DNA from: Chloracidobacterium sp.
GTDB taxonomy: Bacteria > Acidobacteriota > Blastocatellia > Pyrinomonadales > Pyrinomonadaceae
Direction: 5' to 3'
Assembly: GCA_015075585.1 (NCBI GenBank)
Contig: JABTUB010000001.1
Coordinates: 682,001-746,000 of the forward strand
Length of the DNA: 64,000 nucleotides
Shown: piece by piece, positions 1 through 64,000 of the stretch
Position numbering within the stretch: the stretch's first letter is position 1
How the letters are laid out: each line of letters begins with the position of its first letter
The notes under the pieces: generated by a model
Told to the model about the DNA's origin: nothing
Seen by the model: the letters and a program-made list of their open reading frames with translations, nothing else
Database searches by the model: none
Program-made: the position numbers and the translations under genes

Positions 1-41
1 TCGGCGCAGTTCCCGGTCTCATTGATGCGATCTTGAGTTAG
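1..41 (+). CDS. C-terminal tail of an upstream gene (partial)
   Basis: An open frame enters from the left edge and ends at the TAG at 39-41, giving a short tail that reads GAVPGLIDAILS. Nothing in so short a piece identifies the protein. It is read as coding because the next gene starts only 10 bases later on the same strand, and the frame is open to the window edge; chance alone could also explain this. Confidence 0.35.
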   Translation, partial: GAVPGLIDAILS

Positions 42-50
42 AATATTGGT

Positions 51-266
51 GTGAGAACGCCCGAAGAAAAACTGCTCAACCCGCGTCCCGGAAGCAAGAT
101 CGCCGAGGCCGTCAGATACGGTCTCGATCTGACGCTTGTTGTTGAAAATCTAAGACGAACGCCTCAGCAGCGTTTAGAACGACTTCAGGGAGCCATGGAC
201 AGTTCTGAGAAGCTGCGTCTGGCCGTGGCGGCGGCGAAGGCTAAGCAGCGGATGGGTAAAAAATGA
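51..266 (+). CDS. Small protein paired with a nucleotidyltransferase-like gene (possible antitoxin-side partner)
   Basis: This 71-residue basic protein starts at a GTG and overlaps the following nucleotidyltransferase-like gene by four bases (ATGA), which implies translational coupling. No domain is recognised. The layout, a short gene overlapping an AbiEii/MNT-like nucleotidyltransferase, is repeated at 2990-3920 with a different short partner, so a toxin-antitoxin-like or nucleotidyltransferase accessory role is inferred from context only. There is no clear Shine-Dalgarno sequence before the GTG, so the exact start is uncertain. Confidence 0.6.
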   Translation: MRTPEEKLLNPRPGSKIAEAVRYGLDLTLVVENLRRTPQQRLERLQGAMDSSEKLRLAVAAAKAKQRMGKK

Positions 267-751
267 TCGATATCGAAAAGGCAATAGTCGCGATGGCTTC
301 GAACAATGTGGATTTCGTGGTCATCGGCGGTATCGCCCTCTCGATACATGCGACGGCGTACATAACTTTCGATATCGATTTTGCATATTCGAGATCGAAT
401 GAAAATTTGGTAAGGATCGTCAAAGCTCTCGCTCCGTATGAGCCAAGGCCGCGGGGCTTTCCAAAACAGCTGCCGTTCATATGGGACGCAGCGACACTTT
501 CGAACGGCTCGGTTTTCACTCTGGATACGTCAATTGGCGATATCGATCTGTTATCTGAGGTAAAAGGCCTCGGCGATTTCGCCGATGTGTTTGCTGCCTC
601 TGAAAAGTTTGAACTTTGGGGTTTCGACGTAAATGTTCTTTCAATTGATGGGCTGATCGCCGCAAAAACGGCGGCCGGCCGTGAAAAGGACATTCCCGGA
701 CTAAAGTACTTGGAGGCGATAAAAGAGGCGACTGCCGACGAAGGCGACTAA
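263..751 (+). CDS. Nucleotidyltransferase-fold protein (AbiEii/DUF6036-like)
   Basis: The 162-residue product has the pol-beta nucleotidyltransferase signature near its N-terminus: VIGGIAL (about residues 21-27) followed by TFDIDF (about 35-40), i.e. the GG...DxD pattern that binds metal and NTP. A third acidic site may be GDIDLL (about 93-98). Proteins of this fold occur as toxins of AbiE-type or MNT-type systems and as orphan nucleotidyltransferases. It is coupled to the 71-residue gene upstream and ends only 15 bases before a decayed dihydropyrimidinase fragment. The fold is well supported; the biological target is unknown. Confidence 0.7.
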   Translation: MIDIEKAIVAMASNNVDFVVIGGIALSIHATAYITFDIDFAYSRSNENLVRIVKALAPYEPRPRGFPKQLPFIWDAATLSNGSVFTLDTSIGDIDLLSEVKGLGDFADVFAASEKFELWGFDVNVLSIDGLIAAKTAAGREKDIPGLKYLEAIKEATADEGD

Positions 752-766
752 CTTGAATAAAATGCT

Positions 767-1013
767 ATGAGAACATTGATCAAAAACGGATGAGTTATTA
801 CCGCGGTTGACGACTATGTTGCTGATATTTTTATCGATGGCGAGACGGTAACGACCATCGGGAAGACGCTGGATATTGAGGCGGAAACGGTGATCGACGC
901 GGCAGGGAAGCTGGTCATTCCCGGCGGGATCGATCCGCATACGCATATGGAATTGCCGTTCGGCGGTACGTATTCGAGTGACGATTTCATTACCGGCACG
1001 CGGGCCGCGGCGG
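767..1013 (+). pseudogene. Decayed 5' fragment of a dihydropyrimidinase gene
   Basis: The segment aligns codon for codon with the first ~83 codons of the intact dihydropyrimidinase gene at 1606. It has an ATG at 767, an in-frame TGA at 791-793 where the intact gene has AGG, and loses similarity at about 1013, just before the convergent toxin-like gene at 1037. Within it, 831-952 is identical to 1670-1791 (122 bases), while the sequence on both sides differs at many positions. It is a truncated duplicate or the remnant of an older copy, not a functional gene. Confidence 0.9.
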
Positions 1014-1036
1014 TTGGTTCTGACTGTGCCGTTAAA

Positions 1037-1357
1037 TCATTTGATCTTAACCTCGATAAATGAGGTTGGTTTTATGTTGTCGAGAGCATCTATTATTACG
1101 GCGGCATTTTCATGGATTCTCGGCCATGAGGTTGAGGTTAGAACAAGAATGGAAATTGTCCGGCAGGCCAGATTTTGCTGATATTTCAAGTTTTGATCGG
1201 TCGTGATAATGGCTTCAAAGCCTTCGTCTTCAGCGGCTGCGATAAGGTTGCCGTTCTCAAGTTTTTGCCAGCCTAGTTCGTAAGCGGTAATGATGGAGTG
1301 TTTAGGCAGGAAGTTTCTGAGCGGAACCGGTGTTCCCTGATCGAACAGAATTTTCAT
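1037..1357 (-). CDS. DUF5615-family PIN-like toxin
   Basis: The 106-residue protein begins MKILFDQGTP and contains the second acidic region EAIITTDQNL (about residues 48-57). This matches the DUF5615 family, compact PIN-like proteins regularly encoded with a DUF433 antitoxin. The conserved Asp6 and the TTD near residue 53 would be metal ligands of a PIN-type ribonuclease site. Its start overlaps the end of the DUF433 gene by four bases, so the antitoxin is translated first. The pair sits on the minus strand between the decayed and the intact dihydropyrimidinase copies. RNase activity is inferred from the family. Confidence 0.8.
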   Translation of the reverse strand: MKILFDQGTPVPLRNFLPKHSIITAYELGWQKLENGNLIAAAEDEGFEAIITTDQNLKYQQNLACRTISILVLTSTSWPRIHENAAVIIDALDNIKPTSFIEVKIK

Positions 1358-1575
1358 GCTGCCTTTTTGAACTCATCGATCTCATGATCCAGTACGGCGA
1401 TGATCTGCTCGCGTTTTACGCCTGGAAACCATTCAAGGAATTCGTCAATAGAAACGCCGTCTTTCAAATTTTCGAACAGAGCAGAGATCGGCACTCGAGT
1501 ATTTCGAAACACCCACTTGCCGCTGAGCTTTGCGGGGTTTCGTTCTATAGCCTTTTCATAGGTTAAATGTGCCAT
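1354..1575 (-). CDS. DUF433 antitoxin
   Basis: This 73-residue protein matches the DUF433 family: the segment reading GKWVFRNTRVPISALFENL followed by SIDEFLEWFPGV is the winged-helix-like core that resembles a VapB-type DNA-binding antitoxin. It is first in a two-gene unit with the DUF5615 toxin and overlaps it by four bases. It is divergent from the dihydropyrimidinase gene, leaving 30 bases between the two starts, so the pair and the enzyme gene must share or abut control sequences. Expected role: neutralises the toxin and represses the unit. Confidence 0.82.
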   Translation of the reverse strand: MAHLTYEKAIERNPAKLSGKWVFRNTRVPISALFENLKDGVSIDEFLEWFPGVKREQIIAVLDHEIDEFKKAA

Positions 1576-1605
1576 AATATTGCGATCTTATATTAACATA
1601 GATAT

Positions 1606-2985
1606 ATGAGAACACTTATAAAAAACGGAAGGGTCGTGGCGGCGGTGGACGACTATGTTGCGGATATCTTTATCGATGGCGAGACGGTAACGACCATCGG
1701 GAAGACGCTGGATATTGAGGCGGAAACGGTGATCGACGCGGCAGGGAAGCTGGTCATTCCCGGCGGGATCGATCCGCATACGCATATGGAACTCCCGTTT
1801 GGCGGGACTTCGTCGAGCGATGATTTCTTTACGGGTACGCGTGCGGCAGCGCACGGCGGGACGACGACGATCATTGATTTTGCGGTGCAGACGAAAGGCG
1901 AATCGATGACGGCGGGCGTCGATGCGTGGCACAAAAAGGCGGAAGGGAAGACGTGCATCGACTACGGCTTTCATCTCATCACGACCGATTTTGAGGACGG
2001 CAGCGAAAAGGAGATGTGGCGGCTGATCGATGAAGGCATCTCGTCGTTCAAGCTGTTTATGGCCTATCCGGGAGTCTTTCTGGCGGATGACGCTACGATC
2101 TTTCGTGCGATGAGTGCGGCGGGACAACGCGGCGGCCTCGTCTGTATGCATGCCGAGAACGGCATCGTCATCAACGAGATAATCAAACGCTTTCTTGCCG
2201 AAGGCCGCACCGCGCCGAAGTTTCACGCCCTGACGCGTCCGACCATCGCCGAGGCCGAAGGCGTGCATCGTGCGATCGCGATCGCCGAGATGGCAGAGTC
2301 GCCCGTCTATATCGTGCACCTCTCGTGCACGGACGCGCTCAACCAAGTGCGGCAGGCGAGAGACCGCGGTATTCCCGCGTTCGCCGAAACGTGTCCGCAA
2401 TATCTGTTCCATTCGATAGAAGATTACGGAGACGGCTGGGATGGTGCGAAATACGTGATGACGCCGCCGCTGCGTGAGAAGCACAATCACGCCGAGCTTT
2501 GGAAAGGCCTGAAGATGGACGATCTGCAGGTGATCTCGACCGATCACTGCCCGTTCTGTATGAAGGAGCAAAAGGAACTTGGCCAAGATGATTTCTCAAA
2601 GATACCGAACGGCGCGCCGGGCGTCGAGAACCGAATGTCGCTTATTTACAACGGCGGCGTGGTCGAGAACCGCATTTCGCTCAATCGCTTTGTCGAACTG
2701 ACCTCTACCGCTGCCGCAAAGATGTTCGGCCTGTTCCCGAAAAAGGGAACGATCGCCGTTGGCTCCGACGCTGACATCGTTATCTTTGACCCCGAAGGCG
2801 AAACGAAATTCGGCGTCGAACACGAACACATGAACGTCGATTATTCTTCGTACGAAGGCTGGACGGTGAAAGGCCGCGTTGAAACGGTCCTTTCGCGCGG
2901 CCGCGTCGTTATCGAGAACGGCGAACACACCGGCAAACAGGGCGACGGGCAATTCATCAAACGCGGCGAGTGCGTGAAGATTTAA
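1606..2985 (+). CDS. Dihydropyrimidinase (D-hydantoinase family)
   Basis: The 459-residue enzyme hydrolyses 5,6-dihydrouracil or dihydrothymine to N-carbamoyl-beta-amino acids, the second step of reductive pyrimidine breakdown. Visible catalytic features are the DPHTHME metal-binding motif (about residues 57-63), the carboxylated-lysine region SSFKLFMAYPG (about 147-157), the later metal histidines in CMHAEN and YIVHLSC, and STDHCPF (about 312-318). Length is normal for the D-hydantoinase family. The assignment to pyrimidine rather than hydantoin substrates follows from PreT, PreA, a beta-ureidopropionase-type gene and an NCS1 permease within 12 kb. It is flanked by broken copies of its own 5' and 3' ends. 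Confidence 0.93.
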   Translation: MRTLIKNGRVVAAVDDYVADIFIDGETVTTIGKTLDIEAETVIDAAGKLVIPGGIDPHTHMELPFGGTSSSDDFFTGTRAAAHGGTTTIIDFAVQTKGESMTAGVDAWHKKAEGKTCIDYGFHLITTDFEDGSEKEMWRLIDEGISSFKLFMAYPGVFLADDATIFRAMSAAGQRGGLVCMHAENGIVINEIIKRFLAEGRTAPKFHALTRPTIAEAEGVHRAIAIAEMAESPVYIVHLSCTDALNQVRQARDRGIPAFAETCPQYLFHSIEDYGDGWDGAKYVMTPPLREKHNHAELWKGLKMDDLQVISTDHCPFCMKEQKELGQDDFSKIPNGAPGVENRMSLIYNGGVVENRISLNRFVELTSTAAAKMFGLFPKKGTIAVGSDADIVIFDPEGETKFGVEHEHMNVDYSSYEGWTVKGRVETVLSRGRVVIENGEHTGKQGDGQFIKRGECVKI

Positions 2986-2989
2986 TTTT

Positions 2990-3283
2990 GTGAGCGTCAA
3001 TCTTTCGACAAGCGATGATCTTTCTGCCGTCCCTTATTTTTTATGGGACGAACCGATGACGAATGCGGAATTGCGGCAAAAATTGATCTCGGCTTCGGTC
3101 GAGGAACGCAATCGGCTTTTAGGGAAAATCTTGCGTGAAGCACGGGATACCGACGTATGGAAGTTCACTTCGCCTAAAGAGGTTTTGCAAGATTGGGATA
3201 AACTATCGCCTCACCTTGGCCGTCGGCGCAAGTTTTGGAGATTTTTGCTGGACTATTGGGAAAAGGAAGGTTTGATTGGTTAA
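2990..3283 (+). CDS. Small partner protein of an AbiEii-like nucleotidyltransferase
   Basis: The 97-residue protein starts with GTG four bases after the dihydropyrimidinase stop and overlaps the next gene by eight bases. No domain is recognised with certainty. It contains a short segment with alternating charged and hydrophobic residues and ends in an aromatic- and Arg-rich region (RRRKFWRFLLDYW). The position before an AbiEii-type toxin gene fits the usual antitoxin slot, but the sequence is not an obvious AbiEi homologue. The unit lies exactly between the intact gene and a duplicate of its 3' end. Confidence 0.65.
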   Translation: MSVNLSTSDDLSAVPYFLWDEPMTNAELRQKLISASVEERNRLLGKILREARDTDVWKFTSPKEVLQDWDKLSPHLGRRRKFWRFLLDYWEKEGLIG

Positions 3284-3920
3284 GTCAACTCTAAGCGAAT
3301 TACAAAACGATTTTCTACAGGCATTTTTTGCCCGTGAGAATCGTTTTTTTCTTTCCGGCGGCGCAGCCTTGGCCGGATTTTATTTTGGACATAGAGAGAC
3401 GCACGATCTCGATCTATTCACGACGGAAAATGAGATAGAAAACGGTTTTCGGTTAGTTACTGAGGCTGCTAATGATTTGAACGCGATAGTCGAATCAATT
3501 CAAACATCGCCCGATTTTCGCCGCATTTTACTCAAGCGAGGAGATGAATCGATAATTATTGATCTGGTTCGTGAATACGTTTTTCAAGTCTCACCCGAAA
3601 AGAGCCTTATTAACGGAATTCGTGTAGATCCGCCTGAAGAGATATTGGCAAATAAATTTTGTGCGTTGCTCTCACGCTCGGAAATTCGCGATCTGATCGA
3701 TGTACGTGAACTTGAAAAAGCCGGATTTAGTTTGGACAAAGCTCTCAAAGTTGCCGAAAAAAAAGATTCAGGGCTGACTCCTGCCATGCTTGCCTGGGTT
3801 TTGAGCCAGATACAACTTGGCGATGATCTGCAACCGCAAGGTGAAGTAACCGTTTCGGAATTAAGAGATTATCTTAAACATTTGATCGACAGATTAAAAC
3901 GATTAGCCTTGCCGGAATGA
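3276..3920 (+). CDS. AbiEii/AbiGii-type nucleotidyltransferase toxin
   Basis: The 214-residue protein has the AbiEii-type start: FFLSGGAALAGFY (about residues 24-36) then HDLDLF (about 43-48), the GG...DxD catalytic core of the nucleotidyltransferase fold, and a later segment REILANKFCALLSR-like (PEEILANKFCALLS, about 121-134) and RDLIDV typical of the family. AbiEii proteins are toxins of bicistronic abortive-infection systems. The start is a TTG inside the end of the partner gene, which implies coupling. Its stop codon (3918-3920) directly abuts a remnant of the dihydropyrimidinase 3' end. Confidence 0.82.
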   Translation: MVKSTLSELQNDFLQAFFARENRFFLSGGAALAGFYFGHRETHDLDLFTTENEIENGFRLVTEAANDLNAIVESIQTSPDFRRILLKRGDESIIIDLVREYVFQVSPEKSLINGIRVDPPEEILANKFCALLSRSEIRDLIDVRELEKAGFSLDKALKVAEKKDSGLTPAMLAWVLSQIQLGDDLQPQGEVTVSELRDYLKHLIDRLKRLALPE

Positions 3921-4000
3921 TCGTCATCGAGAACGGCGAACACACCGGCAAACAGGGCGACGGCCAATTCCTCAAACGCGGCGAGTGTGTCAGGGTGTAG
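3918..4000 (+). pseudogene. Decayed 3' fragment of a dihydropyrimidinase gene
   Basis: This stretch encodes, in the original frame, the last ~25 residues of the dihydropyrimidinase with conservative changes (QFLKRGECVRV against QFIKRGECVKI) and its own TAG stop at 3998-4000. A 38-base core (3926-3963) is identical to 2911-2948. It therefore forms, with the end of the intact gene, a direct repeat that brackets the AbiEii-like pair. It has no start or catalytic part and is a remnant. Confidence 0.9.
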
Positions 4001-4437
4001 GAGCGGCGATGCTTTCGCGCGTGGAACTTCCGATTTGCGATCCTGCTGCCGGTGAAGATCTGAAATTTCAAATTTGATATTGTGCGAAGAGAGCATATCG
4101 AGACAAATGAACGGCTGGATCGAGTCGCTGGAAAATTCTGCTATCAAGAGCGTGCGTTATCGGGATGACCGTGAGCGTTCGAAGATTCGTGAGCCGGAAG
4201 AGCGTGCCGAATTTGATCGTGAAATAAAGACGATGGTCGAAACGCCCGCGCCGGAACGCGAAGAGCAACGCCGAAGCGATACATAGATCAGGACGCCGAC
4301 ACTTTTTCCGGTGATCTGTAGATCAAGTTCGGAAATTTGGATCGTTTGGTTGTTGCGCTCGGATCGCCGATGCCGGATATTCGGTGAATGAGCCGAGGCC
4401 GACACGCCCTTGCGGGTCGGCATTGTGCAGGATCGCG
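4001..4437. other. Low-content stretch downstream of the 3' remnant
   Basis: Apart from the doubtful ORF at 4107-4286 and a very short frame from ATG 4009 (22 codons), no gene is supported here. A hairpin, gccgac...gtcggc, lies at about 4399-4421 between converging genes but lacks a run of T on either side, so it is not called as a terminator. Confidence 0.4.
4107..4286 (+). CDS. Short hypothetical ORF of doubtful status
   Basis: An ATG at 4107 opens a 59-residue frame (TTG at 4074 would give 70). The product is very charged, with many Glu and Arg residues (DRERSKIREPEERAEFDREI-like), and has no recognised domain. It follows the 3' remnant of the dihydropyrimidinase gene and precedes a convergent monooxygenase-type gene. 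It may be the remains of a gene that originally followed the older dihydropyrimidinase copy. I see no good ribosome binding site. A real gene is possible but not shown. Confidence 0.3.
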   Translation: MNGWIESLENSAIKSVRYRDDRERSKIREPEERAEFDREIKTMVETPAPEREEQRRSDT

Positions 4438-4740
4438 CTATCGAGGCGTGATCATTTTAGTAAGCGTTATTTGAGGCGGTTCGGCAGCGAGCGTCTGGAC
4501 CTCAGTGAAGAAGTTCTGAAAGAACGGCGTCGCAAAGTGTTCATCGATCGCAGCCTTGGACTTCCAAGTTTCATGCCAGACGAAAACCGTCGGGTCGTCA
4601 ATGGCCTGATGGATGTCGTAATTGATGTTGCCCTCCTCGGCACGCGAATCAGCCGCGATCGCCATAGCGGCCACTTTGGCGGCCTCGACCGCATCTTCCT
4701 TTACCTTTAGTCGAGCTATAAGAACGATCTCGTCACTCAT
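4438..4740 (-). CDS. Antibiotic biosynthesis monooxygenase (ABM) domain protein
   Basis: The 100-residue protein fits the small ferredoxin-like ABM fold: an N-terminal strand IVLIARLKVKE, a helix rich in Ala, then YDIHQAIDDPTVFVWHETWKS and a C-terminal helix containing HFATPFFQNF. This is the pattern of YgiN-type quinol monooxygenases and LsrG-like proteins: cofactor-free or stress-linked dimeric enzymes. It stands alone, convergent with the preceding region and divergent from the TPR gene at 4865. The substrate cannot be told from the sequence. Confidence 0.85.
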   Translation of the reverse strand: MSDEIVLIARLKVKEDAVEAAKVAAMAIAADSRAEEGNINYDIHQAIDDPTVFVWHETWKSKAAIDEHFATPFFQNFFTEVQTLAAEPPQITLTKMITPR

Positions 4741-4864
4741 TGTATATTTCCTCCGTCGTTAATTAGATCAAAAAGACGCTGAAAGTCTAACACAGACATA
4801 CTGGATTTTCTTCTTCTATGGAGTCCAAAGTGTTTGTATAATACCTGCGTCCTTGAGCTTGCTT

Positions 4865-6508
4865 ATGAAACGCTGTCCTGTATGCAGACGAGATTATTAT
4901 GACGACACTCTGATGTTTTGTCTTGATGACGGGAATGGGCTGCTTGAGGGGCCGGCAACCAGGCCAGAACGAGACTCCGGGCTTAGATCCGGCGACGTCG
5001 ATCCGCAGACCGCGATCTTTCACGAGAAGGCGGTGCCTTCCTACTTTGACGAGTCGCCGACACTCGCACTCAGTAACGGCTTAGCAAAGGCGCACGACAA
5101 CGATCAGTTGCCGAAGTCTGAACCGTCAGAAAGCGTGAGGTCGATCGCTGTGCTGCCGTTCGCCAACATGAGTGCGGATGAGGATAACGAATACTTTTGC
5201 GACGGTTTGGCCGAAGAGATACTGAACGCGCTAGCCCATATAGATAAGCTTAAGGTCGCGGCGAGGACATCTGCATTCTCGTTCAAAGGGCGAAACACCA
5301 ACGTCAGCGAGATTGCGACGGCATTGAATGTGGACACGGTTCTTGAGGGCAGTGTACGGAAGTCGAACGGCCGCCTGCGGATCACGGCGCAGCTGATAAA
5401 TACGGCGGACGGCTATCATTTGTGGTCCGAGCGATATGACCGCGAGTTAAAGGATATATTCGATGTGCAGGATGAGATCGCGGTGGCTGTGGTCGATGCG
5501 TTGAAGATCAAGCTTCTCGGCGAGGAAAAAGCCGCATTGCTTAAGCGGCATACCGGAGATCCGGAAGCTTATGAATATTATCTTCGTGGACAATCGCATT
5601 TTTATCGGTGGACACCCTTAGACTTCCGGAAAGCTATTGAGAATTTTGAACGTGCGATCGCGGCCGATCCCGGCTACGCGTCCGCTTACGCCGGACTTGC
5701 CGATGCTTACACGGAGCTGTCGTTCTTCTCGTTCTCGCCGATCGACGCGAGACAAAAGGCGACCGATGCCGCCAAAACGGCATTGCATCTTGACGACAGC
5801 CTCGCCGAAGCTCACAATTCGCTTGCACTCATAAAATTATACTTCGACTGGGAGTATGCGTCGGCAGAGGATGAGTTCAAAAGAGCGATCTCTCTGAATC
5901 CGCGCAGTTCCATTGTGCGTATGTGGTATGGATGGTACTTGGGCCTTATGGCGCGCTTTGACGAAAGCCTATTCGAGCTGCGTCATGCTCACGAGCTGGA
6001 TCCATTGTCCGCTCCGAATAACAACGCGATCGGTGTGGTGTTGCTTTGGTCAGGAAGAACGGACGAAGCGATCGAACAGTTTCACGACGTGCTTGAATTG
6101 ATCCCCGATTATCCGATCTCAAACACCTTTCTTGCTGAGGCTTACGACCAAAAGGGTGATATTGCTGCCGCCGTTGCGACCATTGAAAGGACGCCTCCGG
6201 AAACGATGGACCCGCAGGCGCTGTCAACTATGGGGTATATTTATGCAAGAGCAGGCAATCGTGAAATGGCGCGAAAGATCCTGAAGGATTTTGCCGATCG
6301 ATCGAGTCATGAATATGTACCGGCGCTCAATCATGCGCAGATCTATGCGGGGCTTGGCGATCGGGACGAGGTCTTTGCTTCGCTGGAAAAGGCACTCGAA
6401 GAACGAGCGATCTGGATACCTTTTATTAAGGTCGATCATAAGTTCAGCGGGATGCGCTCCGATCCGCGATTCAAAGAGCTGCTGCGAAGAGCCGGTTTTA
6501 TCGAGTGA
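4865..6508 (+). CDS. Zinc-ribbon, TolB-N-like and TPR protein
   Basis: Translation from the ATG at 4865 gives a start of MKRCPVCRRDYYDDT, a CxxC knuckle with a later CLDDG, a signature seen in many acidobacterial signalling proteins; the longer TTG start at 4853 is less likely. Around residues 95-225 lies the domain with IAVLPFANMS, YFCDGLAEEI and VLEGSVRK, which is the TolB-N/adenylate-cyclase-associated module. The remaining ~300 residues form TPR-like helices ending in DPRFKELLRRAGF. Homologues usually fuse this module to a protein kinase or a winged-helix DNA-binding domain; here no such effector is present, so it is probably a scaffold or adaptor. No transmembrane helix is evident. Confidence 0.82.
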   Translation: MKRCPVCRRDYYDDTLMFCLDDGNGLLEGPATRPERDSGLRSGDVDPQTAIFHEKAVPSYFDESPTLALSNGLAKAHDNDQLPKSEPSESVRSIAVLPFANMSADEDNEYFCDGLAEEILNALAHIDKLKVAARTSAFSFKGRNTNVSEIATALNVDTVLEGSVRKSNGRLRITAQLINTADGYHLWSERYDRELKDIFDVQDEIAVAVVDALKIKLLGEEKAALLKRHTGDPEAYEYYLRGQSHFYRWTPLDFRKAIENFERAIAADPGYASAYAGLADAYTELSFFSFSPIDARQKATDAAKTALHLDDSLAEAHNSLALIKLYFDWEYASAEDEFKRAISLNPRSSIVRMWYGWYLGLMARFDESLFELRHAHELDPLSAPNNNAIGVVLLWSGRTDEAIEQFHDVLELIPDYPISNTFLAEAYDQKGDIAAAVATIERTPPETMDPQALSTMGYIYARAGNREMARKILKDFADRSSHEYVPALNHAQIYAGLGDRDEVFASLEKALEERAIWIPFIKVDHKFSGMRSDPRFKELLRRAGFIE

Positions 6509-6626
6509 TCCGGTGTGAAGCGACGTCCGGTATTTTGATCGGGTCATACTGGCGACAACCCGCTGCAATGTTTGGCGGTTGAGAACACCGCCGAAAGATC
6601 GGCCCTGAATCTGTCTGAAAACTTAT

Positions 6627-8108
6627 ATGACTGAAACCATCTTGCACATCGACGGACGCGTTGAGTTAAATGCCGATGCCGAAGAGAGCATTCGCTCGTC
6701 GTCGCTTTATAACGACGACCTTGCACCTGTGCCGGTCGCGAAGCGTACATGGACGACCTATAACTACGCAGCTCTTTGGATCTCGATGGCGCACTGCATA
6801 CCGACGTATATGATGGCGTCAGGCTTGATCTCTGCGGGGATGAATTGGTGGCAGGCGTTGCTGACCATTCTGCTCGGCAACATCATAGTGCTGGCACCAA
6901 TATTGCTCAATTCACATCCGGGAACAAAATATGGAATTCCGTTCCCGGTGTTTGCGCGCGCCGCGTATGGAACGGCAGGGTCGAACTTGCCCGCGTTGAT
7001 GCGTGCGTTGGTTGCGTGCGGATGGTTCGGCATACAGGCGTGGATCGGCGGTGAGGCTCTGCACACGTTCTTTAAGGCGTTCATCCCGGACTGGGAGACG
7101 CTGCTCGGCGGCCCGATCGGCGGCCATACACCAACGGTGTGGCTCTCGTTCCTTATATTTTGGGCGATGAATATCGCTATCATTTACAAGGGAATGGATC
7201 TGCTGCGGATCGTTGAGAACTGGGCCGCACCTTACGTTCTGGTGATGACCGCGATCCTGCTCGCCTGGATACTTTATCAAGCGGGCGGTATGGGCTTCTT
7301 GCTGCACGAGCCGGGGAAGTTCCGGACGTTCGGTGAATTCTGGCCGATCTTTGTACCGAGCCTCACGGCAATGATCGGCTTTTGGGCAACTCTCTCGCTC
7401 AATATGCCGGATTTTACGCGCTTCGGTAAAAGTCAGCGTGAACAAGCTGTCGGCCAGGTCGCGGCATTGCCGACGACGATGACACTTTTTGCCGCAATGG
7501 GCGTTTTGATAACGTCCGCAGCGGTCGTTGTATTTCCGCATATGAACCAAGCGGATGCTTGGGATCCGGTGAAGCTGGTCGGACAATTCTCTCAGCCTAT
7601 GGTGGTCGCGATCTCGATGTTCACGGTCGTTGTTGCGACGCTTTCCGTGAACATCGCTGCGAATGTCGTGTCGCCCGCGAATGATTTCGCCAACGCTTTT
7701 CCGAAGCTCATTTCTTTTAGAACCGGCGGCCTGATCACCGGCATTATCGGTATATTGATGCAGCCGTGGAAGCTGCTTGCCGATCCGAGCGGCTACATCT
7801 TCGGTTGGCTTGTCGGTTACTCCGGCGGGCTTGGCTCGATCGCAGGGGTCCTTATCGCGGATTATTGGATCGTGCGGAGAAAGAATTTGCGGCTCGCCGA
7901 CCTTTATCGCAAGGACGGCGAATATCGCGGCTGGAACTGGCGGGCCGTCGCTGCCACGCTGTTAGGTTGCTTTTTTGCGTGGATAGGGTTGATAATTCCA
8001 ACTCTCAGCGTGCTCTATGACTACGCATGGTTCGTCGGATTCGCCATCGCATTCCTTTCGCATTTGGCATTCAGTTTTCGAACCCCACAACAGGAGAAGG
8101 TGCGATGA
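6627..8108 (+). CDS. NCS1-family nucleobase permease (probable uracil or dihydropyrimidine/hydantoin uptake)
   Basis: The 493-residue protein has about 12 hydrophobic segments and NCS1-family landmarks: NYAALWISMAHCIPTYM near the N-terminus, GWFGIQAWIGGEAL in the third or fourth helix, NMPDFTRF (about residues 257-264) and the late ADYWIVRR (about 419-426). NCS1 carriers (Mhp1, PucI, FurD-like) bring in uracil, allantoin, hydantoins or cytosine by cation symport. Because dihydropyrimidinase, ureidopropionase-type and PreTA genes surround it, uracil or a related ring is the likely cargo. Its stop overlaps the start of the following cytochrome gene by four bases, so they are co-transcribed. Confidence 0.9.
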   Translation: MTETILHIDGRVELNADAEESIRSSSLYNDDLAPVPVAKRTWTTYNYAALWISMAHCIPTYMMASGLISAGMNWWQALLTILLGNIIVLAPILLNSHPGTKYGIPFPVFARAAYGTAGSNLPALMRALVACGWFGIQAWIGGEALHTFFKAFIPDWETLLGGPIGGHTPTVWLSFLIFWAMNIAIIYKGMDLLRIVENWAAPYVLVMTAILLAWILYQAGGMGFLLHEPGKFRTFGEFWPIFVPSLTAMIGFWATLSLNMPDFTRFGKSQREQAVGQVAALPTTMTLFAAMGVLITSAAVVVFPHMNQADAWDPVKLVGQFSQPMVVAISMFTVVVATLSVNIAANVVSPANDFANAFPKLISFRTGGLITGIIGILMQPWKLLADPSGYIFGWLVGYSGGLGSIAGVLIADYWIVRRKNLRLADLYRKDGEYRGWNWRAVAATLLGCFFAWIGLIIPTLSVLYDYAWFVGFAIAFLSHLAFSFRTPQQEKVR

Positions 8109-9187
8109 TAAGAAAAACTAAATTTGCAGTGCTGCTGTTGGCCATCGCAACCGCTGTTTTGGGGATGACGACGTCCTACGGCCACGCCCAGAAGAAAGGT
8201 GAGCAGGTCGTACTCGCGAAGAATAAATTCAAGAACTTAAAAGTACTTGGCGATATGCCCGCCGATCAGCTTGGCAAGGTGATGAATATCTTTTCGGCAT
8301 CGCTAAATGTGAATTGCAGTTTTTGTCATTACACCGACGATTTTTCGAAGGACGGCAAAGAGGAAAAAGACACCGCCCGTAAGATGATCGCGATGACATT
8401 CGCGATCAATAGAGATAATTTCGGCGGCGAGGCCGAAGTGTCCTGCAACACCTGCCACAATGGACGAATGCATCCGCGGAGCGGGCCGAGCCTCGTGCCG
8501 ACGGAGCATTCCGCAGGGCACACGCCGCGTCCCGAACCGCCCAAAGTAAAACCTGATGCCGCCGACGTGATCGCAAAATTCGTCGCGGCGGTCGGCGGCG
8601 ATAAGAAGATCGACAGCGCGATCATCACCGCAACACGAGTTGAGCCGGACGGAAAGACTACCGAGCCCGAGACCATCAATTACAAGGCCGGCAAGTATAG
8701 TTCAAAGACCGTTTACGATAAAGAATGGGTCACGGATATTTGGAATGGCGAGGCGGCCGCAAAGTTCAGTGCCGAGGGGCCGCACCGGCTTCATGCCGAT
8801 GAGGCTGAGCAGATCAAACGCGAGTCGCAGCTTTTGTTTCCGGCGGCGATCGGCTCGGCATACTCGAAGTTCGAATATCGATTCACGGATGAGATCGACG
8901 GACGTAAAGTTCTGGTGCTGAATGCAACAACGGCCGACGGCCTGCGCGAACGCCTAAGTTTTGATGAACAGACCGGCCTGCTCGTTCGGCGTGTCGCGGT
9001 TACGCAGACAGTTCTCGGCGGTTTCGTCTATCAGGTCGATTACAGCGACTACAAAACGTTTGGGGGTGTGCAGATCCCGACGGTCGTGAAATACGCGATG
9101 CCAAATATTAGTTGGACGCGGAAAGTTACTGCGGTAAAGGTGAATGTGCCGGTCGCAGATGATGTTTTTGCGATGCCGAAGTCTTGA
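8105..9187 (+). CDS. Exported dihaem cytochrome c, photosynthetic reaction centre cytochrome subunit-like
   Basis: Starting at the ATG at 8105 (overlapping the permease stop), the 360-residue protein has a signal peptide with a hydrophobic stretch (about residues 7-20) and two haem motifs, CSFCH (about 70-74) and CNTCH (about 112-116). The spacing and the segment FSASLNVNCSFCH resemble the PufC-like cytochrome subunit family that is frequent in non-phototrophic Acidobacteriota. PufC proper usually has four haems; this protein keeps two and adds a ~220-residue C-terminal domain beginning near DVIAKFVAAVGG that looks like an outer-membrane lipoprotein-sorting (LolA-like) beta fold. Role in electron transfer is inferred; why it sits in a pyrimidine operon is unclear. 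Confidence 0.85.
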   Translation: MIRKTKFAVLLLAIATAVLGMTTSYGHAQKKGEQVVLAKNKFKNLKVLGDMPADQLGKVMNIFSASLNVNCSFCHYTDDFSKDGKEEKDTARKMIAMTFAINRDNFGGEAEVSCNTCHNGRMHPRSGPSLVPTEHSAGHTPRPEPPKVKPDAADVIAKFVAAVGGDKKIDSAIITATRVEPDGKTTEPETINYKAGKYSSKTVYDKEWVTDIWNGEAAAKFSAEGPHRLHADEAEQIKRESQLLFPAAIGSAYSKFEYRFTDEIDGRKVLVLNATTADGLRERLSFDEQTGLLVRRVAVTQTVLGGFVYQVDYSDYKTFGGVQIPTVVKYAMPNISWTRKVTAVKVNVPVADDVFAMPKS

Positions 9188-9203
9188 GCGAGGAGGAGAT
9201 GAG

Positions 9204-10073
9204 ATGTCACGAGTTATCAAAGCAGGGCTGATTCAGGCTCATAACGTTGGGGATCCGAACGCACCGATCGACGAGATCAAGAAAGGGAATATCAGCCATC
9301 AACTCAAATTTGTCGAAGATGCCGCAAAGCAAGGAGTGCAGATACTTTGTTTCCAAGAGATCTTTACGACGCCGTATTTTTGCGCCGAACAGCAGACGCG
9401 TTGGTACGAAGCGGTCGAACGCGTGCCGGACGGCCCTACTGTGAGGCAGATGCAGGATGTTGCCAAACAGTTCGGTATGGTTCTCGTCGTGCCGATCTAT
9501 GAGGAAGAGCAGACCGGCATTTACTACAACACCGCGGCCGTTATCGATGCTGACGGCAAATACCTCGGCAAGTATCGCAAGAATCATATTCCGCATGTTG
9601 CACCGGGCTTTTGGGAGAAATTCTATTTTCGTCCGGGCAATTTGGGCTACCCGTGCTTTGATACGGCGGTCGGCCGCATCGGCGTGTACATCTGTTACGA
9701 CCGGCACTTTCCCGAAGGCGCCAGATGCCTCGGGTTGAACGGAGCCGAGATCATTTTCAATCCATCGGCGACGGTCGCGGGCCTGAGCGAGTACCTTTGG
9801 AAGTTGGAACAGCCGGCACACGCCGTTGCGAACGGCTATTTTGTCGGCGCGATCAATCGCGTCGGAACTGAAGCACCGTGGAATATTGGCGAGTTCTACG
9901 GCCAGAGCTATTTCTGCGACCCGCGAGGGCAAATGCTTGCGGTCGGAACACGCGATCAGGACGAACTCGTCGTCGCCGATCTTGATATGGAAAAGATCCG
10001 CGAGGTGCGAAACACTTGGCAATTCTTCCGCGACAGGCGGCCTGACACCTACGGCGCGATCGTTGCAGACTGA
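9204..10073 (+). CDS. Beta-ureidopropionase/N-carbamoyl-amino-acid amidohydrolase (nitrilase superfamily)
   Basis: The start at 9204 has a strong GAGGAGGAG ribosome binding site at 9190-9198. The 289-residue enzyme shows the nitrilase triad in order: Glu in CFQEIF (about residues 49-54), Lys in KYRKNHIPH (about 125-133) and Cys in YICYDRHFP (about 166-174). It hydrolyses N-carbamoyl-beta-alanine to beta-alanine, CO2 and ammonia, the third step of reductive pyrimidine degradation, or a related carbamoyl amide. It lies 16 bases after the cytochrome gene and before preT. The nearest paralogues also include N-carbamoylputrescine amidohydrolase (AguB), so context, more than sequence, decides the substrate. 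Confidence 0.88.
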   Translation: MSRVIKAGLIQAHNVGDPNAPIDEIKKGNISHQLKFVEDAAKQGVQILCFQEIFTTPYFCAEQQTRWYEAVERVPDGPTVRQMQDVAKQFGMVLVVPIYEEEQTGIYYNTAAVIDADGKYLGKYRKNHIPHVAPGFWEKFYFRPGNLGYPCFDTAVGRIGVYICYDRHFPEGARCLGLNGAEIIFNPSATVAGLSEYLWKLEQPAHAVANGYFVGAINRVGTEAPWNIGEFYGQSYFCDPRGQMLAVGTRDQDELVVADLDMEKIREVRNTWQFFRDRRPDTYGAIVAD

Positions 10074-10174
10074 ACGGCGTAAGTGCCGTGCATAGAAATT
10101 CTGCGGCATCAGAATATTACTCAAGGTCGATATCCTCCCTTTGTCGGCGTCGAAATAGTAAGTGAGGGTAGCCT

Positions 10175-11524
10175 ATGTCAAATCTTCCCATTGAACAGAT
10201 AGAAGAAAACTTTGCCGATCTTTATCCTGCGATGACCGACAGCGAAGCGGCGATCGAGGCGAACCGCTGCCTCTTTTGCTTCGACGCTCCGTGCATGCAC
10301 GCGTGCCCGACGCATATTGACATACCGGGCTTTATCAAAAAGATCGCGAACGAGAACCTGACCGGTTCGGCGCGTGTGATATTCGACGCGAACCCTGTTG
10401 GGGCGACCTGTGCACGCGTCTGTCCGGTCGAGGTGCTTTGCGAAGGAGCCTGCGTTGAAAAGACCTTGGTAAATAAACCGATCGAGATAGGGCGACTCCA
10501 GCGTTACGCTACCGACCATGCTCTGTCGAACGGCATTCGCATCTTCAAGAAAGGCGAATCGAACGGACGCACGATAGGAATTATCGGCTCGGGGCCGGCG
10601 GGGCTTTCGTGCGCAACGTATCTCGCACGGCTCGGCTACAGCGTAACGATCTACGACCGCCGTGAAAAGCCGGGCGGGCTCGACACCTACGGTATGGCCG
10701 AATACAAGATGACACAGGCAGTGTCGCTGGCCGAGATCGAGCCGGTCGCCGATCTTGGCGTCGAATTTCGCCAGAACGTCGAGATCGGCCGCGACATTCA
10801 ATTCGGCGAACTCGAAACGGCTCACGACGCTTTGTTCCTTGCGGTCGGTCTCGGTGCAACCAACAAGCTGAATATTCCGGGTGAGGCTCTGGATGGCGTG
10901 ATCGATGCACTTGACCTCATCGATCAGATAAAAACCCGAGATTGGAAAGGCATTACGATCGGCGATAGTGTGATCGTGCTTGGCGCCGGCAACACTGCGA
11001 TCGATGCGGCGACCCAGTCGAAGCGGCTCGGTGCAAAGCGTGTTCGGCTTGTCTATCGCCGTACCGAAATGGAAGCTCCGGCGTATGATTACGAGATGGA
11101 ACTCGCACACAAGGATGAGGTCGAGTTCGTTTGGCAAACAACTCCGCTGGCGATACTTGGTGACGAAAGCGTACGCGGGATCCGCGTGCTCGACGCTGCG
11201 GGCAGCGAACGCGATATCGAGTGCGATATGGTCATCAAGGCTATCGGTCAGACGAAACTTGTGAACTTCTTTACCGAGATCGCAGGCGTTAAGACAGATG
11301 AGATAGGCCGTCCTGTCGTCAACGCTTCAATGCAGACGTCAAAGCCCGGCATCTTCGCCGGCGGCGATTGCGTCAATGGCGGCGGCGAGGCTGTCGAGGC
11401 CGCGCAAATGGGAAAACTCGCCGCGATCGGGATCCATGAGACTCTTACCGGCGAGAAAGTAGAATTCGCCGGAGCGTTCCTACGCGACCCGCCAAAAGCA
11501 CCTGTCGATCCCAATCCGCGTTAG
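10175..11524 (+). CDS. preT: NAD-dependent dihydropyrimidine dehydrogenase subunit PreT
   Basis: The 449-residue flavoprotein transfers electrons between NAD(P)H and PreA in uracil reduction. It starts with a Fe-S-type region CLFCFDAPCMHACP (about residues 31-44) and CARVCPVEVLCEGAC (about 75-89), followed by an FAD Rossmann motif GIIGSGPAGL (about 133-142), a second dinucleotide fold VIVLGAGNTAI (about 269-279) and the closing GIFAGGDCVNGGG (about 395-407). This is the glutamate-synthase small-subunit-like architecture of PreT. PreA follows 1.7 kb downstream, after an inserted BrnTA and nuclease-like block. Confidence 0.92.
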   Translation: MSNLPIEQIEENFADLYPAMTDSEAAIEANRCLFCFDAPCMHACPTHIDIPGFIKKIANENLTGSARVIFDANPVGATCARVCPVEVLCEGACVEKTLVNKPIEIGRLQRYATDHALSNGIRIFKKGESNGRTIGIIGSGPAGLSCATYLARLGYSVTIYDRREKPGGLDTYGMAEYKMTQAVSLAEIEPVADLGVEFRQNVEIGRDIQFGELETAHDALFLAVGLGATNKLNIPGEALDGVIDALDLIDQIKTRDWKGITIGDSVIVLGAGNTAIDAATQSKRLGAKRVRLVYRRTEMEAPAYDYEMELAHKDEVEFVWQTTPLAILGDESVRGIRVLDAAGSERDIECDMVIKAIGQTKLVNFFTEIAGVKTDEIGRPVVNASMQTSKPGIFAGGDCVNGGGEAVEAAQMGKLAAIGIHETLTGEKVEFAGAFLRDPPKAPVDPNPR

Positions 11525-11580
11525 GTTTACCACGCTCCGAGAATGATAAATATCTTGATATATCCATATATGTCGGTATA

Positions 11581-11862
11581 ATGGTTATGGAGTTTGAATG
11601 GGATCCGAGCAAGGCGACAGAAAATTTTAGAAAGCATGGCGTATCTTTTTATGAAGCGGCTGAAGCTTTCTTTGACGAAAACGCCGTTGAGCTTTATGAT
11701 GACGGCCATTCCGAAGACGAAGTGAGATTTCAATTGGTTGGTATTTCAAGTATCCGACTTCTTTTTGTCGGCTACACGGTGCGTGGCGAGAGCATTCGGA
11801 TCATTACAGCTCGAAAGGCTAATGCGAAACAGGCGAGGTATTACAATGACCAAAAAAGATAA
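11581..11862 (+). CDS. brnT: BrnT-family ribonuclease toxin
   Basis: The 93-residue protein carries the BrnT signature: FEWDPSKATENFRKHGVSFYEA (read here as FEWDP then KHGVSF) near the N-terminus and the terminal IRIITARKANAKQARYY-like end. BrnT toxins are RelE-like ribonucleases that block translation. Start may be the ATG at 11581 or the ATG at 11587, which gives the more usual MEFEWDP. The next gene begins inside its 3' end. The location, between preT and preA, makes it part of an inserted cassette. Confidence 0.88.
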   Translation: MVMEFEWDPSKATENFRKHGVSFYEAAEAFFDENAVELYDDGHSEDEVRFQLVGISSIRLLFVGYTVRGESIRIITARKANAKQARYYNDQKR

Positions 11863-12208
11863 ATTGCCGGCGTACACTGTTACAGAAGAAGAATATCAAG
11901 CGGAACTCGCTAGCGGCCTATCCGAAGACGAAGTGATGAAACCCGGTACATATAAGGTTCGCCGTTCGCCTTGGGCAGAAAAAATTAAAAAAGCCGGCAA
12001 GGTAAAGGTGACGATCTATCTTGACGGTGATGTTATCAGTTACTTTCGCGCCCGAGCCGAACAGCCCAATGCCGCCCCGTATCAAACCCAGATCAATAAC
12101 GAACTGCGGAAGGTAATGGAAAACGGCACTGCGGACAGTGTTGAGAGCGATATTTTGAACAACAAGAAGTTTCTAAAGGCGCTGAAGAAAAAACTCGAAG
12201 CTGTATAA
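11846..12208 (+). CDS. brnA: BrnA-family antitoxin
   Basis: Starting from the ATG at 11846, overlapping brnT by 17 bases, the 120-residue protein ends in a BrnA-type ribbon-helix-helix region: KVTIYLDGDVISYFRARA (about residues 49-66) then YQTQINNELRKVM (about 74-86). Upstream are the typical EEEY and SEDEVMKPGTYKVRRS segments. It binds BrnT and represses the brnTA promoter in characterised systems. Gene order toxin-antitoxin is the usual order for brnTA. Confidence 0.87.
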   Translation: MTKKDKLPAYTVTEEEYQAELASGLSEDEVMKPGTYKVRRSPWAEKIKKAGKVKVTIYLDGDVISYFRARAEQPNAAPYQTQINNELRKVMENGTADSVESDILNNKKFLKALKKKLEAV

Positions 12209-12262
12209 ACCGCGCAAGTATGAAATTTTCTATTTATTAAACTAGGAACGTCAAAATCTGGT

Positions 12263-13180
12263 ATGCCGCTCTTTAATATCGACATTGTCAACAAACTTGA
12301 GCAAATAAGAGAATTGCCTTTCAAGCTCGAGAAGGAAATTCAGGAATTGACGGAGCAAAACCTTACGACAATTTTTGGCCTTAATTTTGTTCGTTCCGAG
12401 TTTGCACTCAATAATTTTCGTATTGATACATTAGCTTTTGACAAAGACGCATCGAGCTTCGTGATCATTGAGTACAAACGGGACAAGAACTTTAGCGTGA
12501 TTGATCAAGGCTATGCCTATTTGTCGCTGATGCTTAATAACAAAGCCGATTTCATACTCGAATATAACGAAAATTGTAAGGATACGTTGAAACGTGGCGA
12601 CATTGATTGGTCGCAATCAAGAGTAATTTTCATTTCGCCAAATTTTACTGCCTACCAAAAAGAAGCCATCAACTTTAAGGATCTGCCAATTGAGCTTTGG
12701 GAAATAAATCGATATAACAACAAGACTATTAGTTACAGCCAAGTTAAGACTTCTGGGTCACAAGAAAGCGTCAAAACAATTAGCAGGCAAAACGAAGCAA
12801 TTGCAAAGGTTGCGAAAGAAATTAAAGTGTTTACCGAGCAGGAACACCTTGACAATGCGTCTGATGAAATCAAGGAGCTATACGAAAAACTCAAACTGGC
12901 GATTCTGAACCTTGATAATTTGGAAGTTAAACCTAAAAAACTGTACATAGCTTTTGTGGCTAATCGAAACGTGCTTGATGTTCGCATTCAGCGAAACGCT
13001 TTGAAAATTTGGTTGAACGTACGGCAGGGCAAACTTGATGATCCCAAGGGAATTTGTCGCGATGTAACACACACCGGCCACTGGGGAAACGGCGATTATG
13101 AAATAAACATTCACTCCGACGAAAATTTGGAATACATTTTAAGTCTAATAAAACAGTCTTTGAGAGAAAACAAAAAGTAA
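12263..13180 (+). CDS. Predicted nuclease-like protein with C-terminal DUF5655 domain
   Basis: The 305-residue protein is visibly more A+T-rich than its neighbours. Its N-terminal part contains FRIDTLAFDKDASSFVIIEYKR (Asp at about 55, E-x-K in IEYKR at about 69-73), the layout of a PD-(D/E)xK endonuclease-like core. The C-terminal part, with YIAFVANRNVLDVR, KIWLNVRQG, DDPKGICRDV and GHWGNGDYEI, matches DUF5655, which occurs next to or fused with restriction- or defence-type nucleases. It follows brnTA and precedes preA, and is likely part of the same mobile or defensive insertion. Activity is inferred from fold motifs only. Confidence 0.75.
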   Translation: MPLFNIDIVNKLEQIRELPFKLEKEIQELTEQNLTTIFGLNFVRSEFALNNFRIDTLAFDKDASSFVIIEYKRDKNFSVIDQGYAYLSLMLNNKADFILEYNENCKDTLKRGDIDWSQSRVIFISPNFTAYQKEAINFKDLPIELWEINRYNNKTISYSQVKTSGSQESVKTISRQNEAIAKVAKEIKVFTEQEHLDNASDEIKELYEKLKLAILNLDNLEVKPKKLYIAFVANRNVLDVRIQRNALKIWLNVRQGKLDDPKGICRDVTHTGHWGNGDYEINIHSDENLEYILSLIKQSLRENKK

Positions 13181-13206
13181 CCTGTAATCCTCAGGTATCA
13201 ATTTCT

Positions 13207-14454
13207 ATGGCAAATCTTAATATCAATTTTGCAGGGATAAAGTCCCCGAATCCGTTTTGGCTGGCGAGTGCGCCGCCGACGAATATGGGTTCGATGATCG
13301 AGCGGGCATTCGACGCGGGATGGGGCGGTGCGGTTTGGAAGACGTTGGGCGAGCCGATCACGAATGTCTCGTCACGTCTTGCCGGACTCGACTTTGGCAC
13401 GAACCGGCTGGTCGGGCTGAACAACATCGAATTGATCACGGACAGGCCGCTTGAGGTTAATCTGAAAGAGATCTACGAGTGCAAGAAGAAGTATCCGAAC
13501 AATGCCGTGATCGTCTCGCTGATGGTCGAGTCAAAACGCGAAGCGTGGCACGAGATCGTAAAGCGTTCGCAGGATACGGGAGCCGACGGCTTCGAGCTGA
13601 ACTTCGGCTGCCCGCACGGTATGAGCGAACGCGGAATGGGCGCGGCAATGGGCCAGGTGCCCGAATACACCTGCATGGTCACGGAGTGGGTGAAAGAGGT
13701 GTCGGAACTTCCGGTGATCGTAAAGCTCACGCCAAACGTGACGAGCATTCTGCCGCCAGGCCGTGCGGCACAGAACGGCGGTGCGGATGCCGTTTCGCTG
13801 ATCAACACGATCAATTCGATGATGGGCGTTGATGTCAATACGCTGGTCCCGCATCCGAATGTGAACGGCATGGCCGCCCACGGCGGCTATTGCGGGCCTG
13901 CGGTCAAACCGATCGCCCTTAATATGGTCAGCGAGCTTGCGCGCGACGGCGAATTCAATATCCCAATAAGCGGGATCGGCGGCGTTTCGAACTGGCGTGA
14001 TGCGGTCGAATTCATGCTGCTCGGTGCCGGGAGCGTTCAGGTTTGCACGGCTGTGATGCACTATGGCTATCGCATCGTCGAGGACATGATCGACGGGTTG
14101 AACGCCTATCTCGATTCCAAAGGCTTTGCCTCGGTCAGTGAGATCATAGGCAAGTCTGTTCCGCGCGTTACTAATTGGGGCGACCTCGATCTTAATTATG
14201 TTGTAAAGGCGCACGTTAACGAAGAGCACTGCATCCGCTGCAATCTTTGCTATGTTGCCTGTGAGGACGGTGCTCATCAGAGCTTTGAGTTCGTCGAATC
14301 GAACGGACTTCGCTATCCCCGCGTGATCGAGGAAGAGTGCGTCGGCTGTAATCTCTGCTACCTCGTCTGTCCTTCGCCCGGCGCCATTACGATGGAACGA
14401 CGAGATGCCGGCAGTTCTTCGCAAAGTTGGCGCGAGAGGACCGAAGCTTCGTGA
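13207..14454 (+). CDS. preA: NAD-dependent dihydropyrimidine dehydrogenase subunit PreA
   Basis: The 415-residue subunit reduces uracil and thymine to dihydro forms. The first ~310 residues form the FMN barrel of the dihydroorotate dehydrogenase type, with NPFWLASAPPTNMGSM near the start, ELNFGCPHGMSERGMG (about 138-153) and a GIGGVSNWRDAVEF phosphate-binding region (about 257-270). The last ~80 residues carry two 4Fe-4S clusters, CIRCNLCYVAC and CVGCNLCYLVC. This is the PreA architecture, which pairs with PreT at 10175. Its separation from preT by an insertion suggests it may now depend on read-through or a new promoter. Confidence 0.93.
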   Translation: MANLNINFAGIKSPNPFWLASAPPTNMGSMIERAFDAGWGGAVWKTLGEPITNVSSRLAGLDFGTNRLVGLNNIELITDRPLEVNLKEIYECKKKYPNNAVIVSLMVESKREAWHEIVKRSQDTGADGFELNFGCPHGMSERGMGAAMGQVPEYTCMVTEWVKEVSELPVIVKLTPNVTSILPPGRAAQNGGADAVSLINTINSMMGVDVNTLVPHPNVNGMAAHGGYCGPAVKPIALNMVSELARDGEFNIPISGIGGVSNWRDAVEFMLLGAGSVQVCTAVMHYGYRIVEDMIDGLNAYLDSKGFASVSEIIGKSVPRVTNWGDLDLNYVVKAHVNEEHCIRCNLCYVACEDGAHQSFEFVESNGLRYPRVIEEECVGCNLCYLVCPSPGAITMERRDAGSSSQSWRERTEAS

Positions 14455-14509
14455 ACGCTTGCCAAGGAGAAGTAGCCTGCGGGCCGTTGCCCGTGTGTTC
14501 AATATAAAA

Positions 14510-14998
14510 ATGGACGTCCGTGATGCGGTACTCGACGATGCCGCCGAGATCGCTTACATATACAATCACTATATCGCGACGTCGCATGCCGTCTTCGAAT
14601 CCGAACCGGTGGATTCAGATGAGATCCAACGCCGCATCATCCTCGCGGGAGCAGAAGGGATGCCTTTCCTTGCGGCACAAAAGAATGAGCACCTCGCAGG
14701 ATTTGCCTACGCACAACCATTCCTTCGAGACCCTGCGTTTGACCCGACTGCCGAGATAAGGGTCTGCGTACGGCCGGGCCTCCTCGAACAAGGTGTCGGC
14801 ACCGCTCTTTACACATCGCTTATCGAGCGGATGAGGTCTCGCGGTTTCAAAACGCTGATAGCACTGGTGGCTATGCCGAACGATGCCGCCGCGCGTCTGC
14901 ATGAACATTTCGGATTTCGCGATGCCGGACGGCTCGAAGGCGTCGCGCAGAAGTTCGGCCGCCGTATCGATATCGATTGCCGACAGCTCGTCCTTTAG
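14510..14998 (+). CDS. GNAT acetyltransferase, phosphinothricin acetyltransferase-like
   Basis: From the ATG at 14510 the 162-residue protein has the Pat/Bar-type GNAT pattern: RDAVLDDAAEIAYIYNHYI at the N-terminus, GFAYAQPF, then the acyl-CoA-binding RPGLLEQGVGTALYTSLI, and the closing LHEHFGFRDAGRLEGVAQKFGR typical of MddA/Pat enzymes that acetylate methionine sulfone, sulfoximine or phosphinothricin. The frame is open further upstream into the end of preA, so an earlier start is possible; the best ribosome-binding-like AAGGAGA at 14463 is too far for this ATG. The substrate is not determined by the sequence. Confidence 0.82.
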   Translation: MDVRDAVLDDAAEIAYIYNHYIATSHAVFESEPVDSDEIQRRIILAGAEGMPFLAAQKNEHLAGFAYAQPFLRDPAFDPTAEIRVCVRPGLLEQGVGTALYTSLIERMRSRGFKTLIALVAMPNDAAARLHEHFGFRDAGRLEGVAQKFGRRIDIDCRQLVL

Positions 14999-15400
14999 TA
15001 TTCGATCAAGTCTTTTTGGCATCTCGTTTCTGTCATTCTGACAGGAATTTATTCATTATGGATTAAACAGCGTAAAAAACTGTTGACACATCTTGTTCAA
15101 TACGGTAACTTTTTATTGTATCGGCTGTTAAGCCGAGCACCCTTCGCCGCCGTATGCGACAAAGTTTTCTTGATAACAACGATCTTGGGCAGTTGAAAAA
15201 CGCCTCAGATCATCCGGCCGGCAGACTGCCTTTGACTCCGTCCTTTAGAATCGTCCTTTCATAAGTGTCGATCAGACGCCGCGTAAATTCAGAAGGTGGC
15301 ACCAAATAACCTCAGAATCGTCATTTGCAGAGGCCGTCGGAAAACAAGAAAACTTTTCGCCGGAAAGAAGATCACGTGAAAGTCCTAAAAGGAGCAAACA
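14999..15400 (+). other. 400-base region without a gene, probable pil leader
   Basis: No ORF with coding character is present. It holds the candidate promoter (15083-15111), the 15121-15136 hairpin and then a leader of about 280 bases before pilM, which begins after an AAGGAG site at 15389-15394. I looked for the sequence of a cyclic-di-GMP-I riboswitch, which is common ahead of pilus genes, and did not find its conserved core. Confidence 0.5.
15083..15111 (+). promoter_or_regulatory. Candidate sigma-70 promoter for the pil operon
   Basis: A perfect TTGACA (15083-15088) is followed after 17 bases by TAACTT (15106-15111). Transcription would start near 15118 and immediately enter a small hairpin, tcggct-gtta-agccga at 15121-15136. 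The -10 is weak (three of six consensus bases), so this is a proposal rather than a firm call. Confidence 0.45.
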
Positions 15401-16450
15401 ATGTTCGGTAAGAAAAAAAGCGTTGCCGGTTTGGACATCGGGTCGAGTTCGATAAAGATGATCGAACTTGACGGCAAGCCAAACAGCCTTAACCTCGTAA
15501 GCCTCGGGTTCGAGAATCTGCCCGGCGACACGATCATTGACGGTCAAATAATGGAGATGAACGTCGTTTCGGACGTTATCAGCAGCGTTTGCGTTAATAA
15601 TCAGGTCAAAGCGGATCAAGTCGTTACAGGCGTGAGCGGCCACTCGGTCATCATCAAGAATATCGTCCTGCCGGCGATGAGCTCGGAGGAATTAGAAGAG
15701 TCGATCGATTGGCACGCGGAGGAACATATCCCATACGATCTGGCAGACGTAAGCCTCGATTATCAGGTTACGGCCGAGACCGCGGACTCGACGCACGTTT
15801 TGATCGCAGCGTGTAAGCGTGATCGCATCGACAATATAAAACAGGCGATACAGCTTGCCGGCAAGCAGCCCGTCGTGATCGACGTTGACACATTTGCGCT
15901 GCAGAACTGCTATGAAGCGAACTACGACCCAACGGAAGACGATGTCGTAACGCTACTGAATATAGGTGCCTCGACGATGAATATCAACATCGTCAAGGGC
16001 ACACGCTCACTATTCTCGCGTGATATCACGGTCGGCGGCAGCCAGTTCACAGATGTGCTTCAGCGGAGCCTCGGGTTGAACTTTCAACAGGCTGAAGCGC
16101 TGAAGCGCGGCGTGAACGACGCCGTTGATACGGTCGAAGAAAAGTCGATCGAGCCGCTCATGAGCAATGTGACTGAGATCGTCGCTATGGAGATACAGAA
16201 GACCTTCGATTTCTATCGGGCGACAACCGACGACAACGAGACCCAGGTGCAAAAGATCCTGATCTCAGGCGGCGGCTCAAAGTTGGCCGGCCTTGCCGGT
16301 GAGTTGTCGCAGCGACTCGAACTGCAGGTCGAAATGCTTGATCCATTCCGAAAGATCAACGTGGATACAAAGAAATTCGATCCCGAATATTTGAATGAGA
16401 TCATGCCCGAGATGGCGGTAGCTGTCGGCTTGGCGATCAGGGGAGTGTAA
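15401..16450 (+). CDS. pilM: Type IV pilus assembly protein PilM
   Basis: The 349-residue cytoplasmic protein is an actin-fold ATPase-like component that docks onto the N-terminus of PilN. It begins with GLDIGSSSIKMIEL (about residues 9-22), the phosphate-1 loop, and shows LLNIGASTMNINIV (about 186-199) and ILISGGGSKLAGL (about 286-298) for the second phosphate and adenosine regions. Length equals the usual 350. First gene of a five-gene pilMNOPQ operon, four bases before pilN. Confidence 0.95.
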   Translation: MFGKKKSVAGLDIGSSSIKMIELDGKPNSLNLVSLGFENLPGDTIIDGQIMEMNVVSDVISSVCVNNQVKADQVVTGVSGHSVIIKNIVLPAMSSEELEESIDWHAEEHIPYDLADVSLDYQVTAETADSTHVLIAACKRDRIDNIKQAIQLAGKQPVVIDVDTFALQNCYEANYDPTEDDVVTLLNIGASTMNINIVKGTRSLFSRDITVGGSQFTDVLQRSLGLNFQQAEALKRGVNDAVDTVEEKSIEPLMSNVTEIVAMEIQKTFDFYRATTDDNETQVQKILISGGGSKLAGLAGELSQRLELQVEMLDPFRKINVDTKKFDPEYLNEIMPEMAVAVGLAIRGV

Positions 16451-16454
16451 AGAA

Positions 16455-17171
16455 ATGATCAAGATCAATCTACTCAATTCCGTTACCGAACGCCAAAGCG
16501 GTACCGTTACAGCCGTCGATCGAAAGATCGCAAGCCCGGGAGCAAGACTCTTGGTGCTGTCGCTGGTCGTGGCTTTCCTGACCGTGGCCGTGATCGGTTG
16601 GGATGTGATAAGCAGTCAAATGGCGAAATCAGAAGCCGAACGCCAGCTAGCCGAGCAGAAGCAGATCGAACAGGAGCTTGCAACGGTGATCGCCGAGCAA
16701 AAGGACCTCGAACAAAAGATCCAGAATATCGACGTGCGTATCGAGGCCATCAAGAAGCTCAGAGCATCGCAGGCCGGCCCGAGCGCCGTGCTTGAGGCGT
16801 TGCGCGAGCGTATTGCGATGGTTCCGGGCCTTTATCTGCAAACCGTTGAACAGACAGGCGACCAGATGACCTTTACCGGAAGTTCTCCGGATGAGTCACA
16901 GGTAACGCAGTTCGGCCGCAGCCTGGAGTTCTCGAACGGTCTATTCTCAAATCTGAATATCGAAACGAGCCGGGCCGAGGTAGTCAACAACGCAGCTCCG
17001 CAAAAAGTGAATGCGACGGGCGAAGCACCGAAGATCGGTGTTGTCAACTTCACGATCAAGTGTGCATATACGCCCACAAAGGCGGCAGGCGCGAATAACA
17101 GTGTTCCGACCACGGCATCAGCTCCGGCCCAGGGCCAAGGGCAGACGCAGCAGCAGATAGCAAAGAATTAG
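16455..17171 (+). CDS. pilN: Type IV pilus assembly protein PilN
   Basis: The 238-residue bitopic inner-membrane protein begins with the PilM-binding motif MIKINLLNSV (the INLLP-like signature), has one membrane helix (about residues 32-52), then a coiled coil rich in Gln and Glu (about 55-105) and a periplasmic ferredoxin-like domain with FTGSSPDESQVTQFGRSLE. An Ala/Gln-rich tail follows. It forms the alignment complex with PilO and PilP that bridges the inner-membrane platform to PilQ. Confidence 0.93.
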   Translation: MIKINLLNSVTERQSGTVTAVDRKIASPGARLLVLSLVVAFLTVAVIGWDVISSQMAKSEAERQLAEQKQIEQELATVIAEQKDLEQKIQNIDVRIEAIKKLRASQAGPSAVLEALRERIAMVPGLYLQTVEQTGDQMTFTGSSPDESQVTQFGRSLEFSNGLFSNLNIETSRAEVVNNAAPQKVNATGEAPKIGVVNFTIKCAYTPTKAAGANNSVPTTASAPAQGQGQTQQQIAKN

Positions 17172-17192
17172 CGAAAAGACGAGGAAACGATC

Positions 17193-17870
17193 ATGTTGGA
17201 GAAGATAAAGAACCTGAAATGGCACTATCAACTGGCGATAATGGTTGGTGTTGCCTGCCTGCTGTACGGTGGCGTCTGGTACTTCGTGACCAGCGGAACC
17301 CGTGAAGAAGTTGCCAAGCTGACCGACGAGGTCGCCCAACTTCAGCAGAAGAATGAGACGGCACGTCTCGCCACCGCCCGCATCAGTGAGTTTCGATCGC
17401 TTTTCGAGACCAAGTCGGCTGAGTATGACGAGTTGAAAGTGCTGCTTCCCGAGCAGCGTGAGATCACGAACGTACTGCAGGGCCTTCAGGATACGGCGAA
17501 CAGCAGCCGCCTGAGTGTGATGCGTTTCAGCCCGCGTGATGACGTGCAGCAAGACTCGATCATGGCAAAGCCGGTCGAGGTCGAGGTTGACAGCAACTTC
17601 AACAACGTCCGCGGATTCTTTGAAGCAATGGCGAAGCTGCCGCGTATCGTTTCGATCACGGATTTTCAGTTGAGTCAGCTTCCCAAGCAAACTGCCGAGA
17701 AAACCCTTCACGCGCGATTCGTGCTGACAGCATACTATGCGGCTCCGACAGATCTGAAAGGCGGGGCACCCACGGGCACTGCCGCTCCGGGAACCGCACC
17801 CGCAGGAGCACCTGCGAACGGAACGCCTGCACCTGCCGCACCGCCGGTCGCTCCGCCCGCCGCAAAATAA
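17193..17870 (+). CDS. pilO: Type IV pilus assembly protein PilO
   Basis: The 225-residue protein has a short cytoplasmic start, one membrane helix (about residues 13-32), a coiled coil (about 35-85) and a periplasmic domain with FNNVRGFFEAMAKLPRIVSITDF (seen at about 137-159), the standard PilO core. The last ~35 residues are Pro/Ala/Gly-rich and probably flexible. It is preceded by an AGGA-containing ribosome binding site and lies between pilN and pilP. It heterodimerises with PilN. Confidence 0.93.
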   Translation: MLEKIKNLKWHYQLAIMVGVACLLYGGVWYFVTSGTREEVAKLTDEVAQLQQKNETARLATARISEFRSLFETKSAEYDELKVLLPEQREITNVLQGLQDTANSSRLSVMRFSPRDDVQQDSIMAKPVEVEVDSNFNNVRGFFEAMAKLPRIVSITDFQLSQLPKQTAEKTLHARFVLTAYYAAPTDLKGGAPTGTAAPGTAPAGAPANGTPAPAAPPVAPPAAK

Positions 17871-17902
17871 CCTCAATAGACCATCGTTTCGGAAAAAAAG
17901 CC

Positions 17903-18700
17903 ATGACGAACAACATCCTAAATCTCAGAAAAACCGCAGTTTGGGCCTTCGCGATCAGCGTTATACTCCTGAGCGGAAGCTACTTTGAAGCGAACGCACA
18001 GCGCGACCCGTTCCTGACGCCGAGCTATCAAAGGCAAAGGACGGACAAGCCTTCAGGAAATTCCGGTACGGCTAAGTCGGCCAAGCCCGGCCAAAGCGGT
18101 CCGGCTTTTTACGGCGCACCGGCGATAGAGGCACGCATCGACTACTACAAGCGGGTTCGCGAACAGGCCGCCGCGAACGGCCAGCCCCTGCCCAAGGTAA
18201 CGAGTGTGCTGACACTTAACGAGCTTGCCGTCAGCGGCATCTTCAAAACGCCGCGCGGATATGCTGCGATCGTCGAAGCAACGCCGATCAAGCTCTCGTA
18301 CACGATCTATCCGGGCGAAAAGTTCTTTGACGGGCAACTCGTAGCGGTTGAAGAGAACAGGCTTGTTTTCCGAAAGATCACAAAGACGGGGCCGAATAAG
18401 TTCGTCGCGTCGGTCGAGAACAAGGCTCTCCAGCAGTTCAATATGAGATCGCAGATACAGGGCACGGCACCTGCGAACCAACCTTCCGACAAGGATGTGC
18501 AGACAGCATCCGCCGCTGCTCCTGCGGGGGCTAATGCGGAACAGCAAGTCGATCGGCAGCCGTCCGCAGTCGTTCCGGCACACTCAGGCCCGATCGTTTC
18601 GTTCCTTGATGAGATGAACAGGGCACCGGCAGATACCGGTAAGGCTGCTGACAAGAAGGCCTCGAAAAAGCCGGCAAAGGTCGCAAAGAGCAATAAATAG
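17903..18700 (+). CDS. pilP: Type IV pilus assembly protein PilP
   Basis: The 265-residue protein has a signal-anchor or signal peptide (about residues 12-31) and then QRDPFLTPSYQ, the RDPF motif that marks the PilP family N-terminus. The central beta domain (LAVSGIFKTPRGYAAIVEA..., about 109-170) is the HR/PilP secretin-binding fold. The C-terminal third is low-complexity Ala/Pro/Lys sequence. Unlike classical PilP, no lipobox cysteine is visible after the signal segment. It links the PilNO dimer to the PilQ secretin. Confidence 0.87.
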   Translation: MTNNILNLRKTAVWAFAISVILLSGSYFEANAQRDPFLTPSYQRQRTDKPSGNSGTAKSAKPGQSGPAFYGAPAIEARIDYYKRVREQAAANGQPLPKVTSVLTLNELAVSGIFKTPRGYAAIVEATPIKLSYTIYPGEKFFDGQLVAVEENRLVFRKITKTGPNKFVASVENKALQQFNMRSQIQGTAPANQPSDKDVQTASAAAPAGANAEQQVDRQPSAVVPAHSGPIVSFLDEMNRAPADTGKAADKKASKKPAKVAKSNK

Positions 18701-18730
18701 TTTTGCGGTGATACTGCCGCATGCAGACAG

Positions 18731-18744
18731 CCGGCCGCGGCCGG
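18731..18744 (+). promoter_or_regulatory. GC-rich hairpin between pilP and pilQ
   Basis: The self-complementary ccggccgcggccgg is followed shortly by a short T run (gcatttt). It lies in the only sizeable gap (97 bases) of the pil operon and could act as a weak terminator or an RNA-stability element that lowers or separates pilQ expression. pilQ has its own strong GGAGG site. Confidence 0.35.
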
Positions 18745-18797
18745 TCGCATTTTAAGATGCCGACCTACATATCGGCACAGTCTTTAACGGAGGAAAC

Positions 18798-20483
18798 ATG
18801 AATTCTCTTACCCATTTACGCGAGATCGTCAAACGATCGGCTGCCGTCATAATGATCGCACTCGTCGTTGCCGTCTCAGCATTTTCTCAAACAGTTGACC
18901 CGCGATCGCAGGGGCTTCATTACGGGGACGCCGGATTTCGCGGCGAACCTATCAATCTTAGTGTCGTCAATGCCGACATTCGCGACATCCTCAGCTACAT
19001 TACCGATCAGTACGGAATAAACTTCGTCATTGATAAGTCAGTGAAAGAAGTGCCGGTTACTGTCAAACTTAACGATGTGCCCTGGAACGTGGCCCTCGAT
19101 TCGGTGCTTCAGTCGCAAGCTCTGAGTGCACAGGTCAACGGGAACATCCTTCGTATCGTCGATTCCAAGACACTCTCGGACGAGATCGACGTTCAAGCAA
19201 AACTTCGTGACGGCGCGATCGACGGATCGCCGCTCTACACCGAATTCCTGCGGCTGAACTACGCCCGAGCCTCGGGCACGTTGAGCGGTGCAGCGGGCGC
19301 GAGCAACCAGATGACCACCGGTACGTCGTCGATGGGCGGCGGCGGTGCAATGGCATCAGCCCCTTCGGGATCCGGTGCCGCAACGAGCGGCGGAGGGGCC
19401 GACCAAGGTATCCTTGGGATCGTCCAGAAGCGTTTGTCGCGCCGCGGAACCGTAGAGGTTGACGGCCGCAGCAACACGCTTATCATAACCGACGTTCGCC
19501 AAAACCTTGATGCGATCCGCCAGTTGGTCGCCTATCTCGATCAGCCTGAGCCGCAGGTCGAGATCGAGGCCCGCATAGTTGTCGCTACCCGCAATTTCAG
19601 CCGTGATATTGGCGTTCAGCTCGGTGCATTCGTCGCCGGGCCGCGCGGCAGTGCTTACGGCGGCGGTACATTGCCGAACGCTACGACCACCATTCCGGTT
19701 CCCGGAGGATATCCGGTGCCGCACATCAATAACGACCTCGTGTCAAAGATCGCCAATACCGCGATCGGCTTGACGACCGGCGTATTCGGCACGGCACAGT
19801 TGAGTGCCTTGATCACGGCAGGTGAGCAGAAAGGCGAGGCGAAGGTCATCGCAACACCTCGTGTTACGGCTCTTAACAACCGCCCCGCGGAGATCAAGAG
19901 CGGTACCAAAATTCCAATTACAACCGTCCAGCCGGGGGGAGCAGATGGTGGCCCGGTTATCCAAACTACAACTTATGTGGATGTCCCATTACGTCTAGCG
20001 ATAACACCTCAGATCACCGACCTCGGCACCGTCATACTCAATGTTGTCGCAGAGAACAGCTCGACAGCGACCATTGTCGGCGGGGCGGCTCCGGCGATCA
20101 ATACGCAGAGCATGACCACACAGGTAACGGTGCCCGATGGCGGTACGACGGTTGTCGGCGGCGTTCTTTTTGACGACGAGCGTGAAAGCCAGGACCGCAC
20201 ACCGGGCCTGTCGCGGATACCGATTCTCGGCAATCTTTTCAAGCGAAAGGGTGTCCAGCGTAATACGAACGAAATTTTGTTCTTCATTACGCCGCGCATC
20301 ACGCATCCGCAGTCACCGGCCGATCAGAGCTCGAAGCAGACAAAGCCGGCTCCAATCCTTCAGCCCGTGCCGCTAGGCAATCCGCCTTCAAACTCGACAC
20401 GGAATCCTGAGACGCCGCTGCCGAACGTTCAAACGCCTGTGGTCGCGCGTCCGGACGCGGTGCAAGGCCCCGGCAAACCGTAG
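18798..20483 (+). CDS. pilQ: Type IV pilus secretin PilQ
   Basis: The 561-residue outer-membrane secretin begins with a signal peptide (about residues 13-31), then an STN/N0-like domain with INLSVVNADIRDILSYI and VPVTVKLNDVPWNVALDSVL (about 50-105), a Gly/Ser/Met-rich linker (about 165-200) inserted in the N1 domain, and the secretin barrel region with VEIEARIVVATRNFSRDIG, RVTALNNRPAEIKSGTKIP and the C-terminal RNTNEILFFITPRI. It is shorter than typical PilQ and has no AMIN domains. The last ~60 residues are Pro-rich. A strong terminator follows. Confidence 0.93.
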   Translation: MNSLTHLREIVKRSAAVIMIALVVAVSAFSQTVDPRSQGLHYGDAGFRGEPINLSVVNADIRDILSYITDQYGINFVIDKSVKEVPVTVKLNDVPWNVALDSVLQSQALSAQVNGNILRIVDSKTLSDEIDVQAKLRDGAIDGSPLYTEFLRLNYARASGTLSGAAGASNQMTTGTSSMGGGGAMASAPSGSGAATSGGGADQGILGIVQKRLSRRGTVEVDGRSNTLIITDVRQNLDAIRQLVAYLDQPEPQVEIEARIVVATRNFSRDIGVQLGAFVAGPRGSAYGGGTLPNATTTIPVPGGYPVPHINNDLVSKIANTAIGLTTGVFGTAQLSALITAGEQKGEAKVIATPRVTALNNRPAEIKSGTKIPITTVQPGGADGGPVIQTTTYVDVPLRLAITPQITDLGTVILNVVAENSSTATIVGGAAPAINTQSMTTQVTVPDGGTTVVGGVLFDDERESQDRTPGLSRIPILGNLFKRKGVQRNTNEILFFITPRITHPQSPADQSSKQTKPAPILQPVPLGNPPSNSTRNPETPLPNVQTPVVARPDAVQGPGKP

Positions 20484-20511
20484 GCCTCAGCAAGCGTGTT
20501 TCTTCCGAAAA

Positions 20512-20545
20512 GCCCGTCCGATAGAGCATCGGACGGGCCTTTTTA
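20512..20545 (+). terminator. Rho-independent terminator of the pil operon
   Basis: An 11-base-pair perfect stem (gcccgtccgat at 20512-20522 with atcggacgggc at 20528-20538), a five-base loop and a following cttttta tract make a textbook terminator, 28 bases past the pilQ stop and facing the convergent peptidase gene. Confidence 0.92.
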
Positions 20546-20656
20546 TGTGATCGTTCGGCAAAAAAAGGACAGTGCCGCGAACGGCTCTGCCCTTTTGTGG
20601 TTTGATGTTCGCAACGGCACCGTCGCTTCGACGATGCCGCTGCAAAGCGTGCCGGG

Positions 20657-23600
20657 TTAGTTACCCGAGTTAAAGATGAGCGAGAATGCTCGGGCAGTGC
20701 CGGTGTCGCCACCGGCGTTGTCCGAGATGTTAACGACCCACGTTCCATCCGCGTTTTCGCCGTCAAAGGCAGACATCGGATTGTTCGGTGAGTAGTTACC
20801 CGAAGGGAACACAGCGCTCGTACCGCCTGCAGTATTACACGCCGTTTCGACCGCAGGTAGCCCGCCTTCATCATTCAGAAGGATGTTGGCGAGGTTGTTG
20901 TTGCTGCAGCCAACCGAAGTCGGTACGGGAACGCCCGGTCGATCGTAAACAGCCACGGTCGTACCGCCCAGTGACGTCACCTTGATGATGATATCGCCGA
21001 CCCACGTGTGACTGATCCCACAGTTGACGTTACCGGACGTTCCGTCACATGTACCGCCGGAGACCTGATCGATGCTGAAGTTCAGATCGGAGATCGTACC
21101 GACGCCCGAGACGGGGACGTTGATGTTCACACCGGCGGGGTTGTTATCCGGGAAAGGGACATCCGGGCCGGTGTAGCTTACGGTCACAGAGCCGCCGCCG
21201 CCGCCACCGCTCATATCCGGCAGGAACTTGTACGGAACCGGTATGTCAGTTGCCACACCGAAGTTCGACTGGAAGGTACCTGCTGTCGAGCCGTTGACGT
21301 ACCATGTGCCTCCGCGATAGACAGCGACATCGGCCGTGCCGTCACCATCGTAGTCGCCCGGAACTGCGATATCGCCGTTCTGGCCGAACGCGGTGTAGAT
21401 GACCGATCCGTCACTGCTCTTGCGGATATACCATGTGCCGTCCGACGGGCGGAACACTGCAACATCTTCCTTGCTGTCGCCGTCATAATCCGCCGGTGCC
21501 GGTTGGTCGCCGGTCGCACCGAAGTCATAGACGTAGAAGTTGGTTGCGGGCGATCCCGTAGGTTTAGCTATGTACCACCGGTTCTCAGACGGACGATAAA
21601 CGGCCAGATTGGTCTTGCCGTCGCCTTCAGGGTCGATAGCAAGAGGCTTGTCACCCGTAAGTCCGAACGGTTCAACAGTGTTCGAGTTGTTGCTGCTGTT
21701 GAGCACATACCAAACACCGGTCGATGGCCTGAAGACCGCCAGGTCGGTCTTGCCGTCGGCATCGTAGTCGCCTGAGACAGGGACGTCGTCAGGCAGGCCC
21801 CACGAGGTTGCCCTGAACACGTTACCGTTGCTCATAAGAACAAAGTAATCGTTGTTCGCCGGGTTAGCATCCGGACGGAACACTGCAAAATCGGTCTTGC
21901 CGTCACCGTCATAGTCGCCCGGTGCGATCGTGTCCGTTGCGAGGCCCCAATGCGTTGCCGAGAAGCCGTTAGTCGAGCCCTGCACATACCAGTTGCCTTC
22001 TGACGGGCGGAACACTGCAAGATCGGTCTTGCCGTCTCCGTCAAAGTCGCCGCGTGCACGCGTTGCGACCGCGCCGCAGGTATAGCCGTTGATGAATTCA
22101 ACATCATCAATGTTGATGCCGGTCGCCCCGACCGACGAGTCGGATGCCATCCTCCAGCGGAACTGTACGCTCTGGCCATTTGCCGCTGCCGGCAGATTGA
22201 CCTCAGTGCTTAGATAGCCCGCTGAGGTGCCGGTCCAAGCCTGCCTTCCGCCAAGCGGATTTTGGAACGAAGTGCTGAGCGTTCCGTTATAACCGCCGGA
22301 TACGAAAGTGCCGCCCGCAGCAAGTATATCCTGCCATGTGCCTGCACCTATCTTGATCTCAAGAACCGCACCATCATAAGTGTTCTCAGTGGCGTACTTG
22401 TTCTTGAATTTCAGTTTGGCGCTTGCGGAGGTCACGTTGGTGCTCGGTGACACAAGCGATGCCATATTGACACCCGACGGGTCGTTCGCAAATGCGGAGT
22501 TCGGAGCCGTATTCGCTCCGGTTGCACTGGTCGTCCACGTGATGCCCGTTCCATTGTCCTGCGTCATCGTCCAGCCTGCCGGAAGCGCAGGGGCAGTAAC
22601 GCCGTCAAAGTTCTCGAGGACGCCATTCGGGTTACCCAACACAAAGCTGCGAATAGCAGCGGGCTGTGCTCCGAGTGTGCTTGACACAACTATTGAGAGA
22701 CTTACCGTGCTGCCGCATGCCGCATTGGGATCGACCGTGTACGGAATGTTCTGCGTTACGGTCTGACCGTCATTGATCGTTCCGTAGTTGATCGGCGAGC
22801 CGCCGTCGATCGTCACTGTAACGTTGGTGATCGGGGCGCCGGTATTCGGATTCTTGACACCGATCGCAAGGACAACATTCTCGCCCGGTTCGGGGAAGCC
22901 GTTGCCGTTGCCTGTGGAGTCCGAAACGCTGAAGGTATCGAGAGCCGCGTTCGGCGAGTCGAATGCCTCTGTAACGGACGAAGCTGTCTGAACACTTGCC
23001 GACCAGCCCATACCGCGGATACGGAATCCTTCTCTTACATCGGATGCATCTGCTGACGCAAGGTTTGCGTACGGCAGAGCGGCTGCAGCGGCGATGATAG
23101 CGTCACGCTCCTGAAGGAATGTAGGATTGAGCGGGGAAAGCTTCATACCGTCAGTAACGGCCTGAAGAACCGCCCGGTTGCCGTCGTCAAAGCCGCGACG
23201 CTGTACAAAGCGTGCACGAACTTCCCAAAGAGCTATCTTCCAGATCTCGCCCGCATTATGCACCTGCGAACAGCTGCCTGATGTGGCGATGACCGGGCTG
23301 CGGGGATATGCGCTGGAAACCGCATTTGACGGCGTTCCGAGCGTGGTATCGCAGTTCGAGTTGATGTGACCAAAGGTCAGCGGATTATACGGCTTATTGT
23401 TCGGGCCGCCCGTGAATGCCATAACGGCGGTCGGGAAGCGGCGAATTCCGTAGAAGTAATTTGCAGTAAAGCTGCCGCCAAGCTGATATGTGGCATAGCC
23501 GCCTTCTGTATAGACGCCGTTGATCGGGTCGGTCGGCGTTGAGGTCATAACGTGAGCGTACCAGTCGCCCCATCCTTCACCCATCATGCCGCCCTGGTTT

Positions 23601-25264
23601 CCAAGGCCGCTGCCGTTGCCGTGAATACGGTTCGACGTGCCGTGTGTTACCTCGTGGATGATGATATCAGCGTCGCCCGTGCCGTCACGATCTGGCGTCG
23701 GATAATCCCAAAGATACATCTGCATACGGCCGCGACTACCGTCTCCCGGAGTCGAAAAGTTCGCATTGTTTGTACCTGACGAATCCTGGCCTTCTGCCGA
23801 GACACGGTCGTTTCCGAGGCCGCCGTTGCCGAAATTGTCATTCTGGAAGTTACGCGCCGCCTCGTTAAAGCCGAGCTTGTAAAGCTCATCGTGATAACGG
23901 TTCATAACGTAGAACATCTGAATGACCGCTCCGCGCTGCGCTTCCGTCGTAAGCGGGGCGTCGCCCGGTGCCGGATTTCCCGGCGGCGGGTTCCATGTTG
24001 ATGTAAATACACGGTTCGGGCTTCCGATCTGTGGGGCATCAACGCCGTTCGAGCCGTCGCGGTCGATACCAGCTTCAAGGTTGTTGCCGTCGGTCTTATT
24101 GTCGGCGTCATTGATCCAGCCCTTCTGGTTGAACGTCTGACCGTTCTCATTTCCGATAACGCTGATCGTATTTCGTGCTGTGATCGTTCCTTGCGTACCG
24201 AGAGCCGGATCATTTGGGCCCGGGCTGAGCGGTGCGGCGGAACTGGCGATCTTAGCCCACGTATTCGGCTGATTGTAAACCTCATACGTTGCGGGGACCG
24301 TGCCATCGTCATCGGTGATATTCTTGTGCCAGAGCACGGTATTGGTATTCGCATCAACGATCACATAGTAAGCGTTGACCGGCTGCCAAATAAGCACACG
24401 CCATGAAGGAACGGCAACGCCCGGCTCTGTCGGGAAGTACATCTTTTCGGCTGTCGTCGCCCAATCGCCTTCGCCGAAGACGACCTTATTTGCGCTCGAT
24501 GCGTCGGCATTCATCACCTTTTCATCGGGGCGAAGCTCGTGCCGAATGTGCTGTGCCGCATTTTGAACGGCTACTGCCGGATCACCGAAATCGGTCGAAA
24601 CGGAACCGTAGTTGATGCCCGGTGCCAAATTGTTGATAACACGGATAATCCGTCCGTCCCGGGTAAAGCCCGCTTTGACCTCACCACGGAAGACCGGGAT
24701 ATTGTTGATCCGCTGCTCAAGGTTGGCGAACGAAAGATTACCGTCAGGATTCGTGTAATCAGCCGTCGTTACAAGCTCATCAACCTGCTGAGATGTAACG
24801 CCGATCAGGTTATTGTTCTCTTTAACGAAGTTGCGAAGGATATCAGCGCCTTTTGCGTTCGACGGCGCAGAAAGCCACTCGATACGATCGCGATACACAT
24901 CAGGCGATATCACCTCTGGAATGCGTATATCTTCGTTGTACTCGACCTTTACAGTGGGCATCCGCTGGCGCAGGGCACTCTCACCGTCCTTAAAGCGAGC
25001 ACGTACATCGGAGACCAGTGCATCACTCGTACCCGCTCTTTGTCGAAGCTCAACGAGTTTATTCTGATCCTCCTTTGACTGCCGGATATCCCACATCTTC
25101 GGGATACCCTCATCCAAACTCGATGTCCGATGGAACAAGCCTACGCGTGATCCCGCGGATGAGCGAAAATAACTCGGCAGCACGGCCAACGCCGCGAAAA
25201 TACCGAGTATCAACAGGCACAGCAAGAGGCCGCTACGCCTTTCTTTAGAGAAATTTCTCTGCAT
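20657..25264 (-). CDS. Secreted M36 (fungalysin-type) metallopeptidase with VCBS repeats and a P-domain-like C-terminus
   Basis: The 1535-residue protein begins with a hydrophobic export segment (about residues 13-31), then a long propeptide with FTP-like features (about 100-210) and the catalytic M36 domain with the zinc motif HEVTH (H537 to H541) and the third-ligand region MGEGWGDWYA. A jelly-roll/CARDB-like part follows, then six FG-GAP/VCBS repeats with DxDGDGxTD calcium loops, and finally a ~180-residue domain like the proprotein convertase P domain (ISHTWVGDIIIKV, ADGTWVVNISDNAGGDTG). It should be a large calcium-dependent extracellular protease. A good ribosome site (AGGAGGG) precedes the start. 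It is paralogous to the next gene. Confidence 0.93.
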   Translation of the reverse strand: MQRNFSKERRSGLLLCLLILGIFAALAVLPSYFRSSAGSRVGLFHRTSSLDEGIPKMWDIRQSKEDQNKLVELRQRAGTSDALVSDVRARFKDGESALRQRMPTVKVEYNEDIRIPEVISPDVYRDRIEWLSAPSNAKGADILRNFVKENNNLIGVTSQQVDELVTTADYTNPDGNLSFANLEQRINNIPVFRGEVKAGFTRDGRIIRVINNLAPGINYGSVSTDFGDPAVAVQNAAQHIRHELRPDEKVMNADASSANKVVFGEGDWATTAEKMYFPTEPGVAVPSWRVLIWQPVNAYYVIVDANTNTVLWHKNITDDDGTVPATYEVYNQPNTWAKIASSAAPLSPGPNDPALGTQGTITARNTISVIGNENGQTFNQKGWINDADNKTDGNNLEAGIDRDGSNGVDAPQIGSPNRVFTSTWNPPPGNPAPGDAPLTTEAQRGAVIQMFYVMNRYHDELYKLGFNEAARNFQNDNFGNGGLGNDRVSAEGQDSSGTNNANFSTPGDGSRGRMQMYLWDYPTPDRDGTGDADIIIHEVTHGTSNRIHGNGSGLGNQGGMMGEGWGDWYAHVMTSTPTDPINGVYTEGGYATYQLGGSFTANYFYGIRRFPTAVMAFTGGPNNKPYNPLTFGHINSNCDTTLGTPSNAVSSAYPRSPVIATSGSCSQVHNAGEIWKIALWEVRARFVQRRGFDDGNRAVLQAVTDGMKLSPLNPTFLQERDAIIAAAAALPYANLASADASDVREGFRIRGMGWSASVQTASSVTEAFDSPNAALDTFSVSDSTGNGNGFPEPGENVVLAIGVKNPNTGAPITNVTVTIDGGSPINYGTINDGQTVTQNIPYTVDPNAACGSTVSLSIVVSSTLGAQPAAIRSFVLGNPNGVLENFDGVTAPALPAGWTMTQDNGTGITWTTSATGANTAPNSAFANDPSGVNMASLVSPSTNVTSASAKLKFKNKYATENTYDGAVLEIKIGAGTWQDILAAGGTFVSGGYNGTLSTSFQNPLGGRQAWTGTSAGYLSTEVNLPAAANGQSVQFRWRMASDSSVGATGINIDDVEFINGYTCGAVATRARGDFDGDGKTDLAVFRPSEGNWYVQGSTNGFSATHWGLATDTIAPGDYDGDGKTDFAVFRPDANPANNDYFVLMSNGNVFRATSWGLPDDVPVSGDYDADGKTDLAVFRPSTGVWYVLNSSNNSNTVEPFGLTGDKPLAIDPEGDGKTNLAVYRPSENRWYIAKPTGSPATNFYVYDFGATGDQPAPADYDGDSKEDVAVFRPSDGTWYIRKSSDGSVIYTAFGQNGDIAVPGDYDGDGTADVAVYRGGTWYVNGSTAGTFQSNFGVATDIPVPYKFLPDMSGGGGGGSVTVSYTGPDVPFPDNNPAGVNINVPVSGVGTISDLNFSIDQVSGGTCDGTSGNVNCGISHTWVGDIIIKVTSLGGTTVAVYDRPGVPVPTSVGCSNNNLANILLNDEGGLPAVETACNTAGGTSAVFPSGNYSPNNPMSAFDGENADGTWVVNISDNAGGDTGTARAFSLIFNSGN
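21225..22065 (-). repeat. Six FG-GAP/VCBS-type coding repeats
   Basis: Within the 1535-residue peptidase, a unit of roughly 47-50 codons repeats six times. Each copy has a D-x-DGDG-x-x-D calcium loop, an AVFRP segment and a WY segment. At DNA level the copies are similar enough to read as an imperfect tandem array on the minus strand. These units usually build a beta-propeller, which commonly needs seven blades; only six clear copies are seen. Confidence 0.85.
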
Positions 25265-25512
25265 CTTAAAGCCCTCCTAAAAGCTTTTGTTCTATTGCGG
25301 CTACCTTCCTTTCGGGTTATTGCCGAAGGTGTTGAACCAAACATGATGTCCGCTGCAAAAAACGCAATCGCCGAATCTGGAAAATAGCAAGATCTCCAAA
25401 TCGAACTAGTTCTTGGTTAGAAAACAACTCAGTTTTAACAGATTTCGGTCAAATCGTCAATGAAAAGTAACTGAGCCTATAAAAATTTCAGGCGGCCCTT
25501 TCGAGTGTTGGT
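25265..25512. other. Intergenic region between the two peptidase genes
   Basis: The 248 bases hold the leader and presumably the promoter of the minus-strand peptidase at 20657-25264, whose ribosome site is the CCCTCCTA complement near 25271-25278. I see no further gene, no clear promoter pair and no strong terminator for the upstream peptidase gene, so read-through between the two is possible. Confidence 0.4.
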
Positions 25513-28500
25513 TTAGGGCAAATATGACCGCGGGATTGCGAGGTCGCCTGCCAAACCGAAGGAATATGCGAGATAGCCGGCAGTAGAACGGTTCAAATAC
25601 CAAATCCCGTTGCGGTAAACAGCCTCATCCGATCTGCCGTCGCCGTCATAATCTCCCGGAACCGGCACATCGCCACTCATCCCAAAGTGTGTAACAACAT
25701 AAGCTCCGTCAGAACTGTTCAGCCTATACCAACGGCCGTCTGACGGCCTGAATACCGCAATATCTGCTTTGCCGTCGCCGTCATGATCTGCTTCGACAGG
25801 CAGATCACCATTCATCCCGAAGGTTTGGATGTTCACTGTTTCCGAGGAACTGTCGATCCGATACCAAACGCCTGTCGAAGGACGCCAAACGGCAATATCC
25901 GCTTTGCCGTCACCGTCATAATCATCCGAAACCGGCATGTCGCCGCTGAGGCCAAAGTGCTGGATCCTTACGGCACCATCCGACGACCTTCTTGAATACC
26001 AATCACCCGTCAAAGGCCGAAATACGAGCAGATCGCTCTTTCCGTCGCCGTCAACGTCTGCGGGTTTGGCGATGTCGCCGGACATGCCAAAATGGATCAT
26101 ATAGACTGCGCCCGTTCCGCTCTCAAACACATACCAATCGCCGCTGTCAGGACGAAAGACCGCGATGTCGGCCTTGCCGTCGCCGTCATAGTCGCCCGGT
26201 ACGGGAACATCGGTCAAAATTCCGAAATGCGAAGCAAAGAACCCGGCACTTGATCGGTTCAGATACCAATTTCCTTCGCTCGGCCTGAAAACAGAGATAT
26301 CCGTCTTACCGTCGCCGTCAAAATCCGCTCGCGCCCTTCTGCCGTTTGAGACTGAGCAAACATAACTGCCAATGATATGAATATCGTCGATGTTCCAGCC
26401 GCCGCCGGTCGGCGCCGTGTTGTTATCAGCCCCGAAACGCCATCGCAAGCGGAACGGCCGTCCCGCATTGATTGGCGGCAGTGCAGCTACGGTAGTGATG
26501 TAACCATTCGATGTGCCGCTCCACGCAGGACGGTTCGCGATCGGATTATTCGTTCCGTTGCCCAATATCGTGTCATAACCGCCTTGCCTGAAGGTGCCGC
26601 CTGCGGTAATGATGTCTTGCCAATCACCCGAGTCGATGCTGATCTCGAGGAGGCCGCCGTCCCATCCGGCCTCTGTATTGTACTTGTGCCTAAATGACAC
26701 CATTCCTGACGGCGTGTCGATCGTGAACACCTCCGATGTAAGATCGGTGCCGCCGCCCACGCTTGCCGGGTCCGGTGCGAACGCTGAATTCGGAAGCGAC
26801 TGGGCATCACCGGACACGGTAACAAAGCTCGAAGGCCCGCCAGTCGAGGTTGAGAACCATCCGTTCGGTATGGTCGGAGCAGTAACGGAATCAAAGTTCT
26901 GCGCGGCGGTGGCGATCGGCTGTCCTGTTGTCAGCGGCCTTGAGAACGATGTCGGCCCAAGGCTGCTTTCGACGTTTAATGTAATGCTGATCGTCGCTCC
27001 GCATGCCGTATCGGCCGGAACGGTAAAGGCGATCTCGCGGCTGACCGTCGCCCCATTAGCGAGGTTTCCGTAGCTCGCGGTTCCGCCGCCGACGAGTGAT
27101 AGTGTTACATTCTGCGCAGTGTGGCCGGTCGAATTTGTGAGCGGTATGTTCAGTAGGATCGCTTCGCCCGGGTCCGGATAGCCGCTATTATTGCCCGTTG
27201 AGTCGTTAATGGAAATGGCCGGCTGCTGGAAAAGATTCGGCGAGTCGAATGCCTCTGTAACGCGGGTGTCGCCGGCTCCCGAGCCGTTATTTATGATCTT
27301 TGCGCTGATGCCGATGCCGCGGATCGCGAAACCTGCCCAAACGTCCTGCACGTCCGCGGCTGCGTCTGACGAGCCTGTCTGTGCCGCGGCGACGATCGCA
27401 TCGCGCTCAGTGAGAAATGTCGGTGCCAGCGGTGCGAGCTTCATACCGTCGGTAACAAGCTGCAAAGCGCGTCGATTGCCCACTTCCCAGCCAAGCCGCT
27501 GCACCATTCGAGCGCGGATCTCCCAAAGAGCCGCACTCCAGATCTCGCCCAGATTGTGAACGGCATCGGCTGTGCCCGAACCATAAGGCCCGCGTTGGAA
27601 CGCGCCGTCGCTTAGGTTCATTTGTGTCTGATCGGCATCCGCGAACGTCAACGGATTGTGAGGCAAGTTGCCGGGGCCGCCCGTGAATGAGCGAACCGCC
27701 ATCGGGAAGCGCCGTATTCCATAATAATAATTTGCCGTGTAGGAGGGTGTAGCAAGATATGTGATGTATCCGCCCGTTGCATAAACGCCGTTTATCGGAT
27801 CGGTCGGTTGGCTGAGGAGACTTTGGGCATAAAAATCAGACCAGCCTTCGCCCATTCCGCGTGACATATTCAGCGTCAGCCCCGAAGCGTTGCCGTGCAG
27901 CCGATTCGAGAGTCCGTGCGTTGCTTCGTGGACCACAACATGGCTGTCAAGATCACCGTCGAAGTCAGGGTCAGGCCCTGTAAAGATATACATCTGCATC
28001 CGGCCGCGAGAGCCGTCGGCCGGCGTCGAAAAATTCGCGTTGCCCGTTCCGTTGCAGTCCTGTGCTTCCGCCGATATCCGATCGCCGCCACTGCCGCCGC
28101 GGCCGAAATTATCGTTTTGAAAATTACGCGCTTGTTCGGTAAACCCAAGACGGTAAAGCTCGTCGTGATAGCGGTTCATCGTGTAGAATAGCTGCGTTAC
28201 GACGCCTTTTTGATACTCGGAGAATCCATGCGGCTGCGGTATCTGATCACAAGGTGAAATGGGCTCGCCTGCGGGCACCGGCGAGTCGCCCGAATTCGTA
28301 TTCGGATCACCTGGCAAATAGCTGAACGAAAATACCCGATTCGTACCCACCGCACGTCCGTTTGTTGTATCTACACCGTTTATCGTATCCCGGTCGAGGC
28401 CTGCTTCGAGATTGTTGCCGTCAGTCTCGTTGCCGCCGTCCGTGATCCAGCCAAGATTGTTGAATGTGTGTGGCGGTTCGTTGCCGATGAGCGTGATCTG

Positions 28501-29547
28501 CGTTCGGTTTATTCCCGAACCTTGCAGCCCGTTCGGAGATGTCGGGCCGGGTGTGAACGGAAATGGATTTTCAGCGACGTTCATTATTGCGGCCGAATTC
28601 GCATAAATGCCGTAGGTCGCCTGCTGGGTCTGCTCGTCAGCAAGGTCTTTGATCCACAATTTTGTTCCCGAATTCGCATCAACGATCACGTAATACGCCC
28701 CCTTAGGCAGCCAGATAAGCACCCTGTATGCAGGGACAACAACGCCGGGTTCGGTCGGGAAGTAGATCTTTTCGACTGTTGGTGCAAAGTCGCCTGTGCC
28801 GAAGGCGGAAATTGTTCCGGCGGTGTGCATCTCAGCGCCCGAGCCGAGATCTTTCGGGTCGATCGAGAGGGAGATCGCCGCGTACTCAACCGCTTTAAGC
28901 GGATCGCCGAAATCAGTCGGAACGCCCGCTGCGGAAACGGGTGCGAGGTTATTGATCACGCGGATCATCTCGCCGCGTTTCGTAAAACCTGCTTTTACGG
29001 TTCCTCGAAATACCGGCACGCCGTTGATCTCTTGCTCAAATTCAGCAAAGGACAGGTTGCCGTCCGGATTCGTATAGTCCGCAAACATTCGCAGTCCGTC
29101 GATCTGTAACGGATCAAGGCCGATAAGGGTGTGATTTTCTCTGAGGAAACCGCGAAGTATCTCAGAACGCTTCTGTTGCGATGCCTGAGTAAGGAACGCT
29201 CGTCCTTTTATCACATCGGAACCGATCACCTCGGGAATACGCAGGTCGCCGTTGTACTCGACCTTCAGCTCTTTCACTCGTTTTGATAGGGCTTTCTCGC
29301 CCCGCACAAAACCGTCGCGAATGTCCGCGATCTCAGCGGCAGAGATCTGTGCTGCGTTACGGTAGCCTGTCAATGCGGGGCCGGCGGCCGGGTCGGTGCG
29401 AATGTCGTAATAGACCGGCAGAACGGTTCGGCCAGCGGAGGCGGAACTCTTCCAGTTGGCCCCGATCATCAGAGCATTTGTGATACAAAGCCCTGCGATT
29501 AGTAAAAGGGCGTGACGGCGTGTGGTGCGGCGATACTTCATTCGCAT
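25513..29547 (-). CDS. Secreted M36 (fungalysin-type) metallopeptidase with VCBS repeats
   Basis: The 1344-residue paralogue of the neighbouring peptidase has the same order: an export segment (about residues 13-32), propeptide (FTP-like), M36 catalytic domain with HEATH (H540 to H544) and GEGWSDFYAQ, a beta-rich middle and six FG-GAP/VCBS repeats at the C-terminus. It lacks the P-domain-like end of its neighbour and stops right after the last repeat. The two proteins align throughout the catalytic part with many substitutions, so the duplication is not recent. It is divergent from the DinG-type helicase gene. Expected role: extracellular proteolysis. Confidence 0.92.
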   Translation of the reverse strand: MRMKYRRTTRRHALLLIAGLCITNALMIGANWKSSASAGRTVLPVYYDIRTDPAAGPALTGYRNAAQISAAEIADIRDGFVRGEKALSKRVKELKVEYNGDLRIPEVIGSDVIKGRAFLTQASQQKRSEILRGFLRENHTLIGLDPLQIDGLRMFADYTNPDGNLSFAEFEQEINGVPVFRGTVKAGFTKRGEMIRVINNLAPVSAAGVPTDFGDPLKAVEYAAISLSIDPKDLGSGAEMHTAGTISAFGTGDFAPTVEKIYFPTEPGVVVPAYRVLIWLPKGAYYVIVDANSGTKLWIKDLADEQTQQATYGIYANSAAIMNVAENPFPFTPGPTSPNGLQGSGINRTQITLIGNEPPHTFNNLGWITDGGNETDGNNLEAGLDRDTINGVDTTNGRAVGTNRVFSFSYLPGDPNTNSGDSPVPAGEPISPCDQIPQPHGFSEYQKGVVTQLFYTMNRYHDELYRLGFTEQARNFQNDNFGRGGSGGDRISAEAQDCNGTGNANFSTPADGSRGRMQMYIFTGPDPDFDGDLDSHVVVHEATHGLSNRLHGNASGLTLNMSRGMGEGWSDFYAQSLLSQPTDPINGVYATGGYITYLATPSYTANYYYGIRRFPMAVRSFTGGPGNLPHNPLTFADADQTQMNLSDGAFQRGPYGSGTADAVHNLGEIWSAALWEIRARMVQRLGWEVGNRRALQLVTDGMKLAPLAPTFLTERDAIVAAAQTGSSDAAADVQDVWAGFAIRGIGISAKIINNGSGAGDTRVTEAFDSPNLFQQPAISINDSTGNNSGYPDPGEAILLNIPLTNSTGHTAQNVTLSLVGGGTASYGNLANGATVSREIAFTVPADTACGATISITLNVESSLGPTSFSRPLTTGQPIATAAQNFDSVTAPTIPNGWFSTSTGGPSSFVTVSGDAQSLPNSAFAPDPASVGGGTDLTSEVFTIDTPSGMVSFRHKYNTEAGWDGGLLEISIDSGDWQDIITAGGTFRQGGYDTILGNGTNNPIANRPAWSGTSNGYITTVAALPPINAGRPFRLRWRFGADNNTAPTGGGWNIDDIHIIGSYVCSVSNGRRARADFDGDGKTDISVFRPSEGNWYLNRSSAGFFASHFGILTDVPVPGDYDGDGKADIAVFRPDSGDWYVFESGTGAVYMIHFGMSGDIAKPADVDGDGKSDLLVFRPLTGDWYSRRSSDGAVRIQHFGLSGDMPVSDDYDGDGKADIAVWRPSTGVWYRIDSSSETVNIQTFGMNGDLPVEADHDGDGKADIAVFRPSDGRWYRLNSSDGAYVVTHFGMSGDVPVPGDYDGDGRSDEAVYRNGIWYLNRSTAGYLAYSFGLAGDLAIPRSYLP
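25520..26345 (-). repeat. Six FG-GAP/VCBS-type coding repeats
   Basis: The C-terminal end of the 1344-residue peptidase holds six tandem units of ~48 codons (DxDGDGKxD, AVFRP, WY pattern). They correspond to those in the neighbouring peptidase but here form the protein terminus. The repeat DNA is recognisable from the recurring gccgtcgccgtc-type segments on the plus strand. Confidence 0.85.
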
Positions 29548-29675
29548 TGGTTAGTAAGAAGCAGTGCCGAAAGTTAAAATGAATATACAAAGGCTCATGC
29601 CCGCTATTCAGTGGTTCGTTGGCACTTTATTGAAGGCGATTTTAGCAGAATGGGCACTGCAATCAAAGGGTTGCG

Positions 29676-31643
29676 ATGAACGACGGTCAAGCTGAACAGC
29701 GTAAAAGTCTGATTGAAGAGATACTCGGCGTGGGCGGCCTGGTGTCGCGCTTTCACGATTCTTTTGAATATCGCGAGGGCCAGATCCAGATGGCAAATGC
29801 GGTCGCGAATGCACTGGAGGCCGGCCGCCATGCGATCATTGAAGCGGGTACAGGTACGGGCAAGACGCTTGCGTATCTGGTGCCTGCGATCTGCCATGCC
29901 GTCGAGTCGGGCAAGCGGATAATCATATCGACCGGCACAAAGAATCTTCAGGAACAGCTTATCGAAAAGGATATCCCGTTCCTTCAAGGCGTAATGGATG
30001 AGCGATACAAGGGATCGTACGCCCTGATGAAAGGCAGGGCGAATTATCTTTGCCTTTATCGGATGGCACGATCCGAGCACCAGCCTTTGCTTGACGGCAT
30101 CGCCGACGTGGATCATTTCCGCGAAGTGCATCAGTGGGCGCGAACAACAGTATTCGGCGATCGTGCCGAGCTGACCCATCTGCCCGAAAATCTGACGTTT
30201 TGGAACAGGATCAATGCAAAGAGCGATACTTGTATCGGCCAGAAATGCCCTGAGTTCGAAACGTGCTTTATCACAAAGATGCGTTCGCGTGCGGAGGCGG
30301 CGGAGATCGTTGTGGTGAACCATCATCTTTTCTTTGCCGACCTGAACGTGCGGAACAATAATTTCGGACGCGTGCTGCCGGATTATGATGCGGTGATATT
30401 TGACGAGGCACATCTGATCGAGGACATCGCGGCGGATTACTTCGGGTTTCAAGCTTCGAATTACCAGATCGAAGAGATGGTCCGCGATGCCGACAAGCTT
30501 GAGATCACGGATGCAAACGCTACCGCCGCGATCTTGCGGATCGGAGCGAAGATCATTGGCATCGCGGATATCTTTTGGAACAAGTTCCGCCGCGTCGCGG
30601 CTGCCGAAGGGCGATTTCCCCTTGACGGCCGTCAGGAGGAGGTGAGCGAGGCACATTCGGCTCTCGACGCCGCACTCAATGAGCTTGAGTTGAAGATCGA
30701 CTTTCATGCCGGCAAACTGCCCGACGCCGAGAACTTGGTATGGCGGATCAGACAAATGCGGTTCAGCCTCGCCTTTGTTATAAAACAGGACGACGGCAAC
30801 TTTGTCTATTGGATCGAGCGCCGCAACCGCGGCATCTACCTGCAAGCGTCGCCGATCGATGTTTCGGGCCTCTTGAGCGAGAAGCTGTTTGACAGGGTTC
30901 GCAGCTGTATTCTTACATCGGCGACGATGTCCGCAAATACTGATTTCCGCTTCATCCGCGACCGGCTCGGCATTCCGGCGGCGAAGGCCGATACGCTGAT
31001 CGCCGGATCGTCATTCGACTACGAATCGCAGGCGCTGGTCTATTTGCCGAAAGCGATGCCCGACCCGCGATCACAGGATTTTATACACGCGGCGGCGGAC
31101 GAGATCGTCAAGATACTTCAAGTAACGCGCGGACGAGCATTCGTGCTGTGTACTAGCAACGCCTCGATGATATCGCTTCACGACGCTGTTTCGGGCCGTA
31201 TCGGCCACCCATGCCTTTTGCAGGGAACGATGTCAAAAAGCGGGTTGATCGAGCAGTTCCGCGAGACAAAGGGAGCGGTTCTGTTCGCGACGCAGAGTTT
31301 TTGGCAGGGCGTGGACGTACGCGGTGAGCAGCTGTCGTGCGTGATAATCGATAAGCTGCCGTTCGCCGTGCCGACCGATCCGCTCGTTGCCGCACGGTCA
31401 AAATATATCGACGAGAACGGCGGCCGATCCTTTACCGATTACAGCATTCCGCAGGCGATCATCACGCTAAAGCAAGGGGTCGGCCGGCTTATCCGCAGCA
31501 AGGCTGACCGCGGCGTCATCGTCATCCTTGACCAGCGGCTGCGTACAAAGCCCTACGGTAAGATATTTCTCTCGAGCCTGCCGCGTATGCGCATAACGAA
31601 CGACCTATCGGCCGTAGCGGCGATGCTCGACGAAGGTAAGTGA
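29676..31643 (+). CDS. DinG/XPD-type ATP-dependent DNA helicase
   Basis: The 655-residue superfamily 2 helicase has Walker A GTGTGKTLAYL (about residues 57-67), a cluster of cysteines (CLYRM near 118 and CIGQKCPEFETC near 184-195) that would hold the 4Fe-4S cluster, and the DEAH box in VIFDEAHLIED (about 237-247). Later helicase motifs include LTSATMS, FATQSFWQGVDV and QGVGRLIRS. This set defines the DinG/YoaA branch that unwinds forked or R-loop DNA. It is divergent from the peptidase gene with 128 bases between starts. Confidence 0.92.
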   Translation: MNDGQAEQRKSLIEEILGVGGLVSRFHDSFEYREGQIQMANAVANALEAGRHAIIEAGTGTGKTLAYLVPAICHAVESGKRIIISTGTKNLQEQLIEKDIPFLQGVMDERYKGSYALMKGRANYLCLYRMARSEHQPLLDGIADVDHFREVHQWARTTVFGDRAELTHLPENLTFWNRINAKSDTCIGQKCPEFETCFITKMRSRAEAAEIVVVNHHLFFADLNVRNNNFGRVLPDYDAVIFDEAHLIEDIAADYFGFQASNYQIEEMVRDADKLEITDANATAAILRIGAKIIGIADIFWNKFRRVAAAEGRFPLDGRQEEVSEAHSALDAALNELELKIDFHAGKLPDAENLVWRIRQMRFSLAFVIKQDDGNFVYWIERRNRGIYLQASPIDVSGLLSEKLFDRVRSCILTSATMSANTDFRFIRDRLGIPAAKADTLIAGSSFDYESQALVYLPKAMPDPRSQDFIHAAADEIVKILQVTRGRAFVLCTSNASMISLHDAVSGRIGHPCLLQGTMSKSGLIEQFRETKGAVLFATQSFWQGVDVRGEQLSCVIIDKLPFAVPTDPLVAARSKYIDENGGRSFTDYSIPQAIITLKQGVGRLIRSKADRGVIVILDQRLRTKPYGKIFLSSLPRMRITNDLSAVAAMLDEGK

Positions 31644-31646
31644 AGA

Positions 31647-31673
31647 GAAAAATGGCCGTCTTTGCAGACGGCC
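31647..31673 (-). terminator. Terminator between converging helicase and small regulatory-domain gene
   Basis: The 8-base-pair stem ggccgtct (31654-31661) and agacggcc (31666-31673) has a four-base loop. Read on the minus strand it is followed by attttt, a proper terminator tail for the gene at 31700. On the plus strand it may also slow transcription leaving the helicase gene. Confidence 0.75.
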
Positions 31674-31699
31674 TCTAAACAGCGACCGCAGGCTTTCGC

Positions 31700-32023
31700 T
31701 TACTGGTCGGCGGTGATCCTCAGGTCGGTAACCTCATCGGTAACAGCGACTGTTTGCGGTTGGAACGTGTATCGCTTTGCAGTGGCCGTGATGACGTATG
31801 TTTGGCCCGACTCAACCTCGTCGAAACGAAAATACCCGAACGGGCCTGTGATCGTACGCAGGCTGTTGCCTGCCGCATCGGTCATCACGACCGATGCCTT
31901 TGAAACCGCCCTGCCGTTCACATCCGTAACGACACCACTGACCGGCATCAAGCCTCCACCGAGTGCCGGGCGAAAAAAATGAAATATTAAAGGTATCCTA
32001 CTCGGAGTTTTGTTGATACTCAC
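31700..32023 (-). CDS. Isolated carboxypeptidase-regulatory-like domain protein
   Basis: The frame is 107 residues; the part from about residue 27 on (PVSGVVTDVNGRAVSKASVVMTD-type segment, then GPFGYFRFDEVESGQTYVITATA) is one complete carboxypeptidase regulatory-like beta-sandwich domain. An ATG at 31948 would give just that domain plus a few residues. No signal peptide or anchor is obvious, although the longer start adds a hydrophobic stretch. Such domains are normally the N- or C-terminal piece of bigger secreted or TonB-linked proteins, so this may be a broken remnant or a small exported protein. A terminator follows. Confidence 0.65.
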   Translation of the reverse strand: MSINKTPSRIPLIFHFFRPALGGGLMPVSGVVTDVNGRAVSKASVVMTDAAGNSLRTITGPFGYFRFDEVESGQTYVITATAKRYTFQPQTVAVTDEVTDLRITADQ

Positions 32024-32031
32024 GTTAAAAT

Positions 32032-32427
32032 ATGGCGGTTATGGCGGCTTTTTTTGAAGTGATGATCGAGCGGAACTTTTCATCCGCTCACCAACTGCGC
32101 GGCTACAAGGGCAAGTGTGAGAACCTGCACGGGCACAATTACAAGGTCGAGATATTTGCTAAGGGCGAGGAGCTGAACAACATCGGCCTGCTCATTGATT
32201 TCGGCGACCTGAAGGCAGCCGCGGACGAGATCGTAAAATACCTCGACCATCGGAACATAAATGAGCTTCCCCCGTTCGATGAGGAGTTGAATCCTTCGGC
32301 CGAGAACCTCGCGCGCTACTTTCTCGAGTATCTGAATACGCGGATATCAGATGAGCGCGTCTCGGTTTACAAGGTTCGATGTTATGAGACGCCGACGAGC
32401 GTAGCGACTTATCAAGTGGACGAATGA
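32032..32427 (+). CDS. queD: 6-carboxy-5,6,7,8-tetrahydropterin synthase QueD
   Basis: The 131-residue protein is a member of the PTPS/QueD fold: zinc histidines in FSSAHQL (about residues 16-22) and NLHGHNYKV (about 33-41), the catalytic Cys before NLHGHN, and the closing CYETPTSVATY. QueD converts 7,8-dihydroneopterin triphosphate to 6-carboxytetrahydropterin, an early step to queuosine. Possible starts are ATGs at 32032, 32041 and 32056. Start is not settled by a clear ribosome binding site. A bidirectional terminator follows. Confidence 0.92.
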   Translation: MAVMAAFFEVMIERNFSSAHQLRGYKGKCENLHGHNYKVEIFAKGEELNNIGLLIDFGDLKAAADEIVKYLDHRNINELPPFDEELNPSAENLARYFLEYLNTRISDERVSVYKVRCYETPTSVATYQVDE

Positions 32428-32463
32428 TATGAGCTTTTGCGCTAAATTGTTGAAATAAAAAAG

Positions 32464-32489
32464 GCAGCGGGCGTTCACCCGCTGCTTTT
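32464..32489. terminator. Bidirectional terminator after queD and tRNA-Pro
   Basis: The stem gcagcggg (32464-32471) and cccgctgc (32478-32485) has a six-base loop; it is followed by tttt on the plus strand and preceded by a run of A, which makes a T tail on the minus strand. It serves converging queD and tRNA-Pro. Confidence 0.85.
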
Positions 32490-32496
32490 CTGTAAA

Positions 32497-32573
<77 letters not shown>

Positions 32574-32655
32574 TTAAGTCAATCTACGAGTCTAGGGCAG
32601 AGGAACCGCTAAGTCAAACAATAGCCGCGCACTTTGCGAGCGGCCGCACGCTCCC

Positions 32656-33060
32656 TTACCTGACCGTTACCTTGAACCGGAAAGTGCCGCGCCACGGATC
32701 AGCCTTTTGACATTCCTGAACGGTCAACGTGTAATCGCCTTCCGCCGTCGGCGATATCTCGTTATTCGCGTGGCAGTCAGCCGCCATATCCTGCTCGTAG
32801 CCTGAGTGAGGCGGGCCTTCGACCCATATCGAAATGTAGTTCTTGCCGACATTCTCGATCCGCATCTCTTGGCCTGCCTTGACCCTTATCACGAAAACGC
32901 GCTTCTGCTTGTAGGACGACAACGTGCCCGTAATGACCTTTGCCGATTTGCCGCGCGTGAATGTGATGCGGGTTGGCTTTTGTGCCGGCACCGCTGCTGT
33001 GCCTGCAGCGATGATGAACATCGCTGCAGCGCCGATCATTAAATGCTTGATAGTTCTCAT
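32656..33060 (-). CDS. Small secreted protein of unknown function
   Basis: The 134-residue protein has an N-terminal signal peptide (about residues 8-26, cleavage likely after AVPA) and then a beta-rich domain with FTRGKSAKVITGTLSSYKQ, VFVIRVKAGQEMRIE and GDYTLTVQECQK. The run of a strand, 'KAGQ', and a later 'GDYTLTV' resembles the PPC/lysozyme-inhibitor-like beta folds common in secreted proteins. Two Cys residues are present. It overlaps the upstream TPR lipoprotein gene by four bases and is the last gene of a tightly coupled set with the exported dikinase-like protein. Confidence 0.78.
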   Translation of the reverse strand: MRTIKHLMIGAAAMFIIAAGTAAVPAQKPTRITFTRGKSAKVITGTLSSYKQKRVFVIRVKAGQEMRIENVGKNYISIWVEGPPHSGYEQDMAADCHANNEISPTAEGDYTLTVQECQKADPWRGTFRFKVTVR

Positions 33061-33575
33061 TGCTTTTGTTCGCCGTTAAATGGCAGCGGCGGCGGCTCTT
33101 CGCCCTCCTTGGGATATTCTTTGTTGATGGTGCCGTAGATCTTTATGATCTCGTCGATCCACGTCTTTGCCTCTTCATTCGCCGCATCGATCTTATACGC
33201 CCTGCGGTAATCGCCGAGCGCCGATGCGTACTGCCGTGCCTGGGTCAATGCCATCGCACGGTCGAAATATGCCTTTGACGCTTTCTTCTTCAATGCCTCG
33301 TCCGCGGGCTTTGCTTTTAGCTCCTTGTCTGCGGCCGCGATCGCCGAATCAAAGGCCTTTGTGTCGATCGGCGTGCCGCTTTGCGTCCATTTTCCCTTGG
33401 CCGTCGGTGCATCGGTTCCCGCGGGCGGGCCTTCGTTCGAGTGTGCGATGACAGACTCGGTTCGTGTATTCGCCGGCGGAGCGGAAGCGGCGTTGGTGTC
33501 CTGCCGTATAGGAGCCGCCGAGTTTGAGCACGCAGCGGCAAATGCCGCAAATGCAAGTATCGTCAAGTGTTTCAT
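33057..33575 (-). CDS. TPR-containing lipoprotein
   Basis: The 172-residue protein starts MKHLTILAFAAFAAAC, a lipobox with Cys16 as the likely lipidated residue. A disordered Ala/Pro-rich linker (about 17-80) is followed by two to three TPR-like helix pairs (about 81-150: KKASKAYFDRAMALTQARQYASALGDYRRAYKI) and a Pro-rich tail. It should be anchored in a membrane facing the periplasm. Its start overlaps the dikinase-like gene by four bases and its end overlaps the small secreted gene by four bases, so the three are translationally coupled. Confidence 0.85.
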   Translation of the reverse strand: MKHLTILAFAAFAAACSNSAAPIRQDTNAASAPPANTRTESVIAHSNEGPPAGTDAPTAKGKWTQSGTPIDTKAFDSAIAAADKELKAKPADEALKKKASKAYFDRAMALTQARQYASALGDYRRAYKIDAANEEAKTWIDEIIKIYGTINKEYPKEGEEPPPLPFNGEQKQ

Positions 33576-35530
33576 AAAGGTAATTTGTTATCGATATAGG
33601 GCCGCGCCTGCACGATGTAGATGCGGCCTTTTAGTATGCCCCATTCAATATCCTGCTGCTGTTTGCCGCCGAAAGCGGTCCGGATGCTTATCGCCGCCGC
33701 CGCAAGGGCGCGTGCTTGAGCATCGGTAAGGACGCGTTTGCGGCTGTCGGCGCATTTATCGCTCGTTTTCTTGAGGTCGCCGTTCGGGTCGAACTCAAGC
33801 GAGTTCTCCTGCTGAGACAGAGTCATAACTATGACGGCATTCGATCGCGGATTAAAGAGAACCTGCTCAGGGATGCCGTCATTATCGACGACCTTTGAGT
33901 TATGGCCGCATACGGCACTGATATAAACGGCGTCCTTATTGCGTTCGTCGAACGGGTCCTTTGTGATCATGACGCCGCCCTTTTCCATATTGACGCCGAG
34001 TTGGATAAGCGCCGACATATAGACATCCGATTGGCTGACATAATTGCGGACTCGGGCCTCATACGCCTGAAAATTCCACGTTGATGCCCACACCTTTTTG
34101 ACGGCTTGAATGAGTTTTTCTTCATCAACGACGTTCGGAACGCTCGAATAAAGCCCTGCGCCGCTGAAGTTCGGCAGGTCTTCGCTGTTGGATGAACTGC
34201 GTACGAAAACCGGCTTACCGCCAAGCTGCGTCCTCCATCTTTCGATCACTTGCGACCGCAGCGTGTCGTCGAACTTCGCGGCTATCATCGCCGCACGAAA
34301 TTCGTCGAGCTTTTGACGGCGGACGCGCGGATTGTGCACGAAATCATTGTCGTCCATCAGATCGAGCATCACCTTATCGAAGCCGTTATCCTTCATGAAC
34401 TTGTCGTACCAATAGTACGGTACGGTAAAGCCGTCGGGTATCGTTACGCCGCGAATGCGTTTCGCCATCATCTCGCCGAGATTCGCTGATTTTGAACCGT
34501 AGCGGATGCTGTCCGCTTTTCGCATTTGTCCCAAGGGCATCAAGGCCGTTGCCTTAAGGTCGGCCGGCGGGATCACTTCATCGGGCGAGGTCGGCGGCGG
34601 TTCATTCGCCGCGACCCGATCAAAGCTGTAATCGGTCAGGTTCGCGTTCAGCTTGACCCAATATGTGTCGAGCGAGCGGAAGAGCTTATCGGCATCTTTG
34701 ATATAAACGTTCGGTATGCCCCAGCCTTTTGCCAATATGTTGATGTGCGAGAGCGGCGATGACGGCTTTGCGACAATGATGCCGCGAACCGGCGGAAGGC
34801 TCGCTGGCAGTTCGCGGAGCACGAGTATCTCATTATCGCCGATCTCGACCGTGTCATCGAGTTTGTCGATTATGTGGAGCCGGCCGATGGCCTTGCCCGT
34901 ATTAAGTGCCAGATAGGCTTGGTTGCGGTTGAGTTCGTCCTGAAGTATGCGGTCGATACCGATATTGGACGAAACATCTTCCTGCCGGATGGAATTGGGT
35001 TTGTAGAAAACTTTTTCGAAGAATGCCTTGTTTATCGCCGCATCAGCGATCTTGATCAGTTCAGCGGTTGCGAGGTCGCCTTCCCAAAGCTCCCAAGTGA
35101 ACTTTTCGACGGGCTGCTGCCACGCAACGGTTCCGACTATGAAGCGGCGGCCTTCGTCCACGTAAACCGGCTTGAATATCTCAGAGCCGCGCGGTATCAG
35201 ATAGGTCGCCAGCAGGAAGTCCTTGTGAAAACGGAAGCGTTGGCTGTTAATGAAATAGATCTTGTTATTCGAACGGCGGTCGATGACGAACATCACATGC
35301 GGGAGCGCGTACGGCGTGCCGCGATGATAGACGCGGGCTACTTTATCAAAGTCGGCACGCGAAGAGATCTTCGGCAGGGAATTGACATTCGACGCCGGCT
35401 TTGACGGCATTGCGCCTTTGGGTTCGCGCGTAGGCGTCGGTTTTCGCGACATCTGCGGGAACGCGGCGGACGCAAGGCCCAATACAACAACGAAAAGAAA
35501 AATGTTGGCTGATCTAAAGTGTCGGAACAT
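33572..35530 (-). CDS. Exported PEP-synthase/glucan-dikinase-like phosphotransferase
   Basis: The 652-residue protein has an N-terminal signal peptide (about residues 9-26), then ~210 residues of unknown domain. A swivelling phosphohistidine domain follows with PSSPLSHINILAKGWGIPN (phosphorylated His expected at H262), and after it the ATP-grasp domain of the PPDK_N type (about 335-645) with YGSKSANLGEM, VRSSSNSEDLPNFSGAGL, KDPF and IEWGILKGRIYIVQARPY. In PEP synthase and PPDK the ATP-grasp comes first; here the order is His domain then ATP-grasp, as in alpha-glucan, water dikinases. There is no PEP-binding TIM barrel. An exported ATP-dependent dikinase is unexpected because ATP is scarce outside the cytoplasm. 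Confidence 0.85.
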   Translation of the reverse strand: MFRHFRSANIFLFVVVLGLASAAFPQMSRKPTPTREPKGAMPSKPASNVNSLPKISSRADFDKVARVYHRGTPYALPHVMFVIDRRSNNKIYFINSQRFRFHKDFLLATYLIPRGSEIFKPVYVDEGRRFIVGTVAWQQPVEKFTWELWEGDLATAELIKIADAAINKAFFEKVFYKPNSIRQEDVSSNIGIDRILQDELNRNQAYLALNTGKAIGRLHIIDKLDDTVEIGDNEILVLRELPASLPPVRGIIVAKPSSPLSHINILAKGWGIPNVYIKDADKLFRSLDTYWVKLNANLTDYSFDRVAANEPPPTSPDEVIPPADLKATALMPLGQMRKADSIRYGSKSANLGEMMAKRIRGVTIPDGFTVPYYWYDKFMKDNGFDKVMLDLMDDNDFVHNPRVRRQKLDEFRAAMIAAKFDDTLRSQVIERWRTQLGGKPVFVRSSSNSEDLPNFSGAGLYSSVPNVVDEEKLIQAVKKVWASTWNFQAYEARVRNYVSQSDVYMSALIQLGVNMEKGGVMITKDPFDERNKDAVYISAVCGHNSKVVDNDGIPEQVLFNPRSNAVIVMTLSQQENSLEFDPNGDLKKTSDKCADSRKRVLTDAQARALAAAAISIRTAFGGKQQQDIEWGILKGRIYIVQARPYIDNKLPL

Positions 35531-35539
35531 ACTGCGGGT

Positions 35540-36202
35540 TTATGCGATGGCTGAATTCGTACACTCTGCGGCGAGGAATTTCTCGCGAAATCGTGCCGCA
35601 CTTTCGCTCGCGTTGATCGCGACGCCAAGTTCGCGTATCAACCCGTCCTTGAGTCCGTACATCCAGCCGTGGACGGTAACCGACTGGCCGCGTTTCCACG
35701 CATCCTCGACAATGGTCGTCTCGCATACGTTCAGCACCTGCCGAAGAACGTTCAGCTCGCACAGACGGGCATGCTGCTCATCGGCGTTAGCAATGGCGTC
35801 AAGCTCGCGGGCGTAAAGAAAGGAGATGTTGCGGATGGGCCGCAGCCAATTGTCGATCAGCCCATGCCGCTCGTTTTCGATCGCGGCTTTTACGCCTCCG
35901 CAGCCATAATGCCCGCAAACGATGATGTGCTTCACGCGCAGCACGTCGACGGCGAACTGTATCACTGAGAGGCAATTCATGTCGGAATGGTTGACCAAGT
36001 TCGCTACATTTCTGTGAACAAAGACCTCGCCCGGTGCCAGCCCGACCACAGTATTTGCCGAAACTCGGCTATCGGAGCAGCCTATCCAAAAGAACTCAGG
36101 GCTTTGCTGACGTGCAAGTTCGGTAAAGAAACTCGGGTCATCGGTGACCAGCGAACGCGACCATTCCCGATTGTTGCCGAGCAGGCGCCTTATGCTCTCC
36201 AT
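35540..36202 (-). CDS. Beta-class carbonic anhydrase
   Basis: The 220-residue enzyme interconverts CO2 and bicarbonate. Zinc ligands and the Asp-Arg dyad are visible in FWIGCSDSRV (about residues 37-46) and in VCGHYGCGGV (about 94-103). Length and the N-terminal helix (NREWSRSLV) match the plant/E. coli Can type. No signal peptide is seen, so it acts in the cytoplasm. Only nine bases separate it from the exported dikinase-like gene downstream, which suggests a common transcript. Confidence 0.94.
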   Translation of the reverse strand: MESIRRLLGNNREWSRSLVTDDPSFFTELARQQSPEFFWIGCSDSRVSANTVVGLAPGEVFVHRNVANLVNHSDMNCLSVIQFAVDVLRVKHIIVCGHYGCGGVKAAIENERHGLIDNWLRPIRNISFLYARELDAIANADEQHARLCELNVLRQVLNVCETTIVEDAWKRGQSVTVHGWMYGLKDGLIRELGVAINASESAARFREKFLAAECTNSAIA

Positions 36203-36254
36203 TGCTTTATATTACCTTGAGGCGGGCATAATACCAATGATGCTCAGGTGATGC

Positions 36255-36440
36255 TCAGGTGTGGTGCCTGTCGGCTTTCGCCTCGTCGATCTCACGTTTG
36301 ATCCGAAAGCGATATCCGAGGAACAGACCGCAGATGCCCACCACGGCAGACGCGAATGCAAGGTCGGTATTGCCGGCCCGGTAAAAGTAAAAGGCCGCTG
36401 CGAAAAGGACGACCGCGATGATCCGGAATAACAGTTCCAC
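36255..36440 (-). CDS. Small two-helix membrane protein
   Basis: The 61-residue protein has two hydrophobic segments (about residues 4-20 and 26-44) with a short GNTDL turn between them, then a charged tail ending in KREIDEAKADRHHT. No family is recognised. It lies in the middle of a run of minus-strand genes, 38 bases downstream of the DUF4126 gene. Size and composition resemble small inner-membrane proteins of unknown role. Confidence 0.65.
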   Translation of the reverse strand: MELLFRIIAVVLFAAAFYFYRAGNTDLAFASAVVGICGLFLGYRFRIKREIDEAKADRHHT

Positions 36441-36478
36441 TTAACAAATTGGCATCTTCGACGCCGTAAATTTCGTGC

Positions 36479-37105
36479 TTAGCCTGCCTCCTTGGCAACT
36501 TTTTTGAACGGTTCGCCCCTGACAAAACCGACGATCGCAGAAAACATCCGTCGGATGGCACGATAGATCTTCGGGAAGAACCAAAGGAAGAGCAGTATAA
36601 AGATGCCGAGTATCGCAGCAATGATGATCGGCGCGAAAACGGCGAGCAGCGTGCCGATAAATGCTATTGCATCCTCGACGATGGACAGCACCCAATTTGA
36701 TACAGGTTCGGGCGAAAGGTTGGCGCCGATGCGCAGCGACGCCTTTGTCCCGTGAGACGCAACCGCAAGCCCGCCGCCGAGAAGCGTCGCCGGAATGTAA
36801 ATGCTCGGATCAAGCTGATCGGTTGCCGCATATGCCACAACCGCTCCGGCCGGCACGCGTATAAAGGTGTGAACCACATCCCATACCGAATCGACGTAGG
36901 GTATCTTGTCGGCAAAGAATTCGACAAGGTACAGTCCGCCGGCAATGCCGATGATCCACCAGTTATCGAGTACATCGAGCCCGCCGGGCAGCTTCGTCGC
37001 ACCGAATTTTTGCAGAAGTCCAAGCACCGTAACGGTGGCGTACAGATTTATCCCGCTCGTCCAAGCGGAACCAAGAGCCAGACTTAGTGTTGAGAACCAA
37101 TCCAT
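36479..37105 (-). CDS. DUF4126 integral membrane protein
   Basis: The 208-residue protein has the DUF4126 features: an N-terminal WTSGINLYATVTVLGLL (about residues 14-30), the segment WWIIGIAGGLYLVEFFADKIPYVDS (about 49-73), and the Gly-rich TLLGGGLAVASHGTKASLR (about 107-125). It should cross the membrane about four to five times. A short basic C-terminal region follows. The family is widespread in soil bacteria without a known function. Confidence 0.85.
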   Translation of the reverse strand: MDWFSTLSLALGSAWTSGINLYATVTVLGLLQKFGATKLPGGLDVLDNWWIIGIAGGLYLVEFFADKIPYVDSVWDVVHTFIRVPAGAVVAYAATDQLDPSIYIPATLLGGGLAVASHGTKASLRIGANLSPEPVSNWVLSIVEDAIAFIGTLLAVFAPIIIAAILGIFILLFLWFFPKIYRAIRRMFSAIVGFVRGEPFKKVAKEAG

Positions 37106-37151
37106 CTTTTTAGAGGCGAGGGACGAGTGCCAAGGGCTTTCTTCCTCTCGA

Positions 37152-37535
37152 CTATCTCCTGCCGTCGCGATCGACCTTTTCTAACAAAGTGCGTCGTAGT
37201 GCGTTCAGCATCTTCCGCACCTCTACCATTAACGAAAATATATCCTTCGCTGTTCCCGATCTACAATAACCCAACTCAGCCGAAATTATAAGCTGCGTTT
37301 CCATCTCCGCAAGTGAGCCTTGAGCATTCGAAACGAATCGAACATAGTCAGGAGTTGTACGTCTCGCCTGCCCTTCAGCAATATTTGAGGGAATTGAGGC
37401 CGCGGCTCTACGCATCTGTGAGATCAGGCCGAATCTTTCATCATTAGGGAATTGACCGGTCAGTGCGTAGATATCCTTTACGAGCAGAATGCTCTTCTGC
37501 CAAACGATAAGGTCTTTATAACCGCCATCCGACAT
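37152..37535 (-). CDS. Four-helix bundle protein (S23/23S-rRNA-IVS family)
   Basis: The 127-residue protein matches the four-helix bundle family first known from insertions in 23S rRNA: it has KDLIVWQKSILLVKDIY (about residues 6-22), the conserved RRAAASIPSNIAEGQAR (about 42-58), and ETQLIISAELGY (about 78-89). No rRNA is near, so it is one of the many stand-alone copies. It lies six bases after the sigma-54-type regulator gene. Its role is unknown; the avd-like relatives take part in diversity-generating systems, but no reverse transcriptase is present here. Confidence 0.9.
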   Translation of the reverse strand: MSDGGYKDLIVWQKSILLVKDIYALTGQFPNDERFGLISQMRRAAASIPSNIAEGQARRTTPDYVRFVSNAQGSLAEMETQLIISAELGYCRSGTAKDIFSLMVEVRKMLNALRRTLLEKVDRDGRR

Positions 37536-37541
37536 GGTCGA

Positions 37542-38918
37542 TCAGCCCTCATCCCTCGCCGCTTGCCCCTCGTCACCGTCTTTTTTGTATCCAAATTTTT
37601 CGAGTCGATACTGGAGCGTGCGAAAGGTCAGCCCCAAGAGCTTCGCGGCCTTTGTGATGTTGCTGTCCGTACGTTCCATTGCCTGCATTATCAGGCTGCG
37701 TTCGACATCTTCGAAATTCACTCCGTCCTCAGGCAGTACGAAAGACGCGGCGGATTGTGCCTGAACGCTCGCCGCCGCCGCGCTTCCGCTGCGCTCGGTC
37801 ATCTCGGGCGGAAGGTCATCGCGGGTAACGGTATCGTCTTCGCAAAGCAATATCGCCCTTTCTATGGCGGATTCCAGTTGCCGCACATTGCCGGGATATG
37901 AATAATTCTCCATCGTCTCGCGTGCCGCCGCGTCGATCGTAATGCTGCGTTTCGTTCCGCGCGTGTGTTTGGCGACAAAGTAATCTATGAGCACCGGAAT
38001 ATCGCTGCGGCGCTCGCGAAGTGCCGGAAGCTCGATCGAAAGCACGTTGAGCCGGTAGTAGAGGTCTTCGCGAAAGCGCTTTTCCTCGACCATGTGGAGC
38101 AGGTCGCGGTTCGTTGCGGCAACTACACGCACGTCAACATCGATCTCCTTTGTGCCGCCGACGCGTCTGATCTGCTTTTCCTGCAATGCACGCAGCAGTT
38201 TCGCTTGCAGGGCAATGTCGAGTTCGCCGATCTCATCGAGGAAGAGCGTGCCGTTATGAGCGATCTCAAATAACCCTTTTTTCTCGGCGACCGCTCCCGT
38301 GAATGAGCCTTTTTCGTGGCCGAAAAGTTCGCTTTCAAGCAAATTCTCATTGATCGCCGCACAGTTAACGGCCTGGAAGATGCCGTTCGCACGCGGGCTG
38401 TTCGTATGTATCGAGCGTGCGATAAGCTCCTTGCCCGTACCGCTCTCGCCCCGGATCAGCACGGTCGAATTAGACTTTGCGATCTTTAGGATGAGCTTTT
38501 TGACCTTGTCCATCTCTGGCGAGACCGAGATGATCTCGGCATCAAGCACGGTAAGCTTTTTGAGCGCGCGTGCGACAGTCTCGAGCAGCTTGTCGCTGTC
38601 ATACGGCTTTTGCAGGTATTCGAACGCACCGAGCCGCATTGCGTCAACAGCAGAATCGACCGAGCCGTGCGCTGTCAGCAAAATGACGATTATCGAGCGG
38701 TCAAAATCAGTAAGCAAGCGCAGCAGATCGAGGCCGCTCATGCCCGTCATCTTAAGGTCGGTCAACACGAGGTCAAAGTGCCTGTCAGCGACGAACTTCA
38801 TCGCCGCCTCGCCCGACGAAGCCGTCGTTACGTCATAACCTTCGCCCGACAATATCGTCTCTAATATTTCTCGCTGATTCTTCTCGTCATCAACGACGAG
38901 GATCGATTTACGTGCCAT
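37542..38918 (-). CDS. Sigma-54-dependent response regulator (NtrC/AtoC family)
   Basis: The 458-residue protein has a receiver domain with ILVVDDEKNQRE at the N-terminus and the phosphoacceptor Asp in LVLTDLKMTG (about residue 54), an AAA+ domain with Walker A GESGTGKELIARSIH (about 168-182), the sigma-54-contact loop reading GSFTGA (about 211-216), DEIGELDIALQAKLLRALQ, and a C-terminal Fis-type helix-turn-helix (NITKAAKLLGLTFRTLQYRLEKFG). The usual GAFTGA loop thus has Ser in place of Ala, which is a known tolerated variant. No histidine kinase is adjacent. Targets cannot be read from this window. Confidence 0.94.
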   Translation of the reverse strand: MARKSILVVDDEKNQREILETILSGEGYDVTTASSGEAAMKFVADRHFDLVLTDLKMTGMSGLDLLRLLTDFDRSIIVILLTAHGSVDSAVDAMRLGAFEYLQKPYDSDKLLETVARALKKLTVLDAEIISVSPEMDKVKKLILKIAKSNSTVLIRGESGTGKELIARSIHTNSPRANGIFQAVNCAAINENLLESELFGHEKGSFTGAVAEKKGLFEIAHNGTLFLDEIGELDIALQAKLLRALQEKQIRRVGGTKEIDVDVRVVAATNRDLLHMVEEKRFREDLYYRLNVLSIELPALRERRSDIPVLIDYFVAKHTRGTKRSITIDAAARETMENYSYPGNVRQLESAIERAILLCEDDTVTRDDLPPEMTERSGSAAAASVQAQSAASFVLPEDGVNFEDVERSLIMQAMERTDSNITKAAKLLGLTFRTLQYRLEKFGYKKDGDEGQAARDEG

Positions 38919-39241
38919 AAAAATATCTATTGAAAAGATGAGTATTTAATATTATAACGTAAGATGTAGATAACGCCTGAAAAGCCTGCATGGAAACCGT
39001 GCCGGTCGAGCATTTTGACGGAAAATGGAAGCGGCATTTCGGAAGGCGAGCCGAGCCGCTGCGGTCGTTTGTGGTTTCTTAGCGTACTTTGCGTCCGATC
39101 CTTCGTGTGCTTTGCAGTTTCTATTGGTTTCGGAAAAGAAAGATCGAGAGGCCCCGAGGTTGGCGACGCAACGGCTGCAAAGCCGCTGCGGCCTGTTGAT
39201 CACAGAAGAAAGAGGCTGCCCTCACAGACAGCCTAAGGATC
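38919..39241. other. Gene-free stretch with regulator leader and tRNA terminator
   Basis: No convincing ORF is present on either strand. On the minus side a TATAAT-like box (complement of attata at 38951-38956) sits ~30 bases before the response-regulator start, but no good -35 is seen at the right distance. The right end holds the terminator of tRNA-Ala (39203-39234). The middle shows nothing I can name. Confidence 0.5.
39203..39234 (-). terminator. Probable terminator of tRNA-Ala
   Basis: A six-base-pair stem (aggctg 39213-39218 with cagcct 39229-39234) followed on the minus strand by ctttcttct lies just downstream of the tRNA-Ala gene. The stem is short, so the call is moderate. Confidence 0.5.
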
Positions 39242-39317
39242 TGGTGGAGATGAGGGGGATCGAACCCCTGACCTCAGCATTGCGAACGCTGCGCTCTCCC
39301 AGCTGAGCTACATCCCC
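39242..39317 (-). tRNA. tRNA-Ala (anticodon CGC)
   Basis: The complement starts ggggatgtagctcagctggg and folds as a cloverleaf with acceptor GGGGATG/CATCTCC (one G-T pair), anticodon stem CAGCG/TGCTG around TTCGCAA, T arm GGGGTTCGATCCCC, and an encoded CCA (39242-39244). Anticodon CGC reads the Ala codon GCG. Length is 76. Confidence 0.97.
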
Positions 39318-39359
39318 ATGGTATTTAGAAATTAAAAGGAAAATTCAAAAAGCGCAAGC

Positions 39360-39611
39360 CTACTGAACGTGTGCCGGCAGGATCGAGCCTTTATAGTCGC
39401 TGGCAAATGCGTACCCATCCTCGATCTTCCCGATCATCCCGTGAAAACTGACATCATCGCCCGAGACAACAACGATGACATCGCCGGGACTTACCTTCTT
39501 CTCATCGACCGGAAATTTGATCACCGTTGCATTGCCGTTTGCTGACGTTACCACCTCGTAATCAAAAGTATCTGTGTTAAAACAAAGCGTCTGAACAAAA
39601 GTAACTTCCAT
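39360..39611 (-). CDS. Hypothetical small beta-rich protein
   Basis: The 83-residue protein alternates short strands and turns (ATVIKFPVDEKKVSPGDVIVVVSGDDVSFHGMIGKIEDG is the central part, seen in pieces) and has no signal peptide or membrane segment. No family is recognised; the KVSPGDVIVVV and MIGKI elements could suit a small beta-barrel such as an OB- or PRC-like fold, but this is a guess. It lies between tRNA-Ala and the EEP-family gene on the same strand. Confidence 0.55.
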   Translation of the reverse strand: MEVTFVQTLCFNTDTFDYEVVTSANGNATVIKFPVDEKKVSPGDVIVVVSGDDVSFHGMIGKIEDGYAFASDYKGSILPAHVQ

Positions 39612-39697
39612 GACAAATAACTATACCATTTTGTTCGACGTCGCGCAGTTCGCGGCGTCGAAAGAACCGCACGCGGCAGCGAAGCTGTAAGCGTTGA

Positions 39698-40903
39698 TCA
39701 TTCGAGTACGAAGTCGAGCGTTATCGCATCGTGGTCGGAAAGCGGTGTTCCGTCATTGTTCGCAAGGCTGCCGATCGTCCGCGGCGGATTTTCATTTGAG
39801 GGAGCAATGCGTTTTCCTGCGAACCAATCCAGGCGAGCCGAGACCTTTCCGCCGACACGGCCGGCGGCCCAAAAGATAAATGGGAAGCACCATTCCGGCA
39901 CCCAATCACGCAGATTCGTGTTCTTTTCGATACTGCCGACGTCATAGTGCAGCGTACCTACGCCGATATTATTCAGATCGCGAAAGTGATAGCCGCGCTG
40001 TTCCAGGCCCTCGAAAAGAGCCCGCTCGAAGAATCGTTCCGGGTGCGGCAGGTGGTTCAGGGCAACATTCTTCGGGCCCATCATCACACGCCGCCAATAG
40101 CCCATGATCGCTCGCGTCGAGCTTTGCGAGTTAAAGCCGGTCGTGTTCCAGTCGCCGCCGAGCAGCGTCGGCATTTCGGGCAGCGTATCGAGGTGATCCA
40201 GAATGATCTGCATTTGTAAGCGGCGATGCGCACGCGAACAATGTGCATCCAAGTGTATCGACACCGCACGAAATATCCCGGCCGGATGATCAATATCTGC
40301 GATCAACGCCTGAAGCCGCCCGAGGCGCTTCTCTTTGCCCCACATCTTGTCCTTGCCGTTCGGGAGCGGGATCGCGTGGACATTCATAAGCGGCCACGGC
40401 GACATCATCGCCAGGCCGTGTACCGAGACCGTATTCTCGCCCTCAACCTCAGACTCGACGCCGCTGCCTTTTTGAAGTGCGAGATAAACGGTCGCGAATG
40501 CGTAGTTCAGCCCGAGGCGCTCTGCCAATTCGCGGGCGACAAATCGGTTGCCGCTGCGTGCCATGCCGTGATCGAGTTCGCTGAGCAAAAGCACGTCCTT
40601 GTTCTTAAGATCGTCGTGGTTCTCCAGTGCATCCGCGATGCCTTCGAACACATTGCCGCGTTCAAGATTCCATGCGAGGGCCGCGATCGCGCTTCCGGCC
40701 TCATATTCACGCGGTTTTGCATATTCGGTTCCGACAACAACGGCGTTCAGCACGCGCTCGGTATCCTCACGGATCTGCGGCCAAAGTTCAGATGCCTCCA
40801 TCTCGGCGGTAGAATCGAACTTCAGAAGCTCCGGAAAGTGTACCTTTAGATCGTGATCGAGGACCGAAAGGCCGGTCGCAAAGTTACATTCAGTTGGCGG
40901 CAT
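39698..40903 (-). CDS. Endonuclease/exonuclease/phosphatase (EEP) family protein
   Basis: The 401-residue protein carries the EEP catalytic fold: ALAWNLERGN (about residues 72-81), the metal Glu in LLLSELDHGMARSGNRFVA (about 104-122), HLDAHCS (about 218-224), the GGDWNT motif (about 248-253) and the closing LSDHDAITLDF (about 388-398). The family includes DNases, phosphodiesterases and sphingomyelinase-like enzymes. No signal peptide is seen. It follows an ATP-grasp gene by 19 bases on the same strand, so a shared transcript is likely. Confidence 0.85.
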   Translation of the reverse strand: MPPTECNFATGLSVLDHDLKVHFPELLKFDSTAEMEASELWPQIREDTERVLNAVVVGTEYAKPREYEAGSAIAALAWNLERGNVFEGIADALENHDDLKNKDVLLLSELDHGMARSGNRFVARELAERLGLNYAFATVYLALQKGSGVESEVEGENTVSVHGLAMMSPWPLMNVHAIPLPNGKDKMWGKEKRLGRLQALIADIDHPAGIFRAVSIHLDAHCSRAHRRLQMQIILDHLDTLPEMPTLLGGDWNTTGFNSQSSTRAIMGYWRRVMMGPKNVALNHLPHPERFFERALFEGLEQRGYHFRDLNNIGVGTLHYDVGSIEKNTNLRDWVPEWCFPFIFWAAGRVGGKVSARLDWFAGKRIAPSNENPPRTIGSLANNDGTPLSDHDAITLDFVLE

Positions 40904-40922
40904 ACATGCGGAAATTACGGGG

Positions 40923-42134
40923 TCAATCGTCGTGGCGTTCCTTTACCGGGGCTATTTCGAGGAAGTCTTCGCCGATGCGCTGCGAATACTGCTCCAACAG
41001 TTCTTCGATGCGTTTTGCTTTCGTCGAGTGAAAGATCATTCCGACGTGGCGTTCCTTTGTGATGCGGTAGGCGATCTCTTCATCGGTGTAATGCGAGGTG
41101 TCGGGCCATTCGGTATTTGCAAGCGCGAGTGCGACGCCCGCGAAATCCCGCCGCTGTTTCGGCAGCTTGTAAGGATGATCGGCATCAGCGATCTCAAGCT
41201 TTGCCCACTCACGCCAAAGGTTGAAGTTGCAGGCGATCTCAAGCACGTTCGCGATATACGCACCGCCGACGCGGCAGGCAACCTCGAGCAAAAAGAACTC
41301 GCCCGTCTCGCTGCTTTGCAGGAATTCGGCGTGCGAAACGCCCCGCTCGTATTCAAAAGCCATCAGAAGGGCTCGGTTCAGTGTTTCAAGTTCTTTGCGT
41401 TCCTTTGCGCGGTACGGGACGATAAATGACGTAAAGACGCCGCCGTGGTGCGATACGTTGAACGGCGTCGTTCCGTACTGGCTGACGCCCGCGGCCACGA
41501 CCTTTCCTTTATCGACGACCGAATCGACGTGATAAACACGCCCTTCGACAAATCGTTCGATCAAAAATTGCGACGGATGGTCGCGCCATGTGTTTCTTGC
41601 GTCAAGCTCGTTCAGGACATCCCACACCTCGCCCGAGGTCGTGCATTTTCGAATGCCGAAAGCCGAAACCTCGTGCCGCGGCTTGACGATCCAAGGAGCC
41701 GGCACTTTCTCAAGGAAGTCTGCGATCTCGGAAGAATTGAATACGCCGATATACTCGGGGCAAGGTATGCCGCTATTTGCCGCAAGGTTCCGCATTGAGA
41801 GTTTGTCGCGAAAACGCCTTAAATAAGAGCTTGTCAGTCCCGGTATCTGCAGATGCTCGCGTGTCATCGCGGCCGTGATCACGTCAAATTCGTCCAGCCC
41901 GACCACCTTATCGACCGCATGTTCACCGCACACATTCGTTGCCGCCCGCACATAATCGACCGGCAAAGCCTCGTCATCGACCATCTTTGTATCGTTGATC
42001 GCCGTCCATGGCCATGGCGAATCGAACAATTTGCGGCGGGTGACCAGCGTTACGTGCCAACCGGCGTAATGGCACTCTTCGATGAACTCAACGCCCTTGA
42101 AATCACTCGCGATGATCACTATATGCTTTGCCAT
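40923..42134 (-). CDS. ATP-grasp ligase-like protein
   Basis: The 403-residue protein has an N-terminal Rossmann-like preATP-grasp part (HIVIIASDFKGVEFIEECHYAGW) and a carboxylate-amine ligase-type ATP-grasp with LSMRNLAANSGIPCPEY (about 116-132), PWIVKPRHEVSAFGI, QFLIERFVEGRVYHVD and EFFLLEVACRVGGAYI (about 286-301), where ELxCRxGG binds ATP-Mg. It should join a carboxylate to an amine, e.g. in peptide or polyamine-type products, but the substrate is unknown. It is convergent with nothing and is divergent from the site-2 protease gene. Confidence 0.85.
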   Translation of the reverse strand: MAKHIVIIASDFKGVEFIEECHYAGWHVTLVTRRKLFDSPWPWTAINDTKMVDDEALPVDYVRAATNVCGEHAVDKVVGLDEFDVITAAMTREHLQIPGLTSSYLRRFRDKLSMRNLAANSGIPCPEYIGVFNSSEIADFLEKVPAPWIVKPRHEVSAFGIRKCTTSGEVWDVLNELDARNTWRDHPSQFLIERFVEGRVYHVDSVVDKGKVVAAGVSQYGTTPFNVSHHGGVFTSFIVPYRAKERKELETLNRALLMAFEYERGVSHAEFLQSSETGEFFLLEVACRVGGAYIANVLEIACNFNLWREWAKLEIADADHPYKLPKQRRDFAGVALALANTEWPDTSHYTDEEIAYRITKERHVGMIFHSTKAKRIEELLEQYSQRIGEDFLEIAPVKERHDD

Positions 42135-42246
42135 AGGCCGATCCCCAGGGAGTGCCTGTTGTTCCGCAAACTATTCATAACAGGCATTTTATTTTGAAAT
42201 AAAAGAATGGCACAATTTATGAGTTTAGACAATCTGTTTTTAAGTA

Positions 42247-42930
42247 GTGGAATCAACAGCAGTTCAATTTATTTCGGGCCTAGTGATCTATATGGTCATC
42301 TGGCTGTTCTCAGTTTCTGCCCATGAGGCAGCGCATGCGTGGACGTCGTGGAAGTTCGAGGACGATACGGCATATCTGCTCGGGCGTGTAACGCTCAACC
42401 CGATACCGCATATAGACCCGATCGGTACGCTGCTGCTGCCGATAATCGGCTATGCGATAGGGTTTTACAGCGGCGCGGTCGGCGTTCCGCTGATAATGTG
42501 GGGAAAGCCGACGCCAGTCAATCCGCTTAAATGGCGCAAAAAGGATCTGGCGAACGTCTGCGTATCGCTTGCGGGCATAACGGTAAATCTTTTGATCGCC
42601 ATCGCGGCGACACTTGTTTTGAAGGGCTTGATCTACGGAGGCGTAATAACGCGGGCAAATCTTCAGGACAGCGGAATGCAGATCCTTGTCCAGTTCATTT
42701 ACGGAATGATCGTTCTGAATATCGGCCTTGCGATCTTCAATCTGCTGCCCTTTCCGCCGCTTGACGGCAGCAAGGCCCTGCAGTCGCTGTTGCCCTCAAG
42801 TTTTGAGCCGATCTTCAATATATTGGAAACCTACGGGTTCCTTATACTTCTCATACTTCTCCAGATAGGGGTCATAAACCGGATCGTCCAGCCGCTGTTC
42901 GGCCTGATCTTCTATCTGCTTGGACTCTGA
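42247..42930 (+). CDS. Site-2 protease family (M50) membrane metallopeptidase
   Basis: The 227-residue multi-spanning protein has the zinc motif HEAAH in SAHEAAHAW (about residues 24-32) and the second-ligand region IFNLLPFPPLDGSKAL (about 163-178). It cleaves substrates within the membrane; the close branch of short M50 proteins usually sits next to trpS and scpAB. It starts with GTG (an ATG 15 codons later would cut into the first helix). Its stop overlaps the ATG of trpS by one base, so the two are coupled. Confidence 0.9.
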   Translation: MESTAVQFISGLVIYMVIWLFSVSAHEAAHAWTSWKFEDDTAYLLGRVTLNPIPHIDPIGTLLLPIIGYAIGFYSGAVGVPLIMWGKPTPVNPLKWRKKDLANVCVSLAGITVNLLIAIAATLVLKGLIYGGVITRANLQDSGMQILVQFIYGMIVLNIGLAIFNLLPFPPLDGSKALQSLLPSSFEPIFNILETYGFLILLILLQIGVINRIVQPLFGLIFYLLGL

Positions 42931-43919
42931 TGGCACGAAAACGTATCTTCTCCGGTGCTCAGCCGACGGGCGAGCTTCATATCGGTAATTATTTGGGCGC
43001 ATTGAAGAATTGGGCCGTTCTGCAGGATGATTATGATTCGCTCTTTTGCATCGTCAATCTTCACGCGATAACGCTGCCGCAGGAGCCGGCGAAATTGCGG
43101 CAAAAGACGCTCGATCTTGCACGTATCTACATAGCTGCCGGCATCGACCCTCAGCGTTCGACGATATTCATCCAATCTGACGTCTCGGAGCACGCTGAAA
43201 TGACATGGGTGCTCTCTTGCGTCGCGCGAATGGGCGAACTTGAGCGAATGACGCAGTTCAAGGATAAGTCGCAGAAAGGCGGACGAGAACGCTCAGGAGT
43301 CGGGCTTTTTACGTATCCGATCTTGATGGCCTCAGATATTCTGCTGTATAGGACCGATCTTGTGCCGGTCGGGCAAGATCAAAAGCAGCACTTAGAATTA
43401 AGCCGCGACCTCGCGATACGATTCAACCGCGACTTCGGCGAGGTTTTTACCGTTCCCGAACCATATATCCCCAAAGCCGGAGCGAGTATCAAATCGCTGC
43501 AAGACCCGGCAAAAAAGATGTCGAAATCGGATGACAACGCAGCGGGAGCGATCTTTTTGACGGACGATGCGGATACTATCGTTAAGAAGTTCAAGCGTGC
43601 GGTAACTGACAGCGGAACCGAGATACGCTTTGACGAGTCGCGGCCCGCTATCACAAATCTTCTGACCATCTATCAGCTTGTTACCGGTAAGACCGCTCAG
43701 GAGTGCGAGACGGACTTCGACGGCAAAGGTTATGGCCAATTCAAGTCTGAACTTGCCGATGCGACGATCGAGTTTCTGCGGCCTTTCCAGGCACGAATGC
43801 ACTCTTTCACCGATGCAGAATTGAAAGCCATTCTCGAAAGCGGAGCAGAAAAAGCCCGCGTAACAGCTCACGAGACGCTGATGCGGGCTTACGAGGTTAC
43901 GGGGCTTAGTTACAGATAA
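42930..43919 (+). CDS. trpS: Tryptophan--tRNA ligase
   Basis: The 329-residue class I synthetase charges tRNA-Trp. The HIGH-like motif is in GELHIGNYLGALKNW (about residues 14-28), the KMSKS motif in AKKMSKSDDN (about 192-201), and the Trp pocket region FSGAQPTG near the N-terminus. Length matches the bacterial enzyme. It begins inside the stop of the site-2 protease gene. Confidence 0.96.
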   Translation: MARKRIFSGAQPTGELHIGNYLGALKNWAVLQDDYDSLFCIVNLHAITLPQEPAKLRQKTLDLARIYIAAGIDPQRSTIFIQSDVSEHAEMTWVLSCVARMGELERMTQFKDKSQKGGRERSGVGLFTYPILMASDILLYRTDLVPVGQDQKQHLELSRDLAIRFNRDFGEVFTVPEPYIPKAGASIKSLQDPAKKMSKSDDNAAGAIFLTDDADTIVKKFKRAVTDSGTEIRFDESRPAITNLLTIYQLVTGKTAQECETDFDGKGYGQFKSELADATIEFLRPFQARMHSFTDAELKAILESGAEKARVTAHETLMRAYEVTGLSYR

Positions 43920-43969
43920 GCGGCGAAAGGCATTGCCTCACGCCGCCGGATCCACGCGAGCAGGCCGCC

Positions 43970-45478
43970 TCAGCCGATAAGCTCATTGACCGCATCGTCA
44001 AGCCGTCGGGCCGCCTCTTTCAGATGCGTTGTCGTTTCGGCGAACCATTTGTCATCAGCAGCCTCTGCATCACGCTCAACGCCCAACGCACGTTTCGTTT
44101 CCTTCGGCGCAGTTCCGCCGAAGATCGTCCGGATATTGACGAAATTCTCTGCGGTCAGCGAGCGTGCGATGTCTTCATCGCTGAGTGTAAGCCTTCGGCC
44201 CAGAACCTCTTGAGCCGAGGTCTGCAAGATATCGGGCGTGATCGCATCACCGCCCGCCGCAATGGCCGCTCTTACTGCGCTCCCGACGATCTTGTGAGCG
44301 ACCTTGAATGACAGGTTCTCCTCGCGCACGATCGTGTCAGCCAGTTCTGTAACGGTGATAAAGTTAGCCTCCGCGCGTTTTCGCAGCGTGTCGAGGTTGA
44401 ATGTTGCCGATCTGAGGCTGTTCGCAAACAGCGACACCGACCGCGAGGCGTCACGGACGGCGCTTGCGATCAGCGGCTGTATGTCGTCCTCGGAATCGTT
44501 AATATCTCCGAAAGGTGTGTTGTGAACTGCCGTCAGTACACCGAGCGCCTGTCCGAGGCCTTTGCTCGCTATTGCGCGGATATGTTCGAGCGCCACGGGA
44601 TTTCGCTTCTGCGGCATTATCGAGGAACCCTGCACATAGCCGTCGGTGAGAACGATAACGTCAAATTCCTGCATTGCCATCAGCAAGAATTCCTGCGCGA
44701 ACTTGCCGACATTTACAAGAAGAGCACTGACCGCACCGAGTAATTCGGTGAAGTAGTCGATAGATGCGATCGATGCATAGGAATTGACGGTCGGCCGCTG
44801 AAAGCCGAGCAGATCGGACGTTATATCACGATCTATCGGAAAACCGGTCGTTGTGATAGCACATGCTCCGAGCGGGCCGTTGTTCATATTTTCGAAGGCA
44901 CGCTGCAGCCGCTTTATGTCACGCCCGAGGTTCTCGGCGATAGCAAGCAGAAAATGTGCGAGGGTCGAAGGCTGTGCCGGCTGTGTATGCGTGTACGCCG
45001 GTATCAGCGTTTCATGATGCTGCGAGGCGAGGTCGAGCATGACGCGGCGAAGATCCATCGTATCGTTCAGCAGTTTTAACGCAGCCTTGCGCAAATGCAG
45101 GCGGTAGATCGTAACGTCTATATCGTTGCGGCTTCGTGCCGTATGCAGCTTGCCGGCAACCTCTTTATCTTCGCAGTTCGCCGCTAATTCGCGTTGAAGC
45201 AAAAAGAAGAGATCCTCGTATGTGCCGTCGTATTTTGCCGCGCGAACAGCATCGAGGTCGATCTTTTTGACCGCTTCCATCAGCATCTTTGCCTCATCGC
45301 GGGTGATGATGCCCTGCCGTGCGAGCATTACGCCGTGGGCACGATCGACCTGTATCAGGGCGTCGAGGAAATAGCGTTTCGCATCCTCAAAACAATCCGC
45401 CAGTACGTTCTCGGTATAGCTGGCGGCAGGAAATTTCTCGATATTCTCAGATGACACTGTTGGTAATTCTCCGATCAT
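43970..45478 (-). CDS. argH: Argininosuccinate lyase
   Basis: The 502-residue enzyme splits argininosuccinate to arginine and fumarate in arginine synthesis. It shows the fumarase/aspartase-superfamily signature GSSIMPQKRNPVALEH (about residues 281-296), the AGKLHTARSRNDI-type region GKLHTARSRND (about 106-116) and the TH in YTHTQPAQPSTLAH (about 161-174) that holds the catalytic base. It is somewhat longer than E. coli ArgH (457), mainly at the C-terminus. An 11-base-pair hairpin lies ten bases before its start. Confidence 0.96.
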   Translation of the reverse strand: MIGELPTVSSENIEKFPAASYTENVLADCFEDAKRYFLDALIQVDRAHGVMLARQGIITRDEAKMLMEAVKKIDLDAVRAAKYDGTYEDLFFLLQRELAANCEDKEVAGKLHTARSRNDIDVTIYRLHLRKAALKLLNDTMDLRRVMLDLASQHHETLIPAYTHTQPAQPSTLAHFLLAIAENLGRDIKRLQRAFENMNNGPLGACAITTTGFPIDRDITSDLLGFQRPTVNSYASIASIDYFTELLGAVSALLVNVGKFAQEFLLMAMQEFDVIVLTDGYVQGSSIMPQKRNPVALEHIRAIASKGLGQALGVLTAVHNTPFGDINDSEDDIQPLIASAVRDASRSVSLFANSLRSATFNLDTLRKRAEANFITVTELADTIVREENLSFKVAHKIVGSAVRAAIAAGGDAITPDILQTSAQEVLGRRLTLSDEDIARSLTAENFVNIRTIFGGTAPKETKRALGVERDAEAADDKWFAETTTHLKEAARRLDDAVNELIG

Positions 45479-45487
45479 TTGTGTTTA

Positions 45488-45528
45488 GGCCGTAAGGGTA
45501 AGGACGATCAACGCCCGCCCTTACGGCC
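45488..45528. terminator. Strong hairpin between the PIG-L gene and argH
   Basis: A perfect 11-base-pair stem (ggccgtaaggg at 45488-45498 with cccttacggcc at 45518-45528) and a 19-base loop lie in the 71-base gap. The T-rich tail (gttattttt) is on the plus-strand side, whereas both neighbouring genes run on the minus strand. It is therefore either a terminator for a plus-strand transcript or an RNA hairpin just before the argH start. Confidence 0.45.
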
Positions 45529-45549
45529 CGTTATTTTTAAGTCGGCCTG

Positions 45550-48192
45550 CTACTTTCTAGGAGCTTTCGGCAGGCTTAGCATGTTTGCGAAGAGCCGGTA
45601 GGCACCGGGAACTCCCGCGGGAAGCTGTCGGAAGAACGAATATGCGTTGTAAACGTACAATCCTTTTCCGACCTTTGCATAGACGAGGCCGCCGGTAACC
45701 GGTGCTTCACCTTCGTCAGCCGTTTCGGTCAGCGCCACGTAGTTGGCATCGAGCTGGCTGAGCGTGTATAGGTTTCGCTCCTGAACCCAATTATCCCAAT
45801 CGCTGTTAACGATCTTGTTCGGATAGTTGAAGATCGGATTGTCGGGAACGAGTATCTTTACCGGTGCGTTCTCATCAACAACGCGTACGTTCGAGATCCG
45901 CTGCACACCGTTAATTGCAGATTCAGTTTTTGCGTCGAACGGAAGCATATTCTTCTGCGTATAGACGCTCTGCTGATACTGTACGATCAGCGTCCCGCCA
46001 TTGCGCATAAAGTCGATCAGCCGTCCGTTGTTAGCGACAAAGTCCGGCCGTGTTTCAGACGCACGAATTCCGACAACAATTACGTCAAATTTGGAAAGGT
46101 CGCCGCTCGCAAGATCTTTCTCTTCAAGCATAGTGACCGGTATTCCCATGCGTGCTATCGCAGCCGGTACCGAATCACCGCTGCCCATCACATAACCAAC
46201 CTTAACGGGTGCGACCTTCAGATCGAGGACCTGCGTCGTTACCGTTGCTTTCAGGTAACGCCTGTGCGTCTGAATATGCGGATATTCTATCTCTTGCATC
46301 GAACGGTCGTAGGTGCTTCCGCCGACCTTCGCCTCCGCAGTAACGTCATATTTGCCGGCCTTTGTACCTGCGGGTATCGTCACGTCAAATGCAACCGCTG
46401 TCTTCAAGCCCTTTGTCGCGAGGTCGAAGTTTGCGGATGCCGGTACCGCGGTCCATCCCGCCGGCAAACTCAGATCGATCGTGCCGGCGGTTTGACGCGG
46501 GGCATTATTTGTAAGCGAGACGACCACACGTTTCGTCTGCTTTTGAGCACCGGTCGGAACGACCATGAGATTGGTGTCCGGTTCAAGTGTTACAAGCGGA
46601 ACCACGTTCAAGTCACGCCTGATCTCGCCGCGCACACCATCTGCATAGCGATATTGCAGCGGCTGAGCCACCGTGATATCGACGCCGCCGATATTAAGCG
46701 GAACACTCGCTGTAACGAGTTGATGCTGGAACGGAGCGTTCTTTACTGCGTCGGGGGCCGACCAATCGAACGTAAAATTCGTTCGCGGCTTTTCAAGCCA
46801 ATACGGCTGTGTCGGCGAGGCATTTGCCGCCGCTGTCAGTTTCAGATATGTGGAGTGATCGGCCGTCTCGGGGCGAAAGAAGAAATTGTTGCCCCCCGTT
46901 TTCGGAGCCGTAGAGTCGGCAACGCTCCAGCCTTCAGGGGTGCTCAAAGTGATCTTCCCGACCTTTGCATTTGCACCGAAAACGTTGACCGTTACTTGTG
47001 TGGAATCTCCCGCCACGATCGTATCCGTATCGCTCAATGCATCGACGACGATACCGGCAGCGGTCTGCAGAGCATGTGAAAATTCCTGCTCCTTTTCTTC
47101 GAGCAATGCCTTGGCATAAGGATTCTTTGTCGCTTCCTTTGCCGCGCGTGCCTGCGTTACACCCTTTGCAAGAACGGGCACGAGCTTTGACGGAGCATAC
47201 GCGTCATAGTCGCGCAGTGCCGTTTCGGCTGTTTCCTGAAGTGCCGCGAGGCGATCGGCAAGCCCACTCTCATTGTCATTTGTGATGGATGCAATTCCCT
47301 TGATCGATGTGTCGATACCGTCAAAAATGTCGGTCTTGGAATTGCCCGTTACTGTTGATTCGAGCAGCTTTTCGCCGGAGAACTGTGCGCCGCGGCGTTC
47401 TATCGTGCCCATCTGCTGTGTCTTATGCTGGCTACGTCCTTCCGAAGCGATCTCGGCGTAGGAGCGGCCGATAAGCGGGTCATATTCGCCGGTGCTCAGA
47501 CGCACGGATGTCGGCTCACTATCGGGAGCGTTAAAGCTCTGTCCGACGTATAGTTTCTTTGCCTGCCACGGCAGAAGGCCCTCGCGGATCTGTTCCGGGA
47601 ACTGATTCGGATCGGCTGCGGCTTTATATGCAAGCGGCGTAAGATAACCTGCGAGTTGATGTTGTCCGTGTCCGTCCGATGGTGTGCCGGTAAATCGAGA
47701 AATGATGACGAGCGGCCTGAATGTACGCACCGCGCGGACCATTTCAGCAAGCGTCGGCTGCTCGCCCCAAATGCGGGCGGCTTCAGAGCGCTTCTTAGAA
47801 AAGCCGTAGTCCATGACGTTGGTGAACATCTGCTGGCCGCCGTCGAGACGACGAGCCTGAAGAAGTTCTTCGGTGCGGATAACGCCGAGCGGTTCGAAAA
47901 GCTCCGGCCCGATAACATTCTGGCCGCCTTCGCCGCGATTCAGTGCAAGGTACACTGTGCGTGCGTTCTTACCGCGGGCAAGATATGCGATCAGGTTTGA
48001 GTCCTCATCGTCCGGGTGCGCACCGGTATGCATCGCACTTGCCGTGGTCTGTAACCTTTTTAACTGCTGGCCGAGGCCGATCGCGCCCATGTCATAGACC
48101 GGGCGAACCTGTGCAAAAAGGCCGGAAATGTTGAGACAGATCAGTAGGAGCAATAGAAAAAAAGCCGTAAATTTATTAAGCATTGATCGCAT
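45550..48192 (-). CDS. Exported PIG-L/LmbE-family deacetylase with large C-terminal extension
   Basis: The 880-residue protein has a signal peptide (about residues 9-27), then a LmbE-like domain with the zinc motif AHPDDE (about residues 58-63) and the later [12 protein letters not shown] that supplies the third histidine. About 600 further residues form beta-rich NEW3/CARDB-like repeats ([22 protein letters not shown]) and a final alpha/beta domain with glutamine-amidotransferase-like features ([14 protein letters not shown] region, read as [12 protein letters not shown]). PIG-L enzymes remove N-acetyl groups from GlcNAc-linked molecules. It overlaps the symporter gene by 17 bases, so it probably works with it on imported acetylated sugars or glycoconjugates; that is an inference. 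Confidence 0.88.
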
Positions 48193-49849
48193 TATTTTCT
48201 CCTTTAACTGTTAAGCTGATCAAATACCCGGTCAACACTGTGACAAGGCAGCCGATCACGTTGAACCACAAGAACTCGATGTCGGTAAACAGGCTGGCGA
48301 TCCAGACCGAAGCTATGCCGAGCATCAAGCCAAAAAATGCTCCGCGGGCACGTGCACGTTTAACTATGAATGCAAGCACGAATACTCCGAGAAGCGAACC
48401 GTAGAAGAAGGAACCGAATTTATTGACCACCTCGATCAAAGAACCGAGGCTGGTGGCATATGTTGCCACCACGCAGGCGAAGAGGCCCCATGCCATGGTC
48501 GCCAATCTGCCAAAACGCACATATTGTTTGTCAGTGCCGCTAGTGTTGAAGTGGCGTCGATAAAAATCGATGGTCGTAGCCGTCGCCAGAGCGTTAAGTT
48601 CCGCTGATATCGACGACATTGCTGCCGCAAAGATCGCGGCGATTATCAAGCCGATGACGCCCATCGGCATGTTTTGGACGACGAACGTGGGAAATACATA
48701 GTTGACGTCGTTGAAGCTCTTATTTCCCGTCGAATCTCTTACATAGTTGACGACATTCTTGCGCGAATCATTAAAAGCCTTGTCGGCATCGATATATTGC
48801 TGCCGCGCTGTATCGGACTTGCTTTGTACAAAATTGGTCGCTGCTTCCGCGCGTCGTGCGTGTGCCGCATCGAATTGTTCTTCAAGCACTTTGTACTGTG
48901 CCGTATTCGCCACCTTTTCTGTTTCAACTTGGTTGAAGACCATCGGGGGCGCCGTGAATTGATAGAAAACAAAAACAAGGATACCGACTAGAAGGATCAT
49001 GAACTGCATCGGTATCTTAAGGAACGCACTCATCAATAATGACGTGCGGCCCTCCGATACAGATTTGGCGGTCAAAAACCGCTGAACTTGGCTCTGGTCG
49101 CAGCCAAAATATGAGAGGAACAAGAACAATCCGCCGATCAATCCCGACCAAAGCGTGTACTTTTCCTTAAGGTCAAAGTCTGTTACAACGGTCGTCAATT
49201 TACCCGTTGCACCCGCAAGGAAAAGTCCGTCGGAAAGTGAGATGTTCTGCGGAAATTGTGAAACTATGACATAAATACAAACGAACAAGCCGAAAAAAAT
49301 GACGAACATCTGCTTGACGTCCGTCCACGTTACCGCCTGCACACCGCCGATCATGGTGTAAATTGTCGTTGAGAGTCCGATCACGAAGATCGTCGTTACC
49401 TCATGCCAGCCGAGCACGATCGAAAGGATAACGGATGGTGCCGCGATGATCACGCCTACGCCCAGGCCGCGTGACAGCAAAAAGCAGAAGCTCGTAAGGC
49501 TCCGCGTTTTGGCATCAAAGCGTTTCTCGAGGTATTCGTAGGCAGTGAATATCTTTGCGCGATAGAAAAACGGCACTGCCGTTACGCACAGGATCACCAT
49601 TGCCAGCGGCAGGCCATAGTAGAACTGAATGAAGCGCATGCCGTCGGAATACGCCTGACCGGTCGTTCCGACAAGCGTGATGGCCGAAAGCTGCGTCGCC
49701 ATGACAGAAAGCCCCACGGCCCACCACGGCAGGCTGCGATTAGCAAGGAAATAACCCTCGACGTTGCCGCTGTGCTTGGTCATTCGGATGCCGTCCCAAA
49801 TCACATACACCAAATATCCGACGACAACCGCCCAATCTAAGAATTGCAT
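48176..49849 (-). CDS. Sodium:solute symporter (SSS family) with a coiled-coil insertion
   Basis: The 557-residue carrier has about 13 membrane helices and the SSS signature: [21 protein letters not shown] (about residues 48-68) in helix 1-2, [14 protein letters not shown] (about 168-181) and the late [17 protein letters not shown] (about 408-424). Between two helices a ~75-residue polar segment (about 308-385) rich in Glu, Gln and Ala would form a soluble coiled coil, not usual for SGLT-type carriers. The cargo is unknown; the coupled PIG-L gene hints at an amino sugar. The 45-residue membrane peptide gene lies six bases upstream. Confidence 0.9.
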
Positions 49850-49855
49850 TTGTTT

Positions 49856-49993
49856 CTAGCTCGAAAAGTAATGTGTAAAGGCGTAGAGAGCTGAGATGAC
49901 GACGATCGTCGTGATCATGACAGCAAAATATATTTTGTACCACCATTCATCGGGCTTCTCGATCGGCGGTTCTTCAGGCTTAGTAGTATGCAT
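49856..49993 (-). CDS. 45-residue single-span membrane protein ahead of the symporter
   Basis: This gene, MHTTKPEEPPIEKPDEWW at the N-terminus then a hydrophobic segment (about residues 21-40) and a short HYFSS end, is too short for common ORF cut-offs. It starts at 49993 and stops at 49856, six bases before the symporter start, on the same strand. The acidic, Pro-rich head followed by one helix resembles small accessory subunits known for some SSS carriers, but no family name is claimed. The composition and placement argue for a real gene. Confidence 0.7.
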   Translation of the reverse strand: MHTTKPEEPPIEKPDEWWYKIYFAVMITTIVVISALYAFTHYFSS

Positions 49994-50021
49994 CGTCACC
50001 AGTGTGGAAAGGGTCAAATAA

Positions 50022-50057
50022 ATTCGCCGGAGCTCTGTTCATGACAAAGCTCCGGCG
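50022..50057 (-). terminator. Terminator of the TonB-dependent receptor gene
   Basis: The 10-base-pair stem cgccggagct (50025-50034) and agctccggcg (50048-50057) with a 13-base loop is followed on the minus strand by aatttattt. It lies 15 bases beyond the receptor stop and separates the receptor from the symporter unit. Confidence 0.85.
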
Positions 50058-50071
50058 AGTGGTTCACTTCG

Positions 50072-52993
50072 TTAGAAGTGGAACTTGAAACCGATCTGGA
50101 ATTGACGGGAATCAAGTGAGGTTACCGGACGATTGGTCGTGTCGGGCAGAGGACCGGTCGGGTTTCCGAGTGCATCTGTCGTTACCGTGAGGCTGTTGAT
50201 CTGATAGATGCTGTTGATGTTAAAGACGTTGAGGAATTCTCCGAGAACTTCAAGCTTGAACCGCTCGGTGAACGGGATGAACCGCGAATAGCGTAGATCA
50301 ATGTTGAACTGCTTCGGGGTTACGCCTGAATTGCGGATGATCCCGACCGGGTTGTCGGTGCCGCTGAATCCGTCTTTATTGATGTCCGTAGCGGCAATGA
50401 TGTTAAAGCGCTCGCCGCTGTTGGCTGTCGCAATGATACCGAACTGATTATTGTTCAGCACATAGTTCCATGCCTTACTCTCAAAGTGGAAGTCCGGACG
50501 GCCGACGAAGCTCAGTACGAATGTGTGACGCTGGTCAGCAAGCGACGGGCCGTAGTCACGCCTACGGTTGGTCGGATCCTGCTGAACAAGCCCGCCCGCT
50601 TGTGTTGCCACAAGGTTCTGCTCGGGTGCATCGTCCATTGACTTCGAGAGCGTGTAGTTCGCGCTGAACTGATATCCTCGTGAGAAACGCTTATTCAACT
50701 GAGCCGTAAAGGCGTTGTAATTCGAGTTGCCTGAGGCTTCTGCAATAAGGATGTCGTTGAAGCGCGTATCCATTCTTGTCGCGGCGCTGATCGTGTCGCT
50801 AAAGATCGGGCGACCGTCAGCAAGGGTGCCGACAGGATTTATACGGTTGATGCTCCTATAGATCGGGATGTGCCGTCCGCTCGAATGAATATAGCCGACG
50901 GTGAACGAGAGGTCTTGCGTCAATGCCTGCTCGACCTGAACGTTCGCGTGAATTGCATACATGTTTTCGAAGTCAGATGCAATGCCGGTGATGTTCTGTC
51001 GCGGCGGAGTGCCGGTCGAAACATTGCCCGGAAATCCCGGTGCTCCGGGCAGTGTCGGGTTTGTGAATGAGATCGTAAACGATTTCGGACTGCCGTTACC
51101 CTGAAGAGCCCTCTGATACATATCCAGATAGACCGTATCAAAGTAAATACCCGCGCTCGCACGAATTACTGTCGGATGGTTGCCGTCCCTCACTCCATAG
51201 ACCAAACCCAGTCTAGGTGCAAAGTTGTTCTTATCAACATTAAAATGTCGAGACGGCTCATATACTGCCGATTCGTCTGCCTTCGGAATGTCATAAAGAT
51301 CATAGCGAACGCCGTAATTAAGTTTCAGTTTCCGCGTGATCTTCCAGTCATCTTGAGCAAAGAAGTTATAGAACGTGCTGTTGAATTTGATATTCGTGTC
51401 GCCGAATATCTGATCGAAACGCGTATAGGAGAAAGGATTGCTGCCGTTTTTTGCACTGACATAGTTGGCAATGCTCGAGAATGTGTAGCGGACAAAAGAG
51501 TTCGAGCGGCGTGTGTCCGCGATGTGATTGAAGCCGAATCCGACCTTTACCACATGATCGCCATTCGTCCAGGTGAGGTTGTCCTGCATCTGGTTAGTGA
51601 TCTCAAGCGGCGCGATAGTGTCGGCATTCTCAGGAGCTCCGAAGTTCGCAATGCCCGTGATCACGATGCTCGGGCCCGTGCCGGAATGACCGTTCGCTAC
51701 GTTTCGCGAATCGCGTTTTGCATACTGATATCGCAGCTCGTTGAGGAAGTGCGGCCCGAAGGTCGAAACGAGTTGAAGGCCTAATGAATAGGACTTGTCG
51801 AGGAAGTCGATACTTCGTTCGAGTGTTGTCAAACCGCCGCCAATGTTATCCGGAGAAATGTTCTTAAAATAATTGAACCGACCTGTCAGGCGATGGTTCT
51901 CGGTCAACTGTGCGTCAGTTCTGACAATGAAGAAATTCACCTTTTGCGCCGCAGGGATCGCGGTCGGGAAGGCAGATGCCGAGACGCCCGCAGCTATCAA
52001 GGCCTGTTGATTCGCAGGTGTGATCGTAATAACACGCTGCGGCTCGCCGCCGAGGTCGCGCTGTACCCATTCATAACCGGTGTAAAAGTGCCAGCGGTCC
52101 TTGATGATCGGTCCGCCAAGCCCAACCGTAATATCATCAACCTTGGTCTTCGGCTTTAGCGATGTGGGCGAGGTGTTAAAGGGTCGCGATGACATCGGCG
52201 TCCTGCGAAAACGATAACTTGCCTCACCGTGAAGTGAGTTCGTGCCTGACGGAGTGATCGCGTTCATGATCAGTCCCGGCGTGTTGCCGAACTCAGGTGC
52301 AAACCCGTTCGTTACGAGTTGAACTTCACTGATAAAGGTGTCAGAGATCGGCATGAGGCGAATGCCGCCGCGATCCTGTTGCGTGTTGTTGTTTCCGTCA
52401 AGCTGATAGTTCGTACGACGCGTGTAGCCGTTCGCGTTGATACGCGGAACGCCGAACTCGATATTCGGCCGGCCCGTAACGTTTGCCTGCAGCAGTGCGA
52501 AGTTATAAGGGTTACGTGAAACAAGCGGCAGATTCTCAACCTCTCTTGCGTTCATTACACGCCCAACGTCGATCTTTGCTGAATCCGCGATCGGAGCGTC
52601 AGCGTTCACGGTAACCGTCGCTGAAACATCGCCGACCTCAAGGACACCGTTCACCGATGCTGTTTGGCCGGTCGTCAAAGTGATGCCTTCGCGAACCAGA
52701 CGCTTATAGTTCGGTGCCTCCACCGTGACCTGATATGTTCCGAGCGGAAGCAGCGGTGCTCGATAGACGCCACTGTTATCCGTCGTTACGGTTCGTGTTG
52801 TGCCGGTTTGCGTGTTCTTGATGACAACTGTTGCATTAGGAACTGCGCCGCCTGAATTGTCAGTGATCGTACCCTCGATCTGGCCGTTCAGCGCCTGCGA
52901 TTGAGCAGGAGCATTCTGGACGACCATTAACGAGAAAGCACAGATCAACAGCGTGTACAAAGCGATTTTCATCGCGGCTCGTATTTGATTCAT
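50072..52993 (-). CDS. TonB-dependent receptor with N-terminal carboxypeptidase-like domain (Oar type)
   Basis: The 973-residue outer-membrane protein has a signal peptide (about residues 9-31), a carboxypeptidase-regulatory-like domain (about 36-115: GQIEGTITDNSGGAVPNATV, TYQVTVEAPNYKRLV), a plug (about 120-240, with VENLPLVSRNPYNF) and a beta-barrel that ends in F (QIGFKFHF), the terminal aromatic used by the BAM machinery. No typical TonB box is obvious. This Oar/SusC-like type is abundant in Acidobacteriota and probably takes up complex carbohydrates or peptides. It is preceded by a ~0.6 kb leader and followed by a terminator. Confidence 0.92.
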   Translation of the reverse strand: MNQIRAAMKIALYTLLICAFSLMVVQNAPAQSQALNGQIEGTITDNSGGAVPNATVVIKNTQTGTTRTVTTDNSGVYRAPLLPLGTYQVTVEAPNYKRLVREGITLTTGQTASVNGVLEVGDVSATVTVNADAPIADSAKIDVGRVMNAREVENLPLVSRNPYNFALLQANVTGRPNIEFGVPRINANGYTRRTNYQLDGNNNTQQDRGGIRLMPISDTFISEVQLVTNGFAPEFGNTPGLIMNAITPSGTNSLHGEASYRFRRTPMSSRPFNTSPTSLKPKTKVDDITVGLGGPIIKDRWHFYTGYEWVQRDLGGEPQRVITITPANQQALIAAGVSASAFPTAIPAAQKVNFFIVRTDAQLTENHRLTGRFNYFKNISPDNIGGGLTTLERSIDFLDKSYSLGLQLVSTFGPHFLNELRYQYAKRDSRNVANGHSGTGPSIVITGIANFGAPENADTIAPLEITNQMQDNLTWTNGDHVVKVGFGFNHIADTRRSNSFVRYTFSSIANYVSAKNGSNPFSYTRFDQIFGDTNIKFNSTFYNFFAQDDWKITRKLKLNYGVRYDLYDIPKADESAVYEPSRHFNVDKNNFAPRLGLVYGVRDGNHPTVIRASAGIYFDTVYLDMYQRALQGNGSPKSFTISFTNPTLPGAPGFPGNVSTGTPPRQNITGIASDFENMYAIHANVQVEQALTQDLSFTVGYIHSSGRHIPIYRSINRINPVGTLADGRPIFSDTISAATRMDTRFNDILIAEASGNSNYNAFTAQLNKRFSRGYQFSANYTLSKSMDDAPEQNLVATQAGGLVQQDPTNRRRDYGPSLADQRHTFVLSFVGRPDFHFESKAWNYVLNNNQFGIIATANSGERFNIIAATDINKDGFSGTDNPVGIIRNSGVTPKQFNIDLRYSRFIPFTERFKLEVLGEFLNVFNINSIYQINSLTVTTDALGNPTGPLPDTTNRPVTSLDSRQFQIGFKFHF

Positions 52994-53295
52994 ATTGATG
53001 AGACTTCCTTTACTTATGGTTTTTGGGTCAAAGTAGTTAAGCCCAAATAAAGGCGAGCTGAACTACGCTAATAAAAATAAATTGCTTGTGCTTTCGAGCT
53101 TGGACCCTTGTAAGGTCACGCCGAAGCGGCAAAGCCTGCCTGAAATCGATACGAGCATTCGCGGCTGTGCCGATGGAATATCTCGGTGCCGGCCGCTGAA
53201 TGGCGTATCGCCAATTTGTTTTCAACTGCAAATTGCTGAGATCTTCTTGTCACATACCAATGGTGTCGAGAATTATCAGCCCGGTCGAAACCGTC

Positions 53296-53325
53296 CTAAA
53301 AATGGTGCGTACAAGTTCCGCACCA
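53296..53325 (-). terminator. Terminator inside the leader of the TonB receptor gene
   Basis: On the minus strand the stem tggtgcg/cgcacca (53319-53325 with 53303-53309) encloses a nine-base loop and is followed by attttt. It lies about 300 bases before the receptor start, so it must end a separate short transcript or act as an attenuator. Confidence 0.75.
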
Positions 53326-53334
53326 ACAAATTGT

Positions 53335-53430
53335 TCAGGGAGCCTGCCGCCGGAATGCGATCAATGCATTGCGTAAGCTGATCACGCTCGGTATGACGCG
53401 TTCGATCGGGCGGGTAAATAACACATTCAT
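53335..53430 (-). CDS. Possible 31-residue small ORF ahead of the terminator
   Basis: The frame runs from an ATG at 53430 to a TGA at 53335 and encodes a basic peptide (MNVLFTRPIERV at the start and AFRRQAP at the end). It stops ten bases before the terminator hairpin. A good ribosome binding site is lacking and no homologue is known to me, so it may be a leader peptide, a remnant or chance. Confidence 0.25.
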   Translation of the reverse strand: MNVLFTRPIERVIPSVISLRNALIAFRRQAP

Positions 53431-53579
53431 CGCGGCAACAGTCCACGACGTTCCCTGTTGATGCTGCCTTGCGAAATGCTTGTGTTGTTCCCTTAGCTCC
53501 AATCGACCTACTTTACGTAAACGTGATTTTAGTGGTTAAAGCATAATAGAACACAGAGAAATACCTTTTTGCAAGCGAG

Positions 53580-53606
53580 TGTCAAGAGTTTGGGGAATGC
53601 TTGACA
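53580..53606. promoter_or_regulatory. Inverted repeat of two TTGACA-like boxes
   Basis: tgtcaag (53580-53586) and cttgaca (53600-53606) form a 7-base perfect inverted repeat with a 13-base spacer. Either could be a -35 box on its strand, or the pair an operator for a dimeric repressor. It lies downstream of cysS and upstream of the TonB receptor leader. Confidence 0.3.
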
Positions 53607-53687
53607 AATCTTTACATTTTATACGCAAAAATAAGCGAATATTATATTAAAAGAAGCGTACGTAATAGCACTTTACAAGGCGTAAGC

Positions 53688-55127
53688 TTAGCCGTTGAAG
53701 GCGACTTCACACAGGCACTTTTCCGGCCCCTTCTTTCTCTTCCAATTCACACCGGAGGGCGTGTCTTCGAGGACGATCTCGCGGGCGAGGAGCATGTCGC
53801 GGATCTCGTCTGCCCGTGCAAAGTCACGATCGCGCCGCGCGATATTACGCTGTGCTATAAGTTCCTCTATCTCGGCAGGGAGCATTTCTTTACGGCCGCT
53901 GCAGAAGATCGCTAAAACCGAGTCGAACTTTGCGACAGCCGCCAGAACTGCGTCCCGATCGTCAGAAAGAAGCGACGAATCGGACAATGAGATATTTACT
54001 TCGCGGATCAATCCGTGCAGGGCCGAAAGAGCGGCAGCAGTGTTCAGATTGTCGTCCATCGCATCTTCGAATGCAGCGAGGAACTTGCGGACCTTCTCTT
54101 GAAAAATCGGGCATCCGCCCGGCTCGAACTCGCCCTCGCGCATCCGATGAAAGAAATCGTGTATGCGCGCAACGGTACTCTGGGCACCATTCAGGTTGTC
54201 CGGCGTGAAATTAAGCGGCTTGTCAAAAGGAACCGAAAGCAGAAGATAACGCACCGCCAGCGGATCGTAATTAAGCCGCGTGAGGTCACGCAGCGTAAAA
54301 ACATTGTTCGAGCTTTTCGACATCCGCTCGTCATTGATGTTCAACACCTCGCCGTGCAGCCAGTATTTTACGAATGGCCGGCCTGTAGCACCTTCGCTCT
54401 GTGCGATCTCATTCTCGTGATGCGGAAATTTAAGGTCAACACCGCCGACGTGAATGTCGAAGCTTGTTCCCAGATACTTCATTGCCATCGCCGAGCATTC
54501 GATGTGCCAGCCCGGACGGCCTCTGCCAAAACGCGATTCCCAGCCGACAGGGTCGTCCTTATCAACAGATTTCCAAAGGACGAAATCGCACGCATGCTCC
54601 TTTCGATAGCGGTCCTTGTCGAGGCGTTCGCAGTCCGCGGGATCGTGAACTCGAACCCTCGTCAGCCGCCCGTAGCCTTCAAATGACGAGACGCGATAGT
54701 AAACCGAGCCTTGTGATTCGTATGCGTGGCCATTGGCGATGAGGCGTTCGATCAGCTCGACAATGTCATCAATGTGGTCAGTAGCACGCGGTGCAAACTC
54801 AGGGATCTCGCAATGGAGCGAGTGCATATCTTCCCAAAAAACCTCAATAAAACGATCTGTCAGCTCGTTCAGAGGTATTCCGCGAACCTCCGCTTCGGAT
54901 ACGATACGGTCGTTCACATCGGTCAGGTTCATGACGTGCGTCAAACGAAAGCCTTTATACCTCAGATAGCGCCGCAGCACGTCACCAAATACGAATGTTC
55001 GAAAGTTCCCGATATGGGCGTAGTTCCAGACGGTCGGGCCGCAGGTGTACATTTTGACCTCGCCGCCCGTGCCGATGGGGCGAAATTCTTCGATCTGTTC
55101 TGTCAAAGAGTTATGGATCTTTAACAT
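53688..55127 (-). CDS. cysS: Cysteine--tRNA ligase
   Basis: With the start at 55127 (MLKIHNSLTEQ) the enzyme has 479 residues, the normal length; the longer frame upstream has no family similarity. It shows KMYTCGPTVWNYAHIGNFR (about residues 24-42) with the zinc Cys and the HIGH motif, GWHIECSAMAMKYLG with the second zinc ligands, and ERMSKSSNN (about 264-272) as KMSKS. It charges tRNA-Cys. It is divergent from the ArsC-like gene with a UGA at the cysteine position, with 188 bases between. Confidence 0.96.
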   Translation of the reverse strand: MLKIHNSLTEQIEEFRPIGTGGEVKMYTCGPTVWNYAHIGNFRTFVFGDVLRRYLRYKGFRLTHVMNLTDVNDRIVSEAEVRGIPLNELTDRFIEVFWEDMHSLHCEIPEFAPRATDHIDDIVELIERLIANGHAYESQGSVYYRVSSFEGYGRLTRVRVHDPADCERLDKDRYRKEHACDFVLWKSVDKDDPVGWESRFGRGRPGWHIECSAMAMKYLGTSFDIHVGGVDLKFPHHENEIAQSEGATGRPFVKYWLHGEVLNINDERMSKSSNNVFTLRDLTRLNYDPLAVRYLLLSVPFDKPLNFTPDNLNGAQSTVARIHDFFHRMREGEFEPGGCPIFQEKVRKFLAAFEDAMDDNLNTAAALSALHGLIREVNISLSDSSLLSDDRDAVLAAVAKFDSVLAIFCSGRKEMLPAEIEELIAQRNIARRDRDFARADEIRDMLLAREIVLEDTPSGVNWKRKKGPEKCLCEVAFNG

Positions 55128-55315
55128 ATAACCCGCGCATAACGTCGAACACCGGCTCGATGGGCGGCCTTCGACATCAATTGAGATGATTTTACTATCT
55201 TTGCGCGGTATTTGATACACTCAAAGGCGTTCGTGCGAGCGATACCGATCTTAAGACCGATGAAGTGAACGGTTCAGCGACACATCAGCTCAGCGGATCA
55301 AAGGAAATTTCGAAT

Positions 55316-55657
55316 ATGGAAACGAGAATTACGGTTTACGAAAAGCCTACGTGAACGACTTGCCGCAATCTTGCGACGCTGTTTCGTGAAAACGGCATTG
55401 ATTACGAGAAGGTCAATTATTTTAATGAACCATTTACCGAAGCGGGGCTTGCGGCGCTTATAAAGAAGACCGGTATGCGCCCGATCGAAATGGTGCGCGG
55501 AGCGTCAGCGGCGGGTCTTTCAAATGAGACGCCGGATGGTGATGTGATCAAGGCAATGGCGGCCGACCCGAATCTTATTCAGCGGCCGATCGTCGAGGTC
55601 GGCAACAAGGCTGTCGTTGCTCGGCCATTGGAAAAGGCACTCGAGATCATCAAATGA
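55316..55657 (+). CDS. ArsC-like thioredoxin-fold protein, candidate selenoprotein (in-frame UGA at the catalytic Cys)
   Basis: An ATG at 55316, after an AAGGAAA site, opens a frame that reads ITVYEKPT and then TGA (55352-55354), TTCRNLATLF and on without another stop to 55657. With the TGA read as an amino acid the protein has 113 residues and matches the ArsC/Spx-type arsenate reductase family: YEKPTCxxC at the N-terminus and a C-terminal LIQRPIVEVGNKAVVARPLEKALEI. The TGA is exactly the first, catalytic Cys of the CxxC site, so UxxC is expected if it encodes selenocysteine. A Cys-to-stop mutation cannot be ruled out. Downstream of TGA lies only a weak hairpin (about 55371-55390, loop at 55379-55384), so a SECIS element is not proven. 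Confidence 0.72.
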
Positions 55658-55730
55658 TGACCGGAACGGCCGTGAACCGTGCGGGAAATTGGTTGGTTTC
55701 AGCGCTGAACGGTGCGAAAATTACGACGAC

Positions 55731-56516
55731 TTGAGCGAAGAACTTACACAATTCAGCTTTGATTTCTTTAAGGAATCGCCCGAGATCGTCCGCAGCGGCA
55801 GTGACCAGCTTAAGCTGAAGATCGGCGGCTTTGCGGGGCCGCTCGATCTGCTTTTGTATCTGATAAAACAGGAGCAGGCGAATATCTTTGATATACCGAT
55901 CGCACGGATAACGCGGAAGTATCTTGAGTTCATACAGCTCATGAAGCGTTTCGATATTGCGGTCGCGGCTGACTTCCTCGTGATGGCCGCCACGCTCATC
56001 GAGATCAAGTCGAAGATGCTTCTGCCGCGCGACCCCAAGGCCGATCCGGATGATGAAGAGTTCGACGATCCGCGAAAGGAACTCGTTGACCGTCTGCTTG
56101 AGTATGAAAAGTTCAAGACGGCCGCCGGTATGCTGCATGAACGCTCGACCATTGAGCAGGCGACGTTCACACGCGGCCAGATCGACGAGGACGAGAATAA
56201 TGCCGAGATCAGCGCGACTGTCTTCGACCTCCTGACCGTCTTTCAAAAGATCGCTGCACGGCACGCTGAGGCTGTGCAAATGGAGATCGAACGTGAAGAG
56301 ATCTCGCTGTCTGAAATGATCAAGACCCTCAAGCGGCGAATATTCGAGCTTGGTGAGATCAGCCTGCTCTCATTCTTTGAAGAGATGCCGACTCACCGTG
56401 AGCTTGTGACCGCATTTGTCGCTGTGCTTGAGATAGTGCGAACTGAGGATGTTAGGCTTACGCAAACGGCGACCTTTGGTGATATCATCCTGCAAAAAGT
56501 CTCGCCCGCCGCATAG
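55731..56516 (+). CDS. scpA: Segregation and condensation protein A
   Basis: The 261-residue (from the TTG at 55731) kleisin of the SMC-ScpAB condensin has the N-terminal FAGPLDLLLYLIKQEQANIFDIPI (about residues 37-60, partly quoted), the central VMAATLIEIKSKMLLPR and the C-terminal FFEEMPTHRELVTAFVAVLEI. The frame is open back to 55617, where it overlaps the ArsC-like gene; the TTG start fits family length better than the upstream ATG. The gene is followed by scpB, as in most bacteria. Confidence 0.92.
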   Translation: MSEELTQFSFDFFKESPEIVRSGSDQLKLKIGGFAGPLDLLLYLIKQEQANIFDIPIARITRKYLEFIQLMKRFDIAVAADFLVMAATLIEIKSKMLLPRDPKADPDDEEFDDPRKELVDRLLEYEKFKTAAGMLHERSTIEQATFTRGQIDEDENNAEISATVFDLLTVFQKIAARHAEAVQMEIEREEISLSEMIKTLKRRIFELGEISLLSFFEEMPTHRELVTAFVAVLEIVRTEDVRLTQTATFGDIILQKVSPAA

Positions 56517-56544
56517 CGTGCCAGCGGGGCCAGATCAATTTTCT

Positions 56545-57207
56545 ATGGAACAAGCCGCAGAACAGAAAACCTCACGCTCGACCTCCGATCTCGTGGCCGT
56601 TGTCGAAGCGCTGATATTCGTTGCGGACGAGCCGGTAACGGCAAAGCTGCTGGCTGAGGTCCTCGGCGAAGAAAGGGATGCGATCCGAGCTGCCGTTGAA
56701 CAATTGGCAGCCGACCTTGCGGAACGCGGCAGCGGCCTTCAAATACGCGAGATCGCCGGCGGCTATCAGATCGCAACCAGAACCGAACTGCATGAGGATG
56801 TCCGACTTTTCTTAAAGACAAGGCCAAGCGCCAAACTCTCTATGGCATCGCTCGAAACGCTTGCGGTTATCGCCTACAAACAGCCGGTAACAGTGCCCGA
56901 GATACTTGAGATACGCGGTGTGCAATCGGCATCGGCGATAAAGACCTTGCTCGACAAACGCTTGATCGTTGCAAAAGGGCGAAAGGAGACGGTCGGAAAG
57001 CCGATACAGTATGGAACATCGAAAGACTTTCTGATCCAGTTCGGTCTGAAGGATCTGAGCGAACTGCCGAATATCGAGGACTTCGAAGACTTTGCGGGAG
57101 CCTCGGTCGAGGTAACACCGGCGGAAGAACCGGAGGCCGGCACGGCAGATTACGATGAGCTTGAAGCGGCGATCATAGAAGACAACTCCACCGACGACGA
57201 AGAATAG
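56545..57207 (+). CDS. scpB: Segregation and condensation protein B
   Basis: From the ATG at 56545 the 220-residue winged-helix protein has VEALIFVADEPVTAKLLAE (about residues 19-37), the middle GGYQIATRTE, and ASLETLAVIAYKQPVTVPEILEIRGVQSASAIKTLL (quoted in parts, about 98-133), with KPIQYGTSKDFLIQFGL near the end. A Glu/Asp-rich tail follows. It stabilises ScpA on SMC. Gene order scpA-scpB-rluB is widespread. Confidence 0.94.
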   Translation: MEQAAEQKTSRSTSDLVAVVEALIFVADEPVTAKLLAEVLGEERDAIRAAVEQLAADLAERGSGLQIREIAGGYQIATRTELHEDVRLFLKTRPSAKLSMASLETLAVIAYKQPVTVPEILEIRGVQSASAIKTLLDKRLIVAKGRKETVGKPIQYGTSKDFLIQFGLKDLSELPNIEDFEDFAGASVEVTPAEEPEAGTADYDELEAAIIEDNSTDDEE

Positions 57208-57221
57208 AGCCGAGGCGTACG

Positions 57222-57971
57222 ATGAAAGAGCGTTTGCAGAAACTGATCTCGCAGGCCGGCGTTGCTTCGCGGCGCGCGGCCGAGAAACTTATTCTCGAAG
57301 GCCTCGTGACCGTCAACGGCAACACGATCACTGAACTCGGTACCAAGGCCGATCCGGCAGCCGATCACATAAAGGTTCGGGGGCGTCTTATTAACTCAAG
57401 GCTTGCGGCAAAAAGGAATATCTACGTTCTTTTGAATAAGCCGAAAGGTGTGCTTTCGAGTGTACGCGACCCCGAAGGCCGCACGTTGGTCACGGATCTG
57501 GTAAAAGGGAAGGGAAAGCTCCATCCGGTCGGGCGGCTCGACTTCAATTCTGAAGGCCTGATCATTTTGACGAACGATGGTGCATTCACTGACCGCGTCG
57601 CATCTTCGCGGACAATTCCGAAGATCTACGAGGTCAAGGTAAAGGGCCTGCCGAACAGTAATGCGATAAACAAATTGCGTCGCGGCATCCTCCTCGAGGA
57701 TGGCTTTAAGACCGCACCGGCCGAGATCCGCGAACTTAACTCCACTGAAAAGAACGGCTGGTACGAGGTTACGCTTTATGAGGGCCATAACCAGCAGATA
57801 CGAAAGATGTTCGATGCGGTCGGGCACTCTGTCGTCAAACTCAAACGGATCGCCATCGGCCCTTTGACGCTTGACGGCATTGTCGTAGGCGGTTCGAGAC
57901 AACTTTCAGACATCGAGGTCGCGTCCGTTTTTGCTGGTGCGCCGAATCCCTCTTCCCGCTCTCGAAAATAA
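57222..57971 (+). CDS. rluB: Pseudouridine synthase (RluB/RsuA family)
   Basis: The 249-residue enzyme has an N-terminal S4 RNA-binding domain (RLQKLISQAGVASRRAAEKLI, in parts) and the synthase domain with the catalytic Asp in GRLDFNSEGLIILTNDG (about residues 104-120) and the later GHNQQIRKMFDAVGH. It makes pseudouridine in 23S rRNA (2605-type site) in the family. It follows scpB by 14 bases and ends the scpA-scpB-rluB set. Confidence 0.92.
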   Translation: MKERLQKLISQAGVASRRAAEKLILEGLVTVNGNTITELGTKADPAADHIKVRGRLINSRLAAKRNIYVLLNKPKGVLSSVRDPEGRTLVTDLVKGKGKLHPVGRLDFNSEGLIILTNDGAFTDRVASSRTIPKIYEVKVKGLPNSNAINKLRRGILLEDGFKTAPAEIRELNSTEKNGWYEVTLYEGHNQQIRKMFDAVGHSVVKLKRIAIGPLTLDGIVVGGSRQLSDIEVASVFAGAPNPSSRSRK

Positions 57972-58146
57972 TAGGCTCTACCCGGCACGGCATTTGGGAC
58001 GCTTGCTGCTGTGGGTTTCCGCAGTGTCATCCCGGAAAAGGCACGTAGGATACACTCCCGACACTCTTGGCATCAGCAACTCTTTGCTTTCTGTTGTATT
58101 TCCGAGAACCGTTAATTGGCTAGATCAGGTTAACTGTCAGCCACGC

Positions 58147-58587
58147 CTAAACAAGACCAATCAAAGCCTTGTGTTCGACCATGATGCAGAGGTCCTGTAC
58201 GACCTTGATCCCGGCATCTGCCAGACGCTCGGCCACGTCGTCATTTCGTATTCCCAACTGGAACCAAACAGCTTTCGGCTTTTTCGAAAGGATATCGAGC
58301 GTGTGTTTAGTGATGTCATCGCTGCGGCGGAAGACGTTCAGTATATCGATCTCGCCGGGGATGTCGTTCAGGTCGCGATAGACCTTTTTGCCGAGTATCT
58401 CGCTTACTTCCGGGTAGTAAACAGGCACAGGCACGATCTCGTAACCGTGATCCATCATATACTTCGGAACATAGTTTGCCGGCTGTGCTTCGTGCGAGTC
58501 AGGCTTGATGCCGAGGACAGCGATGGTCTTTGAGTTTGAAAGCAGGTCTCTCACCTGGTCATCTGTGGTAAGGAAGTTCGCGTTCAT
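58147..58587 (-). CDS. CoA-binding domain protein (YccU-like)
   Basis: Starting at the ATG at 58587 (146 residues; the longer start 10 codons earlier is less likely) the protein has a Rossmann-type CoA-binding fold: TIAVLGIKPDSHEAQPANYVPKYM (in parts, about 20-43), YEIVPVPVYYPE, and DILNVFRRSDDI (about 80-91), with KAVWFQLGIRNDD. The family binds CoA; its reaction is not established. It is divergent from the acyl-CoA dehydrogenase gene with 74 bases between starts. Confidence 0.9.
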   Translation of the reverse strand: MNANFLTTDDQVRDLLSNSKTIAVLGIKPDSHEAQPANYVPKYMMDHGYEIVPVPVYYPEVSEILGKKVYRDLNDIPGEIDILNVFRRSDDITKHTLDILSKKPKAVWFQLGIRNDDVAERLADAGIKVVQDLCIMVEHKALIGLV

Positions 58588-58661
58588 ACCGACATTGTAC
58601 AACAAAACTAGGCTCAAAACTCTTAGTTATGCTAATATAACTACGCATTATTGAGAATGAT

Positions 58662-59810
58662 ATGAATTTTGAGCTTTCGGACGAACAACGGCAGATAAAA
58701 TACAGCGTACGTGAATTTGCGGAAAGTGAGATCAAACCGCATGTGATGGAATGGGATGAGGCCCAGCATTTTCCGATGGAACTGCGGCCCGGCCTTGCAG
58801 ATCTCGGGCTGCTTGGCGTCGTTGTACCCGAAGAATACGGCGGTGCGGGCATGGGCTATGTCGAGTACGCGACGATCATCGAAGAGATCGGCCGCGTCTG
58901 CGGTTCGGTCGGCTTATCGGTCGCCGCCCACAACTCGCTTTGCACGAATCACATTTATATGTTCGGCAGCGAGGAGCAGAAGCAGAAGTACCTCGTACCG
59001 CTCGCTCGCGGTGAAAGCTTTGGCGCATGGGGCCTGACCGAATCGCAGGCCGGCTCGGACTCGGCCGGCACACGCACGACCGCACTCCGTACTGACAACG
59101 GATGGCTGGTCAACGGCTCAAAGAATTTCATTACGCACGCCCTTTCGTGCAGCACGCTGGTTGCGGTCGCCGTTACTGACAAGGAAAAGGGAAATCACGG
59201 TATTTCGGCGTTCATATTTGACCGTTCGATGGTGGGCTTTCGCGGTGATAAGAAAGAGAACAAGCTCGGGATGCGTGCCTCGGAAACTGCGTCGGTAGTT
59301 TTCGAGGATTGTCTTGTCCCTGAGGACAATTTGTTGGGTAACGAGGGCGAAGGCTTTAAGCAGGCGATGCAGGTGCTCGACGGCGGCCGCATCTCGATAG
59401 CGGCTCTGTCGGTCGGCATCGCACAGGGTGCATACGAAGCGGCTGTCAGATATGCAAAGGAACGGCAGCAGTTCGGCAAGGCGATCGCGGAGTTCCAGGC
59501 GATCCAATTCAAGCTCGCCGACATGGCGACGCAGATCGAGTGTGCACGGCTGTTAACGCTGCAAGCCGCTGCGACCAAGGATGCCAAGCAGCCTGTTACG
59601 CAAAGGTCCGCGATGGCAAAACTTTACGCCTCGGAAACTGCCGTTCGGGTCGCCGAGGAATCGGTTCAGATACACGGCGGCTACGGCTATACAAAGGATT
59701 ATCCGGCGGAAAAATATTGGCGCGACGCAAAGCTATGCACCATCGGCGAAGGCACGTCCGAGATCCAACGAATCGTGATCGCGAAGAATCTGCTAAAAGC
59801 CGTTTTATAA
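58662..59810 (+). CDS. Acyl-CoA dehydrogenase (short/branched-chain type)
   Basis: The 382-residue flavoenzyme oxidises acyl-CoA at the alpha-beta bond, passing electrons to ETF. It shows [15 protein letters not shown] (about residues 123-137), KNFITHA, the R..GG-type FAD region [26 protein letters not shown] (in parts) and the C-terminal [19 protein letters not shown] with the catalytic-Glu region IGEGTSEIQ (about 364-372). Which chain length is used is not determined by sequence reading. A methylmalonyl-CoA module (meaB, mce) follows 0.7 kb later, so a role in branched-chain amino acid or odd-chain breakdown is plausible. Confidence 0.94.
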
Positions 59811-59952
59811 GTTGATGGTCAAAAGTTCGTGCCGATATGCAAGCCATTTTGCACTTCGTTTATGTGTACGATTTGAACCGAGAAATGCGTTGCATCGTTG
59901 CAACGGCCGTGCTATGCTTCGATTCTAATTTTGGGTTGAGGAGAAATATCTT

Positions 59953-60477
59953 ATGAGTTCAGCGGAAATGAGTAGGGGGCGTCTGGCGACTGCCTTCTTA
60001 GGCGAATTAGAGAATGAGGCGAAAGTAACAAGAGCTGTTCTGGAACGTGTCCCTGCCGAGAAGTTTGATTGGAAACCGCATGAAAAGTCGATGACAATGG
60101 GGCGTTTGGCGGTTCACGTTGCCGAGATGTTCGGCTGGACCAAAGAAGTGTGCAAGAGCGATGTTCTCGATTTTGCAACTATGGATCTAACACCGTTCGA
60201 GCCGAAAACAAACGAAGAACTGCTTACGTTCTTTGACGATCATATCGCAAATGCCAGATCAATTATTGCCGAAACCTCCGACGAGACATTTCTGACCAAT
60301 TGGACGATGCGAAATGGCGAAGAGGTCTATCTCACGCTGCCAAAGGTCGCCGTGGTTAGGACTCTCGTGATGAATCACATCATCCATCATCGCGGGCAAT
60401 TGTCGGTGTATTTGCGGCTTAACGATATCCCTGTGCCGTCGATGTACGGCCCATCGGCAGACGATCCCGGCAAATAG
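59953..60477 (+). CDS. DinB-family protein
   Basis: The 174-residue four-helix protein fits the DinB fold: ATAFLGELENEAKVTRAVLERVP and FDWKPHEKSMTMGRLAVHVAEM (about residues 34-55) and the third metal-binding helix MNHIIHHRGQLSVYLRLNDIPVPSMYG (about 137-163), where His near 51, 139 and 142-143 form the expected triad. Members are often thiol-dependent transferases such as bacillithiol S-transferases or glyoxalase-like enzymes. A terminator follows. Confidence 0.9.
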   Translation: MSSAEMSRGRLATAFLGELENEAKVTRAVLERVPAEKFDWKPHEKSMTMGRLAVHVAEMFGWTKEVCKSDVLDFATMDLTPFEPKTNEELLTFFDDHIANARSIIAETSDETFLTNWTMRNGEEVYLTLPKVAVVRTLVMNHIIHHRGQLSVYLRLNDIPVPSMYGPSADDPGK

Positions 60478-60501
60478 GCATATTCGTTGATCGATAGATC
60501 G

Positions 60502-60530
60502 GAGGCTGCCCGCGTAAGGCGGCCTCTTTT
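60502..60530 (+). terminator. Terminator after the DinB-family gene
   Basis: The stem gaggctgcc (60502-60510) and ggcggcctc (60518-60526), one G-T pair, encloses a seven-base loop and leads into tttttg. It lies 24 bases beyond the DinB stop. Confidence 0.85.
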
Positions 60531-60569
60531 TGCTTTCCCGCGAATAAATGCGAAAATCGGCGTTTGACG

Positions 60570-61523
60570 ATGAGCAGAGAGATCGACATTAAAAAACTCC
60601 TCGCAGGCGATGTATTGACGACCGCGCGCGCTGTCTCGGTCGTCGAGAACGGAGGTCCTGATGCCGGAGAGTTGATGAAACAGGTCTTTCCGCACACCGG
60701 AAAGGCTCGTATCATCGGTATCACCGGCTCGCCGGGTGCCGGGAAGTCGTCGCTTGTCGATAAACTTGCACTTTTTTATAAAGATCGCGGTGAGAGGGTC
60801 GGCATCGTTTGTATCGATCCGTCGAGTCCGTTTTCGGGCGGTGCGATACTCGGCGACCGCATACGCATGAGTGCTCTCGGCTTGGATAAGAATATTTTTA
60901 TCCGTTCGATGGCGACGCGCGGCAACCTCGGCGGTCTTTCGCGTTCAACGGTCGATGCCGTCGCTATACTTGATGCCGCCGGCTACCAGAAGATCATTGT
61001 CGAGACGGTCGGCGTCGGCCAGGACGAGGTTGAGATCGTAAAGACTGCGGATGTTTCGGTGGTCGTGCTTGTTCCGGGTATGGGTGACGACATACAGGCT
61101 ATAAAGGCCGGAATAATGGAGATCGGCGACGTTTTTGTAATCAACAAGGCGGATCGTGACGGCGTCGTCCGCACGCAGAAGGAACTTGAGGCATTACTTG
61201 CCATCGCTCACCGTCCCGACAAATGGAAACCGCCGATAGTCCGCACAGTTGCCACTCAGGGCGAAGGTATCGAAGAGCTTGCTGCTGCTGCTGCTAAGTA
61301 TGTTGAATTCGCGGCGACGGCACACAACGACGGTTCCGCCGGCCGTAAAGAGGCGGTCGCCCGTTGGCGCCTGCTCGAATTGCTGCGTGAACGTCTTTTG
61401 ACGGATCTGCTGGCACAGAATGGCGCCGAAGATGCCCTCGGCCTCCTGTCGAAAAGCGTTGCTGCCCGAGAGACCGATCCTTATACGGCGGTCGAGGAAC
61501 TTTTGGCGAAGCGGAGCGGCTAA
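60570..61523 (+). CDS. meaB: Methylmalonyl-CoA mutase-associated GTPase MeaB
   Basis: From the ATG at 60570 (a TTG at 60564 is the alternative) the 317-residue G3E-family GTPase has Walker A GITGSPGAGKSSLVD (about residues 48-62), SSPFSGGAILGDRIRM, the switch region VETVGVGQDEVE and NKAD. It protects and reloads B12-dependent methylmalonyl-CoA mutase. Only 15 bases separate it from mce, and no mutase gene is inside the window. Confidence 0.93.
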   Translation: MSREIDIKKLLAGDVLTTARAVSVVENGGPDAGELMKQVFPHTGKARIIGITGSPGAGKSSLVDKLALFYKDRGERVGIVCIDPSSPFSGGAILGDRIRMSALGLDKNIFIRSMATRGNLGGLSRSTVDAVAILDAAGYQKIIVETVGVGQDEVEIVKTADVSVVVLVPGMGDDIQAIKAGIMEIGDVFVINKADRDGVVRTQKELEALLAIAHRPDKWKPPIVRTVATQGEGIEELAAAAAKYVEFAATAHNDGSAGRKEAVARWRLLELLRERLLTDLLAQNGAEDALGLLSKSVAARETDPYTAVEELLAKRSG

Positions 61524-61538
61524 TTTAGGTTCACAAAG

Positions 61539-61940
61539 ATGAAGATCGATCATTTAGGTATTGCAACAAAAGGTATCGAGGACGCACTACGGTTTTGGGA
61601 AGGAGCTCTCGGACTTGAGAATACTCATACCGAGATCGTTGAGGATCAAAAGGTGCGCGTTGCAATGCTGCCCATCGGCGAGAGCCGAGTGGAGTTGCTG
61701 GAACCGACGAGCGACGATTCGCCGATATCCAAATTTCTTGAAAAACGCGGCGGTGGGCTTCATCACATTGCGGTTGCGGTTGAAGATATCAAAGAAGTTC
61801 TCGCAAAGCTCAGAGCCAAGGGCATGAGGCTTATCGATAACGAGCCTCGGATCGGCGCGGAAGGCTGCCTCGTGGCGTTTGTCCATCCGTCGGCTGCGAA
61901 CGGTGTCCTGCTTGAGCTTGTTCAGACAAAGAATAAATAG
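61539..61940 (+). CDS. mce: Methylmalonyl-CoA epimerase
   Basis: The 133-residue VOC-fold protein converts (S)- to (R)-methylmalonyl-CoA. It starts KIDHLGIATKGIEDALRFWEGALG (His at about residue 5), has VELLEPTSDDSPISKFLEKRGGGLHHIAV (in parts, about 49-78) with the metal Glu and His, and ends NGVLLELVQ. Length is typical. Together with meaB it points to propionate or odd-chain/branched-chain degradation through methylmalonyl-CoA. Confidence 0.94.
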   Translation: MKIDHLGIATKGIEDALRFWEGALGLENTHTEIVEDQKVRVAMLPIGESRVELLEPTSDDSPISKFLEKRGGGLHHIAVAVEDIKEVLAKLRAKGMRLIDNEPRIGAEGCLVAFVHPSAANGVLLELVQTKNK

Positions 61941-62038
61941 CCGGTATCGGTCAAATTGATTAGGAACTGTCGATCGTTTTACGGTATGATTACCGTTTGT
62001 CGAAAAGGCAGATATTTTAGTAGAGAGGACTCAGTGCT

Positions 62039-63529
62039 TTGAGTAATTTAACAAAAGGCCTCATTTTGGTAGCCGCGATACTCGTGGTCGGCCTCGGCCT
62101 CACCGTTTGGAAGAAGACCATTGCAGGCCATTCGACCGAGATGTTCAATGGCATTTCCAAGGAAGAGATCGAACTCCTGCTTGCGAATGCCGCAAAGACC
62201 AATCCGCAGATATTGCAGCGTTTCACACAGGAACCTGAGCTGAAAAAGCAGCAGCTTGACAGCTTCCGCCAGTTGTTCGCGTTCGCGAGCCAGGCGAAGA
62301 AAGAAGGCATGGCGGATACCGGTACGAATCGGCAGGAGCTTTTGAGCATTAAGGCCGAGATCGAAGCGGTCAGCTATGATCGTGAGATCAATAAGGACAA
62401 AGGCCCGATGCCGCCGTTCGGCTTTATCACGGAAGATCAGATCCGCCAGTATTGGGAGGAAGGTGCTCCGGCCGATGCTCCCAAAGGATTTTTTGCGACC
62501 CTGAAAGAAAAGCTAGGCGGCGGATCTCCTGACCGCGAAACACGTTCGCACGAGGACGAGTTCAACGACTTTCTCAACGCAAAGATCGATATGCTGAAGA
62601 AAGGCAATCCGGACATGGCCGACAGGGTCATTTCGGATGATGAAAAGAGCCAGGCGAAAGACCTTTTTGCAAAGATCCGCATCTATCGGAACGAATTCGA
62701 AACAAAGGCCGCTGCGGGCGAACTCGATAAGAACTTTGTTGCGACCACGGCGCTGCAAGTAAAGCTTCAGCAGGCTCAGTTCCTTGCACGGCAATATTCG
62801 GAGACACTTGAGGACAAGCTCAAGGTTTCCGATGACGAGGTTCAGTCATATATCGATGCGCATCCTGAGCTGAATCCTTCCGAGAAAAAAGCGAAAGCCC
62901 AGAGTATCCTTGACCGGGCTAAAGCGGGCGAGGATTTCGCCGAGCTTGCAAATGAGTTCAGCGAAGATCCCGGCAATAAAGGCCCCGACGGCAAAGGACA
63001 GGGCGGCCTTTATAAAGATGTGCAGAAGGGAAGGATGGTCGCTCCGTTCGAAGCGGCGGCCCTCGCGCTTCAGGAAGGCCAGATCGCACCGGACCTCGTT
63101 GAGACCGACTTCGGCTATCATATTGTAAAGCTGGAACGGAAGCTCAGCGTCGATCCCTCGTCAAAGGATAAGAATGAGAGCTACGATGTGCGGCATATAC
63201 TGATATCGACCGGCTATAAGGATCCGAGTGATCCGACAGGCCGCGAGATGCCGGTAAAACAGTATGTACTTGGCAAGCTTGAGGGCGAAAAGCAAGAGAA
63301 ACTTATCGACGATATAGTTGCCTCGAACGGCGTTCATGTGCCGGACGACTTTACGGTGCCGGAACTGACGCAGGAAGAACTCGATCAGATCCGTAAGCAG
63401 CAGCAACAGCCGCAGCAAATGCCGCAGAACGCTCCCGGCGGCCCGGATCAGAAGGACAAGCCCGCGGCCAAACCAGCCGCGAATGCGAAGCCTGAGGTAA
63501 AGAAGCCGGAAGCCCCGAAGAAAAAATAG
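62039..63529 (+). CDS. Peptidyl-prolyl isomerase of the parvulin (SurA/PrsA-like) type
   Basis: The 496-residue protein has an N-terminal hydrophobic segment (about residues 7-23) and charged helices, then one clear parvulin/rotamase domain (about 275-375) with FSEDPGNKGPDGKGQGGLYKDV (in parts) and TDFGYHIVKLERK. A second part with SYDVRHILI at about 380-390 may be a degenerate repeat. A Gln/Pro/Lys-rich tail ends the protein. It should be a periplasmic chaperone for outer-membrane or exported proteins. Start is TTG at 62039; GTG or earlier starts are possible, so the first residues are uncertain. Confidence 0.85.
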   Translation: MSNLTKGLILVAAILVVGLGLTVWKKTIAGHSTEMFNGISKEEIELLLANAAKTNPQILQRFTQEPELKKQQLDSFRQLFAFASQAKKEGMADTGTNRQELLSIKAEIEAVSYDREINKDKGPMPPFGFITEDQIRQYWEEGAPADAPKGFFATLKEKLGGGSPDRETRSHEDEFNDFLNAKIDMLKKGNPDMADRVISDDEKSQAKDLFAKIRIYRNEFETKAAAGELDKNFVATTALQVKLQQAQFLARQYSETLEDKLKVSDDEVQSYIDAHPELNPSEKKAKAQSILDRAKAGEDFAELANEFSEDPGNKGPDGKGQGGLYKDVQKGRMVAPFEAAALALQEGQIAPDLVETDFGYHIVKLERKLSVDPSSKDKNESYDVRHILISTGYKDPSDPTGREMPVKQYVLGKLEGEKQEKLIDDIVASNGVHVPDDFTVPELTQEELDQIRKQQQQPQQMPQNAPGGPDQKDKPAAKPAANAKPEVKKPEAPKKK

Positions 63530-63542
63530 TTCTTAGATCTGG

Positions 63543-63571
63543 AAAGGGCGGGCAACCGCCCTTTATTTTTC
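63543..63571 (+). terminator. Terminator after the parvulin-type gene
   Basis: The 9-base-pair stem aaagggcgg (63543-63551) and ccgcccttt (63556-63564) with a gcaa loop is followed by atttttctc, 13 bases past the stop. It separates this gene from the phosphorylase. Confidence 0.9.
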
Positions 63572-63592
63572 TCTTTAGACACCTTTAGACAC

Positions 63593-64000
63593 ATGGAAAC
63601 AGCAAAGATAGGCATCATCGGCGGCAGCGGGCTTTACCAAATGCCGGAGCTCGAAAATGTCCGCGAACAGTTCATCGAAACGCCGTTCGGCGCGCCGTCT
63701 GATGCTTTCATATTCGGTGAACTCAACGGCGTCACGGTGGCGTTTCTGCCAAGGCATGGACGAGGCCACCGACTGACGCCCTCCGAGTTGCCCTTCCGGG
63801 CGAATATCTATGCGATGAAGCTGCTCGGCGTTGAGTACATCTTATCGGTCTCAGCGGTAGGCAGCCTGCAGGAGCAATATGCTCCGACGGATTTTGTTAT
63901 TCCTGACCAATTCTTTGACCGGACCCGTTCGCGCGGGCGCGAGTCAACATTCTTTGGCGATGGCATTGTCGGCCATGTTACTTTCGCTCATCCCGTATGC
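63593..64000 (+). CDS. mtnP: S-methyl-5'-thioadenosine phosphorylase (5' part, cut by window end)
   Basis: The open frame from the ATG at 63593 continues to the window end (136 codons seen). It begins [16 protein letters not shown], with the phosphate-binding GGSGLY, and has [29 protein letters not shown] (in parts, about residues 52-80) and [26 protein letters not shown], typical of MTA phosphorylase. It splits methylthioadenosine with phosphate in methionine salvage. The substrate-specificity residues lie beyond the window, so purine nucleoside phosphorylase of the same family remains possible. Confidence 0.9.

Follow-up and report, generated by a model that had tools for sequence, protein, structure and literature searches.

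A predicted UxxC selenoprotein of the ArsC family in Chloracidobacterium sp. and its Acidobacteriota relatives

Selenocysteine (Sec)-containing members of the ArsC family are known, as the initial annotation of this locus had stated, and both UxxS and UxxC types have been published. In the passages cited here, a UxxS Sec ArsC is described from the Sargasso Sea set (PMC1088965), UxxS and UxxC ArsC selenoproteins from the GOS data (PMC2398784), and an ArsC-like selenoprotein family elsewhere (PMC1794560); two recent reviews of prokaryotic selenoproteins each hold one UxxS and one UxxC ArsC entry (PMC9312934, PMC13188914), the UxxC entry of the latter carrying the model NF041106. For Acidobacteria, the cited passages count three families with four selenoproteins (PMC1794560), and those on deep-Sep give three known selenoproteins for one Acidobacteriota member, naming no families (PMC12013277). 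A Sec-containing ArsC from Acidobacteriota was met neither in these passages nor in the open-licence literature searched, and by term count the main texts of both reviews do not name Acidobacteriota (PMC9312934, PMC13188914). The predicted protein described here, encoded in a 64,000-nucleotide stretch of Chloracidobacterium sp. (assembly GCA_015075585.1, contig JABTUB010000001.1, positions 682,001 to 746,000; hereafter the window), is a lineage-wide addition to the known ArsC selenoproteins that joins the ArsC-type set of arginines to a UxxC motif.

With the UxxS Sec ArsC ("ArsC 1" of GOS; placed under TIGR00014 in the cited passages of PMC13188914), the window protein shares the ArsC family, a catalytic Sec and widespread Cys homologues, whereas it differs in its UxxC motif and in its occurrence in Acidobacteriota. 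With the ArsC-like UxxC selenoprotein ("Arsenate reductase 2" of GOS, cd03032; NF041106, ArsC_rel_Se_1), as far as the cited passages describe it, a UxxC motif in an ArsC-related protein is common to both. However, the window protein gave no match to NF041106 at 1e-3 and does not belong to that model, whose cut-off is 85 bits; seven scanned members of its closer clade scored at most 20.9 of those 85 bits. Six more distant Sec copies (family f7: L122 and L126-L130) have, judged by eye, IGF or IGS where the window protein has Arg103, and the only f7 copy scanned (L128) fits an Spx/MgsR model best. Among NCBIfam models, TIGR00014 (arsC) fits the window protein best, with 74 bits, short of the equivalog cut-off of 106.05, as against 56.3 bits at most for the models of Spx (PDB 1z3e).

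The gene occupies positions 55316-55657 on the plus strand, where the frame reads METRITVYEKPT-TGA-TTCRNLA...EIIK* and comprises 113 codons followed by a TGA stop (55655-55657). Translation confirmed that this frame, as initially proposed, is intact save for one TGA at the first Cys of a CxxC site: the sole internal stop is the TGA at 55352-55354, which is codon 13, falls on the ArsC catalytic position (KPT-U-TTC) and is predicted to encode Sec as the first residue of UTTC, and the TGC codon at 55361-55363 supplies Cys16, the predicted resolving Cys of the UxxC motif. The read-through product belongs to Pfam ArsC (PF03960; 41.1 bits, cut-off 24) and also matches Pfam glutaredoxin with 26 bits; its gene is the sole ArsC-family match at E 0.001 in the 2.97 Mb genome. 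We consider it very probable that the internal TGA is read as selenocysteine, likely with the assistance of a predicted hairpin and of SelA, SelB, tRNA-Sec and SelD.

ArsC-family matches were found in 109 of the 162 genomes of the class, and the alignment comprises 109 copies with at least 75 residues matched; five partial matches of fewer than 75 residues (in L064, L081 and L131) were left out, and partial matches in G111, G118, G105:C38 and G027:C1:428939 likewise lie outside the set. At the column of the window's TGA, the codon is TGA in 63 copies, TGC in 31 and TGT in 15, with TAA or TAG in none of the 109, and a Cys follows three residues past the catalytic column in all 109. The in-frame TGA is thus aligned with the Cys of homologues (63 TGA, 46 Cys), the two alternating at this column, and its position is therefore more than chance, which upholds the earlier argument that a chance nonsense mutation is unlikely. 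Among the best 80 of 394 relatives in the genome_contigs set, which shares organisms with the set of class genomes, 32 carry TGA (31 from Acidobacteriota and one with no phylum in its title) and 48 carry Cys, among them each of the 22 from other phyla; in viral contigs, eight stretches fitted a pattern and none was a relative. Several of the nearest named relatives are Pyrinomonadaceae, and others, for example OLB17, are titled Acidobacteria only. Genome G122 holds one Cys and one Sec copy (L094, L101), a natural pair for comparison. Locus L064 (G083:C15:129500-134001) holds a full TGA copy beside a second ArsC copy that is broken into two pieces lying in different frames, its matched parts free of stops, and this second copy is likely a decaying duplicate.

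The four genes whose presence was to be checked, selA, selB, selC and selD, all occur in the window's genome. The tRNA-Sec match, with anticodon UCA, scores 74.2 bits (gathering score 47) and stands above 13 weaker matches, and SelB (349 bits, cut-off 242), SelA (549 bits, cut-off 268) and SelD (358 bits, cut-off 125) were recovered from the same genome. Its selD (L020, G000:C1:55080-56000, minus strand) itself has one in-frame TGA (SCAG-TGA-VAKF), and SelD of this genome is likely also a selenoprotein; SelD is a listed selenoprotein family in the cited passages (PMC2398784, PMC1794560). Across genomes the link to the decoding machinery was drawn through tRNA-Sec alone, a match to which was found in 145 of the 162 genomes under Infernal's stricter filters, by which a weak tRNA-Sec could be missed; one genome, G117, has four tRNA-Sec matches above the cut-off. 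Every TGA copy (63/63) lies in a genome with a tRNA-Sec match, and all ten copies from genomes lacking a match have Cys (Fisher p 9.6e-5, without correction for kinship); completeness of these ten genomes is 73-99%.

A predicted SECIS hairpin follows the TGA at 55378-55396 on the plus strand, with a 7-bp stem (55378-55384 paired with 55390-55396) and a 5-nt loop (55385-55389, CGTGA), at positions 27-45 counted from the U of UGA. Comparative pairing and RNAalifold were applied to 98 closer copies (57 Sec, of which 55 are distinct, and 41 Cys), leaving outside the closer set 11 distant copies (6 Sec, 5 Cys), six of which were folded apart. In the closer TGA copies, the loop follows the motif C-G-N-G, whose three specified bases do not vary in any of the 57; 94.0% of stem cells are paired versus 84.5% in shuffles, and 51 cells are doubly changed versus 17.4, while sliding the partner strand brings pairing to 38-66%. 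Two of the five shuffle measures, doubly changed pairs (4 vs 3.4) and pair types (10 vs 11.4), did not rise above shuffle level, and these are the two least inflated by kinship. RNAalifold proposed six of the seven stem pairs for the Sec set and no consensus pair for the 41 Cys copies. The inner five pairs and the loop are all unbroken in 54 of the 57 Sec versus 4 of the 41 Cys copies, and the loop codon encodes Arg in 57/57 Sec versus 16/41 Cys copies; this Arg codon is CGC, the commonest one in six genes of the window, in one of the 57 Sec copies. When codons are counted from the UGA, the silent third bases of codons 11 and 13 match as a T-A or C-G pair in 53 of the 54 Sec copies eligible for the test (Fisher p 3e-14) and in 16 of the 20 such Cys copies (Fisher p 0.02), kinship being uncorrected in both tests. 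Since the Cys copies retain 74.6% pairing and covariation above that of shuffles, part of the hairpin signal reflects coding or shared ancestry.

The initial annotation had judged the SECIS evidence weak. For the single sequence that judgement stands: the window's own fold is no more stable than shuffles (z -0.18 and -0.59), three of three other closer TGA copies that were folded took a different minimum-energy structure, and an Rfam scan of 55200-55700 returned one match, far below its cut-off, and no family. Across copies it does not, and the support for a putative SECIS hairpin lying directly 3' of the UGA and bearing a conserved loop G is better than was first thought, being comparative in kind. 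In the six distant f7 Sec copies the predicted hairpin is another one, closer to the UGA, and in L122 it is also the minimum-energy fold.

A tree was built from the 98 closer copies after masking six hairpin codons and the Sec codon; it calls for at least 18 Sec/Cys changes, a rough figure because 44 of the 95 inner branches have low support. Sec and Cys forms have been exchanged repeatedly within the lineage, Cys being the form present in genomes without a tRNA-Sec match. One of the four Cys copies with an intact hairpin, L029, lies among the window's closest Sec relatives, as would be expected of a recent Sec-to-Cys change. Among independent pairs on supported branches, Sec and hairpin changed the same way in 3.6 of 5, oppositely in 0 and without difference in 1.4, and tRNA and Sec the same way in 1.3 of 3, oppositely in 0 and without difference in 1.7; neither comparison reached significance, because the pairs were too few and few branches were resolved.

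The active site can be read against the E. coli ArsC of PDB entries 1i9d and 1jzw, presumably the plasmid R773 protein. Its Cys12 corresponds to Sec13 and its CGTS to UTTC, and three arginines of the plus-strand gene are matched to it by alignment: Arg61 (55496-55498), which aligns with Arg60, an R60 mutant of E. coli ArsC being among the PDB titles; Arg90 (55583-55585); and Arg103 (55622-55624). We take the counterparts of the latter two to be Arg94 and Arg107, and assume a catalytic role for Arg60, Arg94 and Arg107 in the R773 enzyme. In the structure alignment A4, covering 61 of the 109 copies, Arg90 is invariant and Arg61 and Arg103 nearly so, and alignment to E. coli ArsC recovers the catalytic Cys/Sec together with the three arginines that characterise TIGR00014. 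Sequence, predicted fold and the conserved arginines are consistent with a glutaredoxin-type arsenate reductase.

Selenocysteine insertion at codon 13 has to be weighed against other accounts of the TGA. A lone stop in an open frame is also how a fresh nonsense mutation would look, and a sequencing error or pseudogene could place TGA on the catalytic codon by chance; yet the recurrence of TGA, with no TAA or TAG, at this column across 63 of the 109 copies, the lack of any further stop in the window copy and the retention of the hairpin in TGA copies make this vanishingly improbable. Reinitiation or an internal start after the TGA would yield an N-terminally shortened protein, and 22 of the 120 listed database relatives (of 1603) do span only 83-84% of the query, and the five of these 22 that were inspected (96-97 aa), including P0073 of Acidobacteria bacterium OLB17, begin MATLFRENG. 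Such a product would lack the active site, however; residues upstream of the TGA (I5, Y8, K10, P11 and T12) vary little or not at all, and at the point concerned the window copy carries CTT instead of ATG, so that we hold a shortened product to be exceedingly improbable. Reading of TGA as Trp or Cys, whether through a general reassignment of the codon or by a special tRNA, and with no need of a SECIS, accords with the alternation of TGA and Cys codons in a column that Cys insertion would fit, but it is very improbable in a genome that encodes tRNA-Sec(UCA) with SelA, SelB and SelD, for a hairpin that accompanies the TGA state, and for a gene whose own terminal TGA indicates that the codon is not simply reassigned. 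A different doubt concerns function: a Sec redox protein could act in vivo not on arsenate but as a general disulfide or bacillithiol-mixed-disulfide reductase or as an Spx-like regulator. This possibility is a substantial one, if short of an even chance; against it stand the conservation of all three ArsC arginines and the rank of TIGR00014 as best NCBIfam model for the window protein and the seven closer-clade members scanned, one of which, the related Cys protein L121, passes the cut-off with 118.2 bits.

If codon 13 is decoded as Sec in an arsenate reductase, SelB would bind the hairpin and deliver Sec there, and the selenolate of U13 would attack an oxidised substrate, for which arsenate, held by Arg61, Arg90 and Arg103, is the likeliest candidate; Cys16 would then resolve the U13 adduct by forming a selenenylsulfide, and either thioredoxin or a redoxin linked to bacillithiol may reduce it. 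These reductants are proposed because a gene for bacillithiol synthesis was found in the genome but none for glutathione synthesis. Unlike the setting of E. coli ArsC, the 98.54% complete window genome gave no match to glutathione synthetase (TIGR01380), and BshC of bacillithiol synthesis is present (L214, G000:C2:62068-63657), so that bacillithiol is likely the low-molecular-weight thiol of this organism. The same genome gave no match to Acr3 (TIGR00832) or ArsB (PF02040).

The ArsC gene is divergent from cysS, as initially described, the cysS ORF lying at 53688-55220 on the minus strand; among the 98 closer copies, cysS is on the flank solely in the window's own genome. Downstream on the plus strand are scpA, scpB and a pseudouridine synthase gene. 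The scpA ORF as listed (55617-56516) has its ScpA domain from residue 82, and its true start is probably downstream of the listed TTG, since that start overlaps the ArsC gene. With or without scpB, scpA is on the flanks of 37 of the 98 closer copies (about 1.5 kb per side, or shorter where a contig ends). No link to an ars operon was seen, no ars gene being among the neighbours examined in the window or its relatives; ten neighbouring ORFs from eight other copies included no arsenic gene, two of the ten having no family at all. A promoter and terminator scan gave results at chance level.

A bolder reading, which we put forward tentatively and think rather unlikely, is that a Sec form of ArsC type arose in Pyrinomonadaceae and their kin with a SECIS lying over the end of helix 1 and forcing an Arg that Cys forms may discard, with bacillithiol in place of glutathione and without Acr3 or ArsB; it would be a selenium redox enzyme of a physiologically new kind and not an arsenic detoxifier, and would have switched between Sec and Cys on many occasions as lineages lost Sec decoding. 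The predicted Sec form adds a lineage-wide selenoprotein to Acidobacteriota. It also bears on annotation, as some database entries of relatives start past the TGA, which deprives them of the active site: P0073 of OLB17 is annotated from after the TGA, which its DNA (L139) contains. The close Sec/Cys pairs of this clade, such as that of G122, could serve to measure what a SECIS costs the protein sequence and what is gained from Sec.
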